Below, in pieces: positions 1-53,259 of a DNA stretch of 53,259 bases (positions are counted from its first letter, which is position 1; the number at the start of each line of letters is the position of its first letter). The notes under the pieces were generated by a model, which made no database searches, was not told the origin of the DNA, and saw nothing but the letters and a program-made list of their open reading frames with translations. The stretch lies in contig DAHXOK010000005.1 of the NCBI GenBank assembly GCA_027364935.1, forward strand, positions 1-53,259. The letters run 5' to 3'. Both the position numbers and the translations under genes were made by a program. Source of the DNA: Vulcanimicrobiota bacterium (GTDB lineage: Bacteria > Vulcanimicrobiota > Vulcanimicrobiia > Vulcanimicrobiales > Vulcanimicrobiaceae).

Positions 1-5
1 GGCGT

Positions 6-2498
6 ATGCGCGTGGCGTACGATTTCGAGCAGGTCGAGAAAAAATGGCGGGAGCGCTGGGAGCGCGACGGCACCTACGCCGCACCGCGCGTTCCGACCGG
101 CGAAAAATACTACGTGCTCGAGATGTTGCCGTATCCGTCGGGCGATCTCCACGTCGGCCACGCGAAGAACTACACGATCGGAGACTCCGTCGCGCGCATG
201 ATGCGCATGCTCGGATGCGACGTCCTTCACCCGATGGGATGGGACGCCTTCGGCCTACCCGCAGAGAACGCGGCAATCGCGCGCGGCATCGACCCCGAAA
301 CGTGGACCCGCTCGAACATCGCCAACATGCGGCGCCAGGTTCGCCTCATCGGAACGAGCTACGATTGGTCGCGCGAGATCACCACGTGCGATCCCGAGTA
401 CTACCGCTGGAACCAGTGGCTCTTTCTGCGGCTCTTCGAGCGCGGGCTCGCCTACAAGCGCGAGGCGCCGGTGAACTGGTGCCCGCACGATCGAACCGTG
501 CTCGCGAACGAACAGGTCGTCGACGGCCGCTGCTGGCGCTGCGACTCGTTCGTCGAGCGGCGCAATCTCGCGCAGTGGTTTCTCAAGATCACCGCATATG
601 CCGATCGTCTGCTCGCGGATCTCGACCGGCTCGAGGAATGGCCCGAGCGCACGCGCACGATGCAGCGCAACTGGATCGGCCGCAGCGAGGGCGTGGAGCT
701 ATCCTTCGCGATCGCGGACACCGACGCGCGCGTCGACGTTTTCACGACGCGCGCCGACACGCTCTACGGCGCGACCTTCGTCGCGATCGCACCGGAGCAC
801 CCCGCTATTCCCGTGCTGAAGACGACGATATCCAAGAACCACGCGCTGCAGATCGACGCGTTCGCGGAGTCGCTGCGCTCGAAATCCGAGCTCGAGCGAA
901 CCAGCCTCATGGAGAAGACGGGCCTCTTCACCGGCGCCTACGCGGTGAATCCGCTCTCGCACGAACGCGTTCCGATTTGGGTGACGAACTACGTGCTAGC
1001 GGAGTACGGCACCGGTGCGGTGATGGGCGTGCCGGCTCACGACGAGCGCGACTTCGACTTTGCGCGCAAGCACGGGCTACCGATCGCGCAAGTCATCGTC
1101 CCGCACGGTTTCTCCGACGAGCCGGCGCCGCTCTCGCAAGCGTTTCTCGACGACGGCCGGCTGGTCGCAAGCGGCGACTTCTCCGGAATGTCGAGCGCGC
1201 GCGCGCGCGAAGCGATCGCCCAACGCCTCGCCGCTCTCGGCGCGGGACGCGTTAACGTGAACTATCGGCTACGCGACTGGCTCATCTCGCGCCAGCGCTA
1301 CTGGGGCACGCCGATTCCAATCGTGTCCTGCGATGCGTGCGGTGAGGTGGCGGTTCCGGACGACGCGCTGCCCGTACTCCTGCCGCCGAACGCGCCGATC
1401 ACCGGCGAAGGCTCTCCGCTCGCACGCATGCCGGAGTTCGTGAACGCGTCCTGTCCGCGCTGCGGCGGAGCTGCGCGGCGCGACACCGATACGATGGACA
1501 CGTTTTTCGAATCCTCGTGGTACTATCTGCGCTATCTCTCGCCTCACGACGCGAGCGCACCGTGGGGCCGCGACGAGGCCGCCGGATGGATGAACGTCGA
1601 TCAATACATCGGTGGCGCCGAGCACGCAGTGATGCACTTGCTCTACGCACGCTTCTTCTACAAGTTCTTTCACGATTGCGGCTGGGTGAACGGCGCCGAC
1701 GAGCCCTTCCGGCGCCTGTTCCATCAAGGCTTCGTGCTGCACGGCGGCGAGAAAATGTCGAAGTCGCGCGGCAACGTCGTCGGCATCGACGAGACGGCGC
1801 GGCGCTACGGCGTCGACGCGATGCGGCTCTTCCTGCTCTGCGTGACGCCCCCCGAGGACACGAGCGACTGGACCGACGAGGGCATCACCGGCCGCGTACG
1901 CTTTCTCAACCGGCTCTGGCGTCTGTGTCGTCCCGAGTGCAGCGAGCGCGAAGTGCTCGCGGCGGCGAAGGACGACTGGAGGGTGCCGCCACCGGCGAGC
2001 AGTCCCGCCGAAAAGGCACTCATACGCACCGTCCACGTCGCGGCGAAATCCGCGCGCGACGAAACGACGTCCCGCCGTTTTCACTACAACGCAACGATCG
2101 CAAAACTCGACGAATTGCTCAACGCGCTCTCGGCAGTCCAGCAAGAGACGCCGCAGTCGCCGGCACTCGCCTATGCGGCGCACGCCCTACCGTTGCTCGT
2201 GGCTCCGTTCGCGCCGCACGTCGCCGAGGAGCTATGGGAGCGCATGGGCCACGCCACGTCGGTGCACCTCGAGCGGTACCTCGAACCCGACGACTCCGTC
2301 ATGGCGCTCGCCGAGATCACGCTGGTCGTGCAGGTGAACGGGAAGATCCGGGCGCGCCTCACGGTGCCAGCCGGTCTCACGGAATCGGAGGCTCTCGCGC
2401 TTGCTCTCGCGCAACCAAACGTGCGTGCGCAACTCGACGGCAGCGAGCCGCGCAAGCACGTCTACGTTCCCGACAAGCTCGTTAACCTGGTACGCTGA
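6..2498 (+). CDS. leuS: Leucyl-tRNA synthetase
   Basis: 830-aa ORF with class I aaRS motifs (YPSGDLHVGHAKNYTIGD, KMSKSRGNVV) and LeuRS features such as SWYYLRY. Confidence 0.98.
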   Translation: MRVAYDFEQVEKKWRERWERDGTYAAPRVPTGEKYYVLEMLPYPSGDLHVGHAKNYTIGDSVARMMRMLGCDVLHPMGWDAFGLPAENAAIARGIDPETWTRSNIANMRRQVRLIGTSYDWSREITTCDPEYYRWNQWLFLRLFERGLAYKREAPVNWCPHDRTVLANEQVVDGRCWRCDSFVERRNLAQWFLKITAYADRLLADLDRLEEWPERTRTMQRNWIGRSEGVELSFAIADTDARVDVFTTRADTLYGATFVAIAPEHPAIPVLKTTISKNHALQIDAFAESLRSKSELERTSLMEKTGLFTGAYAVNPLSHERVPIWVTNYVLAEYGTGAVMGVPAHDERDFDFARKHGLPIAQVIVPHGFSDEPAPLSQAFLDDGRLVASGDFSGMSSARAREAIAQRLAALGAGRVNVNYRLRDWLISRQRYWGTPIPIVSCDACGEVAVPDDALPVLLPPNAPITGEGSPLARMPEFVNASCPRCGGAARRDTDTMDTFFESSWYYLRYLSPHDASAPWGRDEAAGWMNVDQYIGGAEHAVMHLLYARFFYKFFHDCGWVNGADEPFRRLFHQGFVLHGGEKMSKSRGNVVGIDETARRYGVDAMRLFLLCVTPPEDTSDWTDEGITGRVRFLNRLWRLCRPECSEREVLAAAKDDWRVPPPASSPAEKALIRTVHVAAKSARDETTSRRFHYNATIAKLDELLNALSAVQQETPQSPALAYAAHALPLLVAPFAPHVAEELWERMGHATSVHLERYLEPDDSVMALAEITLVVQVNGKIRARLTVPAGLTESEALALALAQPNVRAQLDGSEPRKHVYVPDKLVNLVR

Positions 2499-3420
2499 TC
2501 AGCTTCTGGAAGTACTTGTACGTCTCGACGATTCCGTCGCGCAGCGGTACCTGCGCGCGCCAGCCTAAGAGCGTGTGCGCGAGCGACGCATCGAACTGCG
2601 CGTCGCGGGCGTCGCCCGGACGTTTTTGTGCGTGCGCGACCGGCGCGTCGAATCCCGTGATCTCGACGAGCGTACGATAGATCTCGTTGACGCTCGTCTT
2701 GATGCCGGTACCGATGACGAAGCACTCGCCTGAGCCGCGCGTCAAGGCGTCCACGTTGCAGCGCGCAACGTCCTTGACGTAGACGTAGTCGCGCGTCTGC
2801 TCGCCGTCCCAGTCGACCCGAACGCCTTCGCGCTTGAGAAACTTGCCGATGAAGATGGCGATCACGCCGGCTTCGCCGTTGGGATCCTGTCGCGGTCCGT
2901 AGACGTTCCCGTAGCGAAACGAGGTGAAGTCGAGGCCGCGGTCTTCTTTATAGAACCGTAAGTAGTGCTCGGCGACCATCTTCGTGATGCCGTACGGAGA
3001 GGTCGGCCGTTGCGGCGTCGTTTCGGTGATCGGATAGTGCTCCGGCGTGCCGAAACTCGCGCCGCTCCCGGCGAAGATCACCTTCCTCGCACCGACCTTC
3101 ACGGTATGGTCGAGGACGTTGATGAGGCCGACGACGTTGACCTCGGCGTCGAGCCCCGGATCGCGCGACGAGATCGCCACCGAGTGTTGCGCGGCGTGAT
3201 GGCTGACGACGTCCGGACGAAACTCTGCAAAGACGCGCGCGATGTTCTTGTCGCGAATATCCATCGGCACGAACGTGACGCGGTCGGGCACGTTTGCCCG
3301 CCGGCCGCCGCCGTGCTCCCAGAGCGAATCGATGACGAGCACGTCGTGCCCTTGCGCTAAGTATTCCTCGACGACGTGCGATCCGATGAATCCGGCTCCG
3401 CCGGTGACGATGATCCGCAA
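2482..3420 (-). CDS. NAD-dependent epimerase/dehydratase (UDP-glucose 4-epimerase-like)
   Basis: TTG start inferred at 3420; Rossmann GGAGFIGSHVVEEYL, SPYGITKMVAEHYL (YxxxK), RYGNVYGPRQ. Overlaps leuS convergently by about 17 bp. Confidence 0.93.
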   Translation of the reverse strand: MRIIVTGGAGFIGSHVVEEYLAQGHDVLVIDSLWEHGGGRRANVPDRVTFVPMDIRDKNIARVFAEFRPDVVSHHAAQHSVAISSRDPGLDAEVNVVGLINVLDHTVKVGARKVIFAGSGASFGTPEHYPITETTPQRPTSPYGITKMVAEHYLRFYKEDRGLDFTSFRYGNVYGPRQDPNGEAGVIAIFIGKFLKREGVRVDWDGEQTRDYVYVKDVARCNVDALTRGSGECFVIGTGIKTSVNEIYRTLVEITGFDAPVAHAQKRPGDARDAQFDASLAHTLLGWRAQVPLRDGIVETYKYFQKLISVPG

Positions 3421-3459
3421 CCTCTTGACGTTCCTTTCCAGACGCGTGATCGCTCTGCG

Positions 3460-4539
3460 ATGACCGTACCTCTGACGGTCGGCATCGCGGCCGTCCTCGG
3501 TACGCTCGCGACCGCCCCGCTCTCGCTCGACGGACGCGTGCTCGACGTGCTCGGCATCCTCGCCTTGTACGCCTACACGTGCGTTTCGCGCGAGACTCGC
3601 TTGGTTCGAGCGGGCGTGCTCCTCGCCCTGGCAGTCTTCGCCTGCAACGCGTGGATCGCGCGCGAGCGTGCGCCGCACGTCGCCGAACTCCGCACCGCGC
3701 GATACGCAGCGCTTGCGCTCGCTCGCACGCGCGACGACGGGGCCGCGAGCAGTTTCGCGGCGGTGCTCGACGGCGGCCTCACGGTTCTCGCGCACGTTCG
3801 CGGTACGCCTCCGCCGCCGGGAGAGCGCCTCGTGCTACGCGGAAGACTCGAGCCGTTCGACGGTCCGCGTAACCCGGGCGAGCCGAGCCAAGTAGAGCTC
3901 GAACGCGAACGCGGCTTCGACGCGCAACTGGCACGCGCCGAGATTCTGCAGACGCGTGCGCCCTCGCTACAGGATCCACGCGTCGTTCTTGCTCGCGCGC
4001 ACGCGTGGGCGCTCGCGCAACTGCGATCCAGGCTCGGAGAGCCGGCGGCGTCGATCGTCGCGGGCGAGCTCTGGGGCGAGCGCGCCGATCTTCCGCCCGA
4101 CGTCCGCGCGCAGTTTCAAGAGACCGGCACCGTCCACGTGCTCGTCACCGCCGGCTTGCACTTGGGCGTTGTGGCAGCGATCGTCGTTGCGTTGCTCTCG
4201 TTCTGTTCGGTCCCTCGAATGCCGGCGTGCGCGCTCGCGATCGTCGCCGTCTGGGCATTTGCGCTGTGGAGCGGCGAGCAGCTCCCCGCGATGCGCGCCG
4301 CCGTCATGGTAACGGTGGCACTCGTTGCGCACGCCTTCGGGCGAGCGTCGTTCTCTTGGAACGCCCTCGCGCTCGCGGCGATCGCAATTGCTGCGTTACG
4401 CCCGCTCAGCGTCGCGACGCCATCGTTCGCGCTCTCGTTCAGCTGCGGCGGAGCCATTTCGCATGCGCTCCAGCGATCGAGCACGCTTTGGATGCCCATG
4501 GAGCACTGCCCGCCGCGCTTCGCGAAGCGCTCACGCTGA
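3460..4539 (+). CDS. comEC: ComEC/Rec2-type DNA uptake channel, N-terminal part (disrupted by frameshift)
   Basis: Hydrophobic helices, LVTAGLHLGVVAAIV, WSGEQLPAMRAAVMV (ComEC competence domain); frame ends at 4539 while homology continues in frame +3. Confidence 0.85.
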   Translation: MTVPLTVGIAAVLGTLATAPLSLDGRVLDVLGILALYAYTCVSRETRLVRAGVLLALAVFACNAWIARERAPHVAELRTARYAALALARTRDDGAASSFAAVLDGGLTVLAHVRGTPPPPGERLVLRGRLEPFDGPRNPGEPSQVELERERGFDAQLARAEILQTRAPSLQDPRVVLARAHAWALAQLRSRLGEPAASIVAGELWGERADLPPDVRAQFQETGTVHVLVTAGLHLGVVAAIVVALLSFCSVPRMPACALAIVAVWAFALWSGEQLPAMRAAVMVTVALVAHAFGRASFSWNALALAAIAIAALRPLSVATPSFALSFSCGGAISHALQRSSTLWMPMEHCPPRFAKRSR

Positions 4540-5771
4540 GCGTTGCGACGCAGCTCGGCACGTGGCCGCTTACTGCGGCGATCTTTCTGCAGTTTTCGCC
4601 CTACGCCGTGGCCGCAAACCTCGCCGTCGTTCCGTGCGTCGGCGCGTCGCTCGTTCTCGGCGCGCTGCAGCTCCTACTCGCGTGGCAGCCCGCACTCGCG
4701 CAAGCGGCGGCGAATCTCGACGGCTGGATCGTGGCATGGATGCTCGCCGTGACGCGCACGCTCGCCGCTTTACCGAACGGCGCCGTGCCGATGTCGCCCG
4801 CGCCGCCGTGGTGCATCGCCGCGTACGACGGTGCGCTGCTCTTCTGCGCCGCCTCCGTGCGCCGTAAGAGTGCGACGCCGGGCGTTGCGGTGCTGATCGT
4901 TGCCGTTGGGCTCGTCCTATGGCCGCCGTGCGCCGTCGATACTCGCTTACGCGGGACGGCGCTCGACGTGGGCCAAGCCGACGCTATTCTCATCGAGACA
5001 CCATCCCACCACGCGCTTCTCGTCGATGGCGGCGGGCGACTCGAGATCGGACCGCAGGTCGACGGATCCGTGGCCGAGCGCGTCGGAGAGCTAACCGTCG
5101 TGCCGTTCCTTCTACGCCGCGGCATCCACCAGCTCGATGCGATCGTGCTCAGTCATCCCCACGGCGATCATGCAGGCGGCGTCGCGCCGGCGCTGCGCAA
5201 GGTGCGCGTCGCGGAACTTGCCGACGGCGGCCAGCGCTATACGGGGCACGCGTATCTCGATGCGTTGGCCACCGCGCGCGCGGACGGCGTGCCGGTCGTC
5301 GCGCCGCGCGCCGGCGATGTGTGGCGCACCGACGACGGCGTCGTCCTGCACTTCATCGGGCCGTCGCTGCCGTTCATCAACGGCGGCAACAACGACATCA
5401 ACGACAACTCCATCGCGTTCACGCTGCGCTATCGCTCGTTCTGCATGCTCTTCACCGGCGACGCCGGCGTTGCAGCGGAACAGCGCTTCTTAGGTGAAGG
5501 CGTGGACCTGCGCTGCCAGGTCCTCAAGGTCGGGCACCACGGCTCCGCCTACAGCTCGAGCCTCGCCTTCATCGCCGCCGTGCGCCCGCAGTATGCGATC
5601 ATTTCGGTGGGAAGGCACAACATGTTCGGGCACCCGGCGCCTTCAACACTAGCGACGTTGCAACGATTCGGCGCACGTGTCTACCGCACCGACGAAAACG
5701 GCGCCGTCACCATAACCACTGACGGCACGCACATTACGGCCTCGCCGATGCTCCCCTGGTCTCGGCCCTGA
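4470..5771 (+). CDS. comEC: ComEC/Rec2 C-terminal part: competence-domain helices plus metallo-beta-lactamase domain
   Basis: PAALREALTLSVATQLGTWPLTAAIFLQFSPYAVAANLAVVP and MBL motif LSHPHGDHAGGV, LKVGHHGSAYSSS in the frame of ORF 4005..5771; start is arbitrary because of the frameshift. Confidence 0.85.
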   Translation, partial: PAIEHALDAHGALPAALREALTLSVATQLGTWPLTAAIFLQFSPYAVAANLAVVPCVGASLVLGALQLLLAWQPALAQAAANLDGWIVAWMLAVTRTLAALPNGAVPMSPAPPWCIAAYDGALLFCAASVRRKSATPGVAVLIVAVGLVLWPPCAVDTRLRGTALDVGQADAILIETPSHHALLVDGGGRLEIGPQVDGSVAERVGELTVVPFLLRRGIHQLDAIVLSHPHGDHAGGVAPALRKVRVAELADGGQRYTGHAYLDALATARADGVPVVAPRAGDVWRTDDGVVLHFIGPSLPFINGGNNDINDNSIAFTLRYRSFCMLFTGDAGVAAEQRFLGEGVDLRCQVLKVGHHGSAYSSSLAFIAAVRPQYAIISVGRHNMFGHPAPSTLATLQRFGARVYRTDENGAVTITTDGTHITASPMLPWSRP

Positions 5772-6035
5772 ATCGGAAGCCAAGGATTACTACGGATTTC
5801 CGGCCTAAACGGCCATGAGAGGGATCTCTCCCTAAGTCCCCACTGCGAGACCGAGGGATGCGGTGCTTTCGTGCTCAGCTCTTGCGTAAAGCTGGATGAA
5901 AGGCGCGTGAGAACTCGCAGTCTCCGCCTATATGAATCCGCGCCTACAGGTTACCTGCAGAAAAAGAAGCGCCGATCTAGGCAGATAACCTCGGCTCAGG
6001 CCACCGCCATTTCACACACTTTTTCGGCCATCACC

Positions 6036-6365
6036 CTACCTTTCTTGAACGAACTGTGGGTAAGGCTCTGACACATAATCCAACGCCACACGATGGACTC
6101 TGCTTTTGCCCTCAGCAGGACACAAAATCACCTGCGTTCCGACGGCGTAGGGGTCGTGGACATAGTTAATCGTGTCGATCTTGCGATAAACATGGCGATC
6201 ATCGAGTTCAATTGTTGTCCTCGACGGTGAAGTGCTGAACGTTCGGACGATCCTGTGAAGCGTGCACCCATGTTCGATTTCGTTGGTTCCAAACGGCCTA
6301 CAACCGCTGGTAACGAGCGTAGCGGCCAGCAAATCGCATAGAAGTAGAAGAGAACGCGCTCTCAC
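6036..6365 (-). CDS. Hypothetical small lipoprotein
   Basis: 109 aa; signal peptide with lipobox-like LVTSGC. Confidence 0.55.
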   Translation of the reverse strand: MRARSLLLLCDLLAATLVTSGCRPFGTNEIEHGCTLHRIVRTFSTSPSRTTIELDDRHVYRKIDTINYVHDPYAVGTQVILCPAEGKSRVHRVALDYVSEPYPQFVQER

Positions 6366-6531
6366 GTCGACACAAATTGTTCTTGTCAGATAGCAGCAAC
6401 CCTCTGTATGTCACTTTTCTCCGTCATTTTCGAGCGCAGGCTCAGGGTGGCTTGGCGAATCGAGACCGAGGTTCGGCAACATCAAGAGCGTTCACGGGTT
6501 TCGCTAGTTCTCGCTTCGTGGCTATGAGAGG

Positions 6532-7137
6532 ATGCGCGGTGAGTGGCAAAGCGTGGGAACCGCCCACAACCTGAAACGAATGCACACGCTGACCTTGAAG
6601 CAGCGAAGGCGGGATGAGGATGGGAAACTACTCGCGTTGCGCAACCGCGAGTGGAAGCGCGAGCACGGCCAAGGCGCCAAGCGTGACCGAGCATGGTTCC
6701 TGCGCGAGATCGCGCCCAAGCTCGATGCCTTCTCCCTCGCAGAGATCGCAGCGGCGACGGGCTTGTCCCTTGCAGCCTGCTCGCGCTTCCGCGTCGGAGT
6801 CCGCGCTCCGCATCCGAGGCATTGGCCAGCCTTCGCCGCGCTTGTCAGCGAGGGCAACGCGTCCAGAGCACACCTTACATGCACGCCGATGCATCGTCAA
6901 CGCGGGAAGCGTCCGCTCCTGCGGCGGATGCGCGCGGCTGCGATGCTCAACGACCCCACGCCGAGCGAGCCTCATCTCTACGACAGCCTCGAAGAATGCG
7001 ACCCTACGCCATCAGTTTCGCAGTCGCCCGACGCTTCGAGCTACCTCGCGACCGCCACTCCAATGGGACCGTTGCCCGCCGCGAAGGGCGAGCCAGGCAC
7101 CGGCGTAAGCGCGCCGGTCGTCGCGTTGATGGTGTAG
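6532..7137 (+). pseudogene. Possible remnant with HTH-like module (FSLAEIAAATGLSLAACSRFRVGVRAPHPRHW), running into an unrelated gene
   Basis: Middle of ORF reads as an HTH module; C-terminal part from about 7040 is antisense to the beta-propeller repeats, suggesting a truncated or chimeric ORF. Confidence 0.35.
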
Positions 7138-7574
7138 GCGGAGAGGTTGTTGGAACTCGCATTGGCAACGTACGCGAACTTGCCGGCGGGATCGCCCGCC
7201 ACGCCATAGGGATTGGCGCCCGCCGCGAAGGGCGAGCCAGCCACCGGCGTTAGCGCGCCGGTCGTCGCGTTGATCGTATAGGCGGAGACGTTGTTCGAGT
7301 TATAATTGCTAACGTACGCAAACCTGCCGGTGGGATCGACCGCCACTCCAATGGGACCGTTGCCCGCCGCGAAGGGCGAGCCAGGCACCGGCGTAAGCGC
7401 GCCGGTCGTCGCGTTGATCGTGTAAGCGGAGACGTCGTTGGAGCCATCATTGGCAACGTACGCGAACTTGGCAACCAGCGGGGCCGGAGGCGGATTGAAG
7501 GCGGTGCCGGTCGACCTGCACCCGATCAGCGCGATCGTCGCGAGAGCCAATACGATCAAAACAGAACGTTTCAT
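7041..7574 (-). CDS. Secreted YVTN/lactonase-type beta-propeller lipoprotein, apparently C-terminally truncated
   Basis: MKRSVLIVLALATIALIGC signal/lipobox followed by three FAYVxNxxSNxVSAYTINATTGALTPVxGSPFAAG units; ends abruptly (GVAVAR*). Confidence 0.7.
   Translation of the reverse strand: MKRSVLIVLALATIALIGCRSTGTAFNPPPAPLVAKFAYVANDGSNDVSAYTINATTGALTPVPGSPFAAGNGPIGVAVDPTGRFAYVSNYNSNNVSAYTINATTGALTPVAGSPFAAGANPYGVAGDPAGKFAYVANASSNNLSAYTINATTGALTPVPGSPFAAGNGPIGVAVAR
7058..7475. repeat. Tandem approx. 144-bp coding repeats (three units) of the beta-propeller gene
   Basis: CCACTCCAATGGGACCGTTGCCCGCCGCGAAGGGCGAGCCAGGCACCGGCGTAAGCGCGCCGGTCGTCGCGTTGAT recurs near 7059 and 7346; a diverged unit lies between. 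Confidence 0.85.
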
Positions 7575-7668
7575 GAACTCCCTCCGAAACCACAGCAATG
7601 CTGATAGGCTAACTATATGACCGCGAGGCTGCTGAAAGTATGCCGGAAAACCGCCATAACGGCGAACC

Positions 7669-7921
7669 GTGGATCTGCGCTGCCAGGTCCTCAAGGTCGG
7701 GCACCACGGCTCCGCCTACAGCTCGAGTTCCGCCTTCATCGCCGCGGTGCGCCCGCAGTACGCGATCATCTCGGTGGGAAGACACAACATGTTCGGGCAC
7801 CCCGCGCCTTCAACGATTGCGACACTCGAACGCTTCGGCGCGCACGTCTATCGCACGGATGAAAACGGGGCCGTCACCATAACCACTGACGGCACGCACA
7901 TTACGGTCTCGCCGATGCTCC
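7669..7921 (+). pseudogene. Displaced comEC C-terminal fragment (copy B)
   Basis: GTGGATCTGCGCTGCCAGGTCCTCAAGGTCGGGCACCACGGC... matches comEC 5508-5750; protein VDLRCQVLKVGHHGSAYSSSxAFIAAVRPQYAIISVGRHNMFGHPAPST in both. Confidence 0.92.
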
Positions 7922-7933
7922 ACGAATCTGGGG

Positions 7934-9505
7934 TTACTTCTGCAGTGAAACCTCGACGCGGCGGTTGAGCGCGCGGCCGGCTTCGGTCGAGTTGTCGGCG
8001 ACCGGTCGCGTCAGGCCGTAGCCCTTCGCGGTCAAGCGATTCGCTGCAACGCCGTGCTTCGTCAGCCACGCGACGACCGAGCGCGCGCGAGCCAGCGACA
8101 GCCCGAGATTGTACTCGGCGCCGCCCTGGTTGTCGGTGTGGCCGGCGATGATCCAGTGCGACGATGGCTCGCTCTTGATGACCTGGAGAATCTCGTCGAG
8201 CGACGGGAGGCTGTCGGGACGCAGCTTCGCCGATGCGGTATTGAAGTGGATGCCGTAGATGGCGACCGTTCCGCTCTGCGCGATCTGGCGTTTGAGATCC
8301 GCGACGGTTTCCTTGTGGCGCTTGAGCTGGAAGTTCGCCGTGCCGTGCTGACCGGCGGGGAGGTCCAGCAGTTGCACGGCGCTGTCGTAGCCGACGGCGC
8401 CTGCGTTGACCGAGACCAACCCCGCAGGAACGTTGCGTAGCGTGCACTTGCCATCGTTGGCGGTCAGTACGGTAACGCCCGCGGCACTGACGTCGGCCTT
8501 GGCGATCGGCTTCTGCGTCGCCGCGTCGATGACGTTGCAGGAGATGCTGACGGCATAGCGCCAGGGCTTCGGATTCACCAAGACGCGCACGAAGTTGACG
8601 GCGTATCCATCGGCCATGCCGGTCGTCGGATCGTCGATGAGGAGATTCACCGTTCCCGATTTGAGGATCGGCCAGTATTCGGGCAGCAGCTCGAGCGTCA
8701 GAAGCTTTCCGATGGGGCCAGTTTGATCGAGCTGGTTGACGGCGTCTTCGAAGTTCGGAATGCGTGTGCCGTTGAGCGTGATTTGGAAATGCGAGTGCAG
8801 CGGCACCGGCTGAAAGTCGTCGAGGAAAAGCTGAAAGAAGACGCGGTGAATCTTCGGCGGCAACGAGCCGATGGTGAGCGGAATCGCTTGCGGCAGGTTG
8901 TCAGGGCGCCGGCTGCAGCCGGAGTAGCCTTCCAGCGGATGCACGGCTACCCCGTCTTTCGTGGGGACCCCCGTGCCGAGCTCGCTGCGATCGGTTCCCG
9001 GAGCGGAACCCGGCCGCGACGTGCAGATCCACGCATGCGGGGGCGTCGATTCGCCCGAGAACGGCGTAAAGTGCGCTGGCCATCCGAATCCTAGATTATC
9101 GATCGCTCCGGTTCGCACGAGCAGCTCGGCCTCGGGACCGTTCTCCGTTCGTACGGACTCCTGTTCCCAACCCGACGGTAGGCCGGGAGGCGGCGTCGGT
9201 ATCGTCGGTTGCGGCGAGGGCGATTCCGACGGCGATTCTTCGGTAGAAGCACTGCTTTCCGACGAAGCACTGCTTTCCGGCGAAGCACTGCTTTCCGGCG
9301 ACGCGTTGGTCCCTGGCGACCCTGTCGGCGATTCCGCCGGCGAGGCCTGCGCGGAAATTTCGGTGGGGCTTGCCGACGGCGCGGCCGTACTTTGGGCCGA
9401 TTTCGCACAGCCTGCAAGGGCTAGCGACGCCACGAATAGAGCGGCGAGGATCCATCGCGCGCGCACGTTAGAAGCGAGCAGCTCGGTATTCCATATCTCT
9501 CGCAT
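7934..9505 (-). CDS. OmpA-family C-terminal domain lipoprotein (peptidoglycan-binding)
   Basis: Signal VASLALAGC; Ser/Pro/Glu-rich linker; OmpA motif IIAGHTDNQGGAEYNLGLSLARARSVVAWLTKHGVAANRLTAKGYG...NRRVEVSL. Exact start uncertain. Confidence 0.9.
   Translation of the reverse strand: MREIWNTELLASNVRARWILAALFVASLALAGCAKSAQSTAAPSASPTEISAQASPAESPTGSPGTNASPESSASPESSASSESSASTEESPSESPSPQPTIPTPPPGLPSGWEQESVRTENGPEAELLVRTGAIDNLGFGWPAHFTPFSGESTPPHAWICTSRPGSAPGTDRSELGTGVPTKDGVAVHPLEGYSGCSRRPDNLPQAIPLTIGSLPPKIHRVFFQLFLDDFQPVPLHSHFQITLNGTRIPNFEDAVNQLDQTGPIGKLLTLELLPEYWPILKSGTVNLLIDDPTTGMADGYAVNFVRVLVNPKPWRYAVSISCNVIDAATQKPIAKADVSAAGVTVLTANDGKCTLRNVPAGLVSVNAGAVGYDSAVQLLDLPAGQHGTANFQLKRHKETVADLKRQIAQSGTVAIYGIHFNTASAKLRPDSLPSLDEILQVIKSEPSSHWIIAGHTDNQGGAEYNLGLSLARARSVVAWLTKHGVAANRLTAKGYGLTRPVADNSTEAGRALNRRVEVSLQK
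9247..9303. repeat. 18-bp tandem repeats encoding the Ser/Glu-rich linker
   Basis: GAAGCACTGCTTTCCGRC repeated about three times. Confidence 0.8.
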
Positions 9506-9890
9506 CGCGTTTCCTTAAAGTATTTCTGTCGTTCAGAGGTTCGAACCTCCGATCTGCGGCGGTTGAGGACCGCTATCGCGGCTATCGACGCTTTCAGTCT
9601 CCGGGGCGAAGGTCAAATCGTCAATCGAAACCCGAGACGTTGCGCACGACTGACCCGGTATACGTTCTCGCGGCGAGATTCGCGAATGCCGTATTTTTGC
9701 GCTCAGGTGTTGCGGTTTAGCCGTGTGGTTTCCGTAATTCTCTCACTTGCGGTGACCACCGAGCACGAAGCAGACGCAGTAACCGGCCGCCGAAGGCACC
9801 GTGCATTTGGTTGACGTGCCGGATAAGCTTTTCGATATCGGCGGGGCCAACCCGAGCGCCGTTGGAAGAAGCAAAGCAGCCCCGACGCTC

Positions 9891-12800
9891 TTACGGCGTA
9901 AAAGCAAAGACGGTTCCGTCGTTCTGCGTGCCTCCGCGATTGGTTGTGCCGTAGAGCGTGCCTCCAGCGTACGTCAGACCGGCGTAGGGAGTGTTACCGT
10001 CGGAGGCGCTACTGCAGAAACTGTACAGCACGCGCTCCGCGCCGCTGGACGGGTTGAGGCTGAAGATGGTTCCACATCCGTATGCACCACCCGCGGTGGT
10101 TGTTCCGTAGATCGTGCCGTGCACAAAGATCAAGGCTCCATCCGGTCCTGTACCGTCGCCGGGCGAACCGAAGCTGTGCAGAAGTCGATAGTTCCTGCCG
10201 TTAGTTCCGATGCTGAACGCGGTTCCTCCGCCATGCCCGCCGCCCTGTCCGCCGTACGCGCCGCCCTGATTCGTTACTCCGTAGAGCGTGTCTCCGACGT
10301 TGAGTAGCGTCGCGCTGGGCCCGCTGCCGTCGGTTCCCTCGCCGAAGTTATGCAGCACCGTTTCCTTTCCGGACGTCGTGACGCTGAACACCGTCCCATA
10401 GACGTGATCTGCCCACCCATTTCCGGGATCGTACCTGCCGCCGAAGTTCGTCACCCCGTAGAGCGTGCCGCCGACGTCGTTCACTCCTGCCGATTGGGGA
10501 CCGTCTCCGTCGCGCGCGTAACTGCGAAAGCCGAAAATCTGCTTCTCGGCACCGTTCGTCGTCAGGCTGAAGACGGTTCCGCATCCTCCGTCCGAACAGG
10601 TTAGCTGCCCGGGACCTTGGTTCGTCGTCCCATAGAACACGCCGCGAGATTCGAGGAGCGGCGCCTCTGGCTCATTGCCGTCGGAACCATTGCCGAAGCT
10701 GCGCACCACGCGATAGTTCGCGCCACTTGGATCGATGGCGAAGACGGTCCCGAAGTTGTCGTCGCAATTCAACCAGCACGGTGGCCCGAAGGCACCGCCC
10801 TGCGTCGTGGTGCCGTAGAGCGCCCCATTCAGAAAGACCAACCCTGCTTGTGGCATGCTTCCGTCGCCGTGGCGCCCAAAACTGTGCAGCACTCTCTCCG
10901 CACCGGCCTTGGTCACGCCGAAGATCGTTCCGCAACCGTCAGCGCAAGCGGCGTAGGCACCGCCGTTTTGAGTCGTACCGTAGAGCACGCCGTTCACTTC
11001 GATCACGCCCGCCGCCGGATCGGCGCCGTCGCCCCGGCCACCGACGAAACTGTGGACGATTCTATAGTTCGCCGATGGAGACGGCGCCGGCGTTGGTGGG
11101 ATCGGCGAGGACGCTGCCGACGGCGTGAAGGCTTCCATCGAACTGAGAATGGCATTGTTGTAGTTCCCGCCAACCGCATATATGACGCCGTTGACGACGC
11201 CCGCTGCGAAGACGGTGCGCGGCGTCTGTATTGGTGCCAATCCCGTCGTCCACGCGTTCGTCGCGGGATCGTATGCGTCGACGGTCCTGTCGTACGCCGG
11301 CGTGCCGTTGCTGCCGCTAACCACGTATAGGATGCCGCCGACGACGCCCGCCGCAAACGCGCCGCGGCGAGCCGGCAAAGGCGCTTTCGTCGTCCACGTG
11401 TTCGTCGACGGATCGTACGCCTCGAGCTTGTCGAGGCCAGCGTTCGTGCTCGAGAAGCCGCCGGCTACGTAGAGAATGCCGTCTATAACGCCGGCCCACG
11501 ATAAGAAACGCGCGGTCGGCATGGGCGCTCTCGTTGCCCAACTGTTCGTCGCCGGATCGTACGCCTCAAGCGTATTGTAGACGACGGATGGGCTCGCTTC
11601 GCTGCGACCTCCAACCGCGTATATGACGCCGTTCGCGCCGGCGACAGCCAGATAGATGCGTGGGGTCGGCATCGACGCCTTGACCGTCCACGCGTCCGTC
11701 GAGGGATCGTAGGCGTCAAGCTCCCCGGTTGGCGTGTCATATCCTAGGTCTCCACCGACCGCATACAACGTCGTGCCCGTAATCCCGGCAGCCAGACAGC
11801 AACGTGGCGTCGGCATCGACGCCTTCGTCGACCAGGCGTTCGTCGACGGATCGAATGCCCAGAGCTCGTTCCAGTACCCGCTGTTTTGCCCGCCGACGAC
11901 GTATAACGTGCCGTTGTTCGCGTCGCCAACGGCCGCCAACTCATTGAGAGCACCTGGCATCGCGGGGGCGCTGCTCCATGCCCCGCGAGGTAACGGCGCC
12001 GACGTCGCGGATATGCCGATCGATGGAGAGGGAGCCGGCAATGGTAGCACGGCGCTGCTTTCCGCAAACGCCAATGCCGTTGGATAACTCACGCCCGCGG
12101 AAATCGCTCGTATATATTGTCCCCCGGGCGCGTACACCGTGACCGTACCCACTCCGGTACTGCCGAACTGATTCGAAACGTAGAGCCTCCCACGCGCGTC
12201 AAAGGCGAGCGCAGTGGGTTCCCTGACGCCGGCCGTGATCTCGCGCACATACGCTGAGGTTTCGGGCGCGTACACGGTGACGTCGTTCTTATCGAGGTTG
12301 GCGACGTAGAGGTTTCCGGCGGCGTCGAAGGCGAGCGCATCGGGCGCCGAGAGGTCTTGTACGATCGTCCGCAAAGGCGATGTGCGCCCGAAAGCGTAGA
12401 CCGTGACGCTGCCGCTATTTGCGACGTAAAGGTCGCCCGAACGATCGAACGCAAGCGCCGTGGGCCGGCTCACGCCGGAAATCAGGGTGTACGCCGGCGA
12501 CGCACTGCCGGGCGCGTAGACGGCGACGCTGGCCGCGCCGGATAAGGGGCTATTCGCTACATAGAGATATCCGCGAAAATCGAGCGCCAGCGCGGTTGGA
12601 TTCGTGATGCCGTTCGCGATCGTGCGCAGCGGCGACGCCGTTCCCGGGCTATACACCGTAACGCACCCTTCCGGACAATCAGCAGGGGCAGTGGCCGAAG
12701 CTCGCTGGTTTGCAACGTACAGACGATCCGCGCCATCGAACGCCAACGCAACGGGGTTGTTGATTCCCTCCGAAATGCTGCGCGGCGTTTGGGGCGCAGC

Positions 12801-13088
12801 CTTCGCATATACCGTTATCGACCCGCCGACGTACTGTGCTGAGGGAGCGTTTACCACATACAGATTGCCGACGGCATCGAACGCGGCTGCCCTCGGATTA
12901 CCTATGCCCGCCGTAATCGTTCTCGGCACGAGATTGCTGGGGTCGAAAAGCGTGATGCTGTTGCCGTTGGTGACGACAAAGGGGCGGAACGCGACAGAGC
13001 CTCCCGCTGATTCACTGTTGCGCGCGGCAAGAACCGCGGCAAACATCAGAAGGGTACCGATCGCGTAACCCGCGCGCCGCCCGCTCAT
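9891..13088 (-). CDS. Large secreted multi-propeller protein: NHL/YVTN-like, Kelch and GloVer (TIGR03803-like) repeats
   Basis: Repeats SxPTALAFDxxGxLYVAN..VTVYAPG (N-term), Kelch LYVVGG..AYDPxTNxWTTKAPMPTxR (middle), VLHSFGxxGDGxxPxAGLxxVNGxLYGTTxxGG (C-term). Confidence 0.9.
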   Translation of the reverse strand: MSGRRAGYAIGTLLMFAAVLAARNSESAGGSVAFRPFVVTNGNSITLFDPSNLVPRTITAGIGNPRAAAFDAVGNLYVVNAPSAQYVGGSITVYAKAAPQTPRSISEGINNPVALAFDGADRLYVANQRASATAPADCPEGCVTVYSPGTASPLRTIANGITNPTALALDFRGYLYVANSPLSGAASVAVYAPGSASPAYTLISGVSRPTALAFDRSGDLYVANSGSVTVYAFGRTSPLRTIVQDLSAPDALAFDAAGNLYVANLDKNDVTVYAPETSAYVREITAGVREPTALAFDARGRLYVSNQFGSTGVGTVTVYAPGGQYIRAISAGVSYPTALAFAESSAVLPLPAPSPSIGISATSAPLPRGAWSSAPAMPGALNELAAVGDANNGTLYVVGGQNSGYWNELWAFDPSTNAWSTKASMPTPRCCLAAGITGTTLYAVGGDLGYDTPTGELDAYDPSTDAWTVKASMPTPRIYLAVAGANGVIYAVGGRSEASPSVVYNTLEAYDPATNSWATRAPMPTARFLSWAGVIDGILYVAGGFSSTNAGLDKLEAYDPSTNTWTTKAPLPARRGAFAAGVVGGILYVVSGSNGTPAYDRTVDAYDPATNAWTTGLAPIQTPRTVFAAGVVNGVIYAVGGNYNNAILSSMEAFTPSAASSPIPPTPAPSPSANYRIVHSFVGGRGDGADPAAGVIEVNGVLYGTTQNGGAYAACADGCGTIFGVTKAGAERVLHSFGRHGDGSMPQAGLVFLNGALYGTTTQGGAFGPPCWLNCDDNFGTVFAIDPSGANYRVVRSFGNGSDGNEPEAPLLESRGVFYGTTNQGPGQLTCSDGGCGTVFSLTTNGAEKQIFGFRSYARDGDGPQSAGVNDVGGTLYGVTNFGGRYDPGNGWADHVYGTVFSVTTSGKETVLHNFGEGTDGSGPSATLLNVGDTLYGVTNQGGAYGGQGGGHGGGTAFSIGTNGRNYRLLHSFGSPGDGTGPDGALIFVHGTIYGTTTAGGAYGCGTIFSLNPSSGAERVLYSFCSSASDGNTPYAGLTYAGGTLYGTTNRGGTQNDGTVFAFTP

Positions 13089-13100
13089 ATTACGTCTTCA

Positions 13101-14690
13101 TCATCTCGCGGATGCTCTGCTGGGAGTCGGTTGAGGTGACGGACTCGGCACTCCGTTGATGATCGCCTGAACCCGTTCGATGCTTTGCGTGGTCGACGCC
13201 ATGCCGGAGCGATCGCCGAGCTCCTGGAAGATCGCGAGCGCCTGCTGATACGATTGCAGCGCGCCGGCGTATTGGCCTTGCTGCTCCAGGACGTAGCCGA
13301 TGTTGCCGCGGGTTCGCGCTTCACCCTCGCGGTCGCCTAGTGCCTGGAAGAGCACGAGCGCCTGGCGGTGCGATTGCAGCGCGTCCGCGTAGCGACCTTG
13401 ATTCATTTGAACGATGCCGATATTGTTGAGGGTACGCGCCTCGCCGTCGCGGTCGCCCAACTCCTGGAAGAGCGCGAACGCCTGCTGGTACGATTGCAGC
13501 GCGCCGGCGTATTGACCTTGGACCCATTGAACGATGCCGATGTTGCCGAGAGCGCTCGCCTCGCCCTCACGATCGCCCAACTCCCGCGAGAGCGCAAACG
13601 CCTGCTGATGCGACTGCAGCGCGACGGCGTACTGGCCTTGAGCCGTTTGAACGATGCCGATGTTATTGAGCGTTCGCGCCTCGCCGCCGCTGTCGCCCAA
13701 CTCGCGATACAGTTCTAGCGCCCGCTGGTACGATTGCAGTGCGCCGGCGTATTGGCTTTGATCCATATGGACAATGCCGGTGTTGTTGAGTGCGCTCGCC
13801 TCGCCCTCGCGGTCACCCTGTTCCCGATAATACGCAAGGGCTCGGTCATATGATTGCAGCGAGCCGGCATAGTGACCTTGGTACTCTTGGACTATACCAA
13901 GGTTCACGAGGGCAGCGTTTACGGCATTAGCATCACCGCTCTGTTGTGCCGCAGCAAACTGCTGCTGATAAAACGTCGCGGCTTCGGCAAAGTTCGCAAA
14001 CGTCGCCAAGTACCACGTCGAGGTCGGATGATAGGTTACTTGCGGTCTGTTCGCCGCGGAAATTACGTCGATCAACGATGCTTTCACCGGCGTGGCGCCG
14101 ATCAATAGATAGCCGGTCCTCGTGATGTTCACCTCACCGCGGGTGCACGTAAAGGTCACTGCGTTCGAACTGCCGCTGATCTCAAACTTAGTACCAGGAA
14201 CCGCGGCATCGATCTGCGGCCCGGACTGCACCCGGAAGAAGTCTAAGGAACCATGCACGATATCGAATCTCACGTCGCCGCCGCTGCGATTGACGAGCTC
14301 CCCTGAGCCGGTGCTCACGAAGGTGACGCTGGCGCCAGGATCGAGCGTTGCCGTGCTCTTTCCGCCGGTACTCACGATGATCACGACGACGTGTGCCGGA
14401 ACGGCGATCGTCGTGCCGTCGAAGATCGTCTCGCCACGGCATATCGTGTCCTGGACGACGCCACCGCGGCGCACGGTCACGCCGGCGGACTCGACGCTCT
14501 TCCCGTCGACGAGAATTCGCTGGACCGTGTGCACGCGCTGTGAAGCCGCGAGCGCCGATGACGGCCACGCGCAGGCCGCCGCAACCAGTCCAATGGACAG
14601 TCTCTGCTGTGAAGCCGCGAACGCCGACGACGGCCACACGCAGGCTACCGCAAGCAGCCCAATGGAGAGTGTCTTCGGAGACAACTTCAC
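13101..14690 (-). CDS. FecR-domain protein with C-terminal TPR repeats, secreted
   Basis: GTG start overlapping upstream stop (GTGA); FecR-like region GGVVQDTICRGETIFDGTTIAVPAHVVVIIVSTGGKSTATLDPGASV...; about seven 40-aa TPR units (GDREGEARTLNNIGIVQxxQGQYAxALQSYQQAL). Confidence 0.88.
   Translation of the reverse strand: MKLSPKTLSIGLLAVACVWPSSAFAASQQRLSIGLVAAACAWPSSALAASQRVHTVQRILVDGKSVESAGVTVRRGGVVQDTICRGETIFDGTTIAVPAHVVVIIVSTGGKSTATLDPGASVTFVSTGSGELVNRSGGDVRFDIVHGSLDFFRVQSGPQIDAAVPGTKFEISGSSNAVTFTCTRGEVNITRTGYLLIGATPVKASLIDVISAANRPQVTYHPTSTWYLATFANFAEAATFYQQQFAAAQQSGDANAVNAALVNLGIVQEYQGHYAGSLQSYDRALAYYREQGDREGEASALNNTGIVHMDQSQYAGALQSYQRALELYRELGDSGGEARTLNNIGIVQTAQGQYAVALQSHQQAFALSRELGDREGEASALGNIGIVQWVQGQYAGALQSYQQAFALFQELGDRDGEARTLNNIGIVQMNQGRYADALQSHRQALVLFQALGDREGEARTRGNIGYVLEQQGQYAGALQSYQQALAIFQELGDRSGMASTTQSIERVQAIINGVPSPSPQPTPSRASAR
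13180..13900. repeat. Approx. 120-bp tandem TPR-encoding repeats
   Basis: Periodic CGATTGCAGCGCGCCGGCGTATTG...TGAACGATGCCGATGTT blocks. Confidence 0.85.
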
Positions 14691-16453
14691 GGAGACGCGT
14701 CTCCCCGCTCAGGTTTTGCCGGGCTCGGCTGATGCGATAGTCGCTCGACGATTTCGTCGATGTACTCCTGGACGAGATGCGGGTTATCGTCGACGCTCCG
14801 CCCTTGGATATCGTCGACCGGTTCATAAATCTTCGGATGACCGAGCATGACCGGAAAGACGCAGCGCGATCCGATGCCGGCTGCGATCCACTTCCGGTGC
14901 GCTCGCATAATCTCGAAGAGACAGTATGGTTTCTTGAAGTACGTCGTCGAGTATACGGGCACGACAAACCTGCTCGCATCGAGCGAGAACGAAATCTTCG
15001 CTTGCCATCCGGAGCCGCCGCGAATCGCCGACTGGTCGAAGAAAACGGAGAGGCTCTTTCCATCCGGTAGCTTCGCGCGATGGAATGGCAGGTACACATG
15101 CTCGTAGACCCAAGCTCCATCCTCGCGCGCGTAGCTGAGGAAGACATCGTAATCGTAGGCTTCCACTGGTAGCGGCACGAAGGCGTTCGCTTCATCGGTG
15201 AGGACTTGGTGGCCGCGAGTGACGCTCAGCCCGGATGCCAGGACGACCCCTATCGCAATCAGCGAAACTTGTGGCTGAATGTGATGCGATGAGAACATCC
15301 ACCACTCAAAGAGCATCAACGCACCAAGACCGGCGACAACGGCGGGCCCCAGCGAAAGCCACGGTAACAGAGGCCGTAACGTGCGCAGACGAGTGCGCTT
15401 AAGGAGGAGGAACGAATTCGTGTAAATCAGCACCGCGATACCCGAGAAGAGCGGTATTAGCAAGAAAAGCCACGGCCCTTGCGGGTCGAGGTCGTAGTAC
15501 AGTCCGGTTCCTCCCTGCGTTTGCGCGTCGCTCAGCGCCCAGCCAAGCACCTCAGGACCGCTTCGGTCCGTCCGCGTCGAGGTGTCGCGTTCGATCGATC
15601 CGACGATCACGTCTTTCCCCTCGAGCGCGGCATAGCTCTGAAATGTACGAGCGTTAGTAAACCTGTAGACCAGTGGCGCGGTTGGGCCGAGGCGAACCGC
15701 ATTCTCCGTTGTTGCGCAGGTTAGGTGCTTCGTGTTGGCCGGGTCCCTGAGCACCAAGACGCGGTCGACCATTGACCAGATGTCTTCATCTGCCTCTATG
15801 TCGTTGCTGACAAATGGGACGTCGCTGTAGCAATCACGATAATAGAGGTCGGTCTTACTGCGCTCCGTGGGAATAAATATCGTGTCCGCAGACGCGCTGA
15901 CAACGCCATAAATACGCCGATCCTCTGGGTAGACGTCCGCCAGGGGCAGGTCGGTAGAAGTACTGACCGGGAACTCTTCTGCCCCATAGACGGGAAAGAA
16001 GCCCGTACCCACGGCAGTACGAATGCTTGCGATGAGTGTCGCGCGTGCGCCTCTCTGCGCCGCGGTACATGGAGTGTTTGGGCAGGGACCGAATAGGATG
16101 TCGAGGATGATAGCATCGGGATGTCGATGCTGTGGGTCGTGATTGATTGATTGCACGAGGCCATTGAGGAAGTCGGCAACGCGCAGGCGGTTCGACGGGA
16201 CCGCGGAGCGTCTCGGATCCCATGGGGTGATGTCCACGATCGGAAACTGACGCGAATATCTTGGCTCGGATCGGGTGCTGAGCCAGGAGAAAAACTGCCA
16301 ATCCCAATCCTTCCACGCGGGGACCAGATACGCGATCGCAGCCATGAGGACGACGTAGACGCATGTAAGAAGCGCGACTCGGCCGACCCATGACGGTAGG
16401 TCCTCAGCCAAGAACCGCCGCGCTCTGAACAGGGCGCGCTGCACAAAGTTCAT
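14687..16453 (-). CDS. Membrane protein: TM + CHASE2-like extracytoplasmic sensor + 3 TM + C-terminal TIR domain
   Basis: N-terminal TM, FPIVDITPWDPRR..DAIILDILFG (CHASE2-like), three TM helices, then YDYDVFLSYAREDGAWVYEHVYLPF...SLSVFFDQSAI..GSGWQAKISFSLDASRFVVPVYSTTYFKKPYCLFEIMRAHRKW (TIR; CxxE). Confidence 0.87.
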   Translation of the reverse strand: MNFVQRALFRARRFLAEDLPSWVGRVALLTCVYVVLMAAIAYLVPAWKDWDWQFFSWLSTRSEPRYSRQFPIVDITPWDPRRSAVPSNRLRVADFLNGLVQSINHDPQHRHPDAIILDILFGPCPNTPCTAAQRGARATLIASIRTAVGTGFFPVYGAEEFPVSTSTDLPLADVYPEDRRIYGVVSASADTIFIPTERSKTDLYYRDCYSDVPFVSNDIEADEDIWSMVDRVLVLRDPANTKHLTCATTENAVRLGPTAPLVYRFTNARTFQSYAALEGKDVIVGSIERDTSTRTDRSGPEVLGWALSDAQTQGGTGLYYDLDPQGPWLFLLIPLFSGIAVLIYTNSFLLLKRTRLRTLRPLLPWLSLGPAVVAGLGALMLFEWWMFSSHHIQPQVSLIAIGVVLASGLSVTRGHQVLTDEANAFVPLPVEAYDYDVFLSYAREDGAWVYEHVYLPFHRAKLPDGKSLSVFFDQSAIRGGSGWQAKISFSLDASRFVVPVYSTTYFKKPYCLFEIMRAHRKWIAAGIGSRCVFPVMLGHPKIYEPVDDIQGRSVDDNPHLVQEYIDEIVERLSHQPSPAKPERGDASP

Positions 16454-16683
16454 ATTCAGCCGGTGCCTAGAGAGCTATCCTTACGGCTGGTGCAGGGTAC
16501 GCTCGGCGGCACCACAATGCAGCCCTCAGAAAAGTGCTCCCGCGGATACGTGTCCCGTGCCGCGGCAGATTCACCGACGCCTCGGTAACATGCACCCGGC
16601 TTCGCTCCGACCGAGCCAATCTTCTGCCACGCGCTCCTTGAGGGTCCGCCGCCCGACTCCGAGCCCTACCGTTCGCGCTAAAC

Positions 16684-16820
16684 CCCCACGGCGATCACGC
16701 AGGCGGCGTGGCGCTGGTGCTGCGCACGCCACCGCGCGCGCGTACCGCGTGTCCATCGTCGCACCGCGCGCCGGCAACGCGTGGCGAACAGACGACGGCG
16801 TCGTCCTGCACTTTCCGTGG
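16684..16820 (+). pseudogene. Displaced comEC fragment (copy C) with internal deletion
   Basis: CCCCACGGCGATCACGCAGGCGGCGTGGCG... and CACCGCGCGCCGGCAACGCGTGGCGAACAGACGACGGCGTCGTCCTGCACTT match comEC approx. 5157-5353 minus approx. 85 bp. Confidence 0.8.
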
Positions 16821-16860
16821 GAGCGTTGGTCGTCGCGGGAGCGTCAGCGTAGCGACGTGA

Positions 16861-17268
16861 CTAGTGGGGCTGGCAGGTGTCCCCCGGATTACCGTCCGGC
16901 ATGAGGATTGCAATCGACGGCGGATTGTTCGAGCCAACGACGCCTGCCGTGTACGTCGCGCGTTGTCCGTCGAGCGCAGCACCCTGGAAGGAAATCGTAT
17001 CACCGTCGAGTGCATACGTGCCCTGGTTGCCGCCGGCGTCGGTGTAGTTGCTCGCATCCACAATCGTGAAATTTTCGCTCGCGGCCGCTTGCAACTCGCC
17101 ATCGCTGAGCGTCGAGCACTCATAGAGCCCCGCGGGAACTGCACTCTGGGAATCCGACGACTGACCGGAAGAGCTCGCCGACTGGGCGGACGGCCTGTGG
17201 GCAATGCAGCCGCTCGCGAGCACCGCAACGGCGAATCCCGCAAGCGCGGCGCGTATCAGGCATTTCAT
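16861..17268 (-). CDS. Small hypothetical lipoprotein
   Basis: 135 aa; signal AVAVLASGC lipobox. Confidence 0.65.
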   Translation of the reverse strand: MKCLIRAALAGFAVAVLASGCIAHRPSAQSASSSGQSSDSQSAVPAGLYECSTLSDGELQAAASENFTIVDASNYTDAGGNQGTYALDGDTISFQGAALDGQRATYTAGVVGSNNPPSIAILMPDGNPGDTCQPH

Positions 17269-17336
17269 TACGAGATATTCTTCAGCATGCCACGCACTTT
17301 TCCTCGAGCGGGTCGAACGCTACGGCGCCGCGGCGG

Positions 17337-18236
17337 TCACAGCGGGGTGCACCGCTGTTCCCCGTCAGCAAAAATGAGGTCGAACGCCTGTGGCAGAGCA
17401 TCCTTGAATACCACGTTCGCAAAGGTGAATCCGTCTTCTAAGCGCGGATAGACGACGGTCCACGTCGTGTTGCCGAGGTTCGGCGACGCGTAGCTTGTAG
17501 CGATGAAATACGAATCCGTAAACGCGTTAATGGCGACCGCAACCCACTCTCCCGAGACCGTAAAGATATTATACTCGTACACCACTTGGTGGGCGGAGTT
17601 CGTTCCCACGCCTTGCCACCAGTTATTGCCGAGTCGCCTTATGCTGAGCGCGGTGGGGTAGCCGGATCCGGACGAGATGTCCGCCGTACGCATCGTGTCG
17701 CAGCTCAGCGTGGGTTGCGGCAAACTCGGCAACCGTGCAGCGCTTTTGTTGCAGACTTGCATCAAATTCGCGTAGGTGATCGTAAACTGCGTAGCGGTCT
17801 CGTTGAACTCGTAGGCACCGCCTGCGACAGGAAAGTTCACGCTCCATTGCGAGCCGGATAATCCGTTGGGGCTAGCCGGGCTCGTGCCCACGAAAAATGT
17901 TCCCTTGCCTTCCAATGGGTTAACTTGGATATAGACGGAGCCCGAGCCCGTTTCGTCCGGCCCGACGTAGTAGTCGTATTCTGCGGGTTGCCCGGGCGCC
18001 GGAGCCGTGCCGGGTTGTGGTCGCGCGGTCCCGTGCAGCCAATGACTGCCGAGCGGTTCGACGCTGTCCTGCTCCCCGAAAACCTGACCGTTCACGCCGG
18101 TGGTCTCGCAGTTCCACATTGAAATCAACTGGGCAGCCCGCGACTGCGCGGCAGATATCCCAGTACTCGCTGCCACAATGGATAGACACAACGCGACGGT
18201 CGAGAGCCGGATGGCGATCTTATGCATCGAGTGCAC
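17337..18236 (-). CDS. Hypothetical secreted protein
   Basis: 299 aa; signal peptide IRLSTVALCLSIVAASTGISAAQS. Confidence 0.7.
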   Translation of the reverse strand: MHSMHKIAIRLSTVALCLSIVAASTGISAAQSRAAQLISMWNCETTGVNGQVFGEQDSVEPLGSHWLHGTARPQPGTAPAPGQPAEYDYYVGPDETGSGSVYIQVNPLEGKGTFFVGTSPASPNGLSGSQWSVNFPVAGGAYEFNETATQFTITYANLMQVCNKSAARLPSLPQPTLSCDTMRTADISSGSGYPTALSIRRLGNNWWQGVGTNSAHQVVYEYNIFTVSGEWVAVAINAFTDSYFIATSYASPNLGNTTWTVVYPRLEDGFTFANVVFKDALPQAFDLIFADGEQRCTPL

Positions 18237-18257
18237 TCCCAGCAGTTCAGAATCCCA

Positions 18258-19628
18258 TTACGGACGAGGTGTTGGACGTGTTGCCGGTTGCGGTGTACCG
18301 GGCAAGAGCATGCGGATGGAAGCGTGGTTGTTCGGTTCGGCGAGCCCCGGCTCGCGGCAGAATGGGGCGGAGGGTCTACCCAGCGGATGGTATTGGCCAA
18401 GCCCGGCCGGCGGGTTGTACGCCGGCAACCGGCGGGCCCCCCCGACGATGTCGGCGGCGGCCGGCGTGCCTATCGCCTGTGGCGCGGCTTGCCAGCAATT
18501 CATATCGCCGATCAGCTTCATCGCGAGCGCTTGCAGCGTATTCCACGTCTGGAGATCGACCGCGGTCGGCGTCAATGGAGCGCTGCTATTCGTGTAGTTG
18601 ATTGAACTCCCCAAGAAGCTGCCGGCGATGCCGCCGAGCTGCGAAGCATTATATGACGTCGTGTTCGACGTGTCCACCTCGCTGACATAACCCGTGGAGG
18701 GGACGGGCTTGGGCGCTGGGATACCGGTACGCCTTGACGTAACGTTTGTCGATCGCACTGGCGCGAAGTCCTCATACATCGACGTCAACGCGAGGAGCGT
18801 TGCAAGCGGCATCAACGGCGTAAACGTACTGTGTTGGCTCTCCTGTCTCTCGATATTGGACAGCCATGTGAACGCAGGCGAACCACGCGCCGTCGTATGC
18901 GAGCACTGGGCATACGAGGTGGTCGCTTCGATGGCGGTCCAACTCCGTCGACTGATGAACTCGTCACTCGACCCGCTTCCCGAGGCGCCGATGTTCACGA
19001 CGATTGCGCCCTCGACATTGGGCGAACTTTCACATTGGGCCGCATAGGACGCGAGCGTCAATGTGGGCTCTGGGATCAATATCGCGTTGCCCACGAAGTG
19101 GTACCCTGCCTCGTCCCTGCCGGCATTAAGGAAGACCGTGAGCGTCGAGACGAGTTTGGACACCATCGGTACGTCGGCACCGAAACCCATGACGAAGATC
19201 ACGGGCTTGAAGCCCGTTGCGCCCGGAAGCTCCCAGGGGATCATCTCAGACGCCGCCGATGGTGGCGACGTCACGAGCGTTTCGCAGAATCGCAGGTGCG
19301 CCCAAAGCTGGCGCACATCGTTGCGCTCGCCTCGCGACGGTTTACAGGCCCCCGTCTGACCGGCTCCGAGTGCTGCCTCGCACGACGCGAGGCGGCTTCT
19401 GAGGACGCGGCTCAGATACGTTGAAACGCCGCGGGGCATTGGCACTGGCGTGGGCTTCGCGACGGGTGCACCGAGGTAGACCGCGACGATCTCGGAAAGG
19501 CGCTTCGCGCTACAGCCCTGCCCGGAGAGCGGCGCGGACGCTGAAGCAGCCGGCGCGCCGATAGTACTCACGACCAGCGCCACGCTGGCAGCAGCCATGG
19601 CGATAGTGCCAAGCGCCCCGTGCTTCAT
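18258..19628 (-). CDS. Hypothetical secreted protein
   Basis: 456 aa; signal peptide IAMAAASVALVVSTIGAPAASASA; 21-nt gap to the downstream gene. Confidence 0.7.
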   Translation of the reverse strand: MKHGALGTIAMAAASVALVVSTIGAPAASASAPLSGQGCSAKRLSEIVAVYLGAPVAKPTPVPMPRGVSTYLSRVLRSRLASCEAALGAGQTGACKPSRGERNDVRQLWAHLRFCETLVTSPPSAASEMIPWELPGATGFKPVIFVMGFGADVPMVSKLVSTLTVFLNAGRDEAGYHFVGNAILIPEPTLTLASYAAQCESSPNVEGAIVVNIGASGSGSSDEFISRRSWTAIEATTSYAQCSHTTARGSPAFTWLSNIERQESQHSTFTPLMPLATLLALTSMYEDFAPVRSTNVTSRRTGIPAPKPVPSTGYVSEVDTSNTTSYNASQLGGIAGSFLGSSINYTNSSAPLTPTAVDLQTWNTLQALAMKLIGDMNCWQAAPQAIGTPAAADIVGGARRLPAYNPPAGLGQYHPLGRPSAPFCREPGLAEPNNHASIRMLLPGTPQPATRPTPRP

Positions 19629-19671
19629 GCAGCAACCTCCGATCGCTGCACGGCCTTTTCTTCTGCAGAGC

Positions 19672-21084
19672 TTACGGCTCCTTGCTTATATGTTGCGGCG
19701 TCGACTTACGTGGAAGAAGAACTGCAGCACCCGCGGCGAGGAGCGCCATCGCGGCCGACGCGAGCATCGCGTGAGAGAAACCTTGTGGGTTCGACGGTAC
19801 CGGCACGGCGCGATTGCCGGTCCACGCGATCACGATTCCGAGGGCGGCAATAGCGAGGAGATTGCCGACGCGCGAGATGGAGTTGTTGATGCCCGACGCA
19901 GCACCGATGTCGTTCGTATCGGCCGCTCCCATGATGACGCTGACTAATGGCGCGATTGCCACTGAGAGCCCAATGCCCAACACGGTCGTGGCCGGAAAGA
20001 CGCTTCCTAGGTACGGCGCGCCACTCCCCAGCCGCGAAAAGAGCCCAAATCCTATGGCCGAGACAATCGCGCCGGAGACGAGCGACGCTCGAGGACTGAT
20101 GTGCGCCGCCAACGCGGTTGCGAACGGAGAGAACAACGCGATAAGCACGATCGTCGGCAGCAACGCCAAACCGGCAGCAAAGGGCCGGTAATCCATGACG
20201 TGCTGGAGCTCGTACGGAACGAAGAATAGCGCGCCGCCGAGGGCGGCGTAGAGGAGCAACGTGTACACGCTCGCGACCGAGAATGCGGGCGCAGAGAAGA
20301 GCCGAAGCGGAACCACCGGAGCCGACGCCACGCGTTCGGCGAAGACGAATGCCACCATGAGGACGAGCCCTGCGACGAGGAGCGCAACGGCGTACGGATG
20401 ATTGCGATGTTGCATCTCGATCATGGCAACCACGATCAGGCCGAGACCAACGGCAGCGAGCATGCTGCCGAGAACGTCAGGCTTACCGCGGACGCGTTTC
20501 GCACGGCTCTCCGGGACTCGCGTATAGGAAACGACGAGTACCAAGATCGCCAGCGGAATGTTGATCCAGAAAACACCTCGCCACGAAGCGTTCTGCGTAA
20601 ACCATCCGCCGAGCGCCGGACCGATTGCCATCGTAATCGCCGACGCGGCGGCCCAAATGCCGATCGCCCGGCCGCGTTCTCGAGCGTCGAACGCCGCGGT
20701 TATCAGCGCAAGGCTTCCCGGGATCATCACGGCCGCCCCGGCGCCTTGCGCGCAGCGCGCGACGATGAGGGCGCCCGGCGTCGTTGCAAGAGCGCACCCC
20801 ACAGACGAGAGCGCGAATATCCACGTCCCCAGCGTGAAAAGGCGACGGCGTCCGTAACGGTCGCCGAGCCCCCCGCCGATGAGAATCAGCGAGCAGAGGA
20901 AGAGCAGGTATGCCTCGACGATCCATTGCGCTTGTGAATCGGTTGCGACGAGCCTTCTCTGTATGACCGGCAATGCCACGGTAAGTGCAGTGCTGTCGAT
21001 GTAGCTCATGCTCGAGGCGACGATCGCCGCCGTCAACACCGCGCCACCCGCGCCGAGCCGGGCCGGTGATACTGGCGCAGCCAT
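19672..21084 (-). CDS. MFS transporter, DHA2 (EmrB/QacA-like) drug efflux family
   Basis: 14-TM-like hydrophobic pattern, GGGLGDRYGRRRLF motif A, PALGGWFTQNASWRGVFWINIP motif C-like. Confidence 0.92.
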   Translation of the reverse strand: MAAPVSPARLGAGGAVLTAAIVASSMSYIDSTALTVALPVIQRRLVATDSQAQWIVEAYLLFLCSLILIGGGLGDRYGRRRLFTLGTWIFALSSVGCALATTPGALIVARCAQGAGAAVMIPGSLALITAAFDARERGRAIGIWAAASAITMAIGPALGGWFTQNASWRGVFWINIPLAILVLVVSYTRVPESRAKRVRGKPDVLGSMLAAVGLGLIVVAMIEMQHRNHPYAVALLVAGLVLMVAFVFAERVASAPVVPLRLFSAPAFSVASVYTLLLYAALGGALFFVPYELQHVMDYRPFAAGLALLPTIVLIALFSPFATALAAHISPRASLVSGAIVSAIGFGLFSRLGSGAPYLGSVFPATTVLGIGLSVAIAPLVSVIMGAADTNDIGAASGINNSISRVGNLLAIAALGIVIAWTGNRAVPVPSNPQGFSHAMLASAAMALLAAGAAVLLPRKSTPQHISKEP

Positions 21085-21174
21085 CGTAACGAGCCTTTGC
21101 CTTGGAGGGTCCGGCGCCCTACGGGCTTGACCGTCAGGCAAGAAATCGCGGACTGCTCAACCAACCATATCGTC

Positions 21175-22809
21175 GTGAGTTCGGCTCGAGCAGAGATCCT
21201 GACCGATCGGCTGTCGATCGTGGTAGGCGTCACGGGCCATCGCGATATCGCAGCGGACGATGAACGTCGATTACGCGAAGCGTTTGGGCGAGTATTGCAA
21301 GAACTTTCGCAGTCGTGTCCGCATACGCCGCTGCTCGTTCTCTCCGGGCTCGCGGCCGGCGCCGATTCGCTTGCGGCGCAGGAAGCGATCGCGAGGAACA
21401 TCCCGGTTCTTGCGTGCCTTCCGATGCCCGTGGAAGAGTACGAAAAGGATTTCTCCGCCCCGGAGCTCGTGAGGTTTCGGGCCTTGCTCGCCGCTGCGGC
21501 TCGCGTGACCGTAACGTCGCCGACGCGCGAGAACGGCTATACCGCCGTCGCACGGTTTATCGCGCAGTACAGTCACCTTCTCGTCGCATTTTGGGATGGG
21601 CAAACCTCGCGCGGCCCGGGCGGTACGGCTGATGTCGTTGAGATGCGGCTCACCGGCAGCACGCGAACCGGCGACATTGAATCCATTCCGTATCTGCCGG
21701 ACATCGGCCCCGTCGACCAGATCGTCACGCCGCGTTTGAGCGCTCCCTGTCAGAGCGAACCCTTTCAGGTACGCCGTCTCTATCCACATCGGTACGCACA
21801 AGAGCATGACGGCCGACAATCATTTCTCCGAATGCTCGCCGCAATAGACACGTACAATGCCGATCTTGCACGTACGTCCGTTCCGGAACGCGACTTGGGC
21901 CTGCAGACGCTCATGGAAAGAACCGATGCGGCGGCAAATCGCCTTCAAAAACGCACTGCCGCCATTCAGACGAGCTTGCTCTCGGTCGCGTTCGTGGTCG
22001 CAGGCTTTCAAATCATTACGCAACTCCCTTCCATCATAAAAATCTTCGGCCTAGCAGTCGCGTTCGGCATTTACTGGTGGGCGCGCAAGTACGATTATGA
22101 GAACCGGTATCAAGATTATCGCGCCATTGCCGAAGGTCTGCGCGTTCAGAGCGCGTGGTATTGCGCCGGCTTGCGTCACAAGCTCGCCGACAACGCATAC
22201 CTAAAAATGCAAGAGGGAGAGCTGCAGTGGATTCGCATGGCCTTGCGTTTCTTTTACCTCGCGCTGTGTGAGAGCCGCGCGTTCGCCGATGCGTCGCACG
22301 CGCATCCCGTCTGCGAGGATTGGGTGCAATCGCAGCGGCGCTATTACGAGCGCGCGGGCCGCCGCGAATCTGCCGTCAAAGCACGGCTCGATCGCATTAC
22401 GCTCGTGGCTGTGATCGTGGGCCTTCTGTGCATGGCAACGTCTCTGGCAGAGCTGATCCGGTACAATGCGTTATGCGTGCTTGTCGGCACGTGCCACAAG
22501 CCGTATGCGGCGCCTGAGAACGTCGCCTTCCTGCGCGAGCTATTCAGCGTGCCGCTCGCGATGGCGGCGGTGCTCGGAGCGGTCATCGAGCATTATGTCG
22601 AGAAGCAAAATCTCGTCGCAAACGCGCGACGCTACGAACGCATGTACCGCGTCTTCGACCGCGCGCAAGCAGAACTCGCTCGCATCGGTCACGGAGCGCA
22701 AGGGAACCCCGAGAAGATCATCTACGAACTCGGTCACGCCGCCTTGATCGAGCACGCCGAATGGCTCATCATGTGCCGCGATCGTCCGATGAAGGTGGTC
22801 GTGGTTTGA
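21175..22809 (+). CDS. SLOG-like domain protein with multiple C-terminal TM helices
   Basis: LSIVVGVTGHRDI..LLVLSGLAAGADSLAAQEAIARNIPVLACLPMPVEEYEKDF (SLOG/LOG-like); TM segments at SLLSVAFVVAGFQII, GLAVAFGIYWWA, TLVAVIVGLLCMATSL, VPLAMAAVLGAVI. GTG start chosen; ORF extends to ATG 21097. Confidence 0.8.
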   Translation: MSSARAEILTDRLSIVVGVTGHRDIAADDERRLREAFGRVLQELSQSCPHTPLLVLSGLAAGADSLAAQEAIARNIPVLACLPMPVEEYEKDFSAPELVRFRALLAAAARVTVTSPTRENGYTAVARFIAQYSHLLVAFWDGQTSRGPGGTADVVEMRLTGSTRTGDIESIPYLPDIGPVDQIVTPRLSAPCQSEPFQVRRLYPHRYAQEHDGRQSFLRMLAAIDTYNADLARTSVPERDLGLQTLMERTDAAANRLQKRTAAIQTSLLSVAFVVAGFQIITQLPSIIKIFGLAVAFGIYWWARKYDYENRYQDYRAIAEGLRVQSAWYCAGLRHKLADNAYLKMQEGELQWIRMALRFFYLALCESRAFADASHAHPVCEDWVQSQRRYYERAGRRESAVKARLDRITLVAVIVGLLCMATSLAELIRYNALCVLVGTCHKPYAAPENVAFLRELFSVPLAMAAVLGAVIEHYVEKQNLVANARRYERMYRVFDRAQAELARIGHGAQGNPEKIIYELGHAALIEHAEWLIMCRDRPMKVVVV

Positions 22810-24128
22810 GTCATCTCGACGGACTCATCGACGCCCCGGGGCAAAAAAAGTTGCTGTCGGTCGACGGTGGCGGCATTCGCGGCCTGATCGCGATTGAGTT
22901 CCTGTCGCGCATCGAAAGCACGCTTCGCGACACGTTGCAACGGCCGGAGCTGCGACTGAGCGACTACTTCGATTACGTCGGCGGCACCAGCACCGGCGCC
23001 ATTATCGCGACGTTGATCGCACTCGGATATTCGGTGGACGAAATACGCTCGTTCTACCGAACCGGAGCGCACACGATGTTCGATCCCAATCGCTTCCAGC
23101 GCATTGCCCGGCGCTTGAAAGGGCCTTTCGCGGTCGCAATGGGCGTGCTCGGCATGGTGGTATATAAGACGATGTACGATCCGCTTCCGCTCGAGCGAGA
23201 GATCAAGCAGGTTCTTGGGGATCCGCTTCCCGGCGCTGCAAGAAGCGGCGATAATGCCGGACTGACGACGCTCGGCACCGAGAAGCTTCTCACGCTGCTC
23301 ATGATCGTGACGCGCAACGTGAGCACCGACTCACCGTGGCCTCTTTCGAATAACCCGCGCGCGAAATACAATCTTCGAAAAGGCGAAGAGCCGACGAATC
23401 TCGACTTGCCGCTTTGGCAACTGGTTCGCGCGAGCACGGCCGCACCCGTCTTCTTCCCTCCGGAGCGCATCGACATTCCGGGCGTCAAAAAGCCTTTCAT
23501 CTTCATGGACGGTGGAATCACCGTATTCAACAATCCGGCCTTTCAACTATTCCTCATGGCCACGCTCCCCGAATACCGTCTGCAGTGGCAGCCGGGAGAG
23601 CGAGAGATCCTTCTCGTTTCCGTAGGAACCGGGCTTTGCGAGAGCGCGAACCTCGACCTCGGCACGCAGCAGATGAATCTCTTTTATAACGTCCAATCGA
23701 CGCCCGCTGCGCTCATGCGCGCCGCGACGGTCGAACAGGACGTTCTCTGCCGCGTCTTCGGTAAGGCGCTGCCGGCGTGCACCCCATCGGTGATCGACTC
23801 GGAGATCGGCGGCCTCATCGAGAACCACGCGCCGCTGAAAGACAAACTGTTCACCTACCTACGGTATAACGTCGAGTTATCCGAGGCCGGCCTCGGCGAT
23901 CTTGGCCTGTACGATCGAGAGCAATCGCCTCCCGGCATCGATCCGAAATCGGTACAGCCGCTCGATAGCATCGTTCATCTCGACGAGCTGGAGCAAGTCG
24001 GCAAGGCCGCAGCACGACAGCGCGTCGCCACGCAAGACTTCGACGGATTCTTCTCGGCCCGCCAAAGTCGGGCGACGCCGCCGCTTCAAATTGCCCGTCC
24101 AGCTCTACACAATTTCGGCTCGGCGTAG
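22761..24128 (+). CDS. Patatin-like phospholipase
   Basis: DGGGIRG oxyanion motif, GGTSTGAII nucleophile elbow, FMDGGITVFNNP catalytic Asp. Starts inside the upstream gene (ATG 22761 or TTG 22806). Confidence 0.93.
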   Translation: MAHHVPRSSDEGGRGLSHLDGLIDAPGQKKLLSVDGGGIRGLIAIEFLSRIESTLRDTLQRPELRLSDYFDYVGGTSTGAIIATLIALGYSVDEIRSFYRTGAHTMFDPNRFQRIARRLKGPFAVAMGVLGMVVYKTMYDPLPLEREIKQVLGDPLPGAARSGDNAGLTTLGTEKLLTLLMIVTRNVSTDSPWPLSNNPRAKYNLRKGEEPTNLDLPLWQLVRASTAAPVFFPPERIDIPGVKKPFIFMDGGITVFNNPAFQLFLMATLPEYRLQWQPGEREILLVSVGTGLCESANLDLGTQQMNLFYNVQSTPAALMRAATVEQDVLCRVFGKALPACTPSVIDSEIGGLIENHAPLKDKLFTYLRYNVELSEAGLGDLGLYDREQSPPGIDPKSVQPLDSIVHLDELEQVGKAAARQRVATQDFDGFFSARQSRATPPLQIARPALHNFGSA

Positions 24129-24210
24129 CGCCGCCCTACACCGGCCCGCCGATGACGACCGTCGCCGTGGCGGCAGCGGGGGCCCGGTGTCGTTCTGGGC
24201 GATGCCGGCT

Positions 24211-24591
24211 CTAGCGCCTTCTCCTGACGGTTTTCTTTGCCGCTTTGGTCGACGCCTTACGCGTCGCCGGCTTCGCGGTCGCCTTCTTACGGGCCGGAGC
24301 GGCCTTTGCGCGGCGCTTGCTCATAACGGCGTCCTTGAGCGCTTTCGCGGGTAAGAACTTGAAAACGCGCTTCGCCGGAACTTTTACCGGTTGGCCGGTC
24401 GCCGGATTGCGCGCAATGCGGGCGGCGCGATCGCGCACTTTGAACTGCCCAAATCCCGGAACCTTCACCGGTTCGCCGCCGACGCAGGCGCGGACGATAT
24501 CGTCGAAGATTCCATCGACCAGAAGAACTGCCTCGTTCTTCTTCAGCTCAACTCGCTCCATGGCAGAGCGGACCAGGTCTACTTTGTTCAT
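24211..24591 (-). CDS. HU-family DNA-binding protein with Lys/Ala/Arg-rich C-terminal tail
   Basis: MNKVDLVRSAMERVELKKNEAVLLVDGIFDDI...VPGFGQFKVRDRAARIARNPATGQPVKVPAKRVFKFLPAKALKDAV then KAAPARKKATAKPATRKASTKAAKKTVRRRR. Confidence 0.95.
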   Translation of the reverse strand: MNKVDLVRSAMERVELKKNEAVLLVDGIFDDIVRACVGGEPVKVPGFGQFKVRDRAARIARNPATGQPVKVPAKRVFKFLPAKALKDAVMSKRRAKAAPARKKATAKPATRKASTKAAKKTVRRRR

Positions 24592-25156
24592 CGGTTCCTT
24601 TCTATCTCAGAAGCCACGCGCGGGCTCAGCTATGTTTCATCAATATCCGGGTACAAAATTCCTCTGCGGATGCAGCCGCCGAGATTCTGCCGGGCCAGGG
24701 TCCGCTCCGCGGAACCCAACGAAAATCGTCAGGCAGGCCCGGCAGGAATCGCGATGCCGTGAAGAAGCCGAGAACCTCATTCCTCTCCGATTCTCACGGG
24801 CTACCTACGCGAGAAGCCGCATCGATTTCACCGATGCTGGAGCGTGGGAAACACCGATGATTGCGTTCTTATCGAGCGGCACGGGTCGACTAGCGCGCGT
24901 CGTCGCCGGCCTGATTCTGATCGCGCTCCGATCTCGACGTGGGGCGAAGCGGCGCCTGGACGAAACGCCTACTTCACTCCGCATTCATGTGGAAGCTGCA
25001 AGCGAAGCCGGGCTGGCGGATGATTCCGGAGTAAGAACGATGGGAGGTTCTTGCGAGGGTCTCTGCCCTCCCAGATCCGGCGCTCCTTGGTGATCAACAC
25101 GAAGATGTACCTGACGAAAGGCGCCCTCGGACCCAGGCACGCGTGATCCGGCGCGG

Positions 25157-25552
25157 CTAACGGCGCTTGAAAAGCACCGCGTCCAGCGAGTACGCGCCCG
25201 GGCCGGCAACGAGCAGCGAGAGCAGCACGACGAGATAGACGAGCGGCACCTCGAACGCCGCCCGCCCTCCGACGAAATGCCCTCCGGCCGGAAGATGAAA
25301 TTTGACGATCGCGACGATCATGTCGATCGAGAGAACGGCCGCAACAAGTGGGGTGAGAATGCCGAGAATAAGCGCCGCGCCTCCGAAGAGTTCGGCGAAC
25401 GTCACGACTCCCTGGAGCCACGACGGCGCGAAGCCGTGCGGGCCCATCCACGACGCAGCTCCCGCCGGTAGCTTCATCATGGCGTGAAAGATGAACGCGA
25501 GCCCGACGATCGCGCGAATCGCACAAAGCGCGACGCTCGCACGCGTTCCCAT
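25157..25552 (-). CDS. DoxX family membrane protein
   Basis: RAIVGLAFIFHAMMKL...FAELFGGAALILGILTPLVAAVLSIDMIVAI. Confidence 0.85.
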   Translation of the reverse strand: MGTRASVALCAIRAIVGLAFIFHAMMKLPAGAASWMGPHGFAPSWLQGVVTFAELFGGAALILGILTPLVAAVLSIDMIVAIVKFHLPAGGHFVGGRAAFEVPLVYLVVLLSLLVAGPGAYSLDAVLFKRR

Positions 25553-26098
25553 TAGCGCCGGCCTCCGGGCGGCGTCGGCGATGCTTGCGGCAAGGGTGGT
25601 GGCGAAGGAACGAGTCCAGACTGCTGCACGATTTGACCGTTGACGCTCGTCGTCGACCACAGCGCCGTCGACGACGTTTCGATCAATGCGTCGCTTCCGG
25701 CGGACCACATGTCGCGCTTACCAGATGCCAGCTCGAACGGTTGATTCCCATGCGTTCCGTCGACGAGCTGCCGCACGAGGGCGATGAACACGCCGTTGCT
25801 CTGCGTCACGGAGTCGACCGTCGTCGTGCATCGCGTGAGCGTCACGCTCGTAGACGCGCGCTCGAGCGACGTCACGACATCGTCCCGCGAATACGTTTGG
25901 CCTTCGACGTGAGCCGTGAAGCTCGGACTCAAGGTGCGCGCGAAATCCTCGAAATCGCCGCGCACGATGTCCGCACATTGTGCATCGTACGCCGCTTGGA
26001 CGCCGGAAGCCGACGCGCCGCTGACGGCCGGTGAGGCGGGCCCGGCGCAGATGAGAAGCAGCGAAGCTAACGAACTGCCGAGACGCACGAATTCCATG
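25552..26098 (-). CDS. Secreted NTF2/SnoaL-like protein
   Basis: Signal peptide then ADIVRGDFEDFARTLSPSFTAHVEGQTYSRDDVVTSLERA, typical of NTF2-like (DUF4440-type) folds; start inferred. Confidence 0.6.
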
Positions 26099-26153
26099 CC
26101 AGATGATTTGCACGGCGGTACGAAAACATCCGCTCGCGAAGAGTCTCCCCATA

Positions 26154-29100
26154 TGGGCCTTTCGGCGCGCCTTCGGCTCGTGGCGAGTGCGCTTATCATA
26201 GGCTGCCTTGCCGCATGCGCGGGGCAGCCGAAACCGAGCCCAGCCGCGGTACGGGTGCCGACGCTTCGCGACCTCGGCGCGCTCGCCTGGCGATGGGTCG
26301 GCCCGGCGCAGATGGGCGGACGGCTCGACGTCGTCGCCGGCGTCGCGGGAGATCCGCGAACGATCTATCTTGGTCACTCCTCCGGCGGGTTGTACAAATC
26401 GACTGACGGTGGCGCGACGTTCGCGCCGATCTTCAACGAAGGAACGTCGTCCGCGATCGGCGCGCTCGCCGTCGCGCCGTCGAACCCAAGCGTGCTCTAC
26501 GTCGGAACCGGCGAGGGCTTCCCGCGCAACACCGCGTCTCCGGGCGACGGTGTCTTCGTCTCGACGAACGCAGGAAAGACCTGGAGGTTCTCTGGGCTGC
26601 GATCGAGCGCACACATCGCGAAGATCGCCGTCGATCCGCACGACGCGGAGGTCGCGATCGTTGCGGCGCTCGGACCGGAGTGGACGCCGGGCGGCGAGCG
26701 CGGCCTCTATCGCACTGCAGACGGCGGCAAGACGTGGCAGCGCGTGCTCTTCGTGAACGCGACGACCGGCGGGAGCGACGTCGTCTTCGATTCGCAAGAT
26801 CCGAACGTCGTCTACGCCGGAACTTTCGATTTCTTGCGCAGGCCGTGGACGTTCCGCGGCGGCGGTACGGGAAGCGGTCTGTACCGCTCCGACGACAACG
26901 GGCGCACGTGGCAGCGCTTGACGGACCCGGCGTTGCACGACGGCCTTCCCGGCGGGATCATCAACCGCGTCGGCGTCGCGCTCTGCGACGCGCATCCGCG
27001 CGTCGTCTACGCGCTCGTGCCCACGAAAACGGGTCTCCTCTATCGCTCGGACGACGGCGGCGCACGCTGGACGCCGGTGAACGCGAATGCCGAGCTGGAC
27101 TTTCGGCCCTTCTATTTTTCACAAGTGCGCGTCGATCCGCGCGATCCGCAGCGCGTGTACGTCATCACGGGTGAGAACCAAGTCTCGAAGGACGGCGGAA
27201 AGACGTTCGCACGTTTCGGCGGTGGCGGCGACAATCACGATCTCTGGATCGATCCCGCCGACCCGCAACGGATGCTCGCCGGAAGCGACATGGGATTCGA
27301 GTACTCCGTCAACGGTGGCTCTACGTGGACGTACGACAACGTCGTACCGTTCGCACAGGTCTATCGCGTCGGCTACGATCTCGACGTGCCGTTCCACATC
27401 ATGGGCGGGATGCAGGATCACGAAGTGTGGTGGGGGCCGAACACGCTCTGGAACGACGGCGAGTACGGCGGCGTGCCTGGCGGCGCGTGGCGCAACATCT
27501 CGGATTGGGGCGACGGCCAGTACGCCGTCGCCGATCCGCACAATCCCGACATCGTCTACGAGGACACGCACTTCGGAGACCTGGTTCGGCGCGATCTGCG
27601 CACCGGCGAGGCGAGGTACATCTCGCCCCAGCCCTTGATCACCTTCGGCACCGGCGTCGGCGCGTACCCGTATCGCTTCAACTGGAGCGCGCCGCTCTAC
27701 CTCTCACCCCACGACCCGCACGTGCTCTACTTCGGCGGCAACGTGCTCTTCAAGACGACCGACGGCGGTGCGACGTGGGACGTCGTCAGCCCCGATCTTT
27801 CGCAGCCGTGCGACGCGCGATGGCTCGGCCCGAGCGGTGGACCCGTATCGCGCGACGACACGAACGCCGAAGCCTATTGTACGATCTACGCGATCGCAGA
27901 GGACGCCGGAAATGCAACGACGCTCTGGGCAGGCACCGATGACGGCAACCTTTGGTTAACGCGCGACGGCGGCGCGCACTGGGCCAACCTCGACGCCAAC
28001 ATTCCGAACCTGCCTCGTCAAGCCGTCGTCTCCTCGATCGACGCGTCGCGGACGACGCCGGGCGTGGCCTACGTCTCGTTCGATCGCCATGGCTTGGGCG
28101 ACGAACGTCCCCACGTCTATTTCACGTCCGATTACGGGCGCACGTGGGCGGACATCTCGCGCGGGTTGCCGAGCTACGTGCACGTCGTGCGCGAGGATCC
28201 GCGACAGACGAATCTTCTCTTCGCCGGCACCGAGCAAGGCGTCTGGACGTCATTCGACCGTGGCAAGCATTGGTTGAGCCTCATGCTCGGAATGGCGCCG
28301 GTCCCAGTGTACGATCTAAAGATCCAACCCGTCTTCAACGACCTCATCCTCGGAACGCACGGCCGCGGGTTCTACGTTCTCGACGACGTGACGCCGCTCG
28401 AGCAGCTCGCGCAGCGCCCTGCAAACGCGCCGGTGCTCTACCCGCCGATGCCTGCGTGGCGATACGTCCCGCGCCCGACCTACGAACCCGGACGCGGCGC
28501 GTTCGTCTCCGACAACACGCCATACGGAGCGCTCATCTCCTACTATCTGCCGACGCCGGCGAAGGGCAGGAAGCCGCCGCACGTCGCGCTGCAAATCCTC
28601 AACCAAAGCGGCGCGGTCGTGCGCACGCTCGATCCGACCGCGAAGCCCGGCATCAATCGCGTCGTCTGGGATCTGCACGCCGACCCGCCCGGCGGCAGCC
28701 ACGCCGCCCAGGACGCCCGCATCTACTACGTTTTCTACCTCCTGCACGTTGCCGGTCCACAAGTCGTTCCCGGCTCGTATGCGGTTCGGCTCCAGGTCGG
28801 AAGCGACGTCGAAGACCGCGTGCTCGACGTGAAGCTCGATCCCGCGTCGCACGCGTCTGTAAGCGCGTTACAGGCGCAGTACGACGCACTCGACCGTCTC
28901 GCGCGGATGCAGGAGAGCGGCGAAGCCGAGCTCGCGATCATCGCCTCGCTCGATGCACAGATTCGCACGCTGCACGCTCCGAGCGTAGCGCTCGAGAGCG
29001 CGCTCTCGTCCTACCGGCGCGACCTCGATTCGGCTGCAGACGCGCTGCGCAACGGCAACGGAAGCCAGAACAGCGGCTACAAGCATCCCGCAGAGCTGAT

Positions 29101-29413
29101 CGATGCCATCGCCTACCAGCGTCACATTCTTCCGACCTACTTGGGGCCGCCCACGCAGGCGCAGCAAGAACTCATCGACGCCTACGGCCGTCAGTCGCTG
29201 GCGATGGCCGCACGCACGCACGCGCTCTTTACGAGCGCTCTTGCCGCCGTCAACGTGCGGCTCGCGCGCGCGAAGCTCGCGCCGCTTCGCGCGGCGGTGC
29301 TATCGCCTAGACGTCCCGCTGCTCTTCGACGAGCACGCGCTCGATTGCCGCCTCGATGCGCTCGAGTCCGGCACCACCCGCTTGAAAGTGCCTCAGCTCG
29401 TGGCTGCGATTGA
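26154..29413 (+). CDS. VPS10/sortilin-type BNR-repeat lipoprotein (glycosyl-hydrolase-like propeller)
   Basis: Lipobox GCLAAC; repeated YLGHSSGGLYKSTDGGATF, GLYRTADGGKTWQRV, LYRSDDGGARW motifs. C-terminal about 35 aa overlap the convergent gene. Confidence 0.88.
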
Positions 29414-29771
29414 ACACGTAGAACGCGGGGACGAACGCGTTTTGGAAACCACCGACGATTGCATGTTCGTTGTCGATCGCGCACGGTTGAGTGAGATGCA
29501 TGTTTTCGGCTGCGTCGTGGCGCACCGCGTCGACGTCGAGCTCTTCGGGCGAACGCGGCTGATGAACCGCGACGAACGCAACGCCTCGCGAAACGAACGT
29601 TTCGCGTAAGGCCGCCACGCGCTCGGCGACGTCGTGGCAGAGATAGCACGAGATCGACCAGAAGAACACGACGACCGGGCGCCCGGCGAGCTCCTCGACA
29701 GACGGCTCGCCGTTCACCCAAGCGGTAGCCCCCTCTAGCGAAGGAAGAGGGCTACGCATGCGCATCGGCAT
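29307..29771 (-). CDS. Thioredoxin-fold redoxin protein
   Basis: VVVFFWSISCYLCHDVAERVAALRETF (CxxC) plus FVPAFYVFNRSHELRHFQAG; start uncertain. Confidence 0.75.
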   Translation of the reverse strand: MPMRMRSPLPSLEGATAWVNGEPSVEELAGRPVVVFFWSISCYLCHDVAERVAALRETFVSRGVAFVAVHQPRSPEELDVDAVRHDAAENMHLTQPCAIDNEHAIVGGFQNAFVPAFYVFNRSHELRHFQAGGAGLERIEAAIERVLVEEQRDV

Positions 29772-29776
29772 CGGCC

Positions 29777-30331
29777 TTATCCGACTTTGAGCAGCGCCTG
29801 GCCGGGCTTCCATTCCGCCGGACACAGGCCGCCGGCTTGCAGTGCCTGCAAGACGCGCAACGTCTCCTCGACGCTGCGTCCGACGTTGTCGGCGGTCACG
29901 ACCGCGTACCGAAGAACGCCGTCGGGATCGATGATGAAGAGCCCGCGCTGCGCCGCACCGCTGCTCTCGTCGAGCACGCCGTACGCGCGCGCGACCTCTT
30001 TGGTGAAATCGGCGACGAGCGGGTACTTCGTTCCCGCGATGCCGTTCTTGTCGCGCGGCGTGTTCAGCCACGCCCAGTGACTGTGGACCGAGTCGGTCGA
30101 ACAGCCGAGAACCTCGGCGTCGAGCTCCTTGATCTCGTCGTACCGGTCCGAGAGCGCCGTGATCTCGGTTGGGCAGACAAACGTGAAATCCAAAGGATAG
30201 AAAAAGAAGATCAGCCATTTGCCCCGGTAGTCAGAGAGCGCGATCTCCTTCCCGAGGTTCCTTGCGCTCGTTGCGTCCTTCGTGCTCTGCAATCTGAAAT
30301 CGGGAGCCGGTTTTCCGACCTGAGCCAACAT
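29777..30331 (-). CDS. 2-Cys peroxiredoxin (AhpC/TSA family)
   Basis: FYPLDFTFVCPTEITALSDRYDE peroxidatic Cys, GLCPAEWKPGQ resolving Cys. Confidence 0.96.
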   Translation of the reverse strand: MLAQVGKPAPDFRLQSTKDATSARNLGKEIALSDYRGKWLIFFFYPLDFTFVCPTEITALSDRYDEIKELDAEVLGCSTDSVHSHWAWLNTPRDKNGIAGTKYPLVADFTKEVARAYGVLDESSGAAQRGLFIIDPDGVLRYAVVTADNVGRSVEETLRVLQALQAGGLCPAEWKPGQALLKVG

Positions 30332-30435
30332 CGTCTACGCCTTTCTCCGCCGCCTGCACGCCGGACCCCCACTCTAGCGCCCGGCGTCCTAAATGAAAAT
30401 GACTTTCATCTAAGCGCTTCAGCCAGGGGATTCGC

Positions 30436-31896
30436 GTGCAGCGCCCCCTAACCGTTGCCCGTATGGAGTCGGACGCGCTCGAGAGCGTTTCGCGCGAGAA
30501 AGCCGCACACGACCAGCAGCCGCCGCAGGCGCTCGTCGCGTTCATGTCGCGCGATTGGATCGCGCGGCCCGTCGAGCGCGTTGCGCATCCGCAGCTCGCG
30601 CGCTTTCTCGAGCGCCGCGCGGCGCTATCGCGCGCGTTCCCCGGCATCTATCTGCTGTTGCCGGCCGGCTGCGAGCGCGTACGCGCCAACGACACGTATT
30701 TTCGTTTTCGTCCGTCGAGTGAGTTTGCGTACTTCATGGGCGCCGGCGAACCCGACGCGTTGCTCGTCTTCGAGCCGGAGGGCGCCGGTCATCGCACGCA
30801 TCTCTTCGTGCCGGAGCACAATCGCGGAACCGCGGCGGGATTCAGCGACCGCGCGCGAGGCGAGCTCTGGGTCGGGCGCAATCGCGGCGTCGAGGAGAGC
30901 CGCACTTTTTACGGCGTCGATCGCTGCGAGCCGTTGGGTGCGATGGAACGCTATATCGAGACGTTGCGCTCGAAAGATCATCCGGTGCGCGTGCTGCGCG
31001 GATCCAACGCCGAGGTCGACGCGCGCTTCGAGCGGCGCGACGCCGACGCGGCATTCGCGACCCACCTCAGCGAGATGCGTCTTCGCAAGGACGACTACGA
31101 AGTCGCCGAGTTGCGCAACGCCGTGGAGATCACGAAGCGAGCCTTCGAAGACGTGATCCGCAGCCTCCCGACGATGAAAACTGAGCGCGAGGTCGAGGCG
31201 GCGTTCTGGAGCCGGGCGCGCATCGAGGCGAACGACGTCGGCTATCTCACCATCGCAGCGGCAGGTGCTCATGCCTGCACGCTGCATTGGACCCGCAACG
31301 ACGGACCGCTCGAGCCAGGGAGCTTGCTCCTGCTCGACGCCGGCGTAGAGTGCGATTCGCTCTACACGGCCGACGTGACGCGCAGCCTTCCCATCGGCGG
31401 GCGGTTCTCACCAGAGCAACGCACCGTGTACGATCTCGTCTTCGACGCACAGAAGGCGGCCATGGAAGCGTGCGTCGCGGGGAGCGATTTTCTGGAGCCG
31501 AACCGTCGCGCGATGCGCGTGTTGACCGAGGGGCTCATCGAGTTGAAGGTGCTGCGCTGCTCGCTCGACGAGGCGCTCGATCCGGAGAAGCAATACCATC
31601 GGCGTTACACGCTGCACAACGTGAGCCACATGCTCGGCCTCGACGTTCACGACTGCGCGCGGGCGCGCTCAGAGCAGTACAAATACGGAAGACTCGAGCC
31701 CGGCACGGTGCTCACCGTCGAGCCAGGGCTCTACCTCCAGCCGGACGACGCAACCGTTCCCGAGGCGCTGCGCGGCATCGGGGTGCGCATCGAAGACGAC
31801 GTGGTCGTCACGAACGGCGCGCCTGAGAATCTCTCCGCCATCCTTCCGTCAAGCGCCGCAGGCGTCGAGGGATGGATGCGGCAGCTGCGGTCTTAG
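30436..31896 (+). CDS. pepP: Xaa-Pro aminopeptidase (M24B)
   Basis: LLLDAGVECDSLYTADVTRSLPIGG, HNVSHMLGLDVHD, LTVEPGLYL, GIGVRIEDDVVVT metal-binding motifs. Confidence 0.93.
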   Translation: MQRPLTVARMESDALESVSREKAAHDQQPPQALVAFMSRDWIARPVERVAHPQLARFLERRAALSRAFPGIYLLLPAGCERVRANDTYFRFRPSSEFAYFMGAGEPDALLVFEPEGAGHRTHLFVPEHNRGTAAGFSDRARGELWVGRNRGVEESRTFYGVDRCEPLGAMERYIETLRSKDHPVRVLRGSNAEVDARFERRDADAAFATHLSEMRLRKDDYEVAELRNAVEITKRAFEDVIRSLPTMKTEREVEAAFWSRARIEANDVGYLTIAAAGAHACTLHWTRNDGPLEPGSLLLLDAGVECDSLYTADVTRSLPIGGRFSPEQRTVYDLVFDAQKAAMEACVAGSDFLEPNRRAMRVLTEGLIELKVLRCSLDEALDPEKQYHRRYTLHNVSHMLGLDVHDCARARSEQYKYGRLEPGTVLTVEPGLYLQPDDATVPEALRGIGVRIEDDVVVTNGAPENLSAILPSSAAGVEGWMRQLRS

Positions 31897-31925
31897 GGAA
31901 GCTCTGGGCCGTCGTCGGTGGGGAA

Positions 31926-32198
31926 CTATCCCGTCGTCTTCGGCGTCGAGCCTCCCTGGAGCGCCGGCCACTCGCCGAACGCCAGGATAAGGATGCAGAT
32001 CAACGGCCCCACGGCAGGTACTAGGTTGAGCAGTGCTAAGGCCCCGCTGAATCCAGCCTTCGTGAAGATGCGCCAGTAGAACCAGATGAACAGCGCGGTG
32101 ATGGCCAATAAGAACACAAGCCAAACGATGAAGAAGGTCCCCGCCATCGCAGCCGCTGCTGCGCCGGCGTTACCGAGGTCTTGAGAGTTGTTGTCCAT
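31926..32198 (-). CDS. Small membrane protein
   Basis: 90 aa, two to three TM helices (FFIVWLVFLLAITALFIWFYW; LNLVPAVGPLICILIL). Confidence 0.7.
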   Translation of the reverse strand: MDNNSQDLGNAGAAAAAMAGTFFIVWLVFLLAITALFIWFYWRIFTKAGFSGALALLNLVPAVGPLICILILAFGEWPALQGGSTPKTTG

Positions 32199-32274
32199 TC
32201 GGCGACCGTTCGCTTGCCTTGGGAGGCCTCCCTCCGCGGAGCGTTTCGATTCGGAGGTTTGTGCTAAACGACGT

Positions 32275-32851
32275 TATGTATCGCATAGAGGACGGCGACG
32301 CGTTGCTGGTGGTCGATCCCCAGAACGACTTCCTGCCCGGCGGCAGTTTGGCCGTGCCGGACGGTAATCGCATCTTCGAGCCGATCAATCGGCTGATGCC
32401 GCTCTTCCGTTACGTCGCGGCTTCGCGCGACTGGCATCCGCACGAACATGCATTCTTCCAGGCGTACGGCGGGCCGTGGCCTTTCCACTGTCTTGCCGGA
32501 ACGCCGGGGGCCCAGTTCTCACCGCTGCTGCATGCCGGCGAGATTGACGAGATCGTCAGCAAGGGCACCGACCCGAACACCGACGGGTACAGCGCCTTCG
32601 CCGGAACCTCGCTCCCGGATCGTCTGCACGCGCACGGCATTCGGCGGCTCTTCATCGCAGGCATCGCTACGGATTACTGCGTGAAGTGCACGGCGCTCGA
32701 CGCACGCGCAGCCGGCTTCGACGTCGTCGTCATCAGCGACGCAATCGCCGCTATCAACGCGAACCCGGGTGACGAAGAGCGCGCAATCGCCGAGATGCGC
32801 GCGTGCGGCGCCGAATTCGTGGATTCGCATCACGTGATCGCGGGCGTCTAG
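32275..32851 (+). CDS. pncA: Nicotinamidase / isochorismatase-family hydrolase
   Basis: LLVVDPQNDFLPGGSLAVP (Asp), DWHPHEHAFF metal site, VSKGTDPNTDGYSAF (Lys), IAGIATDYCVKCTALDA (Cys); start inferred. Confidence 0.93.
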
Positions 32852-32856
32852 GAGCG

Positions 32857-34236
32857 ATGAGCCAGGAGCGCGTCTATAGGAATCAAGTCCTCGAGATCGA
32901 GCCGACCGGCATCGAGCGCGTCGGCGACGATCAGCGCCACGGGAACCCGCGCCATCTCTTCGGCGTGTGGTTTTCCGCGAACGCCGAGATCGCGACCTGG
33001 ATGGTCGGCCTCATCATCACCGCGTCGTACGGCACCGATCTGCGCAGCGCCGCGGCGGGCATTCTCCTTGGGAATCTCGCCGGGTTTGCCGTCCTCGGCG
33101 CACTCGCGACGATGGGGCCGCGATTCGGCGTGCCGCAAATGGTGGCAGGGCGCCTCGCATTCGGGCGCGGCGGCAACGTCGCTCCCGCAACGCTCAGCTT
33201 TCTCGCCGGCGTGGGATGGTTCGCGATCAACACGGTTTTTGGCGCGTACGCGTTGCAAACGATCGCGGGGTGGCCGTACCTCGTGGCGCTCGGCGTCATG
33301 CTGGCGCTGCAGATCGTCATCGCGGTGTACGGGTATAACTTCATCCACCTCTTCGAGCGCGCGAGCGTCGTCTTGCTCGCACTTGGCTTTCTGACGCTCG
33401 GCGTCGTGACGTTCTCGCACGTCCACTGGAACGCGCCGTTCAATCCGTTCGCGCCGGCGGCGGGAGGCGGAGCACTTGCGGGTTTCATCTTCGCGACCGC
33501 GCTCTCGTTCTCGTACGCGCTCGGGTGGGTTCCGTGCGCCTCCGATTACTCGCGCTACCTGCCCCGCACGACGAGCGCCCGCGCGGTGTGGTCGTACTCG
33601 TTTCTCGGCTGCGTCGTGTCGTGCGTCGTGCTCGAAATCATGGGCGCAGCCACGGCCACCGCCGTGGCGCACGGCTCCTCGCTAACGAACATGCTGCCGA
33701 CGCAGGCAGTCTTTGCGCTCCTGAGCTCCGGATGGGTCGCCAAGCTCGTGCTCTTCGCCATCGTACTAGGCACGTTGACGGCAAACTGCATGAACCTCTA
33801 CTCGGGAGCGCTTGCGGCGCTCGTAGCGTTCAACATTCGCGTGAAGCGCGCGGCCGCGGCCTTGGCCGTCGGCGTGCTCGGAGCGCTGCTCGCAACCGGC
33901 GGCGCCGTGTGGAGCGACACGGCAACCTACTACACGAACTTCTTGCTGCTGCTCTCGTATTGGGCGTCTCCTTGGGCCGCCGTCGTCCTCGTCGATCTCT
34001 GGATGCGCGGCAGCGCGCAGGCGGATCCCGAACGCGTGCCGAGCTGGCGGGCGGGCACCGTAGCTTGGATCGCAGGGCTCCTCGCCTCCGTGCCGTTTTG
34101 GAATCAAGCCTGGTACGTCGGGCCGATCGCGCACGCGTGTCCGCAGCTCGGGGACGTGTCGTACTACGTTGGGTTCGTCGTCGCCGGCGCGCTCACGGCG
34201 CTTCTGCGCCGGGCCGAGAAAGTCAAGTTTGCGTAA
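32857..34236 (+). CDS. NCS1-family permease (cytosine/purine/allantoin type)
   Basis: MSQERVYRN..NPRHLFGVWFSANAEIATWMVGL, GPRFGVPQMVAGRLAFGRGG, repeated TM helices. Confidence 0.9.
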   Translation: MSQERVYRNQVLEIEPTGIERVGDDQRHGNPRHLFGVWFSANAEIATWMVGLIITASYGTDLRSAAAGILLGNLAGFAVLGALATMGPRFGVPQMVAGRLAFGRGGNVAPATLSFLAGVGWFAINTVFGAYALQTIAGWPYLVALGVMLALQIVIAVYGYNFIHLFERASVVLLALGFLTLGVVTFSHVHWNAPFNPFAPAAGGGALAGFIFATALSFSYALGWVPCASDYSRYLPRTTSARAVWSYSFLGCVVSCVVLEIMGAATATAVAHGSSLTNMLPTQAVFALLSSGWVAKLVLFAIVLGTLTANCMNLYSGALAALVAFNIRVKRAAAALAVGVLGALLATGGAVWSDTATYYTNFLLLLSYWASPWAAVVLVDLWMRGSAQADPERVPSWRAGTVAWIAGLLASVPFWNQAWYVGPIAHACPQLGDVSYYVGFVVAGALTALLRRAEKVKFA

Positions 34237-34338
34237 AGCACGCGTTTGGATTGCTCCTAGGCTAAAGCTCGCCTAAGCAGCAGACGATGCTGTAAGCACG
34301 GATGCCTGCGAAGCAGGCGCCGATCGGTGGAGGTGAGG

Positions 34339-35787
34339 ATGCCGTCCTACGTTCTTCCGCGGAAGCGGCTTCTGGCATGGCTCGAGCGCCACGCTCAGAC
34401 GCCGTTGCGAGCGATCGTCGCCCCCACAGGCTTCGGGAAGAGCGTCCTGTTGTCCGAGTACGCCGCAACGCGTCCTGCGTGCTATTACGTCGCGGTCGGA
34501 CCGATGCGCCGGTTGACCGACCGGCTCGCGATGGTGCTGTGCGAGCGCCTCGGCATGTCGCCCGAATGCGGCCTCTCCGTCGATGCCGCCGTCGCAGCGC
34601 TCGGAGCGCTCCCTCCGTGCGAAATCGCCATCGATGAAATCCATGCGCTACGCCGCGAGGATCGCGAAGCGCTCGCGCAGATCGTCGCGCAGATGCCGGA
34701 GCACGTACGCATCGTGCTCGCCGGGCGCTCGCGCGAGAGCATCGCCGATCCGCGCCGCCTGCTCGACGGTGGCACCGCGTTGCTCGACGCATCGAGCTTA
34801 GCATTCACTCCCCACGAAATCGGCGAGCTCGCCGCCCTCGCCGCCGTCGAAGCGCAGAGCGCGCACGTAGCGCAGCTCGCGCGCGAGAGCGAAGGGTGGC
34901 CGCTCGTCGTCGCCGGTGCGATTCGTGCCGCAGCCGACGCCGGCCGGACGCTCGCCGACGCACTGCGCCAGTGGAATGCGCAACGGGGAATCTCGCTGCG
35001 CGAGATGGTGCTCGCAGATGCCGCCGCCTCCGATCTCGGCCCCTCGCTGATGCGCCTGTGCTCGTGCGAAGGACTCGTCACCGCCGACGACCTGAGCGCG
35101 CTCGAGCGCGCTGGTCTGTACGTCGTGCGTTCCGAGCACGGATACGCGCTCCTTCGCGCAGTCGCCGCCGCATTCAACCCGCACGGCGAAACGCCCGACC
35201 TTGCGACGCTGCCCGATGCGGCTCCAATGTTCGTTCGCTTCCTCGGCGAGTTCGAAGTGCGCATCGGCGGGCGTCGCGTCGACTGGGTCCGGCGCAAGGA
35301 CGCTATGCTCTTCAAGCATCTGCTCCTCGCACCGCTCGGCCGCGCCTCTCGTGCCGATCTGTGCGAGCTCTTCTGGCCCACGCACGACCGCCAACAGGCG
35401 GGGCAAAATCTGCGCACGACGTGCAGCAACATCCGCGCCGCGCTTCGCCGGTGCTTGCCCGAGTCGCGCATCCATCTCTACTTCCATTGCGAAGGCAACG
35501 ACGTCGTTCTCCGCACCGATCTCGCGCTCACCGACCTCGCTCGCTTCACCGCGCACGTGGCGGCGGCTCGCGAAGCGATGGCCGAGCAGCGTCTCGATCG
35601 CGCCGCCGAGGAGTACGAGGCCGCTCGCGCGCTCTATCACGGGCCGTTGATCCTCGATACGCCGACGGAGGCGAATACCACGATTGCCCGCGACATCGAC
35701 GAGAGCTTCAACGAAATCCAGCGTCACTTGACCGCGTTGCGCCGGCTACTCGTCAACGTCGTACCGCTGCGCGCCGTCGTCGCTTAG
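34339..35787 (+). CDS. SARP/BTAD-type transcriptional regulator with N-terminal MalT-like P-loop ATPase
   Basis: Walker A APTGFGKSVLL; C-terminal VRFLGEFEVRIGGRRVDWVRRKDAMLFKHLLLAPLGRASRADLCELFWP plus BTAD-like helices. Confidence 0.82.
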   Translation: MPSYVLPRKRLLAWLERHAQTPLRAIVAPTGFGKSVLLSEYAATRPACYYVAVGPMRRLTDRLAMVLCERLGMSPECGLSVDAAVAALGALPPCEIAIDEIHALRREDREALAQIVAQMPEHVRIVLAGRSRESIADPRRLLDGGTALLDASSLAFTPHEIGELAALAAVEAQSAHVAQLARESEGWPLVVAGAIRAAADAGRTLADALRQWNAQRGISLREMVLADAAASDLGPSLMRLCSCEGLVTADDLSALERAGLYVVRSEHGYALLRAVAAAFNPHGETPDLATLPDAAPMFVRFLGEFEVRIGGRRVDWVRRKDAMLFKHLLLAPLGRASRADLCELFWPTHDRQQAGQNLRTTCSNIRAALRRCLPESRIHLYFHCEGNDVVLRTDLALTDLARFTAHVAAAREAMAEQRLDRAAEEYEAARALYHGPLILDTPTEANTTIARDIDESFNEIQRHLTALRRLLVNVVPLRAVVA

Positions 35788-35796
35788 GACGAGCTC

Positions 35797-36114
35797 CTAG
35801 GCGACCGGAGTCACGACGTCGCCGGCGCGGATTCCCCGGCGCTCGATCGACCCCGCCGCGAGCTCCACGACGCGCGCCGCCCCGAGACACCCAACGAATG
35901 GACGCCACGGCGGCACGTTTGGGACGGCACGTACGACCCGATCGTCCGCGTCGAGGAAGACGACGTCGATCGGCACGCGCATGAAGAACGTATGAATGGA
36001 CGAGCACCGATCGAAGAGCATGCCTTCGTCGTCTCCGACGTGCGCGCGCCCGATCAAACCGAGCGTCCGCGCGACGACGCCCGAAGCGCGATCGACGGTA
36101 ACGCGCTTATCCAT
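35797..36114 (-). CDS. DUF192 family protein
   Basis: ARTLGLIGRAHVGDDEGMLFDRCSSIHTFFMRVPIDVVFLDADDRVVR. Confidence 0.9.
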   Translation of the reverse strand: MDKRVTVDRASGVVARTLGLIGRAHVGDDEGMLFDRCSSIHTFFMRVPIDVVFLDADDRVVRAVPNVPPWRPFVGCLGAARVVELAAGSIERRGIRAGDVVTPVA

Positions 36115-36715
36115 GGACGCTGAAGCCGAACGCTAGCAGCATCGCCACCACGATATACGGCGCGAACGCAATCGGCTGCGTGCCCTTGTTGCGTATCACC
36201 GATACGAGCGTCGCGGCGAAGCATGCCACGGCGAGCGCGAGCAGCGAGGTCTGCAAGCCGAGCGCCGCACCGGTGAGCATCGCGAGCTTCGCGTCGCCCC
36301 ACCCCATACCGCGTCCGCGCGAGAAGGTCGCCGCGAGCGCGAAGGCCGCGAAGACGACGAACGCTGAGATTGCAACCCACCACGTATGATGGAGGAGAAC
36401 GCCCAGCGCGATGATGCCGAGCGGAGCGAGCGTGAACGCGTCCGGCACGATACCGGTACGCGCGTCGCTGTACCATGCGCCAACGAGCGGAACGCCGAGC
36501 AACGCAATCGTGCCGAGCTGCGCGAGATTTCCGCCGCGTGCTGCGACGACGACGCCGAGCAGCGCGAAGAGCACGATCGGCACGGCGGGGTGCAGCCGTA
36601 CCGGCGCCGGACCGTCGTCGTGGCGCTGGATGCGCGCGCAGACGAAATCCGCCGCGATGACCCCGCACGTTGCGGCGCAGGCGTAGATGAAAGCCCAGGC
36701 GAGTATGGCGGCCAT
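36107..36715 (-). CDS. Prepilin peptidase (A24 family), copy 1
   Basis: Catalytic Asp motifs YSDARTGIVPDAFT and GMGWGDAKLA. Confidence 0.88.
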   Translation of the reverse strand: MAAILAWAFIYACAATCGVIAADFVCARIQRHDDGPAPVRLHPAVPIVLFALLGVVVAARGGNLAQLGTIALLGVPLVGAWYSDARTGIVPDAFTLAPLGIIALGVLLHHTWWVAISAFVVFAAFALAATFSRGRGMGWGDAKLAMLTGAALGLQTSLLALAVACFAATLVSVIRNKGTQPIAFAPYIVVAMLLAFGFSVHG

Positions 36716-37560
36716 TAGTGATAGATGTATCTCGCGAGAACGCCGCCGAAGATCATGATGAAGAGCGACGGCAGCATGAAGAGTGCCATCGGAAAGATCA
36801 GTTTGTTCGAAAGCGCTGCCGCCAGTTCTTCCGCGCGCATGATGCGCCGGTCGCGCGAGTCCGCCGCGAGCTCTTCGATGACGTGCGTGATCGACGCTCC
36901 GACGCGCTCGGATTGCACGAGCGCCGTAACGACGGTCGTCAAATCCGGCTCTCGTATGCGCGCCGCCATCGCGGTCAGCGCCTCGGCGCGCGAGCGTCCC
37001 AGCCGCACGTCTTGCAGCGCGGTGCGCATCTCGTCCCCGAGCGCTCCCTGCAAGCCCTCCGCTGCGACCGATATCGCGGCATTCAGCGCGACGCCGGCTT
37101 CGACGGTGCTCGAAAGCAGGTCGAGAAAGTCGGGCAGAGCGCGGCGGACCTCAATTTTTCTCCGATTGACCGAGCCCGCAAGCTCGCCGAACGGACGATA
37201 GAAGCCGAATCCTGCGAGCGCCGCCACGAGCAACAGCATGACCGTCGATGTTTGATGCAGCATCAGCATGGCCAAAAAGCCGATGCCGATACCGACCGCG
37301 CAATAGATGCCGGCACGCGCGAAGAGCTTCGCCGGCGTTACGTCGTACCAGCCCGCTTCTTGCAAGCGCACCTCGAGACGATCGCGCCGCTGTTCGTCGA
37401 GCAGACGCTGAAAGATCGTTCCCGATTCGTCGGCGCCGCCGATGCCCGCCGAGACGTTGATCGAGGCGAGACGCGCATTCACGTCGCTGTTCGAGCTCGT
37501 CACCGCGTACACGATGACGCCCACCGCGCCGACCACGAGCAAAATCAGCAGCGCGAGCAT
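36715..37560 (-). CDS. tadC: Tad pilus assembly membrane protein TadC (T2SS F-like)
   Basis: LPDFLDLLSSTVEAGVALNAAISVAAEGLQGALGDEM...RIMRAEELAAALSNKLIFPMALFMLPSLFIMIFG. Confidence 0.92.
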   Translation of the reverse strand: MLALLILLVVGAVGVIVYAVTSSNSDVNARLASINVSAGIGGADESGTIFQRLLDEQRRDRLEVRLQEAGWYDVTPAKLFARAGIYCAVGIGIGFLAMLMLHQTSTVMLLLVAALAGFGFYRPFGELAGSVNRRKIEVRRALPDFLDLLSSTVEAGVALNAAISVAAEGLQGALGDEMRTALQDVRLGRSRAEALTAMAARIREPDLTTVVTALVQSERVGASITHVIEELAADSRDRRIMRAEELAAALSNKLIFPMALFMLPSLFIMIFGGVLARYIYH

Positions 37561-38420
37561 TAGACGTCGAGCCTCGAGAGCTTGCCGAAGACGATCCAGC
37601 CTAAGGAGATCAATCCGACGACGACGCCCAAGCAGATCCGGCCGAGCAGCGTGTCGAGCAAGCCGGCGCGCATGTCGGGCTCGAAGGTTAGGATGAAAGC
37701 ACCGACGCCGATCGGGAGCGCCGAGATGATGTACTTCGTGAAGCGAGCCTCGGACGTCAGCGCGGCGATTTTGCGATTCAGTTTGCGGCGCTGCTTGATC
37801 GTTTCGGCCAAGTTTTCGAGTACTTTGCCGAGGTTGCCGCCGGTTTGGCTCTGGATCCGAATCGAGCGCGTCATCATCGCCAACTCGCTCGAGAACATGC
37901 GGTCGGAGAGCTGGTCGAGGGCGTCGTAGATGCTAACGCCGATTTGCGTCTGGCTCAACACCCGTGAGAATTCGATCCGCGCCGGATCCGGCATGTCGTT
38001 CACGACGGTAACGAGCGCTTGGCGCAGCCCGAGGCCGACGCGCAGCGCGCCCGTGATCAAGCGGAGCACGATCTCCAGTTGATTGTTGAACTGATTGAGA
38101 CGCCGCACTACCTTGAGGTTGACGTACCCTTTGACGCCCATGTACGCGACCATCGAAGTGCCGGCAAGCAAGAGTATCCCGACGATCGGCGACGGCTTGA
38201 CGAGAAACGCCAGGACGCCCCAGGGGATGATCGCCGAGGCGATCACCATGAGGGCGAGCTCTTCGGCCTTCATCGGAATTGCGGCGCGCTCGAGCAGCTT
38301 GCGGTACGGCTCCAGCCGTACGGCCACCCACGCGACAAGCCGATCCCAGAACGCGATGCAGCCGAGTGCGACCGCGCCCGCGACGCCGAAGAAGACGACG
38401 AACGGTGCGACGGAGCTCAT
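37560..38420 (-). CDS. tadB: Tad pilus assembly membrane protein TadB (T2SS F-like)
   Basis: LNQFNNQLEIVLRLITGALRVGLGLRQAL..RIQSQTGGNLGKVLENLAETIKQR. Confidence 0.92.
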   Translation of the reverse strand: MSSVAPFVVFFGVAGAVALGCIAFWDRLVAWVAVRLEPYRKLLERAAIPMKAEELALMVIASAIIPWGVLAFLVKPSPIVGILLLAGTSMVAYMGVKGYVNLKVVRRLNQFNNQLEIVLRLITGALRVGLGLRQALVTVVNDMPDPARIEFSRVLSQTQIGVSIYDALDQLSDRMFSSELAMMTRSIRIQSQTGGNLGKVLENLAETIKQRRKLNRKIAALTSEARFTKYIISALPIGVGAFILTFEPDMRAGLLDTLLGRICLGVVVGLISLGWIVFGKLSRLDV

Positions 38421-38433
38421 GCAAGCATCTCCG

Positions 38434-40512
38434 TCACCACGCCGTGACGGCGAGCTGCATCTGGCTCAGCCGCTCGATCTGGAAGCTGATGCCGTACTCT
38501 TCGAAGCGGCGCAGGAAGTTCGGCTGAACCCCCGTGTAGACGAAGCTGCCGGAGAGCTTGCCTTCTTTGTCGAGGCCGTGTTGGTCGAAACGCAAGATCT
38601 CTTGCGTCGAAATGATGTCGCCTTCCATGCCGACGACTTCGGTGACGGACGTCACCTTGCGGCTGCCGTCGCGCATGCGTGACGTCTGCACGATCACGTC
38701 GACGGCACCCGAGACCTGCTCGCGAATCGCGCGCACCGGGATCTCGAAGCCCGCCATCAGCACCATCGTCTCGATACGCGACAGGCAATCGCGCGGCGTA
38801 TTCGCGTGCACGGTGGTCAGGGATCCGTCGTGACCCGTGTTCATAGCCTGGAGCATATCCAGCGCTTCACCGCCGCGGCACTCGCCGACGACGATGCGAT
38901 CCGGGCGCATACGCAACGAGTTGCGCACGAGCTCGCGGATCGGGATCGCCCCTCGTCCTTCGACGTTTGCCGGACGCGCCTCCATCCGAACCACGTGATC
39001 CTGGTGGAGCTGCAGCTCTGCTGCGTCTTCGATCGTAATGATGCGCTCGTTGACCGGGATGAATCCCGAGAGGACGTTCAGCAGCGTCGTCTTACCGGAG
39101 CCGGTGCCGCCGCTGATAACGATGTTCAAGCGCGACTCGACGGCCGCTCGCAGGAGGTCCGCCATCTCCGGCGTCAGGGAACCTTTGGTGACAAGATCGT
39201 CGGCCTTGAGACGATCCTTGGCGAAGCGCCGAATGGTGATCGTGGGATAATCGATCGAGAGAGGTTCGACGGTCGCATTGACGCGCGAGCCGTCGGGAAG
39301 GCGCGCGTCGACCATCGGAACCGCTTCGTCGATATGCCGTCCGATCGGCGAGATGATGCGCTCGATGACCAAGCGCACTTGGTGCTGATCGTTGAAGCGC
39401 ATGCCCGAAAGCTCGATGCGACCGCGGCGCTCCACGTAGATGCGCTCCGGGCCGTTGACCATGATCTCGGTCACCTCGGGATCGTTCATGAGATCTTCGA
39501 GCGGACCCAGGCCGAGGCTCTCGTGGATGATGTCTTGTCTCAGGCGTGCCAGTTCTTCCGCCGATCCAAGCCCCGGATATCGTGCGACGGCCTCGGTGAC
39601 GGCGCTCTCGACTTCGGCGCGAAGTTCTTCCAACCGCAGCGGATCGGCGTTGGAGCCGATCGCCGCGAAGTCGATGCGACGCGAGAGCTCGCGATGGATC
39701 TCCGCCTTCAGCGACGCCCACTTGCTCCTGAGTTGATCCGAGGCGGCATCAGCGGCGCGCTGCTGGGCGCCGTTGTTCGACATATCGAGCTTGCTGCGAT
39801 CGACCATGCGGCGCTCGCCGATCGGCGTGCTCGTCGAAGGTTGTAGGACGAGCAAGTCGGCGGCTTTCGGACCGTTCTTGAGCTGGTCTACGACGGCGAC
39901 GATGGCCTTTTCGTACTTCTTGTCGTCGAGCGAAGGGATCTCGCCGACGATCTTCAGCTTCAGCGCGCGCTCGATCTCCGCGGTGGGAACGCGGTTGCGC
40001 GGGTCGCGCGCGACGATGACCGCGCTCAAGCGCGACTCTGGCACGCCAAACTTCATCAACTCGAGCTGCATCACCCGCGCGCCCGTAACGCCCAGCATGG
40101 ACGGCTCGACCGCGAGCAAGAACTGCGCGGCCCGAACCGCGAACGGCCGCACGGCCGCGGCGAACGGCTGCGCCGCGTCGACGATCGCGAACTTCGTCGC
40201 GTCGGAAATCGAGCGAAGAAGCTGCTCCACCTTGTCCGGCTTGATCGTGAAGCCGTCGTGGATCGATCCCGCCAGCTCGAAGAGCGTGAGATTCGGCGCG
40301 ACTTCGGCAAGAGCGAAATCGTCTTGTGCGCGACGTGCGTCGACCTTCGCGATCGCGTTGAAGAGCACCGCGCCTGCGCGCCGGCCTGAGAGATCGCCGT
40401 CGACGAGCAGCGTCGGTCCGCCGTCCTTCGCGAACCTCATTGCCACGTGCGTCGCGAAGGTCGTCGCACCGACTCCGCCTTTGGAGCCGATGACGAAGAA
40501 TATCTCAGGCAT
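38434..40512 (-). CDS. Fused TadZ/CpaE-like (ParA/MinD-type) + TadA/CpaF secretion ATPase
   Basis: N-term IGSKGGVGATTFATHVAMRF deviant Walker A; C-term ISGGTGSGKTTLLNVLSGFI, ERIITIEDAAEL, ALDMLQAMNTGHDGSLTTVHANTPRD. Confidence 0.93.
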   Translation of the reverse strand: MPEIFFVIGSKGGVGATTFATHVAMRFAKDGGPTLLVDGDLSGRRAGAVLFNAIAKVDARRAQDDFALAEVAPNLTLFELAGSIHDGFTIKPDKVEQLLRSISDATKFAIVDAAQPFAAAVRPFAVRAAQFLLAVEPSMLGVTGARVMQLELMKFGVPESRLSAVIVARDPRNRVPTAEIERALKLKIVGEIPSLDDKKYEKAIVAVVDQLKNGPKAADLLVLQPSTSTPIGERRMVDRSKLDMSNNGAQQRAADAASDQLRSKWASLKAEIHRELSRRIDFAAIGSNADPLRLEELRAEVESAVTEAVARYPGLGSAEELARLRQDIIHESLGLGPLEDLMNDPEVTEIMVNGPERIYVERRGRIELSGMRFNDQHQVRLVIERIISPIGRHIDEAVPMVDARLPDGSRVNATVEPLSIDYPTITIRRFAKDRLKADDLVTKGSLTPEMADLLRAAVESRLNIVISGGTGSGKTTLLNVLSGFIPVNERIITIEDAAELQLHQDHVVRMEARPANVEGRGAIPIRELVRNSLRMRPDRIVVGECRGGEALDMLQAMNTGHDGSLTTVHANTPRDCLSRIETMVLMAGFEIPVRAIREQVSGAVDVIVQTSRMRDGSRKVTSVTEVVGMEGDIISTQEILRFDQHGLDKEGKLSGSFVYTGVQPNFLRRFEEYGISFQIERLSQMQLAVTAW

Positions 40513-40517
40513 CTCGT

Positions 40518-41360
40518 TTATCTCGTCGAGCTGCCCGACGTGTCCGGGCCGCCGATTTGATCGCCTTCGATGATTTCGACCGGCGAGTACGGCAGCGCGC
40601 GACGCGGGGCGGGTCCGCCCGAGGTGACCGCCGGCGGCGGAGCCGCGAAGGTCTGCGACGCGAAGACGAGGTCCTGCGTCGAGCCGCTGCGATCGCCTTT
40701 CGGACGCAGCGCCAGTCGCAGCGTCGAGTTGAGGTCGGCCATCGCCAGCAAGTCCGCCTGACTCGGCGTGACTTCGAGCGTCACCGAGCGCGGGACGTTG
40801 GGAACGGGCTGCGACCCCGGCGTGGGCGTCGAGGGCGCCGACGGGCCGAGCTCGCCACCGACGGCAAAGACCGTGACGTCGCGCAGAATCGTCGAGGCCG
40901 TTGGTTGCGCGGATCCGACGCGCGGCGGCACGGCGATGACGTCGACTTTGTCGCCCGGCTCGACGAGACCCGAGACGTCGCGCACTTCGTCAACCGGAAT
41001 TGAGATCGCTCGATAGCCGCGCATGAGGTGCAAGCCCCGCGCCGGCGCCTCGTCCTTGCTCGTATTCGAAGACGTAATGGCCGCGCCGGCCGGAATCGGG
41101 CCCAGCGCGACGTCGCCGGAGACATCGCTCGGCGACGAGAGCGCGTTGGGGTCGACGTCGCTGCTCGGGCGCATGACCACGTTCACCATCGAACTGGTGA
41201 CCGGAGCGTGCGCCGGAATGTCGGCGATCGCGACGAGCACCGGCCTCGGCGGCGCGGATGCGACGTGTCGGTTCGCCGACGAGAGATAGTTGAAGGTTAA
41301 GAGCCCGGCGCCGGCGGCGAGCACGGCAGCGACGATGAGCAGCGTATTGCGTTTGTTCAT
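40518..41360 (-). CDS. cpaB: Flp pilus assembly protein CpaB/RcpC
   Basis: N-terminal TM, SAF-like VLVAIADIPAHAPVTSSMVNVV, RAISIPVDEVRDVSGLVEPGDKVDVIAV. Confidence 0.92.
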   Translation of the reverse strand: MNKRNTLLIVAAVLAAGAGLLTFNYLSSANRHVASAPPRPVLVAIADIPAHAPVTSSMVNVVMRPSSDVDPNALSSPSDVSGDVALGPIPAGAAITSSNTSKDEAPARGLHLMRGYRAISIPVDEVRDVSGLVEPGDKVDVIAVPPRVGSAQPTASTILRDVTVFAVGGELGPSAPSTPTPGSQPVPNVPRSVTLEVTPSQADLLAMADLNSTLRLALRPKGDRSGSTQDLVFASQTFAAPPPAVTSGGPAPRRALPYSPVEIIEGDQIGGPDTSGSSTR

Positions 41361-41908
41361 TGAACGATCCTCAGGAACGGGGAGACGGTGAGGCCTGCGA
41401 CCGCCAGGGCGAATCCTGCGCCGATCGCGACCGCGTACGGAATGCGCGTGCCGCGCGCACCGATCGCGGCGGCACCCAGAGCGAGACTACGGCCGGCGAG
41501 CGTCGTCGTAACGCCGACCCTCAGCCGGCTGACGACCGCACCGAACTCGCCCCGCACCGCTGCGACGGCGACGGCGAGCGCGCCGCCGCAGAGCGCGCAG
41601 TAGAGAACGACGTCGATGCACGCGGGAAATCCCGCAAGCGCGGCGACGCCGGCAAGGAGCTTGACGTCGCCACCCCCGAGCACGCCCGCTGCGTGCACGA
41701 ACGTCCCAAGAACGAGCATGACGACGACGATGGCTCCGGCGGCGAGCGCCGCCTGCACGCCGTCGAACGCCGCGAGCAACGGTGCGACGGCGATGAGCGG
41801 CAGCGTGAGCGCGTTGGGAACGCGCCGCGAGGCGAGATCCGTGTACGCGGCGATCGCGCATGCGGCGCCCGCGACGGCAAAAGCTACGGTGTGCGGCGTT
41901 GAAATCAT
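41357..41908 (-). CDS. Prepilin peptidase (A24 family, CpaA/TadV), copy 2
   Basis: AYTDLASRRVPNALTLPL and GGGDVKLLAGVAAL; ATG inferred at 41908. Confidence 0.87.
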   Translation of the reverse strand: MISTPHTVAFAVAGAACAIAAYTDLASRRVPNALTLPLIAVAPLLAAFDGVQAALAAGAIVVVMLVLGTFVHAAGVLGGGDVKLLAGVAALAGFPACIDVVLYCALCGGALAVAVAAVRGEFGAVVSRLRVGVTTTLAGRSLALGAAAIGARGTRIPYAVAIGAGFALAVAGLTVSPFLRIVQ

Positions 41909-41921
41909 TTGCGGTTCTCTC

Positions 41922-42083
41922 TTATGTTGCGTTCGCCTCGCTCGAGAACATGGAGCTGATGTCACCGCCGAACACCGCCATCGCAGCGATGGCGGCGACG
42001 GCGACGAGCGTGATCAGCAGTCCATATTCGACCAGGCTTGCGCCTCGATCGTCTCGGACGAGGTTGTGAAATGCATCAATCAT
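41922..42083 (-). CDS. Flp-type pilin 1
   Basis: Manual translation MIDAFHNLVRDDRGASLVEYGLLITLVAVAAIAAMAVFGGDISSMFSSEANAT (G/ASLVEYGLL motif). Confidence 0.93.
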   Translation of the reverse strand: MIDAFHNLVRDDRGASLVEYGLLITLVAVAAIAAMAVFGGDISSMFSSEANAT

Positions 42084-42139
42084 GAGCGAAAAGGCGGGCT
42101 ACGCGCGGCGGCGGGTAGCCCGCTCCTCGATCGTTGGGT

Positions 42140-42301
42140 TTAGAGGTCGTTGCCTGCGTTGGTAAACAGGCTCGAGATTTTGCCGCCGAGCGTGGTCATG
42201 GCAGCGATTGCCGCGAGGGCAACGAGAGCGAGCAACAGGCCATACTCGACCAGGGTCGCACCGCTATCGTCCTTCACGAGGGTCTTGATTGCGGAAAACA
42301 T
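42140..42301 (-). CDS. Flp-type pilin 2
   Basis: Manual translation MFSAIKTLVKDDSGATLVEYGLLLALVALAAIAAMTTLGGKISSLFTNAGNDL. Confidence 0.94.
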   Translation of the reverse strand: MFSAIKTLVKDDSGATLVEYGLLLALVALAAIAAMTTLGGKISSLFTNAGNDL

Positions 42302-42347
42302 ACTGAAGGCTTCTCCTCACTTAGGTGGTGTAGGTACGAGGTGTGTC

Positions 42348-42959
42348 TTACGGTCCGCGGTCGTTGTCCACGTCCGTAGACGTGATCGGTGGCCCGCTCG
42401 TTGGAGGCCCGACCGTGAAACTCACGGTTGCCGGGGTCGTACCCGGCGCGTCCGCTTGAATCATGATCTCGGTGCCCTGCACGAAGTCGGGGGCGATCGG
42501 GAGTATTACCGAGAAGGCGCCGGACGCGTCCGCAACCGCCGTCAAGCGATTGAGGAAGACGACCGGCAAGTCAATCGAGATCTTGGCCCTAGCCGTAATC
42601 TCGACTGAAGTCCCTGGCGGAGCGGTCCCGGTAACGTCGATCGCCTCCGCGCCATCGTGACGACGAGCGGAGAGTGCGATCGTTCCGGCTTGTGGCGCTT
42701 GACTCAGAACGACCGGCGCCGAGCCGGCGGCGGGAGTCGTAGACCCCACGCCGCCCGCGTCGAACGACGGTCGATCCGGAGCCGAGAACCAATAGCTCGG
42801 ATAGACCGATGAAACGGCAGCCGCGCCGGTGTTCGCACCTACCCAGGTATGCTGTGCCTGCGACCGCGTCGGCCCGAGGATGCCGGCCGAAACCGTACCT
42901 CCCGAGGCCATGATGAGCGACGCAATAATCGCAGACGACGTGAACGCTCGATGCAACAT
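42348..42959 (-). CDS. Secreted protein with Ig-like/beta-sandwich region
   Basis: Signal FTSSAIIASLIMASGGTVSA; AIDVTGTAPPGTSVEITARAKIS..DASGAFSVILPI resembles bacterial Ig-like folds. Confidence 0.65.
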   Translation of the reverse strand: MLHRAFTSSAIIASLIMASGGTVSAGILGPTRSQAQHTWVGANTGAAAVSSVYPSYWFSAPDRPSFDAGGVGSTTPAAGSAPVVLSQAPQAGTIALSARRHDGAEAIDVTGTAPPGTSVEITARAKISIDLPVVFLNRLTAVADASGAFSVILPIAPDFVQGTEIMIQADAPGTTPATVSFTVGPPTSGPPITSTDVDNDRGP

Positions 42960-43123
42960 GCCGTTCTCCTTTCCGTGAACGTGGGACGATCATAATCGAG
43001 GTTCGGCTCGCTGCAAACATTGCGCGCACAACCTTTACAGAAAGCAAACGTTGCGTTTATGCCCTTAAGGTAAGGGGTTGTGGCATAATGACTTCCGATG
43101 CCGTGGCTCACGGAAGGAACTAC

Positions 43124-44551
43124 ATGACAATGGTACATGTGCGCGCGCTCTGCGCGGCACTCGCGATGACGCTAGCGGTTGCGATTCCGGTCGCGCCGGC
43201 GCAAGCGCATCCCGACGTGATCTCGCTTAAAGCCGGCCATTCCACGATCATCCCCGTTCCGGGGCTCACGCGCGTTGCGATCGGTGACGGTCACATCGCG
43301 GGCGTCGTTCCCATCGGAACGAGCCAGTTGATCATCAACGGTAAGGCGCCCGGAACGACGTCGCTCTTCATCTGGTCGGGATCCGGCCGCCGTACGTATA
43401 CGGTAAGCGTGACGGACGAGCTGTTTGACAACTTCGCACAGATGCTGTCCTCCGCGATCAACAACCCCGGCATTCGGGTGAGAAGCTACGGTACAAACGT
43501 CATCGTCAGCGGCACCGTTCCGGACATGGCGCAGTGGGTCAATCAGAACAACATCGTCTCGAGCTTCACGGCGATTGCCCGAGAAGAGAAGTATCACATC
43601 GTCGACGTCGTCGGCGTCACGCACTCCATGGACACGCTCCAATCGGAGTTCGCGGCCTCGCCGACCGCGCACGATCTCAGCATGGAGCCCGACGGCAAAG
43701 GCAACATCATCGTCAGCGGATACGTGCGGGACCAAGTAGAGGAAGAGCAAGTAGTCAACCGCGCTCGGGTTCTCGCGGGTACGTACCTCGCTGCGGACGG
43801 CAAGGTGATCGATCGCCTCTCCGTCGCGCACATCAGCCAGATCAGCATCAAGGTCTACGTCCTCGAGATCGATCGAACCGGTCTGGGCGATATCGGGCTC
43901 CAGCTCCAGTCCGGCGTTCCGAATCCGAATAATCCCAACGAGATCAATCTCGCGCCGCCGACGTTCCCGATCTTCGAAGGCGGCGTCGCCGGTCTGCTCG
44001 GCAAGGCGTTGAACATCGCGCCGTTCTTCCGCACGGTGCGTCTCGTACCGACGCTCAACCTCGTGCTGCAGAGCGGCCACGGACGCATTCTCTCGGCCCC
44101 GAATCTCGTGACGACCCCGGGCAGCCTCGCCACGTTCCTCGTCGGTGGGCAGATCCCGTACGTCTACTCGACCGGCATCGGCCAAACGTCGGTCGATTGG
44201 AAGAACTACGGCGTTCAATTGAACGTAACGCCGACGCTCCTCCCCAACGGCAGCGTCGAGAGCGTCATCACGCCCGACATCTCGAATCTCGACTATCAGA
44301 ACGCCGTGCAGCTCAACGGATTCTATATCCCCGCGCTCAAGGAGAGCAGGCTCTCGACCGACATCATCACCGCGCCAGGCCAGTCGATCATCATGGGCGG
44401 CCTGATCGAGCACGTGAGCCAGCGGACGATTAGCAAGATTCCGATCTTGTCGTCGATCCCGATCCTCGGAAAGCTCTTTCAGTCGGTAAACTACCAGAAC
44501 TCGGAGTCCGACGTGATCTTCATCCTCACGCCGGAGATCGTCTCGCAGTAA
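43124..44551 (+). CDS. cpaC: Tad/T2SS-type secretin (CpaC/RcpA)
   Basis: Signal peptide, N-terminal VISLKAGHSTIIPVPGLTRVAIGDGHIAGV, secretin core LVTTPGSLATFLVGGQIPY, VTPTLLPNGSVESVITPDIS. Confidence 0.93.
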   Translation: MTMVHVRALCAALAMTLAVAIPVAPAQAHPDVISLKAGHSTIIPVPGLTRVAIGDGHIAGVVPIGTSQLIINGKAPGTTSLFIWSGSGRRTYTVSVTDELFDNFAQMLSSAINNPGIRVRSYGTNVIVSGTVPDMAQWVNQNNIVSSFTAIAREEKYHIVDVVGVTHSMDTLQSEFAASPTAHDLSMEPDGKGNIIVSGYVRDQVEEEQVVNRARVLAGTYLAADGKVIDRLSVAHISQISIKVYVLEIDRTGLGDIGLQLQSGVPNPNNPNEINLAPPTFPIFEGGVAGLLGKALNIAPFFRTVRLVPTLNLVLQSGHGRILSAPNLVTTPGSLATFLVGGQIPYVYSTGIGQTSVDWKNYGVQLNVTPTLLPNGSVESVITPDISNLDYQNAVQLNGFYIPALKESRLSTDIITAPGQSIIMGGLIEHVSQRTISKIPILSSIPILGKLFQSVNYQNSESDVIFILTPEIVSQ

Positions 44552-44739
44552 TGCGCCGTGTGCGCTGCCTGCTCGCCGACGAGGCAGGAGTCGCACTCCC
44601 GGAGTACGCGCTGGCGCTCGCGCTGATCGGGCTCGGCGCGATTACGGCACTCGTCGGCGTCGCGGTCGCATGCTCCACGACGTGGAGCAACTCGAGCGCG
44701 GCGCTGCAGACGTATACCCTGGGGACGCCGCCACCGTGA
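44551..44739 (+). CDS. Flp-like pilin 3
   Basis: DEAGVALPEYALALALIGLGAITALVGVAVACSTTW; starts on the secretin stop codon. Confidence 0.78.
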   Translation: MRRVRCLLADEAGVALPEYALALALIGLGAITALVGVAVACSTTWSNSSAALQTYTLGTPPP

Positions 44740-45764
44740 GAGGCGGCCCCGATCGCGTTCGCGGCGCCGCACTGGCCGAGACGGCCATCGTCCTTAGCTT
44801 CACGCTGATGGTCATCTTCGGCGCGATCCAGATCGCGCTGATCGGCTTCTTCCAGACGCAGCTCGACGGCGCAACCTTCATGTACTCGCACGCCGCTGCC
44901 CTCGGCTCGAGCAACTATACCGCCGTCGACGCCTCGCTCGGGCCGATCTTCCCGAGCGTCCCGATGACGACGTGGGGACTCTCCAATATCACCAATGCCA
45001 ACCCTCTCGCGACGAACACCGCAGCGATGCCGAACTGGACGCAGTGGGGAAGCCTGACACAGCGATTCGGCGGCGCGGCGATCCTTCGCTCGCAGCTCGT
45101 TCAGACGAAGGGAAGCATGACCGTCAACGGGCTCTCCGTCCTCGGCAACTTCATCGCGCTCTCCGCTGGCAACGTCGAAGGTATGACGATGGTCGGCAAT
45201 CACGACGACGACGCGCAGGGTGCGGGATACAACTCGCAGACCGTCTATAGCTCGCTTGTGAACCCGATCACGCAAGACGACCAGAACGTTCCGCCGTATT
45301 ATTTCACGTTTGCGTACATGAGCTATTGCACGTTGTCGCAGTTCAGCTCGAACGGATCGTCGTGCTCGAGCTGGTACACGAGCGGCGGCCTGCGCTCGCT
45401 CGGTCTCGCCGAGTACTTGAAGGACGACCAGACTGGGAATGCCGGCAACTACACGACGAGCGCCGACGGCATCGGCACCAATGGAACGTTTCAGACGATG
45501 GCGTGCCACCAGCGGATCTTCGCCGATTTGGCGGCGGCGTTTCCCAGGGTGATGCCGTCGCCTTCGCCGATTCCCGGCAGCGTCTACGACGAGACGTCGA
45601 GCGGCCCGTCGACCGTCGCTGCGTGGGGCGGCGCTTCGTTCCGCATGGTCTACACCTGGGACGTGCAGGGAACGCACGGTGAGAATCCTGGAAGCAAGAC
45701 GTTTGCAAACGGCTATCCACTGGATCCGACCTACGGATGCACGGATGGAGGTCCGGGCGCATGA
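44736..45764 (+). CDS. TadE-like pseudopilin protein
   Basis: GTGA overlap start; GAALAETAIVLSFTLMVIFGAIQIALIGFFQTQLDGATFMYSHAA. Confidence 0.82.
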   Translation: MRGGPDRVRGAALAETAIVLSFTLMVIFGAIQIALIGFFQTQLDGATFMYSHAAALGSSNYTAVDASLGPIFPSVPMTTWGLSNITNANPLATNTAAMPNWTQWGSLTQRFGGAAILRSQLVQTKGSMTVNGLSVLGNFIALSAGNVEGMTMVGNHDDDAQGAGYNSQTVYSSLVNPITQDDQNVPPYYFTFAYMSYCTLSQFSSNGSSCSSWYTSGGLRSLGLAEYLKDDQTGNAGNYTTSADGIGTNGTFQTMACHQRIFADLAAAFPRVMPSPSPIPGSVYDETSSGPSTVAAWGGASFRMVYTWDVQGTHGENPGSKTFANGYPLDPTYGCTDGGPGA

Positions 45765-46828
45765 ACGGCGGTACCCGCTCGGGCTCCCACGCGCAATGCG
45801 GCCAAACGTTCCCGATCTGGGCGTTTGGGACGCTCACCGTGCTGACGATGCTCGCGCTGGCGATGAGCTACGGCCAGATGGTCGCATGGCAGATGCGCGC
45901 GATGAACGCCGCCGACGCAGCGGCGCGCGGCATGCTCTCGGTCCAGACGACGCAATGGAACGAGACCGAGGCCGCCCTGCACGCCGCAGCCGTTGAAGAG
46001 TATCGCTTGCGCGTCACGATTAACGACCTGCTCTAGGTGATTCACGGCGACGGCGGATGCGAGCCCAGCACGCCGGACTGCGCCGCGCTCTACGTCAACC
46101 TCCGCCAAAACTACCTCGACTCGCTTAGCCGTTACACAAACGACGTCGCGATCGTCGGGCGCGTTTCGACGCCGCCGTGGTCGCAGCAAGTCTCGCTCAT
46201 CCAGTCCGCGCTGTCGCAGTATCAGACGAACTGCGGGACCGCGAGCGGCGGCGACTGCGCCTTCAACTACACGCTCGTCGAGGCGACGCCCCGTCCCTCG
46301 ACGTATACCGAAGACGTCTACGCCGACTGCTGCAACATGGTCGTCGGCGGCGGCACGAGCGGACATCCCAAGCTCGACCTGACGCCGATGCAGATCGAGA
46401 TCGTCGCCTGCGCGCGCGTGACGCCGTGGGTTCCGACGTTCTGGGACTGGAACGGCGCGGCGGTGAACGTCGTCGGGCGCGCCGCGGCGACATCGATCAT
46501 GGACACGCAAGAGTTCCTGTGGGTCGGCTCCATGGTCGATCCGGCGAGCTCATCGAACGGCGTTCTTCAGCCGTCCGAATATCCGGAAAGCCCGAACGAC
46601 CAAGCAGTCGGATTCATAAACAACGATCAATACTACCGCATCGATTACGGCGGAAATCCCAACAACGTATACAATCCCGGCGACCCATCGACGTCAGACG
46701 GCAGCGGCGGCTTTAGCTACAGCGCGAGCTATCCGGGCCTCTACGACGCGGACGGATGGTGGAGCACGATGGCGATCCGGCCGTTCGCCGGGGCGCTCAC
46801 CGCAGGATCGAGCTTCACGTGCAAGTGA
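45737..46828 (+). CDS. TadG/TadE-like membrane-anchored protein interrupted by in-frame TAG (46034-46036)
   Basis: Both ORFs 45737..46036 and 46037..46828 are in the same frame; N part has TM segment FPIWAFGTLTVLTMLALAMSY, C part is extracytoplasmic-like without its own signal. Confidence 0.7.
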
Positions 46829-47502
46829 GTCCGCGCAGGTGCCGTCACGCAGAGCGCGGCCAAGCGACGCTAGAAACGGCGATCTTCCTGCCGGCATTCC
46901 TTCTCGTGCTCTTCGGCGTGATCTGGACGGTGCAATCTTCGGTGATCAACGAGCGCGCCCAAGTCGCCGTACGCTTCAGCGGCCTGGTCTCCGACGAAGC
47001 CAATCCCTATCATCAGTACAGTCTGGGCGCGCTCTACGACGGCCTTCCCGGCATCGCCCCGGCCGAAGTCTACACCTGCATCACGCCCGGGCCGGACGCC
47101 CTCACCAACAATCCCACGAACGGCACGTTTCCGGGCCCGCAGTCGCCCTCGTTCTTCCAACCGACCGGCACCGTGAACGGCACGTGCACCCCTGGCCCGA
47201 CGCATCTCTCCGGCGGCACGATGGCATCGCCGATGCTCTTCGTGCACACGCAATCGACGGTCACGACGTCCGTGTCGGTGCCGTCGTACCTGCAGAGCGC
47301 GCTCGGAGCAAACCAGAACTTGAGTGCGACGCAGAACTTCTTCGACGGCCCCGACGTGCAGACGATCTTGGCGTGCTACGCGGAGCTTGGCACCGCCGTC
47401 GAGCAATCTCTCCAGCACACGACGCTCAACGTGTCGAGTCCGCCCACGCCGTTGCCGGAGTCACCGAATACCGCCCCCCTGACGCTCTCGGGATCCTGTT
47501 AG
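46825..47502 (+). CDS. TadE-like protein
   Basis: GTGA start overlap; RGQATLETAIFLPAFLLVLFGVIWTVQSSVINERAQVAVRF. Confidence 0.82.
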   Translation: MSPRRCRHAERGQATLETAIFLPAFLLVLFGVIWTVQSSVINERAQVAVRFSGLVSDEANPYHQYSLGALYDGLPGIAPAEVYTCITPGPDALTNNPTNGTFPGPQSPSFFQPTGTVNGTCTPGPTHLSGGTMASPMLFVHTQSTVTTSVSVPSYLQSALGANQNLSATQNFFDGPDVQTILACYAELGTAVEQSLQHTTLNVSSPPTPLPESPNTAPLTLSGSC

Positions 47503-47505
47503 GAA

Positions 47506-49365
47506 CTACCGCGCGTAGACGGTCAGCGGTTCCAGGGCGAGCTGATCGGCGGTGCCGCGCGTAAAAGACGCCACGATGACGTAGCGGCGATCGGCGACCG
47601 CGGGTGGCGCGAGAAACTCGACCGCCGCCGCATTCGATGCGATCGCGCGCAGTGCGACCGTCGTGCCGCTTCGATCTTGCAACGTCAAGCGTAAGTTCGC
47701 GGGGTGCGCGAGCAACACCACGAAGAAATGGCGAGCGGCGACGACGCGCGCGGGGACGACGCGCATCAGCTGCGCGACGGGGAGCATCGATGGAACCGCA
47801 GCCGGCGTCATCGGTGCGGGAAGCGTCTGCGGGACGACGAGCACGCCGACCGAGGCTCGCGCAGCCGAGCCGCCTCGCGCGATCCGCAGCAGCACTCGAT
47901 ACTGCGTCGGATCTGCTACGTGCGGAGCGGTGAGCACGCTGGCGCCGCTCGCGCGATACGGCACCGTCTGGACGGCGATTTGCGCGGCATCGACGAGCGC
48001 GATCGTTCCGCTCTGAGCGTGCGCGGCGTAGTGGACCACGATCGGCGCTCCTGCCGCCGCGACGCCCGGATCGACCTCGAGGGCTTCGACGGAGGCGCGT
48101 GCCGCCGCCATGTGAACGAGCGCCGTCAACGCGAGCGACGCCTGCGTGCTTCCAAATGGCCCCTTCACAAGGAGCGCGACGCGATACGTTCCCGCTCGAC
48201 GATACGTGGCAAACGTAAACGACCCACGCCCGGTCCGTACCGTACCGCTTGCGACGGGCGTATCGCCAAGCGTTACGACGTACGTGGCGCTCCCGATACC
48301 GGAGAGCGCGTAGCTCGCCTTGACCGTGTCGCCGGCGAGTACGCGCGCCGGCACGGCAAACGCGTGGATGGTCGGCCTAACGGCGCGGTACGCGACGGCC
48401 GCAATCGCGAGCGCGACGACGAGCGCCGCTAGTGCGACGGCAAGCCGAACGGCGAGCAGAACGGGAACGCCGGCTTGGGCCGACGCGCGCAAAGATGAGT
48501 TCTCCATGAGCAGGTGCAGCGTCCGCAGGCGCCACGGAAAGCGCAGCGGCGCAACGACGGCGACCGCAACCGCCGATTGCGGGTGAATCCAAAAGGAACC
48601 CGGCGAGACGGGAACGCTCGCACGGCGCGTGCGACCCGTCACCGTGCAGAGAAGCGGCTCATTCGCCTGATTGACGACTTTTGCGACGAAATCCGTCGAA
48701 AGAAAGCGGCGCTGCGTGCACTCGAGCGCACCCATCACGACGCGCTGCTCGTCGAGCACCGCGGCAAAGCCGCGCGCCTCGATGCCGCGCACCGGCTCCG
48801 GCACGAGCGGCGGCCGCGCGATTACCGGCAGTATCGGCGCCGGTGCCGATTCCACGACCTCTGCGACGGCGGCCTCCGCCTCGTCGCGTGCGGGTGCGGC
48901 GCGCGGTTTCGGACGTTTGCGGCGCTCGTACACGACGACGCCTGCAAGAACCGCGACGAGTATCGCAGCGACGGCGAGCGAGATCGCGGCCAAGCGCACG
49001 GTATCCTCTTCGAGCGGCGCATCGAAACCGCACGCAAAGGTCGTTCCGGAGACGCGCACGAACGCGGCCCGCCCCGAGCGGCCGAACCGCGGCACGGCAA
49101 AGAGAAAGCCGAGCTCCGCATGCGGCTCGCACGTCAGCTCGAGATCGCCCTGTAGCAGCGCGCTCGAATCCCGCCTGGTGCCGGGAGCGCACCGCACGGG
49201 CTCCTCCGTATCGTTGACGACGTGCGCACGAAAAACGATACGACTCAGCTCTTTTCGAAGAACCGAGATCGTGCACCGGATTGCAGAAGCGGGTGAGGTA
49301 TCGACACACTCGCCGGAGGCTACAGTGCGCAGAGCAGAGACGTCCAGCCTTGCGGCGGCCCTCAC
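47506..49365 (-). CDS. Hypothetical multidomain membrane protein
   Basis: 619-aa ORF with two TM segments (LAAISLAVAAILVAVLAGVVVY; LAVALAALVVALAIAAVAY) and duplicated beta-rich Cys-containing modules. Confidence 0.65.
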   Translation of the reverse strand: MRAAARLDVSALRTVASGECVDTSPASAIRCTISVLRKELSRIVFRAHVVNDTEEPVRCAPGTRRDSSALLQGDLELTCEPHAELGFLFAVPRFGRSGRAAFVRVSGTTFACGFDAPLEEDTVRLAAISLAVAAILVAVLAGVVVYERRKRPKPRAAPARDEAEAAVAEVVESAPAPILPVIARPPLVPEPVRGIEARGFAAVLDEQRVVMGALECTQRRFLSTDFVAKVVNQANEPLLCTVTGRTRRASVPVSPGSFWIHPQSAVAVAVVAPLRFPWRLRTLHLLMENSSLRASAQAGVPVLLAVRLAVALAALVVALAIAAVAYRAVRPTIHAFAVPARVLAGDTVKASYALSGIGSATYVVTLGDTPVASGTVRTGRGSFTFATYRRAGTYRVALLVKGPFGSTQASLALTALVHMAAARASVEALEVDPGVAAAGAPIVVHYAAHAQSGTIALVDAAQIAVQTVPYRASGASVLTAPHVADPTQYRVLLRIARGGSAARASVGVLVVPQTLPAPMTPAAVPSMLPVAQLMRVVPARVVAARHFFVVLLAHPANLRLTLQDRSGTTVALRAIASNAAAVEFLAPPAVADRRYVIVASFTRGTADQLALEPLTVYAR

Positions 49366-49430
49366 GGTTATGGACGCTACGGGGCAACGCGGTGGAGGAC
49401 CTGCGCGATGCGGCGAATCCGCGTGCGATG

Positions 49431-50264
49431 CCGCTCATCGTCGTTTCCACGCCGCTCGGAAATCTCGGCGACGTCACGCTGCGCACGCTCCAGGCGCTGC
49501 GCGAGTGCGATCTGCTCGTGGCCGAGGACTCGCGCGTCGCGCGCGCGCTCCTGGCCGGTTTGAAGCTGCCCGGCAGAGAGATCTGGAGCTATCACGAGCA
49601 CAATGCGGTAGCCGCCGCACCGAACATTCTCGAGCGGGCGCGTCACGAAAGAGTCGTATTGACGACCGACGCCGGAACGCCGGGCATATCGGATCCCGGC
49701 AGCGAGCTGATCGCCGCCGCGCGCGCCGCAGGAATCGCCGTCGACCTGCTTCCCGGGCCAAGCGCGCTCGTTGGAGCGGCGGTGCTCTCGGGCTTTTCGT
49801 TGAAACGCTTCGTCTTCGAAGGCTTCGTCGCACGCACGAGCCGCGCGCGACGCGAGCAGTTCGCGCGTGCGCTCGCCCTGGGAGTGACCAGCGTCTGGTT
49901 CGACTCGCCAAAACGCATTCGCGCGACGCTCGCGGACCTCGCCGCCGTCGCTCCCGACGCGCGAATCTTTCTTCTGCGCGAGTACACGAAGCTGCACGAG
50001 CAGCAGCTTCTCGGCTCGCCGGCAGACGTTGCGGCACAACTTTCGGAGCCCGTTCGCGGCGAGATTGCGCTCGTCGTCGAAAGCGCCGCCATCGTACGGT
50101 CAGCGCCCGACGCAGCGTCGCTCGATGCCGCCATCGACGCGCTGCTCTCGCGAGACGTTCCGGTGCCGGCAATCGCCAAAGAGCTTGCCGAACGCGGTTG
50201 CGGCACGCGGCCTTCCCTCTACGCGCGCGCGAGCGAGCGCAAGCGGCATCGGAAGGGCCTTTGA
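49431..50264 (+). CDS. rsmI: 16S rRNA (cytidine-2'-O)-methyltransferase RsmI
   Basis: MPLIVVSTPLGNLGDVTLRTLQALRECDLLVAEDSR...TDAGTPGISDPGSELI...LPGPSALVGAAVLSGF. Confidence 0.94.
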   Translation, partial: PLIVVSTPLGNLGDVTLRTLQALRECDLLVAEDSRVARALLAGLKLPGREIWSYHEHNAVAAAPNILERARHERVVLTTDAGTPGISDPGSELIAAARAAGIAVDLLPGPSALVGAAVLSGFSLKRFVFEGFVARTSRARREQFARALALGVTSVWFDSPKRIRATLADLAAVAPDARIFLLREYTKLHEQQLLGSPADVAAQLSEPVRGEIALVVESAAIVRSAPDAASLDAAIDALLSRDVPVPAIAKELAERGCGTRPSLYARASERKRHRKGL

Positions 50265-50287
50265 TAAGAGCCCGTAACGAAAGAACC

Positions 50288-51805
50288 GTGCAGCAGCGCG
50301 CCTACTACGTCACGACGCCGATCTACTACATCAGCGGCAACCCCCATATCGGCCACGTCTACACGACCGTCGTTGCCGACGTCCTCGCGCGCACGGCGCG
50401 AACCGCCGGACCCGCATTCTTCCTCACCGGGACCGACGAGCACGGGCAGAAGGTCGCGAACGCCGCGACGGCGGCTGGGAAGTTGCCGCAGGAGTGGTGC
50501 GACGACCTCGTTCCGCGCTGGCAGTCGCTCTTCGCCGCATACCACGTCGCCTACGACGATTTCATTCGCACGACGCAGCCTCGGCACGAGCGGGTGGTGC
50601 AGCGCGTCTTCGAGACGCTGCGCGAGCGCGGCGACGTCTACCTTGGAACCTACGAAGGGTGGTACTGCGTCTTCGACGAGACGTTCTGGCTCGAGTCGAA
50701 GCTCGCCGGCGGAAAATGCCCGACCTGCGGGCGCGAGGTGCAGTGGATTTCCGAGGACGATTGGTTCTTTGCGCTTTCCAAATACGGGCCGCGTCTGCTC
50801 GAGTATTTTCGCGCGCATCCCGACTGGGTGCGTCCGAAGAGCGTCTACAACGAGATGATGGCATTGCTCGAAGAGGGCGTCGAAGACTTCAGCATCTCAC
50901 GCACAAACTTCGATTGGGGCATTCCGATTCCGGGCGGCAGCGGCGTCATCTACGTGTGGTTCGACGCGCTGCTCAACTACATTTCCGCAATCGGGTGGTC
51001 CGTGGACGACGACCGCTTCCACGCGTACTGGCCCGCGGCCGTGCAGCTCGTCGGCAAAGAAATCGCACGCTTCCACACCATCATCTGGCCTGCCGTGCTG
51101 TGGGCGATCGGCGAAGCGCCGCCCGAGCTCGTATTCGCGCACGGGTGGATCACCGTCGAAGGGCAGAAGATCGGGAAGAGCCTCGGCAATGCGGTAGATC
51201 CTTTTGCACTCGCCGATCGTTTCGGCGCCGATTCGCTGAGGTATTTTCTCCTTCGCGAAGCGCCCTTCGGCAGCGATTTCTCCTACTCCGAAGAGAAGAT
51301 CGCGCAGCGCCATAACAACGACCTCGGCAACGATCTCGGAAATCTCGCGCATCGCACGCTCTCGATGCTGCAACGTTATCGCGAGGGCGTCGTTCCGGCG
51401 CCGGGAGCCACCCCGGTGCTCGCGCGGTTCGCGGAGCTGCCGCAGCACATGCGGACGGCGATTTTCGACCTGCGCTTTCGGGACGCGCTCGAATCCGCTT
51501 GGGATCTCGTGACGACGCTCAACCGCGCGGTCGAAGAGCGCAAGCCGTGGGCGCTACATAAGGAAGAACGGGGCGCGGAGCTCGATGCGTTTCTCTACGA
51601 ATTGTGCGAGGGACTGCGGCGTCTAGCCATTCTGCTCCACCCGTTCATGCCGGAGCGCATGCAGGAGTTGTGGCGCCGGCTGGGCATCGGGGAGACCCGC
51701 ATCGACGACGCGTGGGAGTCGGCCTTTGCGCGTCCCCTCGCGCCGGGCACGCACACGATCCTCGGCGATCCGCTCTTTCCCCGGCTCGATCTCGTCGGGA
51801 AATGA
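50288..51805 (+). CDS. metG: Methionyl-tRNA synthetase
   Basis: GTG start; YYVTTPIYYISGNPHIGHVYTTVVADVLAR, GTDEHGQKV, KIGKSLGN (KMSKS-like). Confidence 0.96.
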   Translation: MQQRAYYVTTPIYYISGNPHIGHVYTTVVADVLARTARTAGPAFFLTGTDEHGQKVANAATAAGKLPQEWCDDLVPRWQSLFAAYHVAYDDFIRTTQPRHERVVQRVFETLRERGDVYLGTYEGWYCVFDETFWLESKLAGGKCPTCGREVQWISEDDWFFALSKYGPRLLEYFRAHPDWVRPKSVYNEMMALLEEGVEDFSISRTNFDWGIPIPGGSGVIYVWFDALLNYISAIGWSVDDDRFHAYWPAAVQLVGKEIARFHTIIWPAVLWAIGEAPPELVFAHGWITVEGQKIGKSLGNAVDPFALADRFGADSLRYFLLREAPFGSDFSYSEEKIAQRHNNDLGNDLGNLAHRTLSMLQRYREGVVPAPGATPVLARFAELPQHMRTAIFDLRFRDALESAWDLVTTLNRAVEERKPWALHKEERGAELDAFLYELCEGLRRLAILLHPFMPERMQELWRRLGIGETRIDDAWESAFARPLAPGTHTILGDPLFPRLDLVGK

Positions 51806-52566
51806 TCGACAGCCACGCGCACGTGCACGATCGGGCGTTCGACGCGGATCGCGCAGCGACGATCCAGCGCGCTCGCGACGCCGGGGTCGTCGGTATCGTC
51901 ACGATCGGATGCGATCTCGAAGACAGCGAGCGCGCGATCGCGGCGGCGCGAGCGTTCGGCATCGTCGCCTCCGTCGGCATTCATCCGCACGAGGCGAAGA
52001 GCGCGCCCGAGAACGTTGCCGCCGCGTTTGCCCCGCTGCTCGAATCGCCGGAGGTCGTCGCGATCGGCGAGACGGGATTGGATTTCCACTACGACCACAG
52101 TCCCCACGACGTGCAAGAGCGCGTCCTTCGCGCCCAGATCGGCGTCGCCAGGGAGCGCGATCTACCGCTCGTCTTCCACGTTCGCGACGCGCACGACCGC
52201 ATGCTGGAGATTCTCCGCGAAGAGCGCGGCGCGGGGATGCGCGGCGTCGTCCACTGCTTTACCGGTACTGCGGATCACGCGCGAGCGTACGTCGAGACGT
52301 TCGGGCTCTGCCTGGGCGTCGGCGGCGTCCTGACGTTCAAGACGGCCACGGATCTGCGCGCCGCCGTGAAAGCGGTCGGCATCGAGCCGCTGCTCCTGGA
52401 AACCGACGCTCCCTACCTCGCTCCGGTTCCGATGCGCGGCGAGCGCAACGAGCCCGCCTTCGTTACCTATACCGCCGAGCAACTCGCGCAGACGCTCGGC
52501 ATGGCGCCCTCGACCGTTGCGGAGGTCACTACCCGAAACGCCGCGCGCTTCGGATTCACGCGCTGA
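51802..52566 (+). CDS. tatD: TatD family hydrolase/DNase
   Basis: MIDSHAHVHDRAFD, GIHPHEAK, IGETGLDFHYD, VVHCFTG, LLLETDAPYLAPVP; ATGA overlap with metG. Confidence 0.95.
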   Translation: MIDSHAHVHDRAFDADRAATIQRARDAGVVGIVTIGCDLEDSERAIAAARAFGIVASVGIHPHEAKSAPENVAAAFAPLLESPEVVAIGETGLDFHYDHSPHDVQERVLRAQIGVARERDLPLVFHVRDAHDRMLEILREERGAGMRGVVHCFTGTADHARAYVETFGLCLGVGGVLTFKTATDLRAAVKAVGIEPLLLETDAPYLAPVPMRGERNEPAFVTYTAEQLAQTLGMAPSTVAEVTTRNAARFGFTR

Positions 52567-53259
52567 GCTCGCGCGCAGCTCGCCACCGCGACTCGAAATG
52601 CGCGCGCAGCTCGTCGACGACGGCACGCTTGGCCGTACGGGCACCCCAGTCGAGTTGATCGGGCGTGAGAAAGGCCGACGTCGCGTTCGCGGAGCCGACC
52701 CAGGCACGGCTCCCTGCGACCGCAAACTTTTCGTTCGAGGTGCAGATGCGGACGCAAACGCCATTGGTTCGCAACCGCGCAAGCAAAGCACGTTCCTTCG
52801 CGCACAGCGCTTCGCGCGAGACGAGCAGGCGCGGCGCGCATCCGGCTCTTCCGAGACGTTCCAGTGCCGAGTAAACCGCGTTACCGCTGCCCACGGATTC
52901 GCTTTCGACGACGACGTCGCTACGGTGGTGCACCGCGCCAAGAACGCCGGCCTCCAGCGCAAGGGCGTCGCTCTTGCGCAAAGCAAAGTCGCGACGGGGC
53001 GAGTCGAAGCGCCCCGCGATCGCATCGCGTAGCGCGCGCGCGTCCGGCCGAGCGTCGTCGCGCACGATGGTGCTCTCTTCGTCGCGCGCAAAGTTGACGT
53101 CGTCGAGATAGAGCCGGCCGTCGACCAGCGCCGCCTTCGCGTGCACCGGTGCGGTACCGTCATCGTCGACGAGACGCGCGTCGGCACCGTCTCGAACGAG
53201 CTCGTCGACCACCGCTCGATTCAGGCGTCGCACGCCGCCGCGCGCGTCGTAGTACGGGC
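52556..53259 (-). CDS. PLD-like domain protein, 5' end beyond window
   Basis: VHAKAALVDGRLYLDDVNF (HxK) and SNEKFAVAGSRAWVGSANAT, phospholipase D-superfamily features. Confidence 0.72.
   Translation of the reverse strand, partial: PYYDARGGVRRLNRAVVDELVRDGADARLVDDDGTAPVHAKAALVDGRLYLDDVNFARDEESTIVRDDARPDARALRDAIAGRFDSPRRDFALRKSDALALEAGVLGAVHHRSDVVVESESVGSGNAVYSALERLGRAGCAPRLLVSREALCAKERALLARLRTNGVCVRICTSNEKFAVAGSRAWVGSANATSAFLTPDQLDWGARTAKRAVVDELRAHFESRWRAARELSA

What the first reader, a model, noticed from the sequence alone, without database searches (positions are those of the whole stretch)
9891..16453. Candidate undescribed system: CHASE2-TIR / FecR-TPR / tri-propeller operon
Three minus-strand genes appear co-transcribed. 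The TIR gene stop overlaps the FecR-TPR start (GTGA, 14687-14690), and the propeller gene starts 13 nt after the FecR-TPR stop. All three products carry predicted extracytoplasmic modules, and the only intracellular catalytic candidate is the TIR domain. Inference: an envelope-sensing module whose output is NAD cleavage or a nucleotide signal, with FecR-TPR and the propellers as periplasmic or surface sensing scaffolds. From memory, CHASE2 proteins usually carry nucleotide cyclase or kinase outputs, and FecR proteins often sit nearby; replacing that output with TIR would be notable.
Basis: partly seen in the sequence, partly recalled or inferred. Interest (0 to 1): 0.88.

Follow-up and report, generated by a model that had tools for sequence, protein, structure and literature searches.

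The report
Membrane TIR receptor with lipase module
A soil bacterium of a little-studied phylum carries a membrane protein that joins an outward-facing sensor to an inward-facing TIR enzyme, paired with a secreted helper and lying beside a nucleotide-sensor/membrane-damage module, so it probably turns an outside cue into an immune-type alarm molecule, a layout reminiscent of animal Toll-like receptors.

Summary
The three genes exist as described. Gene A (14687-16453) is TM-sensor-3TM-TIR; the CHASE2 call is weak in the window (E 0.009) but clear in relatives (7/14 members, best 8.5e-10), and the catalytic Glu (E514) is invariant. Gene B (13101-14690) is a secreted FecR-TPR protein.

A and B form a conserved pair: a FecR-repeat gene lies directly downstream of 12 of 14 CHASE2-TIR genes, mostly with a 4-nt overlap, and the two co-diverge (Mantel r 0.935). 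The tri-propeller gene sits beside A only in the window, so the three-gene operon is not supported.

Genes 21127-22809 (SLOG plus SLATT-like 2TM segments) and 22806-24128 (CapV-like patatin) form a second unit. The SLOG gene lies within 6 kb of CHASE2-TIR in 7/10 genomes that have it (4 of 5 genera; 0.05 expected), in some within one tight operon. In genomes without CHASE2-TIR it often sits beside other TIR genes, such as TIR-DUF4062/nSTAND1.

Best reading: CHASE2/FecR replaces the usual input of a TIR nucleotide-signalling conflict system with an envelope-facing one. No chemistry or phenotype was tested. New variant of a known kind.

The parts
14687..16453 (-). Gene A: CHASE2-TIR membrane protein, 588 aa (1 TM, outer domain, 3 TM, cytoplasmic TIR)
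15476..16393 (-). TM1 (res 21-43) and predicted extracytoplasmic CHASE2-like alpha/beta domain (to res 326)
   Evidence: Pfam CHASE2 E=0.0093 here, best 8.5e-10 and 7/14 members in relatives; AlphaFold secondary structure
15182..15475 (-). Three TM helices (res 327-353, 360-388, 396-424)
14732..15154 (-). TIR domain (res 434-574), catalytic Glu E514 at 14912-14914
   Evidence: TIR_2 4.7e-14; E514 invariant in 14/14; Foldseek best hit AbTir NADase, prob 1.00; E514 aligns with the Glu of the plant RUN1 TIR motif
13101..14690 (-). Gene B: exported FecR-TPR protein, 529 aa, GTG start inside the stop of A (4-nt overlap)
   Evidence: FecR-repeat gene directly downstream of A in 12 of 14 loci examined
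21127..22809 (+). Gene D: SLOG domain (res ~31-200) plus SLATT/DUF4231-like TM segments (res ~259-346 and 394-551), 560 aa
   Evidence: Family scan of 25 homologues: DUF4231 20/25, SLATT_3 15/25, SLATT_1 14/25, YAcAr SLOG 12/25; model pLDDT 83.8, best PDB hit YpsA 2.7e-5; linked to A and other TIR genes
22806..24128 (+). Gene E: patatin-like phospholipase, 440 aa, 4-nt overlap with D; GGGIRG, GTSTG and DGG motifs intact
   Evidence: Pfam Patatin 4.2e-27; PADLOC phospholipase effector 2e-36; PDB matches include CapV; motifs
17337..21084 (-). Flanking block: two secreted proteins of unknown family (17337-18236, 18258-19628) and an MFS transporter (19672-21084); conserved neighbours of D/E, role unknown
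9891..13088 (-). Gene C: NHL/SGL + Kelch + 7x TIGR03803 propeller protein, 1065 aa, 12 nt after B; co-directional but probably not a conserved part
   Evidence: no propeller beside other A genes; no full-length orthologue in the genus

Best explanation
A and B are the input half, and D and E the output half, of a TIR-based nucleotide-signalling conflict system. B, exported, and the outer CHASE2 domain of A receive an extracytoplasmic cue (inferred). This changes the arrangement of the cytoplasmic TIR domains of A, which then act on NAD+ and release an ADP-ribose-type signal (inferred from the intact TIR active site and the partner genes). The SLOG domain of D binds the signal and its 2TM SLATT-like segments disturb the membrane, while patatin E degrades phospholipid, giving growth arrest or death of the cell (inferred from the known behaviour of the domain families). 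The same D/E module is used elsewhere in the phylum with a cytoplasmic TIR-DUF4062/nSTAND1 input, so A+B is a swapped-in, membrane-facing input. Shown here: architectures, conservation of the pair, and the gene linkage. Not shown: the cue, the chemistry, the phenotype.
For: A-B: a FecR-repeat gene directly downstream in 12 of 14 loci, mostly 4-nt overlap; co-divergence including paralogues within one genome, Mantel r 0.935, p 5e-5. TIR active-site Glu invariant. A-D: within 6 kb in 7 of 10 genomes and 4 of 5 genera, 0.05 expected; all 10 A genomes have D against 36 of 149 overall, Fisher 2.3e-7. Tight operons: D-A-B in L121 (D/A overlap 4 nt), D-TPR_S-A-B in L123 and L125, A-B-D-E in L120. D within 6 kb of any TIR_2 gene in 24 of 36 genomes, 0.5 expected, in 10 of 14 genera. 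D fold matches SLOG proteins; E matches CapV, the cGAMP-activated phospholipase. Published: SLOG of ThsA binds TIR-made 3'cADPR (PMC11204291); SLATT predicted as ADPr-regulated membrane effector (PMC9503650); CHASE2 cyclases sense a plant protein through an outer-membrane protein (PMC13001267).
Against: In the window A and D are divergent and 4.7 kb apart with four genes between, and three of those genes accompany D/E in relatives whether or not A is near. This genome also has a TIR-DUF4062/nSTAND1 pair elsewhere (L212), which could be the true partner of D/E. In G002, G003 and G057 A is not near D, though two of those contigs are short. SLOG and SLATT Pfam scores in D are below curated cut-offs. 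E was not found in G061, G069 or G120. Nothing shows that the system acts against phage.
Confidence: 0.55

Rival explanations
1. A+B is a free-standing envelope sensor whose TIR output regulates physiology (a second messenger like cAMP in CHASE2 cyclase systems), and its closeness to D/E reflects shared residence in defence-rich islands.
For: CHASE2+FecR(+TPR) clusters with cyclase or kinase output are regulatory (PMC9239204, PMC5192318, PMC13001267). Other TIR systems also lie near A in G120 and G129. In G002, G003 and G057 A is away from D.
Against: Translational coupling D-A-B in G120 and D-TPR_S-A-B in G127/G129, and the A-B-D-E order in G080, are more than island neighbourhood. All 10 A genomes carry D.
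Confidence: 0.25
2. A acts alone as an NADase that depletes NAD+ when the outer domains are engaged; D/E are not needed.
For: Closest solved TIR folds include NAD+ hydrolases such as AbTir; the catalytic Glu is invariant.
Against: D is within 6 kb of a TIR gene in 24/36 genomes, and TPR-S, described in Pfam as a sensor domain, sits in the operon in two genomes; both suggest that a product is read by a partner.
Confidence: 0.12
3. The three genes A, B and C form an envelope-sensing operon with the propellers as a surface scaffold.
For: Same strand, 12-nt gap between B and C in the window, and C appears to have an N-terminal export signal (inspection of the sequence).
Against: No propeller gene next to any other CHASE2-TIR; C has only partial matches elsewhere in the genus.
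Confidence: 0.05
4. The TIR is a non-catalytic interaction domain that recruits cytoplasmic TIR partners.
For: Many TIR domains act as scaffolds; the Foldseek hits include scaffold TIRs such as MAL and MyD88.
Against: Active-site Glu, Ser and Arg positions invariant over members as low as 32% identity.
Confidence: 0.03

Closest known systems
Thoeris (ThsB TIR + ThsA SIR2-SLOG or TM-macro)
   Same: A TIR protein next to a protein with a SLOG domain or with TM segments, which in Thoeris binds the TIR product (PMC11204291).
   Different: TIR here is a membrane receptor with a CHASE2 outer domain and a secreted FecR partner. D has SLOG fused to SLATT-like TM segments, with no SIR2 and no macro domain. 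A patatin is present. No PADLOC Thoeris match.
CHASE2 cyclase / CHASE2 kinase clusters with FecR and TPR genes
   Same: CHASE2 membrane protein coupled to FecR-domain and TPR extracytoplasmic proteins (PMC9239204 in Campylobacterota, PMC5192318 in Burkholderia).
   Different: Output is TIR, not cyclase or histidine kinase; FecR and TPR are fused in one protein; linked to a SLOG-SLATT/patatin module.
SLOG/SLATT nucleotide-centric conflict systems (Burroughs and Aravind)
   Same: TIR genes next to SLATT 2TM proteins and SLOG sensors, and STAND-type inputs (PMC9503650, PMC7159879).
   Different: Those systems are described with cytoplasmic inputs; no CHASE2-TIR or FecR input was found in the papers searched.
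CBASS patatin effector CapV
   Same: Gene E resembles the CBASS phospholipase effectors.
   Different: The linked signal enzyme is a TIR protein; no CD-NTase was noted in the stretches annotated, though none was searched for specifically.

Membership tests
TIR NADase/cyclase domain | TIR fold with the catalytic Glu | tested here: met
   TIR_2 in 14/14, E514 invariant, Foldseek prob 1.00 to TIR structures
TIR NADase/cyclase domain | NAD+ cleavage activity | not testable with these tools
   Needs an enzyme assay
CHASE2 | Profile match above the curated cut-off | tested here: inconclusive
   16.0 bits in the window protein against cut-off 26.3; 7/14 relatives match at E<0.05, best 8.5e-10
CHASE2 | One TM, outer alpha/beta domain, three TM, then cytoplasmic output | tested here: met
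   Hydropathy and AlphaFold model
CHASE2-FecR signalling cluster | FecR-domain gene adjacent to the CHASE2 gene | tested here: met
   12/14 directly adjacent, 13/14 within 2 kb; FecR itself is slightly below the Pfam cut-off
CHASE2-FecR signalling cluster | Cyclase or histidine kinase output | tested here: not met
   Output domain is TIR
Thoeris | ThsA effector with SIR2-SLOG or TM-macro | tested here: not met
   No SIR2 or macro domain in 25 D homologues; no Thoeris PADLOC match for A, B, C, D, E
Thoeris | TIR product sensed by the partner protein | not testable with these tools
   Needs product identification and binding assays
CBASS | CD-NTase signal enzyme next to the effector | not tested
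   No dedicated search for a CD-NTase was run; the linked signal enzyme found is a TIR protein
SLOG-SLATT protein | SLOG Rossmannoid domain and 2TM SLATT domain | tested here: met
   SLOG by fold (YpsA 2.7e-5) and profile in 12/25; DUF4231/SLATT profiles in 14-20 of 25; individual scores are sub-threshold in the window protein

The most novel reading that the evidence does not exclude
A bacterial analogue of a Toll-like receptor at the level of layout: an envelope-facing receptor with a cytoplasmic TIR enzyme that senses an extracytoplasmic cue with a secreted FecR-TPR co-receptor and fires a nucleotide signal into a shared SLOG-SLATT/patatin killing module, alternative to a cytoplasmic STAND-TIR input.
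Probability: 0.4. Interest if true: 0.88.

Novelty: new variant of a known kind. Interest (0 to 1): 0.72.

Why it matters
The bacterial TIR immune systems cited here are described with cytoplasmic inputs. A TIR enzyme behind an outer sensor, with the same effector module shared between an envelope input and a STAND input, would show that the sensing half of these systems is exchangeable and that cells can trigger the TIR response from outside. It would also give a simple bacterial parallel to the receptor layout of animal Toll-like receptors, although no common descent is claimed. It makes directly testable which cue CHASE2/FecR pairs sense, an open question (PMC5192318 notes that CHASE2 ligands are unknown).

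Tried and rejected
Propeller gene as a third component: rejected, not conserved. CHASE2-TIR in other phyla: the genome-contig scan with an alignment returned ten CHASE2-TIR loci, all Eremiobacterota/WPS-2, and TIR-only matches elsewhere; seven of those other genomes and a sample of 301 genomes of the phylum of L046 (an Anaerolineae record) gave TIR-only matches, none reaching into the CHASE2 part. A strongly diverged fusion could be missed, and Cyanobacteria and Proteobacteria were not sampled. PADLOC gave no named system for A or B. Promoter and terminator scans were below the shuffled expectation and uninformative. A sequence search of the PDB with the D profile gave nothing; the fold search did. 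My first ORF caller merged or missed overlapping genes in GC-rich DNA (L036, L042) and was replaced by a codon-scored one, which still missed a few ORFs (A in L124, D in L175). Searches for CHASE2 with phage defence, FecR with TIR, and SLATT with patatin found no description of this arrangement.
Full report
Source and observation. The window is contig C117 of a 2.2 Mb assembly, and its relatives carry records named Candidatus Eremiobacterota or candidate division WPS-2. A (14687-16453) and B (13101-14690) overlap in GTGA; C (9891-13088) starts after a 12-nt gap. Profiles confirm TIR_2 in A, TPR in B, and Kelch, SGL/NHL-type and TIGR03803 repeats in C. CHASE2 in A and FecR in B are below the curated cut-offs in the window proteins.

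Is CHASE2 real? Scanning 14 homologues of A singly, 14 match TIR_2 and 7 match CHASE2 (best 8.5e-10). The AlphaFold model (14 sequences, mean pLDDT 77.6, pTM 0.51) shows a helix at 21-43, an alpha/beta region to about residue 314, three long helices at 327-353, 360-388 and 396-424, and a TIR fold at 437-574. Hydropathy agrees. One TM, outer domain and three TM before the output is the CHASE2 layout described for the Burkholderia histidine kinase (PMC5192318). The TIR part matches TIR structures in Foldseek, AbTir first. E514 is invariant in all 14 and aligns with the Glu of the WCLDE motif of the plant RUN1 TIR.

Conservation of the pair. CHASE2-TIR genes were found in 10 of 149 phylum genomes, in five genera of one family (four further genomes gave only short partial matches). 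In 14 loci examined, a FecR-repeat gene follows directly in 12, most with a 4-nt overlap. In one (L119) an RHS-repeat gene stands between. In one (L021) a GDSL lipase gene follows instead. The repeat part varies: TPR in most, Sel1 in L022 and L118. All B proteins read from their start have a hydrophobic export-like N-terminus, and one (L019) has a lipobox-like LSGC (by inspection). Pairwise distances of A and of the FecR part of B correlate at r = 0.935 (13 pairs, permutation p 5e-5), with paralogous pairs in G057 and G003 included. Shared vertical descent contributes to this figure.

The propeller gene. None of the other loci has a propeller gene next to A or B. In the genus the C protein finds only partial NHL-type matches, the best outside the window at E = 1e-26. 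C is therefore probably a neighbour, not a component.

The missed half. On the plus strand at 21127-22809 lies a 560-aa protein beginning IVVGVTGHRDI, overlapping by 4 nt a patatin gene at 22806-24128. Pfam gives weak SLOG (DNA_processg_A, YAcAr) and SLATT/DUF4231 matches to the first and a strong Patatin match to the second. PADLOC calls the patatin a phospholipase effector (2e-36), and PDB matches include CapV. Over 25 homologues of the first protein, DUF4231 matches 20, SLATT_3 15, SLATT_1 14 and YAcAr 12. Its AlphaFold model (mean pLDDT 83.8, pTM 0.83) matches YpsA and DprA-type SLOG folds.

Linkage. D was found in 39 of 149 genomes, 36 with good matches. All 10 A genomes have D (Fisher 2.3e-7). 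A and D are within 6 kb in 7 of 10 genomes and in 4 of 5 genera; 0.05 such cases are expected for random placement. The arrangements differ, which argues against one inherited accident: A-B-D-E on one strand in G080 (L120); D-A-B with D and A overlapping by 4 nt in G120 (L121); D-TPR_S-A-B in G129 and G127 (L123, L125), with patatin and a small SLOG-like gene opposite; divergent D and A in G069 and G061. TPR-S (PF20308) is described by Pfam as a TPR sensor. These P values treat genomes as independent; the genus counts are the safer figure.

D belongs with TIR in general. D lies within 6 kb of some TIR_2 gene in 24 of 36 genomes, 0.5 expected, in 10 of 14 genera. In many genomes without A the neighbour is a TIR-DUF4062 gene followed by an nSTAND1-TPR gene. 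The window genome has that pair too, on another contig (L212). The D/E unit is thus a shared TIR-linked output, and CHASE2-TIR with FecR is one of at least two inputs.

Mechanism. Shown: architecture, active-site conservation, pairing and linkage. Inferred: B and the outer CHASE2 domain take up an extracytoplasmic cue; TIR makes an ADP-ribose-type signal; SLOG of D reads it; SLATT segments and patatin damage the membrane. Precedents: ThsB/ThsA signalling by 3'cADPR through SLOG (PMC11204291); SLATT as a predicted ADPr-regulated membrane effector found next to TIR genes (PMC9503650; PMC7159879); CHASE2 cyclases responding to a plant protein through the outer-membrane protein NsrA (PMC13001267); CHASE2 cyclases clustered with FecR and TPR genes (PMC9239204). 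A defence role is plausible but untested.

Caveats. In the window itself A and D are 4.7 kb apart and divergent, and the MFS transporter and two secreted proteins between them accompany D/E in relatives whether or not A is near. All genomes are assemblies of uncultured organisms, many fragmented, so absences are weak evidence. The patatin was not found in three A genomes (G061, G069, G120), one of them 68% complete.

Novelty. One open-access paper in the library holds both CHASE2 and TIR domain, and it mentions CHASE2 in a different protein (read). No paper holds both FecR domain and TIR domain. Outside Eremiobacterota no CHASE2-TIR was found in one collection-wide scan and a sample of 301 genomes of another phylum. 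The parts are known kinds; their combination appears undescribed in what could be searched. Subscription papers and preprints were not available.

Noticed in passing
window 14544-14690 (start of gene B): B begins with what looks like a tandem-duplicated signal peptide (23-aa lag, 63% nucleotide identity at a 69-nt lag).
   Followed up: partly
window 17337-18236 and 18258-19628: Two secreted proteins without Pfam matches are conserved neighbours of the SLOG-SLATT/patatin unit in G001, G003, G057 and G077.
   Followed up: partly
L107-L114, e.g. L109:3932-9778: CHASE2 protein without a recognised output domain, a ~300-aa gene without Pfam match and a large TPR gene (CHAT domain in the one scanned, L109) form a separate conserved cluster in other genera: possibly CHASE2 coupled to a CHAT protease.
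   Followed up: partly
L024-L029 (G002): At least seven FecR-TPR genes in one genome, some in tandem, many at contig ends; expansion not explained.
   Followed up: no
L212:6817-12407 (G000 contig C74): TIR-DUF4062 and nSTAND1-TPR gene pair in the window's own genome, a second TIR system.
   Followed up: partly
L119:9347-11047: RHS-repeat gene inserted between a divergent CHASE2-TIR gene and its FecR-like partner.
   Followed up: no
window 25916-29413: Large Sortilin/BNR-repeat protein next to the patatin gene; homologues lie near CHASE2-TIR in L118 (about 39% identity) and at the edge of L119.
   Followed up: no
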